A DNA stretch of 36,793 nucleotides, taken from NCBI GenBank assembly GCA_030692905.1, contig JAUYBT010000168.1, positions 1 to 36,793 on the forward strand. Direction: 5' to 3'. The notes beneath the pieces are model-generated. The model worked only from the letters and a program-made list of their open reading frames with translations, did no database searches and had not been told where the DNA came from. The position numbers and the translations under genes were made by a program. This stretch comes from Bacteroidales bacterium (GTDB lineage Bacteria; Bacteroidota; Bacteroidia; Bacteroidales; VadinHA17). This document shows, in pieces, positions 1 to 36,793 of this stretch (position 1 is the first letter of the stretch; each line of letters starts with the position of its first letter).

Positions 1-3000
1 TTAACGAATATGGACGTGATCTGGCTCAATTCACAGCAGATTATGCAATGAAGAAACTTGCAGAAATTGAGGACTATTTCGATTATACACTCGAGAAAAG
101 ACTGATTTTCATCATCTTCAATAAAAATGCCGAATATAAACAATCTAATATTGGTCTCGTCACCTTTGAAGAGGACAGCTATAATACCGGAGGATTCAGC
201 AGGATAATAAAAAATAAAGTAATGCTTTACTATGAAGGCGATCATGTGGCATTTCAGCGACAGATTGCGTCTGCAATTACTGAAGTGATAATCAATGAAA
301 TGCTATACAACGCCGATGTAAAAGACAGAGTTTCCAGCTCTTCATTAATCTATATGCCTGACTGGTATATTAAAGGGCTCATTAATTATGTAGCATATGG
401 TTGGGATTATGAGGCAGAGAACAGGGTCAAGGATGGCATCAAATCAGGCAAATACAAAAACATTAGCCATCTTGAATATAAGGATGCAATCGATGCTGGT
501 CAGTCTTTCTGGAGATACATCGGAAAAGAGTATGGCGATGCCCTTATTCCAAATATTATCTATCTGACAAAGATTTATAAAAACGTTAATGATGGCTTCC
601 TTTATGTAATTGGAAAGGACCTCAAAGATATACTTAAGGAATGGGGAAAATACTACTTAGATGAGTATTCCGGGGACAGGAATCTTCCTGCTGATGACGA
701 AAACATTATTAGAAAATCAAAAAAGGAACAGATATACCAACAGGTAAAAGTAAGCCCCGGAGGAGATTATATCGCTTATGTTACAAACGATTGGGGAAGA
801 AAACGTATCTGGCTATACAACCAATCAACCGGTAAACAGAAAATTATATTCCGGAAAGAACCTCGATTTGAGCAGGTTACTGATAATACCTACCCTGTGA
901 TTGCCTGGCACCCAAGCGGTAAAATTCTCACCTTTATAAGTGACGAAAAAGCTGACCTGGTCATGTATTTTTACAGGGTCAACGAAAAAACAACCGAAAA
1001 AAGGAACCTCCTGTATTTTGATAAAGTCCTGGATTTTTCCTATTCTCCTGAAGGCTCACGGCTTGCGTTCTCTGCTGTAAAAGATGGTATTACAGATATT
1101 TACATTCACACAATCGCTTCCGGAACAAACGAGCAGATCACCCGGGATGTTGCCGATGATCTTAATCCTTCATTCCTGAAAGATTCCCCAGGAGATATCA
1201 TTTTCTCATCAAACCGTTTATCTGATACTCTTTCAAACACAGCGAGTCCCTTTGAAAAGATGTCGCTTACATTCGATCTTTTTACATACAACTTAACAAA
1301 GAAAAACAATATCCTGGTAAGACTCTCTGAAGGCAAATATACCAACAGGTTTCAACCAACAGGAATAGCAAAAAACAAATTTGCATACATAGGCGATCAG
1401 AATGGGATATTAAACATGTATGTTGCAAAATTTGACAGTTCGATAAGCTATATAGACACAACTACTCATTATAGATATTTCATTAATTCTCTGTCTTTTA
1501 CTAATTATGACCGTAACATTATCGACCAGTCTGTTGTAAATGGATCCAACTCATATGGTGAAATACTATTCAGCAAAAGGAGGTATATTTTAAGGAAAGG
1601 ACTCCTCAGCGAATCAAATCCTGTACCTGCCGGGGAGATTGTGACCAGTACATTCCGGAAAGAGAAAAATCAATTTATCCATAAAGCTGATAGCATTGAA
1701 CAGTTAAGGCAATGGCTTGTTGCTGAAGATAAAAAAAGAAGGGATACTCTTACTAAACCTATCTATGAGTATTACATTAAGAACGAACCTATTGACATAA
1801 ATCATTACATCTTTGAGAAGGAAAAGCAAAACTACTACGCCCAATTATGGCGGAAGGAATATATGGATATCGACCTTGACACAGGGGAGATTGAGCTTCC
1901 TCTGATCAGGATCTATGAGACATCCTTTTATAATAATTATATCGCCAACCAGGTGGACTTCAGTTTCCTCAATAATTCGTACCAGGTATATAGCGGAGGA
2001 GCACCCTATTTTAATCCGGGGGTGAATGTCCTGACAAGGTTTGGAACACTCGATCTGTTCGAGAACTACCGGATTACCGGAGGGTTCAGATTCTCCGGAA
2101 ATTTCGACAGCAATGAATATCTCCTTAGTGTTGAGAATCTTAAAGGAACCTTCGATAAGCAGCTAATTTTCCATAGACAAGCCTACTTTAGCTCAGACTA
2201 CTCAAGCCTTTTCAAAACACATACTCATAATATATATCTCTCTTATTCAAAGCCAATTACGCCTGTCTTAGCACTGAAGGGAACTCTAACATACAGATAC
2301 GACCGGCATGTTTTTCTGGCTACTGATGTGGCTTCACTCAACTATAAAAACTTTTCACAACACTGGGCCGGTCTGAAAGGGGAAGTAATCTATGATAACA
2401 CACGAAGAAGAAGCATCAATATCTACTTCGGGACCAGATTTAAAATTTTCGGTGAATATTATAAAGAGCTGACCTATAAGAAGTCCGACATGATCGTTCT
2501 TGGGGTTGATTTCCGAAAATACACACGGATACACAGAGAACTGATATGGGCAAACAGATTTGCTGCCAGTACTTCTTTTGGCCCCACCAAACTGATCTAT
2601 TACCTTGGCGGTGTTGATAACTGGATGGGCTATTTGTTTAATAAATACCCGATGTTCGATAATTCAATACCTGTTACTCCAAATGTAAACTATGGTTTCC
2701 AGGCTCTTGCAACTAATATGAGAGGGTTTACGCAGAATGTGAGGAACGGAAATAATTTTGCCCTTATAAACAGTGAATTAAGATGGCCTGTAATCAGATA
2801 TTTTGCCGGTCATCCGCTGAGGTCCAATTTCCTCAACAGCCTCCAGATTGTAGGATTCGGTGATGTGGGAACAGCATGGTCGGGAAAATCTCCATGGTCG
2901 GGTGACAATGGTTACGATACTGAAAAAATTATAACCGGTCCGGTAACTGTTACCCTCGATTCGAACAGGGAACCCATTGTTGCAGGATTTGGCGCAGGAG

Positions 3001-3110
3001 CGAGAGCCCAGATATTTGGTTATTTCGTAAGGGCTGACTGGGCCTGGGGGATCGAGAACCATTACCTTTTACCAAAAATATTCTACTTGTCATTCAGTCT
3101 CGATTTTTAA
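1..3110 (+). CDS. TolB-like beta-propeller / Omp85-like outer-membrane protein, 5' partial
   Basis: The reading frame is open from position 3 through the window edge, so the true start lies upstream and the ATG at 48 is internal. The visible 1035 residues split into three parts. The first 230 or so form a helical region resembling the peptidase-like N-terminus of this family. A propeller with TolB/WD40-type repeats follows, seen in motifs such as SPGGDYIAYV, HPSGKILTFI and SPEGSRLAFS. From about residue 650 an aromatic-rich C-terminal barrel resembles the Omp85/surface antigen D15 domain and ends in LSFSLDF with a terminal Phe, as outer-membrane barrels do. The family is known in Bacteroidota, but its role in the envelope is not established. 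I infer outer-membrane location. The missing N-terminus should carry the signal peptide. Confidence 0.75.
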   Translation, partial: NEYGRDLAQFTADYAMKKLAEIEDYFDYTLEKRLIFIIFNKNAEYKQSNIGLVTFEEDSYNTGGFSRIIKNKVMLYYEGDHVAFQRQIASAITEVIINEMLYNADVKDRVSSSSLIYMPDWYIKGLINYVAYGWDYEAENRVKDGIKSGKYKNISHLEYKDAIDAGQSFWRYIGKEYGDALIPNIIYLTKIYKNVNDGFLYVIGKDLKDILKEWGKYYLDEYSGDRNLPADDENIIRKSKKEQIYQQVKVSPGGDYIAYVTNDWGRKRIWLYNQSTGKQKIIFRKEPRFEQVTDNTYPVIAWHPSGKILTFISDEKADLVMYFYRVNEKTTEKRNLLYFDKVLDFSYSPEGSRLAFSAVKDGITDIYIHTIASGTNEQITRDVADDLNPSFLKDSPGDIIFSSNRLSDTLSNTASPFEKMSLTFDLFTYNLTKKNNILVRLSEGKYTNRFQPTGIAKNKFAYIGDQNGILNMYVAKFDSSISYIDTTTHYRYFINSLSFTNYDRNIIDQSVVNGSNSYGEILFSKRRYILRKGLLSESNPVPAGEIVTSTFRKEKNQFIHKADSIEQLRQWLVAEDKKRRDTLTKPIYEYYIKNEPIDINHYIFEKEKQNYYAQLWRKEYMDIDLDTGEIELPLIRIYETSFYNNYIANQVDFSFLNNSYQVYSGGAPYFNPGVNVLTRFGTLDLFENYRITGGFRFSGNFDSNEYLLSVENLKGTFDKQLIFHRQAYFSSDYSSLFKTHTHNIYLSYSKPITPVLALKGTLTYRYDRHVFLATDVASLNYKNFSQHWAGLKGEVIYDNTRRRSINIYFGTRFKIFGEYYKELTYKKSDMIVLGVDFRKYTRIHRELIWANRFAASTSFGPTKLIYYLGGVDNWMGYLFNKYPMFDNSIPVTPNVNYGFQALATNMRGFTQNVRNGNNFALINSELRWPVIRYFAGHPLRSNFLNSLQIVGFGDVGTAWSGKSPWSGDNGYDTEKIITGPVTVTLDSNREPIVAGFGAGARAQIFGYFVRADWAWGIENHYLLPKIFYLSFSLDF

Positions 3111-3203
3111 ATCCGGCCTGGAAGTTTCGTGCCGGGAACCAGTTACGCAGGAAGATAATCTGTTATATTTGTCATGTTTATTTTTCAATTTAAATAATTA
3201 AGG

Positions 3204-3211
3204 TATTTTTG
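3204..3211 (+). promoter_or_regulatory. Candidate -7 promoter element of the ferredoxin gene
   Basis: TATTTTTG matches the Bacteroidota TAnnTTTG consensus 38 bases before the ferredoxin ATG. No clear TTTG -33 element is seen at the usual distance. A second TATATTTG lies at 3164-3171 and could be an alternative. Confidence 0.4.
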
Positions 3212-3249
3212 TGAACTTATTATAATTAACCAATCAAAAAATAATCGAA

Positions 3250-3417
3250 ATGGCTTACATAATTAATGATGATTGTACTGCTTGCGGAACATGTATCGAT
3301 GAATGTCCTGTTGAAGCAATATCAGAGGGCGACATCTATAAAATTGATCCGGATGTATGCACTGACTGTGGTGCCTGTGCTGATGTTTGCCCGGTTGAGG
3401 CAATTCATCCTGCATAG
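3250..3417 (+). CDS. Small 2[4Fe-4S] ferredoxin (55 aa)
   Basis: This short gene encodes a bacterial-type 8Fe ferredoxin, a cytoplasmic low-potential electron carrier. Two CxxCxxCxxxCP cluster motifs are visible. The first uses C9, C12, C15 and C19, the second C37, C40, C43 and C47, and each is followed by Pro and the usual V-E-A-I turn. At 55 residues it is the normal length for clostridial-type ferredoxins and lacks extensions. It stands alone, with its own promoter candidate upstream and a strong terminator 23 bases after the stop. That suggests independent, probably high-level expression. The ATG at 3250 is the only sensible start, since the first cluster begins eight residues later. Such ferredoxins serve anaerobic enzymes such as pyruvate:ferredoxin oxidoreductase, but the partner is not visible here. 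Confidence 0.95.
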   Translation: MAYIINDDCTACGTCIDECPVEAISEGDIYKIDPDVCTDCGACADVCPVEAIHPA

Positions 3418-3439
3418 TATTCCGATTTAAGAAATTGAA

Positions 3440-3467
3440 GGCTGTACCGGAAAATACAGCCTTTTTT
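3440..3467 (+). terminator. Rho-independent terminator after ferredoxin
   Basis: A 7-bp perfect stem, GGCTGTA (3440-3446) with TACAGCC (3455-3461), has an 8-base loop and is followed by six T. The T-run overlaps the stop codon of the convergent gldB gene. Confidence 0.85.
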
Positions 3468-4488
3468 ATTGTGGACTATATTTCGCCTTCTCAAGAATAC
3501 CCTGCACATCAAAATCCTTCATCATCTCTTCAATGCTAATTCCTGGGTTTCTCATCATGTATGATTCAACTATCCTGAAACCCAGCCATATAGCTGCTCG
3601 TCCCGGCGATTCATTGGTGAAATAGCTTGTAAACGGAGCTTCTCCTGTGAGTTTACGTATTGTGAACTGATCGCTGTTAAATAACAGATCGTTTTCGATA
3701 AGATATTGCCACATCTGACTTTCATTGTTTTTGCAGAATTTCATCTGGTCTGGTGTAAAGCCAAAGATTATCTCATCAGCAGTCCCAGGCAACGTACATT
3801 TTTCAAAATATTTAAGTTTGCCATTGTGGATCATCTCAGTTATAACATTATCAGCCGGGTATTTAAGTGTTGAAAACTCCCATTCCGAAGCACCCCAGCC
3901 ATACATAGCATCAGGTACAATATTCTCCCTTGTCATTCTGGCTGCAATATACTTGTATATTTCAAGTCTCGGATAATACTCACAGTCAGCCCCAAGATAC
4001 CTGTCCAATCCTATTCCAAGCACGGAATCCCCGGTAATGATACTGTTATTAAATCCTGTGATACAAGTAAACACAGCAGGTACTTTCCACTCCGGGAAAT
4101 AATAGAGATAATGTCGGAAAGCTTCCTGAAGCTCCTCTTCAATTTCCTTAACATCGGGATAGAGCTTCATTGTCAGAGCAAATACATCATTATTTTGTTT
4201 ATCTGTACAAAACCTTACAAGAAAGTCACCAAATGAAGTGTCATTTATATCACCGGTATTAATCACATAGCTGAATAACTGCAGAAACCCGTTATACTTT
4301 TGTTTGAGAGAGGGGACCTTCATTGCAATTTCTTTAGGATTTAATGTGAAAAGATCCCTCTCAAGCCTCTTTATCTCAATTTTTACATTGATGGAGGACG
4401 TATTTACTTTATAATGATTTTTCTTACATGAAGTCATTGCCGGAGCGATCAATAATAAAAAGAAAAATGTGATATATCGGATTCTCAT
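3466..4488 (-). CDS. gldB: GldB-family lipoprotein
   Basis: The 340-residue product has a lipoprotein signal (MRIRYITFFFLLLIAPAMTSC, with Cys21 as the lipidated residue) followed by a domain matching GldB. Recognisable blocks are LGIGLDRYLGADCEYYP, the tract around IVPDAMYGW, VITEMIHNGKLKYF, and the C-terminal PGRAAIWLGFRIVESYM. In gliding flavobacteria GldB is a membrane lipoprotein needed for gliding and linked to the T9SS/gliding machinery; in non-gliding Bacteroidales its job is unknown. I chose the ATG at 4488 and not the in-frame ATG at 4524. The inner start begins exactly at the signal peptide, has an AAAGAGAG ribosome site, and lies downstream of a TAnnTTTG promoter element that overlaps the longer version. 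It is convergent with the ferredoxin gene. Confidence 0.8.
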   Translation of the reverse strand: MRIRYITFFFLLLIAPAMTSCKKNHYKVNTSSINVKIEIKRLERDLFTLNPKEIAMKVPSLKQKYNGFLQLFSYVINTGDINDTSFGDFLVRFCTDKQNNDVFALTMKLYPDVKEIEEELQEAFRHYLYYFPEWKVPAVFTCITGFNNSIITGDSVLGIGLDRYLGADCEYYPRLEIYKYIAARMTRENIVPDAMYGWGASEWEFSTLKYPADNVITEMIHNGKLKYFEKCTLPGTADEIIFGFTPDQMKFCKNNESQMWQYLIENDLLFNSDQFTIRKLTGEAPFTSYFTNESPGRAAIWLGFRIVESYMMRNPGISIEEMMKDFDVQGILEKAKYSPQ

Positions 4489-4511
4489 AATGCTCTCTTT
4501 TTTTATGCAGT

Positions 4512-4519
4512 CAAAAATA
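4512..4519 (-). promoter_or_regulatory. Candidate -7 promoter element of gldB
   Basis: On the minus strand this reads TATTTTTG (TAnnTTTG), with expected transcription start near 4505, about 17 bases before the chosen ATG at 4488. It lies within the longer alternative reading frame and so argues against the start at 4524. Confidence 0.5.
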
Positions 4520-4683
4520 AACACTTTTTCGATTATAAGGCAATAATTAATAACGGCACAATAACTTCTCCTATTATTTGTTATTTTTACATGAGATTAG
4601 TCAGTATTGATTGAATTTATTATGAAAATATTTAAACCCGTTCAAAACAAGCTGGTTCTCATCTGACATTAAGGAAATCAAAG

Positions 4684-6336
4684 ATGAAAATCACCGTTGC
4701 ACAGTTGAATTATCATATTGGTAACTTTGAAAGGAATAAGGACCATATCTGTAATGCAATAAGAAAAGCAAAAACAGAAGGGTCCGATCTGATCGTTTTT
4801 TCTGAACTGTGTATCCCCGGATATCCTCCTCTTGATCTGCTCGATCGCCTTGATTTTATTGAAAAATGTAACCTTACAGTTAATGAGATAGCAAATGAAT
4901 GCACCGGCATAGCAGCTATAGTTGGCTCTCCCACCCTGAACAGAAAACCGGAAGGCAAGAAACTTTTTAATTCAGCTCTGCTTCTCTCGGAGGGGAAAGT
5001 TATTTTTTCTTCTAATAAAGCACTGCTTCCAACTTATGATATTTTCGATGAATACAGGTATTTTGAACCTGAGAACCGGTTCTCAGTATTTTCATTCAGA
5101 GGTTTGAGGCTTGCCATCACCATTTGTGAAGATCTCTGGGACGAACAGCCATTCGACAACGAATTTGAAAAAACAAGATTGTACACAGTCTCTCCAATGG
5201 AAGAGCTTGCCAGACAAAATCCTGATATTATAATCAATATCTCTGCTTCACCATTTTCATATTCCAAAATCGAAGCAAAAGAAAACATCTTCAGAGCTAA
5301 AGCCATAAAATATAATATACCTGTTATATCAGTTAACCAGACAGGTGCAAATACAGAGCTTATTTTTGATGGTGCTTCAATAATTGTGAACAAAAAAGGT
5401 GAGATATTTAATCAACTGCCGTTTTTTGAGGAAGCTGTTGAGACTTACTCTTTCGATGATATTAATTCGGGTTCTGCTTTCCGGAAAGATGCCAGACCAG
5501 GGATAGTACCCCTTATGCATAAGGCTCTTGTGACAGGTATACGCGACTATTTTGCAAAGACAAGTTTCAAAAGCTGCATTATCGGGCTTTCAGGGGGAAT
5601 CGATTCAGCCATCTGCCTCTGCCTGGCCGTTGAAGCCATGGGGAATGAAAATGTCAGAGCATTGCTGATGCCCTCCCGTTATTCTTCAGATCATTCTGTT
5701 AAAGATGCTGTGGCTCTTGCCAATACACTGAATGTTCATTATGATATAATAAATATTGAAAGACCCTTCACCGCTTTTGAAGGAGAACTTGCACCTCTGT
5801 TTGAAGGAAAAAACAAAGATGTAACTGAAGAAAACATCCAGGCCCGCATAAGAGCCACGCTTCTTATGGCTGTTTCGAACAAGTACGGTTGCATTTTATT
5901 GAATACATCGAACAAGAGCGAAGCTGCTGTCGGGTATGGCACCCTTTATGGAGATATGGCCGGAGGCTTATCTGTTATTGGAGATGTTTATAAAACTGAT
6001 GTTTACCGGCTTGCAGATTATATTAACAGGAATGGAGAGATCATTCCTGAAAACACAATTAAAAAATTTCCGTCAGCTGAATTAAGACCTGACCAGCATG
6101 ATACAGATTCACTTCCTGATTACAATATTCTGGATTCAATTTTATACCAGTATATTGAATTACAAAAACCCGCCGGACGAATAGTAAGCGAAGGATCAGA
6201 CATGGATACAGTTTTTAAAGTCATCAAAATGATCGACTTCAACGAATACAAAAGATACCAGGCCCCTCCGGTATTAAGAATTTCATCAAAGGCTTTTGGA
6301 GCAGGCAGAAGAATGCCTCTTGTGGCACGGTATTAA
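4684..6336 (+). CDS. nadE: Glutamine-dependent NAD+ synthetase
   Basis: This enzyme converts nicotinate adenine dinucleotide to NAD+ with ATP, taking ammonia from glutamine; it is the last step of NAD synthesis in the cytoplasm. The 550 residues fuse an N-terminal nitrilase-like glutaminase (about 1-260) to a C-terminal NAD synthase (about 280-550). The glutaminase triad is visible: Glu41 in FSELCIPGY, a Lys in SSNKALLPTYD, and the nucleophile Cys in LAITICEDLW. The synthase PP-loop SGGIDSA begins near residue 303, and the later NTSNKSEAAVGYGTLYGDMA block is typical. Length fits the two-domain family, so no separate ammonia source is needed. An AAGGAAA ribosome site precedes the ATG. It is probably transcribed alone, between the divergent gldB and the separately promoted regulator downstream. 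Confidence 0.96.
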   Translation: MKITVAQLNYHIGNFERNKDHICNAIRKAKTEGSDLIVFSELCIPGYPPLDLLDRLDFIEKCNLTVNEIANECTGIAAIVGSPTLNRKPEGKKLFNSALLLSEGKVIFSSNKALLPTYDIFDEYRYFEPENRFSVFSFRGLRLAITICEDLWDEQPFDNEFEKTRLYTVSPMEELARQNPDIIINISASPFSYSKIEAKENIFRAKAIKYNIPVISVNQTGANTELIFDGASIIVNKKGEIFNQLPFFEEAVETYSFDDINSGSAFRKDARPGIVPLMHKALVTGIRDYFAKTSFKSCIIGLSGGIDSAICLCLAVEAMGNENVRALLMPSRYSSDHSVKDAVALANTLNVHYDIINIERPFTAFEGELAPLFEGKNKDVTEENIQARIRATLLMAVSNKYGCILLNTSNKSEAAVGYGTLYGDMAGGLSVIGDVYKTDVYRLADYINRNGEIIPENTIKKFPSAELRPDQHDTDSLPDYNILDSILYQYIELQKPAGRIVSEGSDMDTVFKVIKMIDFNEYKRYQAPPVLRISSKAFGAGRRMPLVARY

Positions 6337-6392
6337 ACCTGTCTCTGTGATCTTTACAACTACCTGTAATTGAATATGTTAAAAATTGTTAA

Positions 6393-6425
6393 TTTGATTT
6401 TTATTCATTTCTTTTATTACCTTTG
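6393..6425 (+). promoter_or_regulatory. Candidate promoter of the Crp/Fnr regulator
   Basis: A TTTG (6393-6396) and a TACCTTTG (6418-6425) are separated by 21 bases, close to the Bacteroidota -33/-7 arrangement. The ATG follows 25 bases after the -7 element. Confidence 0.55.
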
Positions 6426-6450
6426 GTATGTTATTTAACATAATCAGATC

Positions 6451-7152
6451 ATGCAGTATTTAAACCCGTATATTGAGATATGTCTTGAAGGAACTTCTTC
6501 CATTTTTAAAGGATTAAATCAGAAAGATAAAGAGACGATTGCACAGCATCATACCTTGGCTATTATTAAGAAAGGTGAACTTCTGTTTAAAGAAGGTGAA
6601 AAATCCCGTGGCCTAATCTGCCTGGCTTCTGGAAAAGTGAAGGTTTTCAAAGAGGGAGTTGGTGGAAGAGAGCAGATACTGAAGATGGTGAGACAACAGG
6701 GATTAATTGGTTACAGGGTACTGTTTTCTGACAACATCTGGTCAGTTTCTGCAGCAGCGATTGAAGATTCCGTAATCTGCGTCCTGGAAAAGAACTCCCT
6801 TGTTAAGATACTGAAGAAAAACGCCGACCTTGCTCTGAAGTTTATTAAGTTAATAGCTGAAGAACTTGGGGTTTCGAACAACAGAACTGTATCACTTACT
6901 CAGAAACATATCAGAGGACGTCTGGCCGAATCATTGCTGGTACTGCGCGACACGTATGGTTATGAAGCTGATGGCAAAACCATCCGTGTTTCTCTGTCAA
7001 GAGAGGATATTGCCAACCTTTCTAACATGACAACCTCCAATGCTATCCGCACACTTTCCAGTCTGGCTACTGAAGGTATTATTGGAATTGAAGGAAGAAA
7101 GATCAGTATCCTTGACAACATCAACCTTGAACACATTTGCGAACTTGGCTGA
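6451..7152 (+). CDS. Crp/Fnr-family transcription regulator
   Basis: The 233-residue protein has an N-terminal cyclic-nucleotide-binding-like jelly roll (about 20-140; for example KKGELLFKEGEKSRGLICLA and SGKVKVFKEG) and a C-terminal winged helix (about 150-225). The recognition region is around SREDIANLSNMTTSNAIRTL. No N-terminal Cys cluster of the FNR iron-sulfur type is seen, so it is not an obvious oxygen sensor. The effector is unknown; anaerobic, stress or metabolic control are all possible. It appears to be a single-gene unit with its own promoter. The stop codon abuts that of the convergent murF/alr gene with no spacer. No characteristic Crp half-site was confirmed upstream, so autoregulation cannot be claimed. 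Confidence 0.88.
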   Translation: MQYLNPYIEICLEGTSSIFKGLNQKDKETIAQHHTLAIIKKGELLFKEGEKSRGLICLASGKVKVFKEGVGGREQILKMVRQQGLIGYRVLFSDNIWSVSAAAIEDSVICVLEKNSLVKILKKNADLALKFIKLIAEELGVSNNRTVSLTQKHIRGRLAESLLVLRDTYGYEADGKTIRVSLSREDIANLSNMTTSNAIRTLSSLATEGIIGIEGRKISILDNINLEHICELG

Positions 7153-9615
7153 TTATTCCCTGAAAAAGACTCTTTTCACCCGCCCGGGAATTGAGGTAAG
7201 TATCTCATATGGAATAGTCTGACATTTTATCGCTATTTCATCGATTGTAATGTTTTCACCGAAAATCTCAGCTTCATCACCGGTATTTGCATTTAATCCG
7301 GTAATATCTGCCATACACATATCCATACATATATTTCCTATCAGAGGTACTCTTACACCTTTAATATACAGGTTCCCGTTTCTGTTCCCCAGTTTCCTGT
7401 TCAGACCGTCAGCGTAACCAACGGGTAATATTGCAATAATTCTTTCATAGTCTGACGCATCAGCACAGCCATATCCTACAGGCTCGCCAGCCAATATTCT
7501 CTTAACCTGTGATATCCTGGTTTTAAAGCGCCCCGCTGTTCTCAGTTTCAGACCGTCAAAATGGCCGACACCATACATCCCAATACCTGGCCGTACCATT
7601 TCAAATTGATATTGAGGAAAACGTGTAATGCCTGAAGAATTAAGGATATGACGGAGAAAAGTATATCCGGTTGCTTCATGAATCTGAGTAACTGCTTTAA
7701 GAAAAACCGCTACCTGCCGGTGACTAAAATGATCCAGTGCCGGATCTTCACTGGCTGCAAGATGTGAGAAGACTGAAATAATTTTGATACACTCTGTGGT
7801 TTTGATTCTTTCGCCCAGTGACCCGACATCCTCAGGCATGAAACCAAGCCTGTGCATGCCGGAATCAATCTTAATATGAACAGGATAGTTAATCAGACCA
7901 TGTTTTGAAGCAACTTCGGTAAATTTTTCAAATGACGAAAAACTAAATATTTCAGGTTCAAGATTATATTTTATTATTAATTCCGATGCGGAAGGATCCG
8001 GATTCATAACCATTATTGGCAAAGTCACACCTGCGGTTCTCAATTCAACACCTTCATCTGCATAGGCAACGGCAAGATAACTGACCCGGTGGTACTCAAG
8101 TAACGCTGCGATCTCTGCAGGCCCTGCCCCATAAGCAAATGCCTTAACCATTGCCATTATCCGTGTCCCGGGATTCAGATGTCTGCGGAACTCATTCAGA
8201 TTGTGGGAAATAGCATCCAGATTAATCTCAAGGACAGTCTGATGAATCTGCTGTTCAAGCAGTTTACCTATTTTCTCAAACTCGTAGATCCTTGCCCCTT
8301 TCAGAAGAATTATCTCATTTCTGAAGTCACCCCCGTTAAAACAATGGACAAACTCATCAGTTGAATAGAAAAATCGCGCATTGTTTTCAAATAATGAACT
8401 GTTTCTGATAAGAGCTTCCCCTATTCCAATAAATTTATCGATCCCGGTTTTCTGCACCAATCCCGCGACTTCACCATACAGCTCCTCTTCGTCTCTTCCA
8501 CTCTGGACAAAATCGGAAAGGATTAAAGTAGTTTTCCTGCTGTTTTGCTGCTTCAGGTATTCAATGGCCATTCCCAGCGACCCGGGATCTGAGTTATAGT
8601 AATCCTCAATAAGCTGACAATTGTTAATGCCACTCTTCATCTCCATTCTCATTGCCACTGAGACAAGCCCGGCGAGCCCTCTTCCGACAATATCTGCTGT
8701 TGTTCCCATTGCCAGGCAAACAGCAGCCACTGTAACAGCATTCTCAATCGAAGCCCTGTCGCTAAAAGGAATTTCGAAACCATTTGTTTTCCCGTTAAAG
8801 CTCATTTGAATTCCGGTATGGCCTCCGGGTAAAGAGCTCTTTTTAACAAGAATCTTAGCTCCGGTATTTTCGAACGACCAGTCTATCAACCTTTTCAATT
8901 TGAAGTTTTTGTTATTCAGAACCAGTTGCTGAACAAGCTTATGATCGCTGCAATATATTATTAAAGAGGCATTTATAAAAAGATTGAGCTTTTCTGCTGC
9001 CTTTGTCTCATTATCAGGAAAATTCTCTCGGTGGGCATCTCCAATATTTGTCATTACACCAATATCCGGATCAATAACTTTCTGCAGCTTATCCATCTCA
9101 CCGGGTAATGAGATGCCTGCTTCAAATATCCCAAGCTTATATTTCTCATCCAGTTTCCAGACAGAAAGAGGCACTCCTATCTGAGAGTTGTAACTTTTCG
9201 GGCTTCTGATAACAGATGTAGTCAGGCCAAGAATATCTGCGAGCCATTCCTTAACAACAGTTTTTCCCGCACTTCCGGTGACTGCTATTACAGGCGATTT
9301 GAAGGCTTTTCGCTTATAAGAAGCCAGAAGCTGAAGAGCCTCAACCGTGTTTTTAGTTATTATAAAAGCTGCACCGGAGTATCTTTCCGGTTCGTCAGGA
9401 AGCCTTTCAACCACGAAGATCCTGATCCCTGTCTGGTAAAGATTTTTAATAAACTGATGACCATCGTGATTTTTCCCGCTTATGGCAATAAAAACGAGTC
9501 CTTCCGTATAACTTAACTGACGGCTGTCGGTAACAATTTCCGTAACCAGAAGGTCTGATGGACCGATCAGTTTACCGTTTATGATTTCAGCAATATCTGA
9601 TGAGACAATCTTCAC
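7153..9615 (-). CDS. Bifunctional MurF ligase / alanine racemase
   Basis: The 820-residue protein joins two peptidoglycan-precursor enzymes. The first 450 residues are a MurF-like Mur ligase that adds D-Ala-D-Ala to the UDP-muramyl tripeptide; AVTGSAGKTVVKEWL carries the ATP-binding GKT and EDYYNSDPGS is typical of MurF. The rest is a PLP-dependent alanine racemase, with the cofactor Lys in MAMVKAFAYGAG and the conserved EPVGYGCAD, ILPVGYADGLNRK and GNICMDM blocks. This fusion is a known Bacteroidota arrangement. It couples D-alanine supply to its use, and ddl at 31214 supplies the dipeptide. The start is GTG at 9615, three bases after the tdk stop, so tdk and this gene are one operon. No other plausible start lies nearer the MurF N-terminus. 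Confidence 0.95.
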   Translation of the reverse strand: MKIVSSDIAEIINGKLIGPSDLLVTEIVTDSRQLSYTEGLVFIAISGKNHDGHQFIKNLYQTGIRIFVVERLPDEPERYSGAAFIITKNTVEALQLLASYKRKAFKSPVIAVTGSAGKTVVKEWLADILGLTTSVIRSPKSYNSQIGVPLSVWKLDEKYKLGIFEAGISLPGEMDKLQKVIDPDIGVMTNIGDAHRENFPDNETKAAEKLNLFINASLIIYCSDHKLVQQLVLNNKNFKLKRLIDWSFENTGAKILVKKSSLPGGHTGIQMSFNGKTNGFEIPFSDRASIENAVTVAAVCLAMGTTADIVGRGLAGLVSVAMRMEMKSGINNCQLIEDYYNSDPGSLGMAIEYLKQQNSRKTTLILSDFVQSGRDEEELYGEVAGLVQKTGIDKFIGIGEALIRNSSLFENNARFFYSTDEFVHCFNGGDFRNEIILLKGARIYEFEKIGKLLEQQIHQTVLEINLDAISHNLNEFRRHLNPGTRIMAMVKAFAYGAGPAEIAALLEYHRVSYLAVAYADEGVELRTAGVTLPIMVMNPDPSASELIIKYNLEPEIFSFSSFEKFTEVASKHGLINYPVHIKIDSGMHRLGFMPEDVGSLGERIKTTECIKIISVFSHLAASEDPALDHFSHRQVAVFLKAVTQIHEATGYTFLRHILNSSGITRFPQYQFEMVRPGIGMYGVGHFDGLKLRTAGRFKTRISQVKRILAGEPVGYGCADASDYERIIAILPVGYADGLNRKLGNRNGNLYIKGVRVPLIGNICMDMCMADITGLNANTGDEAEIFGENITIDEIAIKCQTIPYEILTSIPGRVKRVFFRE

Positions 9616-9618
9616 CTG

Positions 9619-10200
9619 TCACTTATTTAAAGCTGCATTATAGCAATTCCTGCAAAGAGGCTCATAAAGATTTTTTTCACCCAGAAGAACAACCTGTGCT
9701 TCTTCCGATTTTCTGAATGAATACTGAGCCAGGTTGCCGCACCGCATACATATTGCGTGAACCTTTGTAACATATTCAGCAATAGCAAGTAGCGCAGGCA
9801 TCGGGCCAAAAGGTTTACCCATGAAATCCATATCGAGGCCGGCTATCAGAACCCTTATACCATCATCGGCAAGCTTATTACAAACTTCAACTATAGAGTT
9901 GTCAAAAAACTGCGCTTCATCAATACCTGCAACATCTACATCCCCGGCCAGCAATAATATCGCTGAAGGATTGTCGACAGGAGTTGAAATAATTGATTTG
10001 TCGTCGTGTGAAACAACCCTGGTTTCAGAATATCGCTTATCCAGCGAGGGTTTGAAGATTTCAACTTTCAGTCCTGCAAACTGAGCTCTCCTGAGCCTTC
10101 TGATCAACTCTTCCGTTTTTCCTGAAAACATAGAACCAGTTATGACCTCAATTGATCCCCGCTTACCGGTCGCCCTTGTTGAATTTTCAAGAAAGTCCAT
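9619..10200 (-). CDS. tdk: Thymidine kinase (type II)
   Basis: Phosphorylates thymidine (and deoxyuridine) with ATP in the pyrimidine salvage pathway, in the cytoplasm. The 193-residue sequence has the P-loop [12 protein letters not shown] near residues 21-32, the DEAQFFD Walker B/catalytic region, and a zinc-lasso made of CMRCG and CRNCY pairs near the C-terminus. Length matches bacterial TK1-like enzymes. The first 15 residues ([13 protein letters not shown]) are a short extension before the core. It is the first gene of a two-gene operon, with the MurF-racemase GTG three bases after its stop, which suggests coupled translation. The pairing of nucleotide salvage with wall synthesis probably reflects shared growth-linked expression, an inference. 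Confidence 0.95.
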
Positions 10201-10270
10201 CCTGCAATCAATGTCTGTTGTTATAGCGCAAATTGTAGTTTTATTCCGTGATGACTTGTGGAATAATCGT

Positions 10271-10278
10271 TACTTTTG
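10271..10278 (+). promoter_or_regulatory. Candidate -7 element upstream of the 10320 gene
   Basis: TACTTTTG matches TAnnTTTG 41 bases before the ATG at 10320, giving a leader of about 35 bases. The -33 element is not clear. Confidence 0.45.
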
Positions 10279-10319
10279 CAAAATAAGGAAAATGGTTTGT
10301 TAAATTAACATCAAAATGT

Positions 10320-10907
10320 ATGGATTTCAATGCAACCATTGATTTAATTATTAAAGATCTCGATGAAGCGCGCGAAATTATTGATGATCTGAAAAAATAC
10401 CCCGGAGTTCCGGTACTGCAGGTTGAGCTTGCAAAGTCAAAATGCAAGAGTGCCGGAGAGGTTATTGCTCTTCTCAAAAGTCTGAGAGACAATATGCCTG
10501 TTTTAATCACTCCCCCACCGGTTGAAAAAAAGGAGGAATCGAAAAAAAAACCGGAAAAAGCATCCGAATCCGCTATAATTGCTGATAAATTCAGTTATCT
10601 GTCGAACAGGTTCAATGAACAGTTAGGAAGCATGAAGAGCGATGAGGATATATCGGATATCCTGAAGACCAAGCCATTAACCAATCTATCGGAAGCTATA
10701 GGTGTGAATGACAAATTCCAGTTCATAAGGGAGATTTTCGATGGTAATAAAGATGCATACATCCAGGCAATATCACGCCTTGACCATGCTGAAAGTCTTA
10801 AAGATGCCAGGGCTGTTATTATGAGCTATACTGGCGATAGCAATGAAAATGAGGCGGTTAAACAGCTACTCGATCTGGTAAAACGCAAACTTCCTTCAAA
10901 TGAGTAA
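10320..10907 (+). CDS. Conserved-looking protein of unknown function (195 aa), coupled to rsmI
   Basis: I do not recognise a named family. The product is soluble with no signal peptide or membrane segment. Residues 1-60 look helical (IDLIIKDLDEAREIIDDL). Residues 65-88 are a Lys/Glu-rich linker (KKEESKKKPEK). A C-terminal domain (about 90-195) contains LSEAIGVNDKFQFIREIFDG and a Leu-rich end. The C-terminal pattern, an N-D-[RK]-F core followed by a helix with Phe-Asn/Asp-Gly, recalls a widespread uncharacterised Bacteroidota protein type, from memory only. It has a promoter candidate upstream, and its last 8 bases overlap the rsmI ATG, so the two are probably translationally coupled. A ribosome- or translation-linked role is only an inference from that context. 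Confidence 0.8.
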   Translation: MDFNATIDLIIKDLDEAREIIDDLKKYPGVPVLQVELAKSKCKSAGEVIALLKSLRDNMPVLITPPPVEKKEESKKKPEKASESAIIADKFSYLSNRFNEQLGSMKSDEDISDILKTKPLTNLSEAIGVNDKFQFIREIFDGNKDAYIQAISRLDHAESLKDARAVIMSYTGDSNENEAVKQLLDLVKRKLPSNE

Positions 10908-11571
10908 ACTCTTTCTGGTTCCTACTCCTATCGGTAATCTCAAGGATATTACCTTCAGGGCTTTAGAGATTCTCAGTAGTGTGGAACTTATCCTTGCCGA
11001 AGATACGCGCCAGGCGAAGAAATTACTGAATCATTATAATATTAAAACCCCTCTTCAGTCACATCACATGTTTAATGAACATAAAAGTGTTGAATCGGTC
11101 TGTTCAAAGATTTTATCAGGACAGACCATCGCACTTATCTCCGATGCCGGCACCCCGGGCATTTCCGATCCGGGATTTTTACTGGTAAGAACATGCGTTG
11201 AAAAAGATATCCCGGTAGAGACCCTTCCCGGACCAACTGCACTGATACCGGCACTGGTAAATTCCGGGCTTCCCTGTGACAGGTTTTGTTTTGAGGGGTT
11301 CCTCCCTCCCAAAAAAGGAAGAAATAAGAGAATGACAGGATTAACTGATGAAACAAGAACTATGGTTTTTTATGAATCACCCTACCGTCTTGTAAAAACA
11401 CTTAATGAATTAGCCATCCATTTTGGTCCCGATCGTGAAGCCTGTGTTTCGAGGGAGATAAGTAAGTTGTTTGAGGAGAATATCCGGGGGACTTTATCGT
11501 TTCTATCAGAGCATTACACGAACAAAGCTCCAAAAGGAGAGATAGTTATAATAGTTGCAGGAAGAAAGTAA
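10900..11571 (+). CDS. rsmI: 16S rRNA (cytidine-1402-2'-O)-methyltransferase
   Basis: Methylates the 2'-O of C1402 in the decoding centre of 16S rRNA using S-adenosylmethionine. The 223-residue sequence carries the family landmarks in order: LVPTPIGNLKDITFRALEIL at the N-terminus, AEDTRQAKKLL, SDAGTPGISDPGF, and ETLPGPTALIPAL, followed by FEGFLPPKKGRNKR. The length is somewhat shorter than the ~280-residue E. coli enzyme, as in many Bacteroidota, mainly because the C-terminal tail is short. The ATG at 10900 overlaps the end of the preceding gene by 8 bases and is supported by the motif that starts at residue 5. No terminator is seen before the next gene, which starts 43 bases later. Confidence 0.95.
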   Translation: MSKLFLVPTPIGNLKDITFRALEILSSVELILAEDTRQAKKLLNHYNIKTPLQSHHMFNEHKSVESVCSKILSGQTIALISDAGTPGISDPGFLLVRTCVEKDIPVETLPGPTALIPALVNSGLPCDRFCFEGFLPPKKGRNKRMTGLTDETRTMVFYESPYRLVKTLNELAIHFGPDREACVSREISKLFEENIRGTLSFLSEHYTNKAPKGEIVIIVAGRK

Positions 11572-11614
11572 CTTTTTATCACTATTTTCGTTTTACTCTA
11601 AATAGTATTCAAAA

Positions 11615-14332
11615 ATGAAACTTATTATCCGGATAGTACTGTTCATTCTTATTTCAACTCCCCTATCACAGGCACAAATACTTAAAGGAAAGATCACAAA
11701 CCAATCAGGTGATCCCATTCAGTATTCAACAGTTTACATTCAGGAACTTAAACAGGGAACTACTTCCAATACAAAAGGAGATTATGAAATCCGGCTTCCC
11801 GCCGGTAAATACAATGTCATTTACCAGAGTCTTGGCTTTGAGCCTGTATTTGTTAACATTACACTATCAGACAAAACAATAACAAAAGATGTTAACCTGC
11901 CAGTTCAGTATTATGAGATACCTGAAGTTATAATTACGGCTTCCGGTGAAGACCCTGCATATATTATCATGCGGAAAATTATTGGTCTGGCCCCTTATTA
12001 CCTGAATAATGTAAGCTATTATAAAGCAGGAGTTTACCTTAAGGGAAATCTTTTAATCAACAGGATCCCGAAGCTTTTGCAAAAATCTATGAAGATTGAA
12101 ACCTCTCACAACTCTACTACTATTTCTGCCGGTGGAAAACCTGCAAGTGACAAAAGAACATTAAAAGCCGGCGACTCCTTTCTGATGGAATCATTTAATG
12201 AAATTGAATTTACCGCTCCTGACAAATATGTTCAGAAGGTAATTTCTTATAATAGTACCTTCCCTTCAGATGGGGATAATATTTCTCCAATGGATTATAT
12301 TCAGGCAAGTTTTTATGCACCTGTTTTGGCTGAAATGGCAATTTCACCGCTATCACCACAGGCATTTTCACATTACAAATTCAAATATCTTGGAGCATCT
12401 TTGCAAGGGAATTTCACTATTAATAAGATTGAAGTTATCCCTAAACGAAAAAGTCAGCAAGTCTTCTACGGTACCATATATATCATTGAAGATCTTTGGT
12501 GCCTTCACAGTGTTGATCTTGTAAACGACAATATTGCAGGAAAGGTCAGGATCCAGCAACTTTATATCCCGGTGCAGGATGATATTTGGATGCCGGTAAG
12601 TCATAAGTTTGATTTCAATGTCGAATTTTTTGGTTTTAAAGCAGATGTCGGTTATGTTGGCTCTGTAAAATATATTGATGTTAAACCTAATCTGGCACTT
12701 CAGAAACCAAAAACCATATCCACTGATTACACAGGCAGATCCGGAAGGGTTGAAAATACTACCGACACTGTTGTTACAAAGGCAAAACAACAGATTGATA
12801 AAATTCTTGAAAAGGATGAATTATCGAACCGCGATATGATAAGGATTGCCAGGCTCATGGAAAAAGAATCAGAAAAAACTTTGCCTGACAGTACAAGGAA
12901 GAATCTCGAGATAAAGGATAAAACCACCCATATAATTGAAAAAGATGCTGCTAAAAAAGACAGTGCCTATTGGGCTGAGATACGCCCGATCCCTCTTTCA
13001 GACATTGAGATACATACTTTAAAGATAAGTGATAGTACAAAGACCGTTTTGTCCATGAAAGAGCTAAAAAACGACACAATCTCTTCAGAAGGTAAAAAGG
13101 GGGGAAATAAATTCCTAAAAACAGTGCGGCAGATCGGAATGGGGCATACATGGTCCGACACAACCGGATTTAGTTTTACCCATGGGGGTCTGATTGATAT
13201 AAAAAACCTGAGCTTTAATACAGTCGATGGTTTTATTTACGGATTAGATTTCCGCTTTTCAAAATCATGGAAAAACAGTAAGTCCCTCTCAATTTTTCCC
13301 GATATCCGGTATGCGTTCAGCAGAGAACAATTAATGTGGAGGGTCAATGCAAATTACAAGTTTAATGGGCTGAAGCAGAGGCAATTATTCGTAAGGACAG
13401 GTATTACAAGTAAAGACATAAGCAACGGAGGAAGTATCAATACATTATTGAATTCTGAGGCTACCCTGTTTCTGAAAAAAAACTACCTAAAACTTTATGA
13501 ATCAAGATACCTTACTTTTGGTTACATAAGTGAGATCGTAAATGGATTGACTCTGGAATTGAGCACCAGTTATGAAGACCGGAGAGTACTTGAAAATACA
13601 ACAGATTTTTCGTTTATTAAATCTTCGAAAGTATATTCTGATAATATCCCTGTCAACAATTATCTGGCTCCGGGTTCCAATCCGATTAATGTACTACGCG
13701 ATCAGAGACATGCTGACTTTGTGACAAAAGTCACATATACTCCTTTCCAGAGGTACAGGATAAATAAGGGAAACAAGATCCCGAGGGGATCTGACTGGCC
13801 GACTTTCAATCTGACCTGGCAACATGGAATTAATGAGTTCAGTGAAATGACAGACAGGTTTAAACATTACGACATGCTGAAGGCCGAAGCATTCAAAAGC
13901 AAGAGTATAGGAGCATTCAGCAATTTCAGATGGCGAGTCAGGGCAGGGGGATTTCTTGATAACAGAAGTTTAACATTCTATGACTTCTTCCATTTCAACT
14001 CTCAACCATTACCGTTTCTTCTTGATAACTACCAGGATGCGTTCATGATACCCGCATATTATTCCCTTAGCACACCCGAAATTTTTGGTGAAGTCCATCT
14101 GAAATATACTACCCCTTATTTACTTATAAAACTTCTTCCCGGATTAAGCAACACCCTGATGCGTGAAAATATAAGTCTTTCATATCTGGGTTCACGCTAC
14201 CATAAAAACTACACTGAAATAGGGTACAGCATCAGTGAAATTCTCCTCCTGGGAGAGTTAGGAATCTATGTCGGGTTTGAGGATATAAAGTACAAGAGCG
14301 TTGGAGCCAAGCTTGTACTCAGGTTTAACTGA
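11615..14332 (+). CDS. DUF5686/carboxypeptidase-regulatory-like outer-membrane protein
   Basis: The 905-residue protein begins with a Sec signal peptide (about 1-20, cleavage before QILKG). A carboxypeptidase-D regulatory-like domain follows (about 22-105; GKITNQSGDPIQYSTVYI and SNTKGDYEIRLPAGKY), as at the N-terminus of SusC-like and related receptors. The rest resembles DUF5686: AYIIMRKIIGLAPYYLNN and LQGNFTINKIEVIPKRKS in the middle, a charged region near 385-440 and again near 480-500, and a C-terminal beta-barrel rich in alternating aromatic residues ending in KLVLRFN. It lacks a recognisable TonB plug, so I do not call it a SusC receptor. Such proteins are common in Bacteroidota with no fixed substrate. 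It lies 43 bases after rsmI and ends 5 bases before the convergent dnaB stop. Confidence 0.8.
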   Translation: MKLIIRIVLFILISTPLSQAQILKGKITNQSGDPIQYSTVYIQELKQGTTSNTKGDYEIRLPAGKYNVIYQSLGFEPVFVNITLSDKTITKDVNLPVQYYEIPEVIITASGEDPAYIIMRKIIGLAPYYLNNVSYYKAGVYLKGNLLINRIPKLLQKSMKIETSHNSTTISAGGKPASDKRTLKAGDSFLMESFNEIEFTAPDKYVQKVISYNSTFPSDGDNISPMDYIQASFYAPVLAEMAISPLSPQAFSHYKFKYLGASLQGNFTINKIEVIPKRKSQQVFYGTIYIIEDLWCLHSVDLVNDNIAGKVRIQQLYIPVQDDIWMPVSHKFDFNVEFFGFKADVGYVGSVKYIDVKPNLALQKPKTISTDYTGRSGRVENTTDTVVTKAKQQIDKILEKDELSNRDMIRIARLMEKESEKTLPDSTRKNLEIKDKTTHIIEKDAAKKDSAYWAEIRPIPLSDIEIHTLKISDSTKTVLSMKELKNDTISSEGKKGGNKFLKTVRQIGMGHTWSDTTGFSFTHGGLIDIKNLSFNTVDGFIYGLDFRFSKSWKNSKSLSIFPDIRYAFSREQLMWRVNANYKFNGLKQRQLFVRTGITSKDISNGGSINTLLNSEATLFLKKNYLKLYESRYLTFGYISEIVNGLTLELSTSYEDRRVLENTTDFSFIKSSKVYSDNIPVNNYLAPGSNPINVLRDQRHADFVTKVTYTPFQRYRINKGNKIPRGSDWPTFNLTWQHGINEFSEMTDRFKHYDMLKAEAFKSKSIGAFSNFRWRVRAGGFLDNRSLTFYDFFHFNSQPLPFLLDNYQDAFMIPAYYSLSTPEIFGEVHLKYTTPYLLIKLLPGLSNTLMRENISLSYLGSRYHKNYTEIGYSISEILLLGELGIYVGFEDIKYKSVGAKLVLRFN

Positions 14333-14337
14333 TTTTA

Positions 14338-15861
14338 TCATGCAAAGGGAGGCTCATCATGAATATCGGACTCTTTATCGAATCCGCCGCCCAGTTTCCT
14401 GAGGTTATCATGATTCATTTTAGAACCAAGGGTGATACTCTGGGAACCATCTCTGAAATCAGGATTGCCATCCATATCAAAATCATCAATATCCACAAAC
14501 TGAGCTTTTTCTTCACGGAATCTCAGTCTTACATCATTTACGGGACCGTTACGGTTTTTTGCAAGGATAATCTCAGCTATCCCTTTGGTTGAGGAACCAT
14601 CTTCGAAAGTTGGGATCCCGAATTTATCTTGTCGGTGAATAAACACTACCATATCGGCATCCTGCTCTATTGCTCCTGATTCACGAAGGTCGGAAAGAAG
14701 CGGACGTTTGGTACCACCTCTCATTTCAACCGATCGGTTAAGCTGGGAGAGAGCAAGTATTGGTACATTAAGCTCCTTGGCAATACTCTTAAGTGATCGT
14801 GAAATATTACTGACCTCCTGTTCGCGGCTGCCGGCATTTTCCGGACCAGACATAAGTTGAAGATAGTCAACAATGACTATATCGAGTTTACGCTGAGCCT
14901 TCAGACGCCGGCATTTTGCCCTGAGTTCAAATATTGAAATTGCCGGAGTATCATCAATAAATATCGGGGCCAGCACCAGCTTTTTAATCCTGGTATCAAG
15001 CTGCTTCCACTCCTCTTCTGAGAGGCGTCCGTTTTTGATCTTATCTCCGGGAATGTCGGTTTCAGCTATTATTAATCTGTTCACAAGCTGAATAGAAGAC
15101 ATCTCGCAAGAGAATATGGCCACATTTTTTCCGTGATCAATAGCCATGTTCCTTGCCATTGAAAGAGCAAATGCTGTTTTTCCCACAGAAGGACGGGCAG
15201 CGATTATAATCAGTTCTGATTTCTGCCAGCCGGAGGTAAGCCTGTCAAGTTTTGTGAAACCCGAAGGTGTTCCTACCAGTGCATCTTCTCTTTTCCCTGC
15301 CTCCTCAATTTCCCTTATTGCTTCCTTAATAACCACGTTGATAGGGGCAACTTCTCTCTTGATGTTTCCTTCAGCTATCTGGAAAAGAGCATTTTCTGAA
15401 TAATCAAGAAGCTCAGTTACATCATATGTGTCGTCAAAAGACCTGGTCTGTATTTCGGTTGATACTCTTATAAGTTCGCGCTGGATATACTTCTGTGCCA
15501 CTATTCTTGCATGGTAGTCGACATTTGCTGCTGAAACAACCTTAGAAGTCAGCTGGGTAAGGTAAACCGGGCCGCCAACACTGTCCAATTCATGATGTGC
15601 CCGAAGTTCTTCAGTAACTGTGTACAGGTCTACCGGATACTCCCTGGTTGAAAGGTCTGAGATAGCTTTAAATATCTTCTGGTGTGCCTCTCTGTAAAAA
15701 CTCTCTGGTTTAAGAATATCAAGAATGGTTATTACTGCTTCCTTTTCAAGCATAACTGCACCGAGAACAGCCTCTTCCATATCGTTTGCCTGTGGTGGTA
15801 CCTTACCAAAATCAGGCAGAATTGTAATAGTGGGCCTTGGGCTATTTCTTTGTTTTGCCAT
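14338..15861 (-). CDS. dnaB: Replicative DNA helicase DnaB
   Basis: Hexameric 5'-3' helicase that unwinds DNA at the replication fork and recruits primase. The 507 residues show the N-terminal primase-interaction domain (DMEEAVLGAVMLEKEAV, then SFYREAHQKIFKAI) and a RecA-like motor. The motor has Walker A ARPSVGKTAFALSMA, Walker B-like DIVIVDYLQLMSG, and the later LSQLNRSVEMR and DLRESGAIEQDADMV blocks. There is no intein or insertion; the C-terminal tail of about 40 residues is Asp/Gly-rich and variable. It is the only gene of its unit and diverges from ispE. Its start region carries two palindromes around a TAnnTTTG element, so regulated expression is possible. Confidence 0.97.
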   Translation of the reverse strand: MAKQRNSPRPTITILPDFGKVPPQANDMEEAVLGAVMLEKEAVITILDILKPESFYREAHQKIFKAISDLSTREYPVDLYTVTEELRAHHELDSVGGPVYLTQLTSKVVSAANVDYHARIVAQKYIQRELIRVSTEIQTRSFDDTYDVTELLDYSENALFQIAEGNIKREVAPINVVIKEAIREIEEAGKREDALVGTPSGFTKLDRLTSGWQKSELIIIAARPSVGKTAFALSMARNMAIDHGKNVAIFSCEMSSIQLVNRLIIAETDIPGDKIKNGRLSEEEWKQLDTRIKKLVLAPIFIDDTPAISIFELRAKCRRLKAQRKLDIVIVDYLQLMSGPENAGSREQEVSNISRSLKSIAKELNVPILALSQLNRSVEMRGGTKRPLLSDLRESGAIEQDADMVVFIHRQDKFGIPTFEDGSSTKGIAEIILAKNRNGPVNDVRLRFREEKAQFVDIDDFDMDGNPDFRDGSQSITLGSKMNHDNLRKLGGGFDKESDIHDEPPFA

Positions 15862-15907
15862 TAATATTATATTGTTGATTTATTGATACTTAGAGATGTA
15901 AAAATTT

Positions 15908-15921
15908 AATACCCGGGTATT
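15908..15921. promoter_or_regulatory. 14-bp perfect palindrome at the predicted dnaB start site
   Basis: AATACCCGGGTATT is its own reverse complement and stops matching at the next base on each side. It lies next to the minus-strand -7 element at 15924-15931, about where dnaB transcription should begin, so it may be an operator. Confidence 0.4.
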
Positions 15922-15923
15922 TT

Positions 15924-15931
15924 CAAAGGTA
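15924..15931 (-). promoter_or_regulatory. Candidate -7 promoter element of dnaB
   Basis: The minus strand reads TACCTTTG, an exact TAnnTTTG match, 62 bases before the dnaB ATG. Its -33 zone coincides with the inverted repeat at 15947-15970. Confidence 0.55.
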
Positions 15932-15946
15932 TGAATAACCATACTT

Positions 15947-15970
15947 AATAACTTAAAAGGTTAAGTTATT
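15947..15970. repeat. 10-bp perfect inverted repeat in the dnaB-ispE spacer
   Basis: AATAACTTAA (15947-15956) and TTAAGTTATT (15961-15970) pair perfectly around AAGG. No T-run follows on either strand in the right place, so an operator or small hairpin is more likely than a terminator. Confidence 0.6.
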
Positions 15971-16072
15971 GTTACAAACAAACAGATGTTAAAAACTTGT
16001 TGAAAAGCTAATAAACGGATCAATGACGACAAATTCAAAACCATGTGGTATTTTTACATCAAATAGAGGAAG

Positions 16073-16891
16073 ATGATCGTTTTCCCAAAAGCTAAAATAA
16101 ACCTGGGGTTGCGAATAACAGGGAAGCGTCCTGATGGCTATCATGACATTGAAACTCTTTTTTATCCTGTCAGGCTGAGTGATGCTCTTGAGTTTGTAGT
16201 ATTATCTGAACCTCTTAAAAAAGATAATCTTATAGTTACCGGTATCAATACCGGGAGCGATCCGGAAAACAATCTCGTTTTAAAAACTGTTAGAAAATTA
16301 CGTGAAAAATATTCATTTCCTCTGTTAAAAATTCATCTTCATAAAGTCATCCCGGTAGGTGCCGGATTAGGAGGGGGATCCTCAGATGCAGCACATCTAT
16401 TAAAAGCTATAAACAGGTATTTCGGGCTTTTAATTGATGAACAGAATCTGAAATCTACGGCTCTGGAACTGGGAAGTGATTGTCCGTTTTTTATCAATAG
16501 CAATCCTGCTTTTGCTTCAGGCAGAGGTGAGGTATTAAAACCCATCAGGCCAGTCCTGACCGGTTACTATATCCTTCTACTCAACCCTGGCATTGGGATA
16601 AATACAAGGGAGGCTTATCAGAATTGCCGGCCTGAACATCCGTCAACCAGCCTTCTTCAGTTGATTGATCATCCGCTTACCGATTGGAAAGAGCTGATGA
16701 TAAACGATTTTGAAGATTATGCTTTTAAAAAATTTCCCCTGATAGGCGAAATTAAAAATGAATTGTACAGTTCCGGTGCACTCTTTAGTTCAATGTCTGG
16801 CAGCGGATCGAGTGTATATGGGATATTTCCTAAGAAATCAAGTGTACCGGATACACTTAAAGATTTTTTAATTTATGAGGGAGTGATGTGA
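16073..16891 (+). CDS. ispE: 4-diphosphocytidyl-2-C-methyl-D-erythritol kinase
   Basis: Phosphorylates CDP-methylerythritol with ATP in the non-mevalonate (MEP) route to isoprenoids, needed here for quinone side chains and lipid carriers. The 272-residue GHMP kinase shows FPKAKINLGLRITGKRPDGY with the catalytic-pocket Lys and Asn, the ATP-binding glycine loop PVGAGLGGGSSDAAHLLKAI (about 96-115), and the C-terminal SSMSGSGSSVYGIF motif. Length is normal. An AGAGGA site lies just before the ATG at 16073. It diverges from dnaB and stands alone, meeting the convergent permease gene 57 bases after its stop. Confidence 0.96.
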   Translation: MIVFPKAKINLGLRITGKRPDGYHDIETLFYPVRLSDALEFVVLSEPLKKDNLIVTGINTGSDPENNLVLKTVRKLREKYSFPLLKIHLHKVIPVGAGLGGGSSDAAHLLKAINRYFGLLIDEQNLKSTALELGSDCPFFINSNPAFASGRGEVLKPIRPVLTGYYILLLNPGIGINTREAYQNCRPEHPSTSLLQLIDHPLTDWKELMINDFEDYAFKKFPLIGEIKNELYSSGALFSSMSGSGSSVYGIFPKKSSVPDTLKDFLIYEGVM

Positions 16892-16948
16892 CTTTTCATC
16901 GAGCAGAGCCATAATGCGCTCGCGGGCTGTTAGTTTTAATTATGAAAA

Positions 16949-18103
16949 CTATTTCGGGGCCATTTTATAAAGCACCAATGCAATTATTGAATAAAGGATG
17001 TTGGGGATCCACATAGCAAGCATCGGACCAAGGTTTCCTTTGAGTGAGAATTGTGAAGCAAACTGCAAAAACAGAATATAGGAGAAACTAAGTATTAGCC
17101 CGGTTCCAATATTCATACCGATACCTCCTCTTATTTTCCTTGACGACAGCGAGACTCCGATAAGTGTAAGAATAAATACAGCAAACGGATTAGCAAACCG
17201 TCTGTGTTTTTCAATGAGGAAAAGTTTCAGTTCATCCGATCCCTGGAGTTGCAACAGGTCGATATAATCCTCCAGTTCACGATAAGTCATTGTCCCGACA
17301 AATCCGGGGTCTCGTGAAAAATCATCGGGATTGATGGTAAGTGTTGTATCAATCTCTCTGCCCTTGGTGATTACCTCCTCATTGTCCTTTATTTCGCGGA
17401 TATAAAAATTAATGGCAGTCCACTTATTTATAATTGTATCGGAAATTATAAGGGTCGTATCGTATATAACTGAAGTTGCTGATAGTTTAGATATAAGTCT
17501 TCCACTATCAATTTTTTCAATTGTGAAATTCTGTCCTCTCTGGCTCAGAGGATTATAGGAACCCATGTAGACATAGATATTTTTAAATACCTGCCTGTGA
17601 ATATTCTCTACAGTTACTTTCCTGGCTGATGAGCGGTAATACTTATCCTCAAAATCCATCCTTATAAGGTTTGATTTAGGAATAACAAAGTTGGTCAGGA
17701 CAAAGGTGAATATCGCTATAACCAGGGCTGAAAGAAAATAGGGCCACATCATTCTTCTGAAGCTCATTCCACAGTTCAGGATTGCGATAATCTCAGTATT
17801 TACCGCCATTTTTGATGTGAAGAAAATAACGGAAATAAAGACAAACAGCGGGGCAAACAATGTGGCAAAATAAGGAATGAAATTCATATAATAGTCAAAG
17901 ACGATAGCCCTCACAGGAGCTTCCTTCTCAATAAAGTTGTCAATTTTTTCAGCGAAATCGAATACAACAGCCAGGATCAGTATTAAGACAAGGCAGAAGA
18001 AGAAAGTACCAAGAAACTTCCTGATAATGTATGCATCAATAAGTTTGATCCTCAGAGAAGCTACAGCCGCTCTGAAAGTGTTTTTATCATTGAGTCTTTC
18101 CAT
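16949..18103 (-). CDS. LptF/LptG-type permease (YjgP/YjgQ family)
   Basis: The 384-residue integral membrane protein matches the permease subunits of the LPS-export ABC transporter. Membrane segments are seen near 33-53 (TFFFCLVLILILAVVFDF), in the block around IPYFATLFAPLFVFISVIFF, near SALVIAIFTFVLTNFVIP, and as three segments at the C-terminus (FAVFILTLIGVSL, GLILSFSYILFLQF, IPNILYSIIALVL). A periplasmic beta-rich domain lies between, as in LptF/G. DFAEKIDNFI after the first helix is typical of the Bacteroidota copies. I cannot decide between LptF and LptG. The ATG at 18103 overlaps the end of tgt by 43 bases; no later ATG precedes the first helix, so the overlap looks real and the two are one operon. 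Confidence 0.88.
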   Translation of the reverse strand: MERLNDKNTFRAAVASLRIKLIDAYIIRKFLGTFFFCLVLILILAVVFDFAEKIDNFIEKEAPVRAIVFDYYMNFIPYFATLFAPLFVFISVIFFTSKMAVNTEIIAILNCGMSFRRMMWPYFLSALVIAIFTFVLTNFVIPKSNLIRMDFEDKYYRSSARKVTVENIHRQVFKNIYVYMGSYNPLSQRGQNFTIEKIDSGRLISKLSATSVIYDTTLIISDTIINKWTAINFYIREIKDNEEVITKGREIDTTLTINPDDFSRDPGFVGTMTYRELEDYIDLLQLQGSDELKLFLIEKHRRFANPFAVFILTLIGVSLSSRKIRGGIGMNIGTGLILSFSYILFLQFASQFSLKGNLGPMLAMWIPNILYSIIALVLYKMAPK

Positions 18104-19188
18104 TTTTTGAAATTACCTTCTTCAATTTTTTTTCTTGCTTCGCCAACCAGTCTCAAATAAAATGACAGGTTATGTATGCTTGCGATCTGAGCCCCCAGAT
18201 TTTCGCCCGACATAACAAGATGCCTCAGATATGCTTTTGAATAGTAAAGACTTACTGCCGAGGGACCCTCGGGATCTATGGGACTGAAATCATCGATCCA
18301 TTTTCTATTCCTGATATTTATTGTTCCCTCATTTGTAAAAAGCATCCCGTTTCGCCCGTTCCGTGTTGGTATAACGCAATCGAACATATCAATACCCCTT
18401 TCAATAGCTTCGAGGAGATTAACAGGCGTACCTACTCCCATCAGATAACGTGGTTTATCGTCAGGCAGTATTTCATTAACAATCTCAATAATCCTGTACA
18501 TCTCTTCAACCGGTTCTCCGACCGACAACCCTCCGATAGCATTTCCCGCCAGTCCGGATGAAGCAATTTTTTCAGCTGAAATTTTTCTCAGATCATCAAA
18601 TGTCCCTCCCTGTACTATAGGAAATAGGAACTGCTCCTTACCCCATACAGGATCTGTTTCGCGAAACCTTACAACTGCCCTGTCGAGCCAATGATGAGTG
18701 AGAGTGATAGACCTTTTGGCATAGTTGTAATCGCAAGGCCAGGGAGCACACTCATCGAAGGCCATAATTATATCGGCTCCGATAATACGTTGTATATCAA
18801 TAGTATTCTCAGGAGTAAAAACGTGCCTCGATCCATCAATATGTGATTTAAAGATAGCTCCTTCGTCAGTAAGTTTCCTGTTCCCGGTAAGTGAGAATAC
18901 CTGGTATCCCCCGCTATCTGTGAGGATTGGACGATCCCACGACATAAATTGGTGAAGACCGCCTGCTGCTTTAAGAATTTCAGTTCCCGGCCGCAGATAA
19001 AGATGGTATGTATTTCCCAGTATTATTTTTGCGTTAATATCCTCTGAAAGATCACGCTGCAGAATACCTTTTACGGTACCACCCGTACCAACCGGCATAA
19101 AGATCGGAGTAGGAATATCACCATGAGCTGTCTTCAGCAGACCCGTACGTGCCCTGGATTCCTTATCCCTGCTCTCAATTTTAAACAT
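18061..19188 (-). CDS. tgt: tRNA-guanine transglycosylase (queuine/preQ1 insertion)
   Basis: Exchanges guanine-34 for a queuosine precursor in GUN anticodons (Asp, Asn, His, Tyr tRNAs). The 375 residues show LTDSGGYQVFSL with the base-binding Asp, MAFDECAPWP, and GVGTPVNLLEAIERGIDMFD, then CVIPTRNGRNG with the nucleophile Asp just before it. Oddly, the region that in E. coli and Zymomonas carries the CxCxxC zinc ligands here reads DPEGPSAVSLYYSKAY (about 18230-18345) with no Cys, although the later His in IASIHNL is kept. I think loss of the Cys set is shared by related Bacteroidota, but could not check. Transcription is probably from a TACCTTTG element 27 bases upstream, and continues into the permease gene. 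Confidence 0.94.
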   Translation of the reverse strand: MFKIESRDKESRARTGLLKTAHGDIPTPIFMPVGTGGTVKGILQRDLSEDINAKIILGNTYHLYLRPGTEILKAAGGLHQFMSWDRPILTDSGGYQVFSLTGNRKLTDEGAIFKSHIDGSRHVFTPENTIDIQRIIGADIIMAFDECAPWPCDYNYAKRSITLTHHWLDRAVVRFRETDPVWGKEQFLFPIVQGGTFDDLRKISAEKIASSGLAGNAIGGLSVGEPVEEMYRIIEIVNEILPDDKPRYLMGVGTPVNLLEAIERGIDMFDCVIPTRNGRNGMLFTNEGTINIRNRKWIDDFSPIDPEGPSAVSLYYSKAYLRHLVMSGENLGAQIASIHNLSFYLRLVGEARKKIEEGNFKKWKDSMIKTLSERL

Positions 19189-19214
19189 ATTATCAGATCT
19201 CTATTTTCGAAGCA

Positions 19215-19222
19215 CAAAGGTA
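19215..19222 (-). promoter_or_regulatory. Candidate -7 promoter element of tgt-permease operon
   Basis: Minus-strand TACCTTTG matches TAnnTTTG and lies 26 bases upstream of the tgt ATG at 19188. The rest of the 237-base divergent spacer (19189-19425) is very AT-rich and shows no ORF or clear terminator. Confidence 0.55.
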
Positions 19223-19425
19223 ATTCATCCGCACGGCCTTATAAAATTATCCTGAATAATTTTTCTTTTGCCGGAAATTAACAGAATAATTAGCTTCAAT
19301 ACATTAATATTCAAACATATATAATGATAATAATTTTTTCATATTACAATAATCAATGATTGTTGAAATTTTTTTTTTGACATTCCGATTATCTTATTAA
19401 TATTGCTGATATATATGGAAGTCAA

Positions 19426-20556
19426 ATGGTGGACCACGATAATGTATTTCTATTAGTCATTTTCTCAGTCTTTGCGTTAGCCGCAACCATTCAGGTGTTT
19501 TATTACCTTTTCTATTACCTTTCTGTTTATTTGTATAAACCGTCCGTTATCAAAACAATTAAAGAACCGGTTTCCATTATTATTTGTGCCAGAGACGAAG
19601 CAGAAAATCTCAGCAATTTTTTACCAGCAGTACTGGAACAGGATTATCCTGATTATGAAGTTATTGTTGTAAACGATTGTTCTGAAGACAACTCCTACGA
19701 TGTACTTGGGAAATATCTGATGCAATATCCACATCTTAAGATATCAACCATCAATAAAGATCCCAAGTTTACTCACAACAAAAAGTTTGCTCAATTTATC
19801 GGAATAAAAGCTGCAAAGAAAGATATTCTGCTCTTTACAGATGCGGATTGCCAGCCAGAGTCGGATAAATGGCTCGAGGGGATGACTTCACATTTTGATG
19901 ACAAAATCTCTTTTGTGCTCGGATATGGTGGTTACCTGAAGGAGAAGGGATTGCTTAACAGATATATCCGCTACGACAGCATGACCATAGCAATGCAGTA
20001 TCTGGGTATGGCTATCCGGGGTATTCCTTATATGGGAGTTGGACGCAACCTGGCATACCGGCGCTCGGTTTTTTTTACTAACAAAGGTTATGGAGCTCAC
20101 AATCATCTTATTTCGGGCGATGATGACCTTTTTGTGAACACAAACGCTTCCGGAAGAAATACATGTGTCGAGTTCAGAAACGGCACCCATACAAGGTCTA
20201 TTCCATGTTCCGGTATCAAAGAGTGGATAACACAGAAAAAAAGATATTTGACAACTGCATCTTATTATAAATTAAGGGATAAACTACTTTTAATTACTGA
20301 ACCGGCAACAAGAATCTTCTTTTATTCAGCATTCATTGTTCTTCTATCCTTCACATTTCTCTGGCCATACGTGTTAGCTGTTTTTGGAATAAGGCTTTTA
20401 ACACAAATTATTATTTTTGCACTTGTTCAGAAGAAATTAAATGAATCAGGATTAATAACATATTCGCTTTTTTTTGATATCTTTTCACCTGTGATAAACA
20501 GCATAGTGTACTTAAGTAACATTTGGAGCAAACCCGGTAAAAACATATGGAAATAA
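19426..20556 (+). CDS. Family 2 glycosyltransferase, membrane-anchored
   Basis: The 376-residue protein has an N-terminal membrane helix (about 8-30, LVIFSVFALAATIQVFYYLF) and a GT-A fold domain. SIIICARDEAENLSNFLPAV starts the fold, VIVVNDCSEDNS follows, TDADCQP is the DxD metal site, SGDDDLFVN the acceptor-side acid, and KKRYLTTA takes the place of the usual Q-x-x-R-W. Two or three C-terminal membrane segments follow (FFYSAFIVLLSFTFLWPYV onward). This resembles enzymes that add sugars to lipid carriers or surface polysaccharides, but donor and acceptor cannot be read. The ATG at 19426 has a GGAAG site. Its last 10 bases overlap the sigma-factor gene, so they are translated together. Confidence 0.85.
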   Translation: MVDHDNVFLLVIFSVFALAATIQVFYYLFYYLSVYLYKPSVIKTIKEPVSIIICARDEAENLSNFLPAVLEQDYPDYEVIVVNDCSEDNSYDVLGKYLMQYPHLKISTINKDPKFTHNKKFAQFIGIKAAKKDILLFTDADCQPESDKWLEGMTSHFDDKISFVLGYGGYLKEKGLLNRYIRYDSMTIAMQYLGMAIRGIPYMGVGRNLAYRRSVFFTNKGYGAHNHLISGDDDLFVNTNASGRNTCVEFRNGTHTRSIPCSGIKEWITQKKRYLTTASYYKLRDKLLLITEPATRIFFYSAFIVLLSFTFLWPYVLAVFGIRLLTQIIIFALVQKKLNESGLITYSLFFDIFSPVINSIVYLSNIWSKPGKNIWK

Positions 20557-21143
20557 TTCACGGTTTATCTGACAAGGCTAAAAATGATCTGTTACTTGTG
20601 CAAGAGGCCAGGAGAGGTAATGAAAAAGCTTTTGCCAGCCTGATGAACCGATACCGGGATTCAATATATTTTTTGCTCCTCAAAATGGTTAATAACTCTT
20701 CTGATGCCGAAGACCTTACTATTGAAGCTTTTGGAAAGGCTTTCCGAAGTCTTGATTCGTACACTCCGAAATTTGCATTCAGCACCTGGCTTTTTAAAAT
20801 CGCTACAAATAACTGCGTTGACTTCATAAGGAAGAAACAGCTCGCTCCCACTACTTTTGATTATTTGCAGGATAATTTAGACAATGCAACTGTAAATATA
20901 CAATCGGATATGCCGGATCCGGAAGAGTTATTGATTAACCACCAGAAAATAGCCGCCCTGAAAGATATCGTTAGCCAGCTAAAACCAAGATATAAATCGT
21001 TGATTGAATTGCGTTATTATAAGGAGTACTCTTATGAAGAGATTTCTTCAGAGCTCAACCTTCCTATCGGTACAGTAAAAGCACAACTATACCGGGCTAA
21101 AACATTGCTATATAATATATTAATCAAAACAGGTAACAGTTAG
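20547..21143 (+). CDS. RNA polymerase sigma factor, sigma-70/ECF type
   Basis: The 198-residue protein has sigma region 2 (about 25-90; EKAFASLMNRYRDSIYFLLL, DAEDLTIEAFGKAFRSL and FSTWLFKIATNNCVDFIRKK) and region 4 (about 135-190; LKPRYKSLIELRYYKEYSYE then GTVKAQLYRAKTLL). There is no region 1.2 or full region 3, as in ECF factors. No anti-sigma gene is adjacent. Instead the gene overlaps the glycosyltransferase upstream by 10 bases and shares TAGTG with rsmG. I infer it is expressed constitutively within this operon or is controlled by the operon's own promoter. It is a different protein from the ECF factor at 34329. Confidence 0.92.
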   Translation: MEIIHGLSDKAKNDLLLVQEARRGNEKAFASLMNRYRDSIYFLLLKMVNNSSDAEDLTIEAFGKAFRSLDSYTPKFAFSTWLFKIATNNCVDFIRKKQLAPTTFDYLQDNLDNATVNIQSDMPDPEELLINHQKIAALKDIVSQLKPRYKSLIELRYYKEYSYEEISSELNLPIGTVKAQLYRAKTLLYNILIKTGNS

Positions 21144-21766
21144 TGTCAGAAAGTATTTTTAGCTATTTTCCTTTATTGTCCGAAATTCAGAAAGAGAAGC
21201 TGTCGCAGCTAAGGCAGATCTACGACAGATGGAACAGAATGATCAATGTGATATCCCGTAAGGATATGGATAATTTTCTTGTTCATCATGTTCTTTATTC
21301 AATGGCTATAGCAAAAGTCATCTCCTTTTCACCAGGAACAAGGATCCTTGATGTCGGTACAGGAGGCGGATTCCCCGGAATACCTCTGGCTATTATGTTC
21401 CCCGATTCGGAATTCACCCTTCTCGACTCAATTGAAAAAAAGATCAAAGTTGTTACGTCAATTGCTGATGAACTTGGATTGGTTAATGTATTCCCGTCCC
21501 GGAAAAGAGTTGAAGATGAAAAAGGCAAATACCATTTCGTCATAAGCAGGGCAGTTACTAGGTTCCCTCGATTTGTAAGCCTGACTGCAAAAAATATTGA
21601 CAAGTCCGGAAAAAACAACATCAGGAATGGCATTATATACCTCAAAGGTGGTGATCTCTCGCTTGAGCTCGCTCAGTTTCAAAACAGAACAATTGTGTGG
21701 AATATTAAAGACTTTTTCGCTGAATCTTTTTTTGAAACGAAAAAGATTGTATATCTGCCTGTTTGA
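21143..21766 (+). CDS. rsmG: 16S rRNA (guanine-527-N7)-methyltransferase
   Basis: Adds the N7-methyl group to G527 of 16S rRNA using S-adenosylmethionine. The 207 residues show the GidB landmarks: an N-terminal RQIYDRWNRMINVISRKDMD region, the SAM-binding loop RILDVGTGGGFPGIPLAI (about 69-86), the acidic loop end TLLDSIEKKIKVV, and VISRAVTRFPRF. Length is normal. The start is GTG at 21143, whose first base is the last base of the sigma-factor stop (TAGTG), a classic reinitiation overlap. It ends the three-gene run; rpmH follows 101 bases later with its own promoter. Confidence 0.95.
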   Translation: MSESIFSYFPLLSEIQKEKLSQLRQIYDRWNRMINVISRKDMDNFLVHHVLYSMAIAKVISFSPGTRILDVGTGGGFPGIPLAIMFPDSEFTLLDSIEKKIKVVTSIADELGLVNVFPSRKRVEDEKGKYHFVISRAVTRFPRFVSLTAKNIDKSGKNNIRNGIIYLKGGDLSLELAQFQNRTIVWNIKDFFAESFFETKKIVYLPV

Positions 21767-21815
21767 TTTTTTTGAAAAAAAACATCGCCCCGGTTTTTAT
21801 ATTTCAAAAAAGTAC

Positions 21816-21823
21816 TACATTTG
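21816..21823 (+). promoter_or_regulatory. Candidate -7 promoter element of rpmH
   Basis: TACATTTG (TAnnTTTG) followed by CA lies 44 bases before the rpmH ATG, giving a leader of roughly 38 bases. Confidence 0.6.
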
Positions 21824-21867
21824 CAGTCTCAAATAAAACAGTATAGTCAACAAATATAATTGAAAAG

Positions 21868-22026
21868 ATGAAAAGGACATTTCAGCCATCAAGAAGGAAG
21901 AGAGCAAATAAGCATGGTTTCAGGGAAAGGATGTCAACTCCCAACGGAAGAAGGGTTCTTGCTACCCGCAGAGCAAAGGGAAGAAAAAAACTTTCAGTCT
22001 CCACCGAGCTTAAATTAAAAGGATAA
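21868..22026 (+). CDS. rpmH: 50S ribosomal protein L34
   Basis: A short basic protein of the large ribosomal subunit. The 52 residues begin [20 protein letters not shown] and continue with the conserved [19 protein letters not shown]; the Arg/Lys-rich core of L34 is complete. The seven C-terminal residues (ELKLKG) are a short tail of the kind seen in Bacteroidota. It stands as a single-gene unit with a promoter candidate at 21816 and a strong terminator 24 bases after the stop. In many bacteria rpmH lies near dnaA or rnpA and the origin; here the neighbours are rsmG and mqnE, and no DnaA-box cluster was noticed. Confidence 0.97.
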
Positions 22027-22050
22027 TACACATTCTACAATATCTTCTTT

Positions 22051-22082
22051 AAGGTGCCTTTTATTAGGGCACCTTTTTTTTG
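22051..22082 (+). terminator. Rho-independent terminator of rpmH
   Basis: AAGGTGCC (22051-22058) pairs with GGCACCTT (22068-22075) across a 9-base loop and runs into a T8 tract (22074-22081). Confidence 0.9.
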
Positions 22083-22447
22083 TTTGTTATGAGTCTAGGG
22101 AATCACTAATAATTTACCGGGAGATTCCTCACTGGCGCTCGGAATGACAGGGCCTATTTGGGGTAACATAGGGAAGCAGAGGCGGTTTGCGGTGCGAACC
22201 GCCTCTGCTTCCCCCTCACCATATTTAAACTGTCATTCCGAATGGATCCGCCGCAGGCGGAGGAATGAGGAATCTCCAATCGAATGGCAAAATAAAAGAA
22301 ATGAGAGAGAAAATATGAATGAATTTAGGTGCATGATTCCCGATACTCATATTGTTTTATATACTATGGTGGTAGCCACCCGGGCGGCTTTATTCTTTTA
22401 ATCCTCTCCTATTATTCTTAACTTTACCGACCTTATTAAATCATAAT
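22083..22447. other. 365-base gene-free stretch with a nested palindromic element
   Basis: Between the rpmH terminator and mqnE I see no credible gene. An 85-codon open frame at 22144-22401 runs through the palindromes and is not protein-like. The stretch holds the repeat described at 22119-22277, then about 170 AT-rich bases before mqnE. No exact TAnnTTTG was found close to mqnE; a weak TAACTTTA is present. Confidence 0.7.
22119..22277. repeat. Large nested inverted repeat (about 160 bases)
   Basis: Outer arms: GGAGATTCCTCA at the left with TGAGGAATCTCC at the right, and TCGGAATGACAG (22139-22150) with CTGTCATTCCGA (22230-22241). Inner arm: a 17-bp perfect stem at 22171-22187 and 22197-22213 (GGGAAGCAGAGGCGGTT and its complement), extendable by three more pairs to a GGT loop. 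The right side has an extra small stem, TCCGCC-GCA-GGCGGA (22246-22260). The arms, except for the small stem, read as one cruciform-like unit and resemble intergenic repeats common in Bacteroidota assemblies. Confidence 0.8.
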
Positions 22448-23557
22448 ATGAACGACCTTTTAAACCATATTAACGATAAAGACCTCAGGCTGATCGCTGA
22501 TAAAATTGCAGGGAATACCCGCATCACCCCCGAAGATGGCTTATTACTTTATAAAAAAGCCGATCTGGCTTTGCTGGGTCTGCTTGCCGGTATTGTCAGA
22601 AGAAAGCATAACGGCAATTTTGCATATTTCAATCATAACTTTCACATCGAACCTACAAATAAATGCATATATAATTGCAGATTCTGCTCTTATCATAAAC
22701 CTGAGGGAGATCCTGAAAGCTGGGAATATAGTCATGAAGAGATGCTTGACATAGTAAAACGCTTTGATAATAAGAATGTTACTGAAATTCATATTGTTGG
22801 AGGAGTACATCCTTCATACGATCTTCATTATTGGGGACCACTTATTAAAAGAATTAAAGAGCACCGACCCAACCTGCATGTAAAGGCTTTTTCAGCTATT
22901 GAACTTGATTATATGATTACCCGTGCAGGGTGCACAATCGAAGAGGGATTAAAACTTTTAAAGGGCTATGGCCTCGATTCAATACCAGGAGGCGGTGCAG
23001 AAATATTCGATGAAGAACTCAGGAAGATGATTTGCGACGAAAAATCATCATCTGAACTATGGCTGACAATTCATGAGACTGCACACAGGATCGGTATTCC
23101 GTCAAATGCCACAATGCTTTATGGCCACATAGAAACATACAATCACCGCATCGACCACATGGAAAGACTTCGCACTCTCCAGGACAAAACAGGAGGATTC
23201 AATGCCTTTATCCCATTAAAATATAAGAAGTCTAACAACAGTATGTCATACCTGGGAGAAGTGAATATTATAGAAGATCTCCGAAACTATGCAGTATCAA
23301 GAATTTATCTCGATAACTTTCCCCACATCAAAGCATACTGGCCAATGACCGGGAAAGAAATCGCCCAGCTTTCTCTCTCTTTCGGTGTCGATGATATGGA
23401 TGGAACAATAGATGATACCACCAGAATCTATTCGATGGCAGGTTCAAAAGAGGAGAAACCGGCAATGACCACAGAAGAGATTTGTCATTTGATACGCGAA
23501 GCCGGATTCATTCCGGTAGAGAGAGATTCACTCTATAACCCCATTAAAGAATGGTGA
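22448..23557 (+). CDS. mqnE: Aminofutalosine synthase MqnE
   Basis: Radical-SAM enzyme of the futalosine menaquinone pathway, which adds SAM-derived adenosine to 3-[(1-carboxyvinyl)oxy]benzoate. The 369 residues carry the CxxxCxxC cluster motif CIYNCRFC near residue 75, followed by SYHKPEGDP. HIVGGVHPSYDLHYW, AFSAIELDY, GLDSIPGGGAEIF, SNATMLYGHIET and YLDNFPHIKAYWPMTG follow the MqnE pattern rather than that of the related cyclase MqnC. Length is normal. It implies that menaquinone is made without the classical Men pathway; the other mqn genes are not in this window. It stands alone after the 365-base gene-free stretch. The ATG at 22448 is the first in frame. Confidence 0.9.
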   Translation: MNDLLNHINDKDLRLIADKIAGNTRITPEDGLLLYKKADLALLGLLAGIVRRKHNGNFAYFNHNFHIEPTNKCIYNCRFCSYHKPEGDPESWEYSHEEMLDIVKRFDNKNVTEIHIVGGVHPSYDLHYWGPLIKRIKEHRPNLHVKAFSAIELDYMITRAGCTIEEGLKLLKGYGLDSIPGGGAEIFDEELRKMICDEKSSSELWLTIHETAHRIGIPSNATMLYGHIETYNHRIDHMERLRTLQDKTGGFNAFIPLKYKKSNNSMSYLGEVNIIEDLRNYAVSRIYLDNFPHIKAYWPMTGKEIAQLSLSFGVDDMDGTIDDTTRIYSMAGSKEEKPAMTTEEICHLIREAGFIPVERDSLYNPIKEW

Positions 23558-23577
23558 TCTCATTATAATTTTATCAG

Positions 23578-23585
23578 TACCTTTG
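23578..23585 (+). promoter_or_regulatory. Candidate promoter of the PASTA-T9SS-rluD operon
   Basis: TACCTTTG (TAnnTTTG) followed by CG, 28 bases before the PASTA-gene ATG. No clear -33 element. Confidence 0.55.
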
Positions 23586-23613
23586 CGTTTTAACTAATGT
23601 TCAATTTGTCAGT

Positions 23614-24465
23614 ATGAGCCTTAAAAATTTTATCCTAAGCAAAGTATTTATTAAGAATCTTGGGTTTGCGATTGTTATTATTGTTGGAGTTGTAATGATG
23701 TTGCTTATATATCTTAATTTCTATACCAGGCATGGACAGGCACGGCCTGTTCCCGATTTTTTCGGGCTTACAACGGAGCAGATGGCCAAACTGGCAAAAA
23801 AGAGCAGACTGAGATATCAGGTCATTGATTCAGTTTACACAACTCTTGTTCCACGTGGGTGTGTTGCTGAACAGAATCCCAAACCAGGATTCAAAGTGAA
23901 GAAATGGAGAAATGTCGTTCTTACAATCAATGCCTTTTACCCTGAAATGGTAGCTATGCCAAATCTTGTTGATCTTCCAAAAAGACAGGCAATATTACTT
24001 ACTGAGAGTTCAGGCCTTGAAATCGGACTTTTAATATACAGACCCGATCTCTCCATTGATGTTGTTATCGATCAACTGTATAACGGGAAAAATATCCCTG
24101 AAGGTGATTCCTTGCAGAAGGGTTCGGTGGTCGATCTTGTTCTTGGCAAAGGATTGAGTAACCAGCGTACTCCTGTCCCGGATTTAATAGGAATGAACCT
24201 TGAACCTGCAAAAAACAAAATTCTTGCCTCATCGCTTAATCTCGGGACATATATTTACGATAATACTATTATTAGTGGGGAAGACACTCTTCACGCTTTT
24301 GTCTATAAACAGAATCCCGAATTTAAAGATTATGCCAGCCTGCAGCTTGGATCTGTCATATACCTATGGCTTACAGTTGATTCAGCGAAACTCCGGGTCG
24401 ATTCAACCCTTATAATTTCCGACACAATCCCTTCTGTTGATCTTTTAAATAAGACATCTGACTAA
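23614..24465 (+). CDS. PASTA-domain membrane protein without a kinase
   Basis: The 283-residue protein has one N-terminal membrane helix (about 14-36; FAIVIIVGVVMMLLIYL) and a periplasmic part with three PASTA-like repeats (about 45-112, 115-185, 190-260), seen in VPDFFGLTTEQMAKLAKKS, MPNLVDLPKRQAILLTESSG and VPDLIGMNLEPAKNKIL. PASTA domains bind peptidoglycan stem peptides in Gram-positive kinases and PBPs. Here there is no kinase or transpeptidase domain; such orphan PASTA proteins are typical of Bacteroidota. The last about 25 residues are Ser/Thr/Asp-rich. It is the first gene of an operon, 5 bases before the T9SS cargo gene. Confidence 0.88.
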   Translation: MSLKNFILSKVFIKNLGFAIVIIVGVVMMLLIYLNFYTRHGQARPVPDFFGLTTEQMAKLAKKSRLRYQVIDSVYTTLVPRGCVAEQNPKPGFKVKKWRNVVLTINAFYPEMVAMPNLVDLPKRQAILLTESSGLEIGLLIYRPDLSIDVVIDQLYNGKNIPEGDSLQKGSVVDLVLGKGLSNQRTPVPDLIGMNLEPAKNKILASSLNLGTYIYDNTIISGEDTLHAFVYKQNPEFKDYASLQLGSVIYLWLTVDSAKLRVDSTLIISDTIPSVDLLNKTSD

Positions 24466-24470
24466 ACCTG

Positions 24471-26327
24471 ATGATCAAACAGATAATCTTATATTTGGTT
24501 CTTCTCAATGTTTGTCTGGTTATCTCACCTGCACAGGAAGTTGTTACAGGCCTGCAATCAAATTACAGTATTACAAAAACCAGGGATAATCAGGAAAAAA
24601 ACAAAGGAATAACCACTTCCGGTACCCTGGAACTTCCTCTGTTTGATGATTTTTCAGGGCGATCTGTTTTCCCGGATAGTAAAAAGTGGCTCGACGACTT
24701 TGTATTTATCAACAATACGTACTCCGACCGCCAGATCACTACAGGGATCGCCACTTTCGATGCTCTCGACAATACCGGCAGGCTATATGAGACTGCCTCC
24801 TCATCTGGATTCAAAGCCGACCAACTTACATCTCAACCTGTAAATCTTGATTATAACGCTTCAGAAAATATCTGGCTAAGTTTTTTTTATCAGGCAGGTG
24901 GGTTGGGTGATACTCCTGAAGCAAAAGACAGCATGACTCTTCAGTTTCTTGCACCTGTTGAGAACAAATGGTATTCCGTCTGGAAAGTTGATGGCAATGC
25001 AGATCAGAAGTTCAAACCGGTTATCATCAGGATCGATAAAACCCGTTTCCTTAAGAAAGGATTTCAGTTCCGTTTCATTAACTATGCAAGCCTCAGCCCA
25101 AACCTGAGTGACCCTTCCAGGGTTGGGAATTGTGATATCTGGAACATTGATTATGTTCTTCTTGACAAAAACAGGAATGCCGGAGACACTGTCTTTGCCG
25201 ATGTGGCTTTCAGACTTCCTCTCCGCTCTCTGCTCAAGAGTTATGAGGCAATGCCATGGAGACAATTCAGGCAGATCGAACTCCAGGAGATGGGCTCATC
25301 AATACCCATTCATTACCGCAATAATGATATAATTACCAGAAATGTAACCCGTAATTTTGAGATATGGGATGTTTACAAAAATTCGCAATCCCATTTTTTC
25401 TCAGCCGGCGCAACAAATATCAGTCCTTTAACCAACATCGATTACAACGCTAACCTTGTCTATACTTTCAACACTGTTAATACCGATTCTGCACTGTTCA
25501 GGATTACTTGCTCACTGAAAACAGATGAGTTTGATCCAAAGGGAAACGACACATTAGTCTATTTTCAGAATTTCAAAAACTATTTTGCATTTGACGATGG
25601 GTCATCAGAAGGGGGATACGGAATAAACGGACTTGGTTCAAGAAACGCGATGGTAGCTTACCGGTATGTATCATTCATTCAGGACACATTGAGAGCTATA
25701 AGTATATGCTTCAACGACAGCTATATGGATGCTAACAAAAGAGCATTTGACCTGATGGTTTGGGATAATAACAACGGCATACCCGGTAATGTAATATATT
25801 CCAGGGAAGAGGTTATGGTCGAACAGGGTGAAGCGATTAACGGTTTTTATACCTATAATATTCCTGAAGGGGTTATTGTGAACGACATATTTTATGTTGG
25901 CTGGAAGCAGCGATCAGAAACATTTCTGAATGCCGGCTTTGATATTAACACCCCTCACGCAGGCAGGCAGTTATTCTGGTTAAGTGGTGAATGGCAACAG
26001 TCGCAGGTACAGGGTAGCATAATGATAAGACCTGTTGTAGGTGATCCTCTGAAGATAACTTCAATTAATGATACTTATTACAGGAATAAAAACCTGATCA
26101 GTATATGGCCTAATCCTGCAACTGACTATGTCAATGTTAACCCGGGAGAACTAAAATTATCGGGATTGATCTACATAACAGTAATGGACCTATCTGGTCG
26201 TGAACTGATAAAAGTACCCTTCAGTGAACGGATTGAGATCTCTTCTCTGCATGAGGGCATATACATTATTATTACAAGTATAAATAGCTTACCTGTAGGC
26301 TATAACCGGTTAATTAAAACAAGGTAA
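24471..26327 (+). CDS. Secreted protein with type IX secretion sorting domain
   Basis: The 618-residue product starts with a Sec signal peptide (MIKQIILYLVLLNVCLVISP, about 1-21) and ends in a type A T9SS C-terminal sorting domain (about 540-618; SIWPNPATDYVNVN, VMDLSGRELIKV, LHEGIYIIITS), which directs export across the outer membrane by the T9SS. The middle shows repeating beta-sandwich-like segments, with FAFDDGSSEGGYGING at about 365 similar to regions in other large secreted Bacteroidota proteins; no enzyme motif is recognised. It lies between the PASTA gene (5-base gap) and rluD (9-base gap), probably one transcript. The function is unknown; an envelope or adhesion role is inference. 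Confidence 0.85.
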   Translation: MIKQIILYLVLLNVCLVISPAQEVVTGLQSNYSITKTRDNQEKNKGITTSGTLELPLFDDFSGRSVFPDSKKWLDDFVFINNTYSDRQITTGIATFDALDNTGRLYETASSSGFKADQLTSQPVNLDYNASENIWLSFFYQAGGLGDTPEAKDSMTLQFLAPVENKWYSVWKVDGNADQKFKPVIIRIDKTRFLKKGFQFRFINYASLSPNLSDPSRVGNCDIWNIDYVLLDKNRNAGDTVFADVAFRLPLRSLLKSYEAMPWRQFRQIELQEMGSSIPIHYRNNDIITRNVTRNFEIWDVYKNSQSHFFSAGATNISPLTNIDYNANLVYTFNTVNTDSALFRITCSLKTDEFDPKGNDTLVYFQNFKNYFAFDDGSSEGGYGINGLGSRNAMVAYRYVSFIQDTLRAISICFNDSYMDANKRAFDLMVWDNNNGIPGNVIYSREEVMVEQGEAINGFYTYNIPEGVIVNDIFYVGWKQRSETFLNAGFDINTPHAGRQLFWLSGEWQQSQVQGSIMIRPVVGDPLKITSINDTYYRNKNLISIWPNPATDYVNVNPGELKLSGLIYITVMDLSGRELIKVPFSERIEISSLHEGIYIIITSINSLPVGYNRLIKTR

Positions 26328-26336
26328 ACACCAAAA

Positions 26337-27371
26337 ATGACGGAAGAAGAATTAGTTGACCAGCAAGAGCTTTTTGAACATCACAGGTTTAAAGCCGATC
26401 CCGGACAATCGCTGCTGAGGATAGATAAATTCCTCTCAGACAGACTCGAGAACATTTCCAGAACACGCATCCAGAATGCCGCTAATGCAGGAAATATTCT
26501 GGTTAACAATAATCCTGTTAAACCGAACTATAAAGTTAAACCCGGGGACATAGTACAGGTAGTTTTGCCGACTCCCCCAAGAGAAATTGAACTTATTCCG
26601 GAAAACATTCCGTTAAATATTGTTTATGAAGATGATGATGTCCTGGTAGTTAACAAAGAACCCGGAATGGTGGTACATCCTGCCTATGGTAATTATTCCG
26701 GCACTTTGGTAAATGCATTGATGTGGCACTTCAGGGATCTTCCCCTTTTTAATACAGGTGAAAGCAGGCCGGGGCTGGTTCACAGGCTGGATAAAAACAC
26801 TTCCGGAATTCTTGTTATTGCAAAGAATGAATTCGCCCTGAACAGACTCTCGAAACAATTTTTTGATCGCACCACCGATCGAAGATATAATGCCCTCGTG
26901 TGGGGAACACCCGACCCGTTTGATGGCACTATTACGGGAAATATCGGCAGGAATATAAAAGACAGGAAGATAATGCAGGTGTTCAAGGATGGCAGTGAGG
27001 GGAAGACAGCAATAACACATTATAAGGTTATTGAGGATCTCGGATATATTTCACTTATTGAATGTAAACTTGAGACCGGTCGTACCCATCAGATCAGGGT
27101 CCATTTCAGTCATATTAAACACCCCTTGTTTAACGACGAGGAATACGGTGGAGATCAAATACTTAAAGGAACGACCTTTACAAAATATCAGCAATTTATT
27201 AAGAATTGTTTTAAGATACTTCCACGTCAGGCGCTGCATGCAAAATCGCTGGTATTCGATCATCCTGTTACCGGGAAAAGACTCTCTTTCGACTCCGATC
27301 TGCCTGACGACATGCAACAGGTAATTGAAAAATGGAGGAAATATATTTCCGGCAGGGATTCCACTCTATAA
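26337..27371 (+). CDS. rluD: RluD-type 23S rRNA pseudouridine synthase
   Basis: Isomerises uridines in 23S rRNA (helix 69 in E. coli RluD). The 344 residues comprise an N-terminal extension, an S4 RNA-binding domain (about 28-85; RIDKFLSDRLENISRTRIQN) and a pseudouridine synthase domain. The catalytic Asp is Asp152 in HRLDKNTSGILVIAK, preceded by VVNKEPGMVVHP and followed by LETGRTHQIRVHFSHIKHP. RluC/RluA specificity cannot be fully excluded. It is third in the PASTA-T9SS-rluD operon, with no terminator recognised after its stop. In related genomes, by recollection, ddl follows directly; here a transposase sits there instead. Confidence 0.92.
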   Translation: MTEEELVDQQELFEHHRFKADPGQSLLRIDKFLSDRLENISRTRIQNAANAGNILVNNNPVKPNYKVKPGDIVQVVLPTPPREIELIPENIPLNIVYEDDDVLVVNKEPGMVVHPAYGNYSGTLVNALMWHFRDLPLFNTGESRPGLVHRLDKNTSGILVIAKNEFALNRLSKQFFDRTTDRRYNALVWGTPDPFDGTITGNIGRNIKDRKIMQVFKDGSEGKTAITHYKVIEDLGYISLIECKLETGRTHQIRVHFSHIKHPLFNDEEYGGDQILKGTTFTKYQQFIKNCFKILPRQALHAKSLVFDHPVTGKRLSFDSDLPDDMQQVIEKWRKYISGRDSTL

Positions 27372-27510
27372 TTATAAGGTAATTTATCTATCTTTCCAAG
27401 CCTAGCGACCTGAGCTACACGCTCCACTCTTCTTCATAGTCGTATAGTCAAAGAGGGATGTTCATAAATACTGAAAACTATTGATTAACAAATAGTTAAA
27501 TCTCATTAAC

Positions 27511-27569
27511 TTTAAGAAAAAACCCCGAAAAAGCTCGTAACAGCTAAAAATCGGGGTAATTTTCTTAAA
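27511..27569 (+). promoter_or_regulatory. Three-tier hairpin just before the transposase ATG
   Basis: Outer pair TTTAAGAAAA (27511-27520) with TTTTCTTAAA (27560-27569), then ACCCCGA (27522-27528) with TCGGGGT (27551-27557), and an inner AGCT/AGCT pair. It ends 6 bases before the ATG. A structure of this kind could hide the ribosome site from read-through transcripts, as in some insertion sequences. Confidence 0.5.
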
Positions 27570-27574
27570 ACACT

Positions 27575-28939
27575 ATGAGAAAAATACGAAAAATTTACGA
27601 GACTACCCAAGAATTTAGCTTTATCTCACCTGAAAAAGAGTTTTCACTCTACTTTAAAGCGTTCCAACAGTCAGAACTTGGTGGAATTTATCAGGCAATA
27701 CCCTGGAATGAACTTGTTAAGAGTTTAAAAATCAGGAAGAACAGAAAAGGACCTGATCCGACATTTAGTCCACAGGGGATGCTTGCCCTGATGTTTTTAA
27801 AGTCATATGTGGGTTGTTCAGACAAGAAACTAATCATCCACCTTAACGGGAATATTCAGTTTCAAATGTTTTGCGGTATTTTCCTTGGTCCTGAGCATAT
27901 TAGCAATTACAAGATAGTCAGTGACATACGCTGTGAACTTTCCAAGAAAATTGACATCAAGGCACTTCAGGGTGTTTTGGCAGGTTCCTGGAAGCCTTAT
28001 CTGAAAGAACCCAATATCATGCTGGAAGACGCAACCTGTTATGAGACTTCCATGCGTTATCCAACCAACGTAAAACTTTTGTGGGAAAGCACAGAATGGT
28101 CATACAAACAGCTGAAGCTTATATGTAAATACCTAAAAATTAGAATGCCTCGAAATAAGTACGAAGAACAATGGAACAAGTATAACAACTATAGCCATAA
28201 GCGGAAGAAGACACATAAGGAAACAGCCAAACGTACCAGGAGCCTGCTCTATTTATTGGAAAAGATACTTGTTTTGCTCAAGGAAATAGAAAGTCAGTAT
28301 CAGCATCAGCTTGATTTGCCTAATAGATATTACACCAATATTAAAATCATTCGCAAAGTTCTAAAGCAACAGCAAGAGATTTTTCAAACAGGCAAGAGTG
28401 TACCCGATCGAATAGTAAGCATATCGAAATCATACATTAGGCCTATTGTTCGGGGCAAAGAAGTAAAAGCAGTTGAGTTCGGAGCCAAAGTGAATATGAT
28501 CCAGTTTGATGGGATCAACTTTATCGAGCATATAAGTTTTAATGCTTTTAATGAGGGGACAAGGCTTGTAAAGTCAATACGTTATGGGAGGAGCTTGTTT
28601 GGCAAGATCACCCATATATCGGCCGATGATATATATGCTACCAATGCAAACCGCAAATACAGTACCTCTGCACACATCGTGACCAATTTCAAGCGTAAAG
28701 GAAGGGCTGGAAAACATGAAGAACACAGGCGGATCATCAGCAGAGAGTTAAGGAAAGAGAGGACAATACGAATGGAAGGCAGTTTTGGAACAGAGAAGGA
28801 ACACTATGGACTTCAGAAGATTAAAGCCAGGACAGAGAAGAATGAAATCCTCTGGATCTTCTTCGGGGTACATACAGCAAATGCTGTTAGGATAGCAAAA
28901 CGTTTAGCTGTCTCAAGGGTCGAACGCATGGCATCTTAG
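27575..28939 (+). CDS. IS5/IS1182-like DDE transposase
   Basis: Cut-and-paste transposase of 454 residues, full length by appearance. The N-terminal part (about 30-130) resembles the InsH/DUF772 region of the superfamily, as in GMLALMFLKSYVGCSDKKL. The catalytic triad is visible: Asp152 in LEDATCYETSMRYPTN, Asp351 or 352 in ISADDIYATNANR, and Glu401 in RMEGSFGTEKEHYGLQKI. A Lys/Arg-rich insertion (about 190-280) separates the first two acids. There is no frameshift, so it could be active. Downstream bases give no second ORF. It interrupts what I think was a rluD-ddl neighbourhood. I cannot assign the IS family beyond the IS4/IS5/IS1182 superfamily. Confidence 0.88.
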   Translation: MRKIRKIYETTQEFSFISPEKEFSLYFKAFQQSELGGIYQAIPWNELVKSLKIRKNRKGPDPTFSPQGMLALMFLKSYVGCSDKKLIIHLNGNIQFQMFCGIFLGPEHISNYKIVSDIRCELSKKIDIKALQGVLAGSWKPYLKEPNIMLEDATCYETSMRYPTNVKLLWESTEWSYKQLKLICKYLKIRMPRNKYEEQWNKYNNYSHKRKKTHKETAKRTRSLLYLLEKILVLLKEIESQYQHQLDLPNRYYTNIKIIRKVLKQQQEIFQTGKSVPDRIVSISKSYIRPIVRGKEVKAVEFGAKVNMIQFDGINFIEHISFNAFNEGTRLVKSIRYGRSLFGKITHISADDIYATNANRKYSTSAHIVTNFKRKGRAGKHEEHRRIISRELRKERTIRMEGSFGTEKEHYGLQKIKARTEKNEILWIFFGVHTANAVRIAKRLAVSRVERMAS

Positions 28940-29122
28940 CAGAGTAAATCCAGAAGTTGCGGTACAACGATTGGGATTATTTTGCCTAATAATCACTCTT
29001 TTGTAAAAAATACAGCTCAAAAACCAATTTGGTTACTGTCAAAATGAAAAATGAGTAAAACTCAAGGTTGTGAATTATACTCATTTCTGAAATTTGTCCT
29101 TACTCCTGAAAATCCCCAAAGA

Positions 29123-29152
29123 GAACAAACGAATGAAGAACAAACGAATGAA
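29123..29152 (+). repeat. Two tandem 15-bp repeats
   Basis: GAACAAACGAATGAA occurs at 29123-29137 and again, identical, at 29138-29152, followed by GAA as the start of a partial third copy. It lies in the gene-free stretch between the transposase and the ygcG-type gene. Confidence 0.75.
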
Positions 29153-29163
29153 GAATTTAGAAC

Positions 29164-29219
29164 TTTTGTCTTTTTACTTTTGTCTTTTGTCTTGCCTTAA
29201 GCCCTGAGCTACCAGCTAC
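29164..29219 (-). repeat. Degenerate heptamer-periodic repeat entering the ygcG 3' end
   Basis: The plus strand can be cut into sevens: TTTTGTC, TTTTTAC, TTTTGTC, TTTTGTC, TTGCCTT, AAGCCCT, GAGCTAC, CAGCTAC. The last two units include the stop codon region of the ygcG-type gene. The composition is the reverse-complement type of the array at 32191-32260. Confidence 0.55.
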
Positions 29220-30024
29220 CTCCGGCGCCGCCACCACCAAAGCTGCCTCCACCGAAACCGCCGAAGCCGCCGCCTCCACCGCCACCACCGGAAAAACCAC
29301 CCCAGCTTCCGCTATGCGAACCTCTTCCCGAATTCATCATTCCGAGAAGTAACCAGAATGGTAATCCGCCGGTACTGATATTTTTATTGTTCGAGCCTAC
29401 TGATTTTCTGGAGATCATTGCTATTATAATGATGATTATAAAAATTATGAGACCAAACGGAACATCTTTACCGGTGCTCTTCTTTGCCTTTTGTCCATAT
29501 TCAGCAGCTGAAAACTCACCTCTTGCCAACGACATGAGGGTATTTGCAGCATTACTAAGCCCGCCATAATAATCTCCGGCTCTGAATGCAGGTAGTATCT
29601 CGTTATCAACTATCTCACCACAGGTTATATCCGGAATTGCTCCCTCGAGACCATATCCCGGAGTAATCTGAACCTCTCCCTTAGAATCAGGAGTTTTAGG
29701 TTTAACCAGAATAAGTACACCATTGTTAAGTCCTTTCTGACCTATACCCCATTTTTCTGCTAAACGTTGTGCATAGTCCGATTTGTCATATCCACTAAGA
29801 GTGGGTACAATAACGATTGCTATCTGTGTTGATGTTGAATCGTTGAAAGCGACCAGCTTCCGTTCGAGCATACTGACTTCTTCTGCTTTGAGCATCCCTG
29901 CAAAATCGTTAACGAGCCTTGGAGGAACAGGCCTGGCAGGGATATCCTGTGAAAATACTCTGTTAATTGAAATAGTGCAGAATAGAATCGCAAGAGTTAG
30001 CAAATACAAATCTTTTCTTTTCAT
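29209..30024 (-). CDS. YgcG-type TPM-domain membrane protein with glycine-rich tail
   Basis: The 271-residue protein has a signal peptide (about 1-24), a periplasmic TPM domain (about 30-170; VNDFAGMLKAEEVSMLERKL, STQIAIVIVPTLSGYD, RLAEKWGIGQKGLNNGVLIL, PGYGLEGAIPD), a membrane helix of Ile-rich type (PFGLIIFIIIIIIAMIS), and a Gly-rich tail with about 30 Gly ending in GGGGAGGSW. TPM (TLP18.3-Psb32-MOLO-1) proteins have phosphatase or chaperone-like roles in photosystem repair and unknown roles in bacteria. I chose the ATG at 30024 over 30030. Both lie next to the preceding gene's stop (TAATG), but only 30024 has the GGGGGAG site at a normal 8-base distance. Confidence 0.88.
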   Translation of the reverse strand: MKRKDLYLLTLAILFCTISINRVFSQDIPARPVPPRLVNDFAGMLKAEEVSMLERKLVAFNDSTSTQIAIVIVPTLSGYDKSDYAQRLAEKWGIGQKGLNNGVLILVKPKTPDSKGEVQITPGYGLEGAIPDITCGEIVDNEILPAFRAGDYYGGLSNAANTLMSLARGEFSAAEYGQKAKKSTGKDVPFGLIIFIIIIIIAMISRKSVGSNNKNISTGGLPFWLLLGMMNSGRGSHSGSWGGFSGGGGGGGGFGGFGGGSFGGGGAGGSW

Positions 30025-30029
30025 TGTCA

Positions 30030-30479
30030 TTACTCCCCCTTAATTTTATCGAATGAAATCTCATCGGACAGTTCGTTTACATCATCCTTGCTATAAGGGA
30101 AGTGAGTCTTAAGCTGTTTCCCGGCAAGCATAATCCCTTCTGCAAGTCCTTCTGTGAATTTCCCTTCTCTGAAATTTTTCTGAAGAAGTGTGCTTATCTC
30201 ATCCCAAAAACCGGCAGGCACCTTTGCATTAATACCTGCATCACCGATTATGGCGAACTTTCTGTTACTGACAGCAAGATAAAACAGGACTCCGTTGCGT
30301 TCAGTTGTTTTATGCATTCCGAGCTTTTTGAATACCCATGATGCTCTGTCGAGAACATCGCCCGTAAATGAGGTTTCGATATGAACTTTTATTTCGCCCG
30401 AGGTTTCTTTTTCAGCTTCTTTAACAGAAGCAAGAATCTGAGCCTGTTGTTCTTTCGTAAAGAACGATGAAGCTTTCAT
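30030..30479 (-). CDS. Cytoplasmic TPM-domain protein
   Basis: A 149-residue soluble protein with no signal peptide or membrane segment, consisting of a single TPM domain. SSFFTKEQQAQILASVKEAE, ETSGEIKVHIETSF, TTERNGVLFYLAVSNRKFAI, GDAGINAKVPAGFWDEIST and EGKFTEGLAEGIMLAGKQL match the family pattern. It is the middle gene of lemA-TPM-ygcG, 20 bases after lemA and overlapping the downstream gene by one or a few bases (TAATG). In this arrangement the two TPM proteins are thought to act with LemA at the membrane; no biochemical role is established. Confidence 0.85.
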   Translation of the reverse strand: MKASSFFTKEQQAQILASVKEAEKETSGEIKVHIETSFTGDVLDRASWVFKKLGMHKTTERNGVLFYLAVSNRKFAIIGDAGINAKVPAGFWDEISTLLQKNFREGKFTEGLAEGIMLAGKQLKTHFPYSKDDVNELSDEISFDKIKGE

Positions 30480-30499
30480 TTATACTGTATGAATAAAAA

Positions 30500-31102
30500 T
30501 TAAAACTTAACTTCCGGTGCCTTTTCAGCACCTTCAACAGCCTCAAAATAAGGCTTAGCCTGAAAGCCAGACATACCAGCGAGGAAGTTCTGAGGGAACC
30601 GTTTAATATAAGTATTATATGATAAAGCCACTTCATTGAACTTTCTTCTTTCAACTGAAATCCTGTTCTCTGTACCTTCAAGTTCCACCTGTAGATCTCT
30701 GAAATTCTGAGTTGCTTTAAGTACCGGATATTGCTCAACGACAACCATCAACCTTGAAAGAGCTGAAGAAACCTGTCCCTGAGCCTGCTGGAACTGTTGC
30801 ATATTTTCTGCAGTCATTTTTGTAGGATCGATTGTTACGGATGTTGCTTTCGATCTGGCTTCGATTACTTGTGTCAGCGTAGTCTGTTCAAAATTTGCAG
30901 CGCCCTTAACTGTATTGACAAAATTGGGAATCAGGTCGGATCTGCGCTGGTATGCTGTTTCAACATTTCCCCACTGACTTGTTACCCCTTCGTTCATTGT
31001 AACCATTCTATTATAAACTTTTGTGCCCCAAAGCACAATACCCAGAACAACCAGGGCCAGGAAGCCCACTATAATAATTGTAATTAAACAACCTTTTTTC
31101 AT
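30500..31102 (-). CDS. lemA: LemA family membrane protein
   Basis: The 200-residue protein has one N-terminal membrane helix (about 5-28, ITIIIVGFLALVVLGIVLWG) followed by a long helical extracytoplasmic domain. The LemA core is seen in MNEGVTSQWGNVETAYQRRS and DLIPNFVNTVKGAANFEQTT, with SSALSRLMVVVEQYPVLKA and FRDLQVELEGTENRISVERR near the C-terminal half. Function in Bacteroidota is unknown; the family is named after a Listeria antigenic epitope and often co-occurs with TPM/HtpX proteins. I chose ATG 31102. A longer frame begins with a TTG at 31129, but that TTG is part of a TACCTTTG promoter element, so it should not be in the mRNA. Confidence 0.92.
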   Translation of the reverse strand: MKKGCLITIIIVGFLALVVLGIVLWGTKVYNRMVTMNEGVTSQWGNVETAYQRRSDLIPNFVNTVKGAANFEQTTLTQVIEARSKATSVTIDPTKMTAENMQQFQQAQGQVSSALSRLMVVVEQYPVLKATQNFRDLQVELEGTENRISVERRKFNEVALSYNTYIKRFPQNFLAGMSGFQAKPYFEAVEGAEKAPEVKF

Positions 31103-31126
31103 TATTATGATTTTTAAAAATTTCTC

Positions 31127-31134
31127 CAAAGGTA
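31127..31134 (-). promoter_or_regulatory. Candidate -7 promoter element of lemA-TPM-ygcG
   Basis: Minus-strand TACCTTTG, 24 bases before the chosen ATG; transcription should begin near 31120. It overlaps the alternative TTG start of a longer reading frame. Confidence 0.6.
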
Positions 31135-31183
31135 ATACATATGGTTGATTATTCCATTATTCGATTTAATCCGCATTATTGAT

Positions 31184-31191
31184 TATTTTTG
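31184..31191 (+). promoter_or_regulatory. Candidate -7 promoter element of ddl
   Basis: TATTTTTG (TAnnTTTG), 22 bases before the ddl ATG. lemA and ddl are thus divergent with separate promoters in a 111-base spacer. Confidence 0.5.
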
Positions 31192-31213
31192 GGATATTAA
31201 ACTTTGACAAACA

Positions 31214-32182
31214 ATGAGAACCATTGCAATAGCAGCAGGGGGCGATTCCTCTGAATTTGAGGTTTCTGTGAAGAGCGCCAATGAAGTTAGTAAAGTACTA
31301 TCATCCAGATATATAATTTATATTATTTTGATTCGTGGAACAAACTGGTACTGGGAAGATCAGAAGGGACGTTATCATAATATTGACAAGAATGATTTCA
31401 GTCTTGTTACCGACGAATACAGGATAAGGTTTGATGCAGTATTCATTGCAATACACGGTACTCCGGGTGAGAATGGCTTACTACAGGGATATTTCGATAT
31501 GATGGGTATTCCTTACACAAGTTGCGGTGCATTTTGTTCCACCCTTACATTTAATAAACAGGCATGCAAACTCTTTCTGAAAGAGTATAAGATACCGATG
31601 ACCGATGCCATTCTGATAAGAAGAAGTGATAAGACAGACATAAAAAACATTATTAAACAGATTGGGCTTCCCTGTTTTGTCAAACCGAACAACAGCGGTT
31701 CAAGTTTTGGTGTAACCAAAGTGAAGAAAAAGGAGAAGCTACTATCTGCTATTGAAACCGCCTTTAAGGAGAGCAATGAGGTGATGATAGAAGCATTTAT
31801 GGATGGAAGAGAGGTAGCATGCGGGGTTGTCAAAACCAGGAACAAAGCCATAGTTCTTCCTGTAACTGAGATTATAAGCAAAAATGAGTTTTTCGATTAC
31901 GAAGCAAAATATACTCCCGGAAAATCAGATGAGGTCACCCCTGCCGATATGCCTGCGGTTGTTACTGACGAGATTCAGAGATTAAGCTCCCTTGTTTACG
32001 ATCTTCTTGGTTGTAAGGGAATTGTAAGGGTTGATTTTATTGTAATCGGCCAGCAACCATATTTTCTTGAGATTAATACAGTTCCCGGGATGACAGAAGA
32101 AAGTCTGGTTCCGAAACAGGCAGCGGCAGCCGGAATTGCACTCGAAGATATATATTCGATGGTTGTTGAGGATCTGTTCTGA
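31214..32182 (+). CDS. ddl: D-alanine-D-alanine ligase
   Basis: Joins two D-alanines with ATP, giving the dipeptide used by the MurF-racemase encoded at 7153-9615. The 322-residue ATP-grasp enzyme starts IAIAAGGDSSEFEVSVKSAN, then FIAIHGTPGENGLLQGYFDM, YTSCGAFCSTLTFNKQACK, FVKPNNSGSSFGVTKVK (ATP loop), VMIEAFMDGREVACGV, and the metal-binding end CKGIVRVDFIVI, then EINTVPGMTEESLVPKQA. It is of normal length. It is not near murF here. It is in + orientation with its own promoter candidate, divergent from lemA, and is followed by a heptamer repeat array and a terminator. Confidence 0.95.
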   Translation: MRTIAIAAGGDSSEFEVSVKSANEVSKVLSSRYIIYIILIRGTNWYWEDQKGRYHNIDKNDFSLVTDEYRIRFDAVFIAIHGTPGENGLLQGYFDMMGIPYTSCGAFCSTLTFNKQACKLFLKEYKIPMTDAILIRRSDKTDIKNIIKQIGLPCFVKPNNSGSSFGVTKVKKKEKLLSAIETAFKESNEVMIEAFMDGREVACGVVKTRNKAIVLPVTEIISKNEFFDYEAKYTPGKSDEVTPADMPAVVTDEIQRLSSLVYDLLGCKGIVRVDFIVIGQQPYFLEINTVPGMTEESLVPKQAAAAGIALEDIYSMVVEDLF

Positions 32183-32190
32183 ATAATTGC

Positions 32191-32239
32191 ACAGGGCACA
32201 GGGCGCAGAGCGCAGAGCTCAGGGCGCAGGGCTCAGGGC
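32191..32239 (+). repeat. Heptamer tandem array, seven units of NCAGRGC
   Basis: Seven successive heptamers fit NCAGRGC without gaps: ACAGGGC, ACAGGGC, GCAGAGC, GCAGAGC, TCAGGGC, GCAGGGC, TCAGGGC. The array starts 8 bases after the ddl stop codon. Similar heptads in the opposite orientation occur at 29164-29219. Confidence 0.85.
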
Positions 32240-32338
32240 AAAAGACAAAAGTTGACCACAAAAAATCCTCTCCCTGGAGGGGTAAGGGGTGGGTTTCTTA
32301 TTCCAAAATTTGTTACTAATCTAATTGATTAAAACGAG

Positions 32339-32370
32339 ACCTGCCGCGAATTAAAACCGGCAGGTTTTTT
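32339..32370 (+). terminator. Rho-independent terminator downstream of ddl
   Basis: An ACCTGCCG (32339-32346) and CGGCAGGT (32358-32365) stem with an 11-base loop, running into a T6 tract. Confidence 0.85.
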
Positions 32371-32488
32371 ATTTTCCCTGGAGGCCAGGATTACAAGCTC
32401 TTTTGCAATTTTTGCTAGTTTGTAGGCTTTTGCGAATTGCAAATGTGCTTACACCAGTCCGTTGGAATAGGTGCTGTTGCGTAGTTTT

Positions 32489-33784
32489 TTATTTTTTAGT
32501 CAGTTTGTAGTTGCCTGTGTTTTCATTTTTTGTCACTGAATAACCGTCTTTAAGTTCCAATGTCCAACCGTCTCCGCTTATATTTTTATTCTCATTCTTT
32601 ATAGGAATGGTTACTGAAATTTTGTCCCAATTAGAACTCATTAATGCTCCGTTCTCAACTGTAAGTATTCCCCAGTTGTCAGTAACTCTAATATTCGGAT
32701 AAACTGTTCCCTTGTCTTCGATAGGCATAATATTTCTTGGGTCAAATGATACATTCATCTGCTCAAATTGGATTACAAGATGAGGTTGGTCAATAAATTT
32801 ACTTTTGTATTCAGCAATCAGTTTTTTTGTTTTTTCTTCTCTTGTTTTTTCTTCTGAAATAATTACCTCTCCGTTGTATTGATTTAAAATTAAGTCAGTC
32901 GTTTTCTTTAAATCATTCGGTAGTGATATGTCAAATGCCTTTATAAAATAGTCAGTCAGGTTTGTTTTAATTGTTATTTCTCTGTTCCAACCTTTTTTTG
33001 TATTGACAAGTAAGTAACCGTAGATAGGAATTGTTTGATAAGCAAATGAACGAACAAATGTAGGGTTGCTCAAAAAAGAATTTATGCTTTGCACAAAGTG
33101 TTCGGTAGATTGTTTTTTATTTCTCCTGCTAATTACCGAACCTGTGTATTCAGCAATTCCTTCATTTAGTTCTAATAAGTTTTCGGTAGTGTCTGCTCCA
33201 GGATAAAGCGAATATCTATATTTCCTAAAAGTCAGGGCATTAGTTAGATGCGTTTTCCGTTCAATTTCATTGGTTGTTTGTATAGTCTTTTTTAATGCTT
33301 CTAATTCTAAACGCAAATAAATTCTTCCATCCTTTTGGTCAAGGTGATTATTTTCAGTATTGAATAGTTTGAAACCTAATGACGGTTGACTTACGTGAAA
33401 TAACTCGTGGGCAAGTAAATTTAATCTGTCCTGTTTATTGACTGGTAATGGAAGCATAATCATAGCCCAACGTCTGCCGTTCCAATTGATCGCTGTGTTT
33501 GCAATGTTAATTTCGTTTGGTAAAATTCCAGAAAAAATTTCACCAACTTGCTTGAGAATACCAGCCGTGTCGGAAAAGTTTGCAAATAGTTGTCTTGTAT
33601 TAGGATTGACTAAAAGTATTGGTCCATATAAATCTGTCGCCCACATTTGTTGATGTTTGTTTGCCTCAACTTTAATTTCATTGAAATAGGTTGCAATACT
33701 GTCCTGAAAGGTTGAAATTTTCTGTCCAAACGATGATTGAATGAACATAAAAATCAATGTCGTGATGTAAAATCTTTTTATCAT
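32489..33784 (-). CDS. Secreted HEXXH metallopeptidase-like protein
   Basis: The 431-residue product has a signal peptide (about 1-20, cleavage before QKIST) and a zinc-metallopeptidase signature: HELFH at 126-130 in LLAHELFHVSQP, and a downstream ELNEGIAEYTG (about 205-215) where Glu208 or Glu212 should be the third ligand, as in gluzincins. The C-terminal half (about 320-431) is rich in beta strands and charged residues and resembles no family I know. Base composition is low: 21 G+C of 60 at 33121-33180 versus 28 of 60 at 14641-14700. The gene sits tightly between an inverted GTTGCGTA/TACGCAAC pair (32476-32483 and 33804-33811), with no neighbours in its unit. It looks like an acquired single-gene insertion. 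Substrate unknown. Confidence 0.78.
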   Translation of the reverse strand: MIKRFYITTLIFMFIQSSFGQKISTFQDSIATYFNEIKVEANKHQQMWATDLYGPILLVNPNTRQLFANFSDTAGILKQVGEIFSGILPNEINIANTAINWNGRRWAMIMLPLPVNKQDRLNLLAHELFHVSQPSLGFKLFNTENNHLDQKDGRIYLRLELEALKKTIQTTNEIERKTHLTNALTFRKYRYSLYPGADTTENLLELNEGIAEYTGSVISRRNKKQSTEHFVQSINSFLSNPTFVRSFAYQTIPIYGYLLVNTKKGWNREITIKTNLTDYFIKAFDISLPNDLKKTTDLILNQYNGEVIISEEKTREEKTKKLIAEYKSKFIDQPHLVIQFEQMNVSFDPRNIMPIEDKGTVYPNIRVTDNWGILTVENGALMSSNWDKISVTIPIKNENKNISGDGWTLELKDGYSVTKNENTGNYKLTKK

Positions 33785-33849
33785 ATCGTTGTCTTTTTAA
33801 AATTACGCAACGTATATGCAAGGCGTAGTAAATAACTACTCATATAGAT

Positions 33850-34266
33850 CTATTTCTCCCTATGAAATAACATATTCAGAGCCCTGTCGAACAGTGTAAG
33901 TATCAGAATCCCAATAAAAACATATATCAGCAACCCAGGGAGATTAAAATTAAAGATTGATGTAAGATTAATCTCGGGCAAAGAAACCTTAATATTTTTA
34001 ATAAGTTCTACCACCGGAAGTGCTGATAAATCAGTTTCACTTCCGGGAATGAGAAAAGCCGCAACTATCAATAAAATTGTAATAGCGGCAGAAATTACAG
34101 GGACAAGGTTTTTATTCCGTAACCTGCCGGCAGCCTTCAAAAGTGCGGCCTCGAGTTGAATGCGCATCATTACTTTTGAAGTAAATCCTTCAGGGGCTTT
34201 TTCAATCCTTTCAGGATTAATATACTGCTTTAGAAGATCTTCCTTATATTTTTCCTGTTTATTCAT
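33850..34266 (-). CDS. Probable anti-sigma factor, membrane protein
   Basis: A 138-residue protein with no named domain that I recognise. The N-terminal 55 residues are charged and helical (KEDLLKQYINPERIEKAPEG), suitable for binding a sigma factor, followed by membrane segments near 56-76 (PVISAAITILLIVAAFLI) and 107-127 (LLIYVFIGILILTLF), with a short extracytoplasmic loop between. It lies 62 bases downstream of the ECF sigma gene on the same strand, the common place for an anti-sigma factor. There is no zinc-binding HxxxCxxC motif, so it would be a non-ZAS type. The functional call rests on context and topology. Confidence 0.6.
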   Translation of the reverse strand: MNKQEKYKEDLLKQYINPERIEKAPEGFTSKVMMRIQLEAALLKAAGRLRNKNLVPVISAAITILLIVAAFLIPGSETDLSALPVVELIKNIKVSLPEINLTSIFNFNLPGLLIYVFIGILILTLFDRALNMLFHREK

Positions 34267-34304
34267 CAGTTAATAATTTATTTGTTTAAGGTCTGATGGA
34301 ACCA

Positions 34305-34361
34305 CACATGATTGAAAATGAAATATTCTCAATAGTGATTGTAATTTTGATCAATCATGTG
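34305..34361. repeat. 11-bp inverted repeat at the sigma/anti-sigma junction
   Basis: CACATGATTGA (34305-34315) and TCAATCATGTG (34351-34361) are perfect complements across 35 bases. One arm lies within the last codons of the sigma gene, the other in the intergenic gap. Confidence 0.65.
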
Positions 34362-34937
34362 GGTTTCATGATATATTAATTTTTTCTTTTCAACCTTTTC
34401 AATTATTTCCAACATCTTCTGCCTCGCCCTGAAAAGCTTCACTTTAATATTTGATTTGCTTATTCCGGTTAAATCCGATATTTCATCGGTACTCATCTCC
34501 TCATAATAGTAGAGACTTATTAATCCTCGTTCTTCTTCGTTTATTTTCTGCAGGGCAAAGTTAATCAAAGAACTTCTGTATTCCTTTTCTGCCTCTTCCT
34601 CGCTTGTGTTGTTCCCTATAAAATCTGTAGCATCAGCCGGAAAATCCTCAAGGGAAAGGACTCCTTTTTTCTTAATTCGTACATGCGAAATCGCAGTATT
34701 ATAAACTATCCGGTAAAGCCAGGTGGCAAAACTACTTTTCATTTTAAACCCTTTCAGTGACCTGTAAACTTTTAAAAATGAATCCTGTGCAACCTCTTCA
34801 GCCTCTTCATGGTTGCCGCATATCCTGAAAGCAAGGTTATATGCTTTATTCTTATGCCGGTCGACTATATAACTGAAAGCATTACTCTTTCCGGCCAACA
34901 CCTGCTCTATATATAATATGTCGCCTTTATAATCCAT
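34329..34937 (-). CDS. ECF sigma factor
   Basis: A 202-residue extracytoplasmic-function sigma factor. Region 2 spans about 10-85, with NAFSYIVDRHKNKAYNLAFR, EEAEEVAQDSFLKVYRSLKG, and FATWLYRIVYNTAISHVRIK. Region 4 spans about 125-180, with INEEERGLISLYYYEEMSTD followed by SKSNIKVKLFRARQKMLE. A short acidic linker (FPADATDFIGNNTSEEEAE) lies between. It recruits polymerase to a small regulon in response to an envelope or stress signal, probably with the downstream membrane protein as anti-sigma. A GTAACC-N16-CGTC element immediately upstream suggests autoregulation. If correct, the transcript begins about 5 bases before the ATG. Confidence 0.92.
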   Translation of the reverse strand: MDYKGDILYIEQVLAGKSNAFSYIVDRHKNKAYNLAFRICGNHEEAEEVAQDSFLKVYRSLKGFKMKSSFATWLYRIVYNTAISHVRIKKKGVLSLEDFPADATDFIGNNTSEEEAEKEYRSSLINFALQKINEEERGLISLYYYEEMSTDEISDLTGISKSNIKVKLFRARQKMLEIIEKVEKKKLIYHETHMIDQNYNHY

Positions 34938-34948
34938 TCTGCCTGTTT

Positions 34949-34974
34949 GACGAGTAAAGTTATGAATTGGTTAC
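34949..34974 (-). promoter_or_regulatory. Candidate ECF-type promoter of the sigma gene
   Basis: On the minus strand GTAACC (34974-34969), 16 bases, CGTC (34952-34949), of the AAC/CGTC form of ECF promoters. The start codon is only 11 bases beyond CGTC, so the leader would be very short. Confidence 0.55.
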
Positions 34975-35008
34975 CGGAATAAATAAAATAATTATTAATC
35001 ATTTTTTT

Positions 35009-35034
35009 GTAACCGGGTTCCGGGAACTATAGTC
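35009..35034 (+). promoter_or_regulatory. Candidate ECF-type promoter of the divergent DUF6249-like gene
   Basis: GTAACC (35009-35014), 16 bases, AGTC (35031-35034), the same spacing and -35 as the divergent promoter. A GTTCC-G-GGAAC palindrome (35017-35027) fills the spacer. Confidence 0.6.
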
Positions 35035-35073
35035 TAAAGGTGCAAAAAGAGTTTTTAACCAATAATTAAAGTC

Positions 35074-35418
35074 ATGGAAACATTAGTTGCTTTTATCGCA
35101 TTATTCGCTACAGTATTTGGCATTATGTATGTTCACTACACAACACGTAACAAAGAAAGATTGGCACTCATTGAGAAAGGTGCAGATGCCAGCCTGTTCA
35201 ACACGGGTAAAGAGGGGCATAAATTTACATTTGCCTGGGGTAAGTTGACTCTGAAGATCGGAATGCTTTTTATGGGCATTGCATTAGGTATAATGGCAGG
35301 GGCAATTCTTTCCTACGCCGGGGTACTTGATGAAGATGCTAATTACCCGGCAATGATCTTCTTCTTCGGCGGACTCAGCCTTGTATTGTTTTATGTTATT
35401 GACAGAAAAAACAAATAA
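35074..35418 (+). CDS. Small membrane protein, DUF6249-like
   Basis: The 114-residue protein has an N-terminal membrane helix (about 3-22; LVAFIALFATVFGIMYV), a short charged stretch with ALIEKGADASLFN, and two more helices (KIGMLFMGIALGIMAGAIL and PAMIFFFGGLSLVLFYVI) ending in RKNK. The RLALIEKG motif and layout match the DUF6249 family, membrane proteins common next to ECF sigma factors in Bacteroidota; function is unknown. It diverges from the ECF operon and has a promoter of the same form, so it is likely a regulon member, or takes part in sensing or adapting to the signal. It is followed by a terminator, so it is a single-gene unit. Confidence 0.8.
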   Translation: METLVAFIALFATVFGIMYVHYTTRNKERLALIEKGADASLFNTGKEGHKFTFAWGKLTLKIGMLFMGIALGIMAGAILSYAGVLDEDANYPAMIFFFGGLSLVLFYVIDRKNK

Positions 35419-35440
35419 CAAAAGACAAAACTTGTAATAG

Positions 35441-35466
35441 GGACATACAATGGCATGTCCTTTTTT
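35441..35466 (+). terminator. Rho-independent terminator of the DUF6249-like gene
   Basis: GGACAT (35441-35446) pairs with ATGTCC (35455-35460) across an 8-base loop, followed by T6. The stem is only 6 bp but the T-run is intact. Confidence 0.65.
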
Positions 35467-35477
35467 ATTTAAACAAA

Positions 35478-35525
35478 ATGAAGAATATAATTGTTCTCAT
35501 AACTGGTTTATTTTTGGCTGAATGA
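35478..35525 (+). pseudogene. Possible relic of a signal-peptide gene (15 codons)
   Basis: An ATG opens MKNIIVLITGLFLAE and then a stop. The sequence looks like the first residues of a Sec or lipoprotein signal peptide that ends abruptly. It may be a decayed gene, or chance. Nothing after it continues in any frame. Confidence 0.2.
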
Positions 35526-35568
35526 TGCAAAGCTAAAAATAATCAATAAGAGGGATTGATAATTTATA

Positions 35569-35576
35569 TACTTTTG
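35569..35576 (+). promoter_or_regulatory. Candidate -7 promoter element for the 35602 ORF and transaldolase
   Basis: TACTTTTG (TAnnTTTG) followed by CC; 26 bases to the short ORF's ATG and 159 to the transaldolase ATG. Confidence 0.5.
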
Positions 35577-35601
35577 CCACGAAATAATTAAGTGATTTGA
35601 T

Positions 35602-35703
35602 ATGCCGTTAATGAATGATCACGCAGAAGTTAAGAAATCCGGACTTAAAGTATTTCAGCAACCAACAGCTGATGAACTGCTTTATTCGTCGAAAATAAAA
35701 TGA
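35602..35703 (+). CDS. 33-codon ORF upstream of the transaldolase gene
   Basis: This small frame begins MPLMNDHAEVKKSGLKVFQQ and ends in a Lys-Ile-Lys with a TGA stop, 31 bases before the transaldolase ATG. It has no signal peptide, metal site or known family. It follows a TAnnTTTG promoter element by 26 bases and has a balanced, protein-like composition. It could be a short protein gene, or a leader ORF that affects translation of the downstream enzyme. There is no run of repeated amino acids typical of an attenuation leader peptide. I cannot tell these apart from the sequence. Confidence 0.4.
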   Translation: MPLMNDHAEVKKSGLKVFQQPTADELLYSSKIK

Positions 35704-35734
35704 ACTAGTTGAAACCTTACCAATAATTAAAACC

Positions 35735-36793
35735 ATGGCTGACTTAAATACCAGAATTAGCGATTTTCTTTGGAAGAATCTTAGTGAAAAACATGTTACA
35801 GGGAAAAAAGATCCTTTCTGGGAATCATTACGGAATACGGGTACAGAACTCTGGTTGGATACCGGTGATGTGGAAGAGGCTGAAGCTAACTGGACAGCCG
35901 AAATGAGCGCGTTGACAACCAACAATACGCTGCTTAACAATGAGATACAAAAGGGCATATATGATGTTTTTATCTCCGAAGCAAAAAGTATTGTAAGAGA
36001 TCTTTCTCAGGAGGACAGGGTTAAAGAGATAGCTTTTATTTTAAACGCACGGCATGGTTTAAGGCTGGCTTCCAGGTTCGGAGGATACGTGAGTGTTGGA
36101 CTGCATACTGATATCGCTCATGATATTAAAGCTATTCAGTATTATGGAAAAAGATTTCACGAAATATGTCCGGAACAGTTTATAGTTAAGGTTCCATATA
36201 CTGCCGAAGGTTTGATCGGAGCCAGGCTTCTTAAGGATTCGGGTGTTAAAATCAATTTCACACTTGAGTTCAGTGCCCGTGAGAACGTGCTTGTTACGAG
36301 AGTAGCCAGACCTGACTACCTTAATGTTTTCCTTGGGAGGATTGGCGCTTATATGATTAACAATAAACTTGGCGACGGCTCCGGGGCAGGAGAGATGGCT
36401 GTTATCTCATCACAGAACTGGGTGACAGGCCTGTCCGCTGAGAATCCATGGCAAACAAAACTTATTGCAGCAAGTTTGAGAAATTACAACCAGCTGGAAC
36501 TTCTGGCAGGAACAGATGTTTATACAATGCCTCCGAAAGTAGCCGCTGCCGGACGAAAAGAGTTAAGCGGAAAATTCTCATCCCATACTCATGAAAACTA
36601 TGACGTAAGTCTCTATGATTCAGCAAAAGGAGCTCACATTGAAAAATTCTGGGAAGTTGATAACAAAGTACTTAGTCTTGCAGAAAGGCTCGCCTCTAAA
36701 GTGCCTTCCACCGGTTCCGAATTGATTCGCATAGCTCATGAAGAAGGTTGCGAAGATATGTTCCCTTCACTGACAAAAGAGGAAAAAAGTTTC
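35735..36793 (+). CDS. Transaldolase-family protein, 3' partial
   Basis: The frame is open from ATG 35735 to the window edge, 353 codons, so the gene continues beyond it. Transaldolases transfer a dihydroxyacetone unit between sugar phosphates in the pentose phosphate pathway through a Schiff-base Lys. Here Lys152 in FIVKVPYTAEGLIGARLLK fits that Lys, Asp42 in ELWLDTGDVEEAEA the conserved Asp, and TTNNTLLNNE the T-T-N-P region (with Asn in place of Pro). NFTLEFSARENVL and NVFLGRIGAYM continue the barrel. The protein is already longer than E. coli TalB (about 317 aa) and far longer than TalC, so it is an extended form; the region after about residue 250 is not one I can align. The activity is not proven. 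Confidence 0.75.
   Translation, partial: MADLNTRISDFLWKNLSEKHVTGKKDPFWESLRNTGTELWLDTGDVEEAEANWTAEMSALTTNNTLLNNEIQKGIYDVFISEAKSIVRDLSQEDRVKEIAFILNARHGLRLASRFGGYVSVGLHTDIAHDIKAIQYYGKRFHEICPEQFIVKVPYTAEGLIGARLLKDSGVKINFTLEFSARENVLVTRVARPDYLNVFLGRIGAYMINNKLGDGSGAGEMAVISSQNWVTGLSAENPWQTKLIAASLRNYNQLELLAGTDVYTMPPKVAAAGRKELSGKFSSHTHENYDVSLYDSAKGAHIEKFWEVDNKVLSLAERLASKVPSTGSELIRIAHEEGCEDMFPSLTKEEKSF

Follow-up and report, generated by a model that had tools for sequence, protein, structure and literature searches.

Paired divergent promoters point to a probable autoregulated ECF sigma factor module with a dedicated DUF6249 membrane protein target in Bacteroidota

Of the relatives with a solved structure, SigW of Bacillus subtilis is the best match to the sigma factor described here; it is likewise an ECF sigma factor with an adjacent membrane anti-sigma factor, RsiW (PDB 5wuq). 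RsiW carries a full zinc-type four-helix domain, and its helix 4, EAPADFTANVMAKL, matches APEGFTSKVMMRI in the protein encoded next to the present sigma gene; in contrast to RsiW, the latter has the helix-4 part only and two transmembrane (TM) helices, and the regulon predicted here is tiny. RsiW itself has one TM helix. CnrY, the class II anti-sigma factor of CnrH in Cupriavidus, is part of a nickel/cobalt system. It has a short N-terminal anti-sigma segment whose second helix lies on sigma region 2 (PMC7406223). In known complexes of class I anti-sigma domains it is the fourth helix that contacts sigma region 2, which is believed to prevent core binding (PMC7406223). For sigma-F of Caulobacter crescentus, the available sections of the published account describe the same -35 element (GTAACC-N16-CGAA), a membrane anti-sigma factor, NrsF, in the sigma operon, a small regulon and two promoters mapped by 5' RACE, and name no DUF6249 target (PMC3511200). 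Its -10 element is CGAA whereas the present locus has NGTC, and NrsF, a protein with paired cysteines, crosses the membrane with six TM helices compared with two in the present protein (PMC3511200). Membership of ECF16 / sigma-F was considered and rejected on the NGTC -10 element and the two TM helices of the anti-sigma factor. Within Bacteroidota, the mapped SM6 ECF promoters of Flavobacterium psychrophilum have a CGT -10 box and include those of an ECF sigma/anti-sigma pair; type IX secretion genes are among the targets of SM6, and DUF6249 is not reported there (PMC9723704).

The window, i.e. the whole stretch of DNA analysed here, comprises 36,793 nucleotides of a Bacteroidales bacterium and is a single contig of a 2.74 Mb assembly that is 88% complete. 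Its nearest relatives in the genome collection used are Bacteroidales metagenome assemblies. Rfam gave no match anywhere in the window. An ECF sigma gene and a gene for a DUF6249 membrane protein diverge from an intergenic spacer of 136 bp, and the locus contains the following features.

33850..34266, minus strand: putative anti-sigma factor gene, 138 aa, assigned from position, TM layout and profile matches; the protein has a cytoplasmic N-terminus of about 50 residues with APEGFTSKVMMRI (RsiW helix 4-like) and TM helices at about 55-72 and 109-135
34273..34372, no strand: MITE-like palindromic repeat insertion, arms 34299-34315 and 34351-34367
34329..34937, minus strand: ECF sigma factor gene, 202 aa, with Sigma70_r2 and Sigma70_r4_2
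34946..34974, minus strand: predicted ECF-type promoter of the sigma operon, -35 GTAACC at 34974-34969, N16, -10 CGTC(AAA) at 34952-34949
34955..34962, minus strand: possible primary-sigma -7 box TAACTTTA (TAnnTTTR) overlapping the sigma-side spacer, tentative, conserved in the genus only
35009..35037, plus strand: predicted ECF-type promoter of the DUF6249 gene, -35 GTAACC at 35009-35014, N16, -10 AGTC(TAA) at 35031-35034
35074..35418, plus strand: DUF6249 membrane protein gene, 114 aa, assigned by Pfam; the protein has a TM helix at the N-terminus, a conserved TRNKERLALIEKGADAS segment and two further TM helices
35439..35470, plus strand: terminator-like hairpin and T tract, 3' of the DUF6249 gene

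The sigma protein matches Sigma70_r2 (3e-17) and Sigma70_r4_2 (5e-12), nothing else exceeds its cut-off except an overlapping Sigma70_r4, and the protein scores above the cut-off of the sigma70-ECF superfamily model. It thus has only sigma domains 2 and 4, as in ECF (group IV) factors. ECF promoters are recognized by AAC in the -35 and CGT in the -10 element (PMC8103513), and both elements were found before the sigma factor's own gene. The original prediction had read two promoter strings of this AAC/CGTC form from the spacer, and both are present exactly where it placed them, one on each strand. By these sigma features the module would work like ECF modules of the SigW/RsiW type.

The motif owes its weight to where it lies rather than to how rare it is. 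GTAACC-N16-[AC]GTC occurs three times in the 2.74 Mb assembly, two of these being the spacer pair, compared with ten occurrences of the reversed control pattern. When the pattern was widened, it was no commoner than its own control. Genome-wide enrichment was thus discarded as evidence, and location and conservation were used instead. Orthologue sets were gathered via the sigma protein and via DUF6249, and the motif was not used for selection. In the sigma orthologue set, GTAAC[CG]-N15/16-NGTC points toward sigma in 77 of 85 non-redundant upstream regions, compared with 0.16% per upstream region in shuffled sequences. Where an adjacent divergent DUF6249 gene is present (n=62), the motif points toward DUF6249 in 60 loci and is found on both sides in 59. 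The spacing between -35 and -10 in this set is 15 or 16, with one case of 14. Across Bacteroidota, 137 non-redundant loci with divergent sigma and DUF6249 genes were compared, and 121 of them have an ECF-type motif on both sides; many of the loci are related, so that the counts are non-independent. The sigma-side motif is absent in eight of the 137 and the DUF6249-side motif in 12. Directly 3' of GTC, W-W-A follows at nearly all sites. The motif also stays with DUF6249 where the gene order differs: DUF6249 genes at least 1.4 kb from sigma (loci L008/L042, L011, L012, L021, L100 and L112) keep their own motif at -60 to -68, and in some families DUF6249 and sigma share a same-strand unit that DUF6249 opens, several of these having the motif before DUF6249 (e.g. 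L162, L221, L230). Loss of the motif from relatives that keep the gene pair, named with the original prediction as an outcome that would refute it, is not the pattern observed across the phylum. Judged by location and conservation, the paired promoters are not a chance match.

The two promoters also vary together. For this comparison the pattern accepted any base at the second -35 position and immediately before TC. The second -35 base is the same on both sides in 120 of the 121 loci (107 T/T, 12 A/A and 1 C/C), the variants changing GTAAC to GAAAC or GCAAC. Shuffling gave a mean agreement of 95.9, and none of 10,000 shuffles reached 120; shuffles ignore relatedness, so the tree of the sigma protein is the more cautious measure. 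Parsimony on this tree assigns three changes to the GAAAC state, and well-supported branches force two or more of them. The switch between GTAAC and GAAAC is seen separately inside the genus of the window (L009) and in a deep clade, in both promoters each time. The -10 box is G/G in 119 of 121 loci and A/A in the two exceptions, which carry an ATC variant on both sides and fall in separate parts of the sigma tree. Counted as independent events, the -35 co-variation comes to about two changes and the -10 co-variation to one or two. The sigma columns that best split the T and A -35 classes include 160, 162, 166 and 167, in or beside the region 4.2 recognition helix, and the top class-separating column also lies in or beside this helix. 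Most of the A class falls in a single clade, so this association between sigma residues and -35 class may serve as supporting evidence only. The proposal that the sigma factor regulates itself and drives the divergent gene is well supported by both the conservation of the motif on the two sides and the co-variation of the copies.

The number of predicted targets is small. Sites in the genus of the window were tallied by hand with the pattern GTAACC-N15/16-HGTCWAA, giving 66 sites in 28 genomes with DUF6249 and 13 in 30 genomes without it. Sigma was found in 25 of the 28 and in one of the 30, and the 33850 protein shows a similar pattern of presence. Genome G055, the sole genome of the genus with sigma but without DUF6249, has retained the sigma-side site. 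Beyond two sites per genome the remainder is about at background, so the predicted regulon in the genus consists of the sigma operon and DUF6249. In the genome of the window, three more pattern sites (C11:7750, C82:5867 and C195:4693) are within background and were rejected as signs of a larger regulon, as was the C101 site, also within background and by eye inside a SusD-like gene. The search suggested with the original prediction thus found the motif kept in the same spacer of relatives, with further sites elsewhere in the genome at background. The site at G000:C11:7750 (L114) reads GTAACC-N16-TGTCTTA; by eye, an OmpH/Skp-like gene begins some 150 bp further on, which may be due to chance.

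Other ways of reading the spacer can be weighed against these patterns. The GTAACC hexamers are inverted repeats that face each other across the spacer, and the GTAACC...GGTTAC pair could therefore be one operator for a dimeric transcription factor acting on both genes rather than two -35 boxes. However, the distance between the two motifs ranges from 5 to 284 bp across loci, while that from GTAACC to GTC stays within 14-16 bp and is nearly always 15-16. This fixed box spacing with a variable inter-motif distance indicates two promoters and removes the single operator from consideration; the -10 box is, moreover, conserved as strongly as the hexamer, and a single motif is kept where DUF6249 has moved away from sigma. 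The operator reading is accordingly held to be extremely improbable. It is scarcely more credible that another ECF sigma factor of the same genome reads both promoters in place of the adjacent one. Many ECF paralogues are present (19 first-look candidates) and ECF cross-talk is a known phenomenon, but the sites track the presence of the adjacent sigma gene within the genus, co-vary with its region 4.2 residues and precede its own gene. A third reading, in which the primary sigma factor accounts for basal, or even most, transcription of the two genes while the ECF motif is an accessory promoter, draws on the TAnnTTTR sequence known as the -7 box of Bacteroidota primary-sigma promoters (PMC9723704). 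This box occurs in 16 of 19 sigma-side spacers of the genus, with 1.1 expected. On the other hand, it is found in none of 23 DUF6249-side spacers of the genus and in none of 98 sigma-side spacers outside it, no conserved -33 TTTG was seen by eye, and identity of the genus spacers possibly reflects shared ancestry. Such a promoter would add basal expression and would not replace the ECF promoter. This reading is unlikely, though it deserves more weight than the two before it, and the TAACTTTA box is tentatively regarded as an overlapping primary-sigma basal promoter.

The protein at 33850 had been proposed as the anti-sigma factor, and its position, gene overlap, two-TM layout, match to RsiW helix 4 and full-domain relatives agree with that assignment. 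A gene for a two-TM protein directly follows sigma in nearly all loci, mostly overlapping or close to the sigma stop codon, and the N-terminal 50 residues or so carry an (A)P-x-x-FT-x-x-VM-x-x-I motif. A 58-member profile of this short family matches the RsiW anti-sigma factor (E 0.014) at its fourth helix EAPADFTANVMAKL, RsiW residues 50-79, although a designed coiled-coil chain outscores RsiW in that search by matching just the hydrophobic part. The syntenic proteins of deeper Bacteroidota are mostly about 165-195 aa long, with a similar motif around residue 57 and TM1 near 80-93. A profile of ten such long-form relatives matches RsiW residues 15-77 (E 2.3e-4), one of them (L180) is above the zf-HC2 cut-off, and the long-form profile aligns with the short family over the motif at an hhalign probability of 97.9. 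The structure model of the 33850 protein (pLDDT 72, pTM 0.29) has a helix at 28-48 and agrees on helices, being too weak for more. The profile matches and this modelled helix place a fourth helix just before the membrane, as in class I (ASDI) anti-sigma domains. The N-terminal three-helix bundle of that class is present in relatives such as L171, L180 and L181; in the window protein only about 23 residues precede the helix-4 motif, and the Hx3Cx2C zinc motif is absent. With the bundle missing, the protein is not classed as a full class I member. It could instead be some other envelope protein of the operon, given that no Pfam or NCBIfam model scores above its cut-off and that the zinc motif and first three helices are missing. 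Against this stand its position, overlap and topology together with the helix-4 match and the profile link to full anti-sigma relatives, which make that alternative improbable; the 33850 protein is very probably an anti-sigma factor reduced to the helix-4 part. Within Bacteroidota, the anti-sigma partners of loci L157-L242 range from a full zf-HC2-type four-helix domain to the helix-4-only form.

The DUF6249 assignment (PF19762) scores 55.8 bits against a curated cut-off of 33. A sigma gene of the same kind is found on the same short stretch in 80 of 88 DUF6249 loci examined across the phylum. A fold search with the structure model, which is of moderate confidence (pLDDT 75), returned no match with E below 1. 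No description of a link between DUF6249 and a sigma factor was found in the literature searched, where a single paper on an unrelated subject names DUF6249; the 2021 ECF classification may contain a prior mention. DUF6249 is also reported in the control genomes Caulobacter vibrioides and Haloferax volcanii. Since DUF6249 is the only detectable outside target and the three-gene association is fixed, the protein is expected to be an envelope effector or an anti-sigma feedback partner. Its being a membrane effector is given slightly better than even chances, while a role as feedback or sensing partner is plausible at somewhat longer odds. A broader version of the latter role, entertained with similar reserve, is a phylum-wide three-gene switch with a regulon of sigma and DUF6249, in which DUF6249 would be a third member of the circuit (sensor or anti-sigma feedback partner) rather than a stress effector, and the anti-sigma factor would have shrunk from full class I to helix 4 in the lineage of the window and its short-form relatives, making it an intermediate between the class I and class II types.

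The -10 element lies 11 nt from the ATG on the sigma side of the window compared with 39 nt on the DUF6249 side, and GTC is 8-13 nt from the sigma ATG in 101 of 107 GTAAC-class loci. ECF transcription starts lie about 5-9 nt downstream of the -10 element. The sigma mRNA is therefore predicted to be nearly leaderless, and the DUF6249 mRNA is expected to have a leader of about 25-40 nt. Immediately ahead of ATG, ACCAATAATTAAA occurs both in the DUF6249 leader (35050-35073) and in that of the transaldolase-like gene further downstream (35715-35734), and may be a translation leader common to the two. The repeat at 34273-34372 is a palindrome of about 100 bp with 17 nt arms, and the assembly contains it at six places (74-100% identity). 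In close relatives the sigma and anti-sigma genes overlap by 8 bp, whereas in the window the repeat is inserted and the genes are 62 bp apart. The insertion adds 11 residues to the C-terminus of the window sigma factor and may have altered or abolished sigma/anti-sigma coupling in this strain.

Taken together, it is highly likely that the locus is an ECF module that regulates itself and has a single dedicated target outside, DUF6249. In the proposed mechanism, the membrane-bound anti-sigma factor (33850) would release the sigma factor, and sigma-RNA polymerase would transcribe both ways out of the 136 bp spacer from promoters of the form GTAACC-N15/16-NGTC-WWA. The transcript on the sigma side would yield more sigma and anti-sigma factor, i.e. 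positive feedback together with its own brake, and the opposite one would encode DUF6249. Given conservation and co-variation, the promoter steps are very probably correct, and so is the anti-sigma step, which relies on homology to class I anti-sigma domains with the fourth helix retained. The label "stress switch" in the original prediction is a supposition from the ECF class.

For one lineage of ECF sigma factors, the locus provides a promoter consensus at sequence level that is valid across Bacteroidota. The co-varying promoter pairs with matching region 4.2 changes form a natural data set for -35 specificity, and the series from zinc-type to helix-4 anti-sigma factors shows how such domains can be reduced. 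An unstudied family of DUF6249 membrane proteins is tied to a single regulator, and its function can be tested through sigma.
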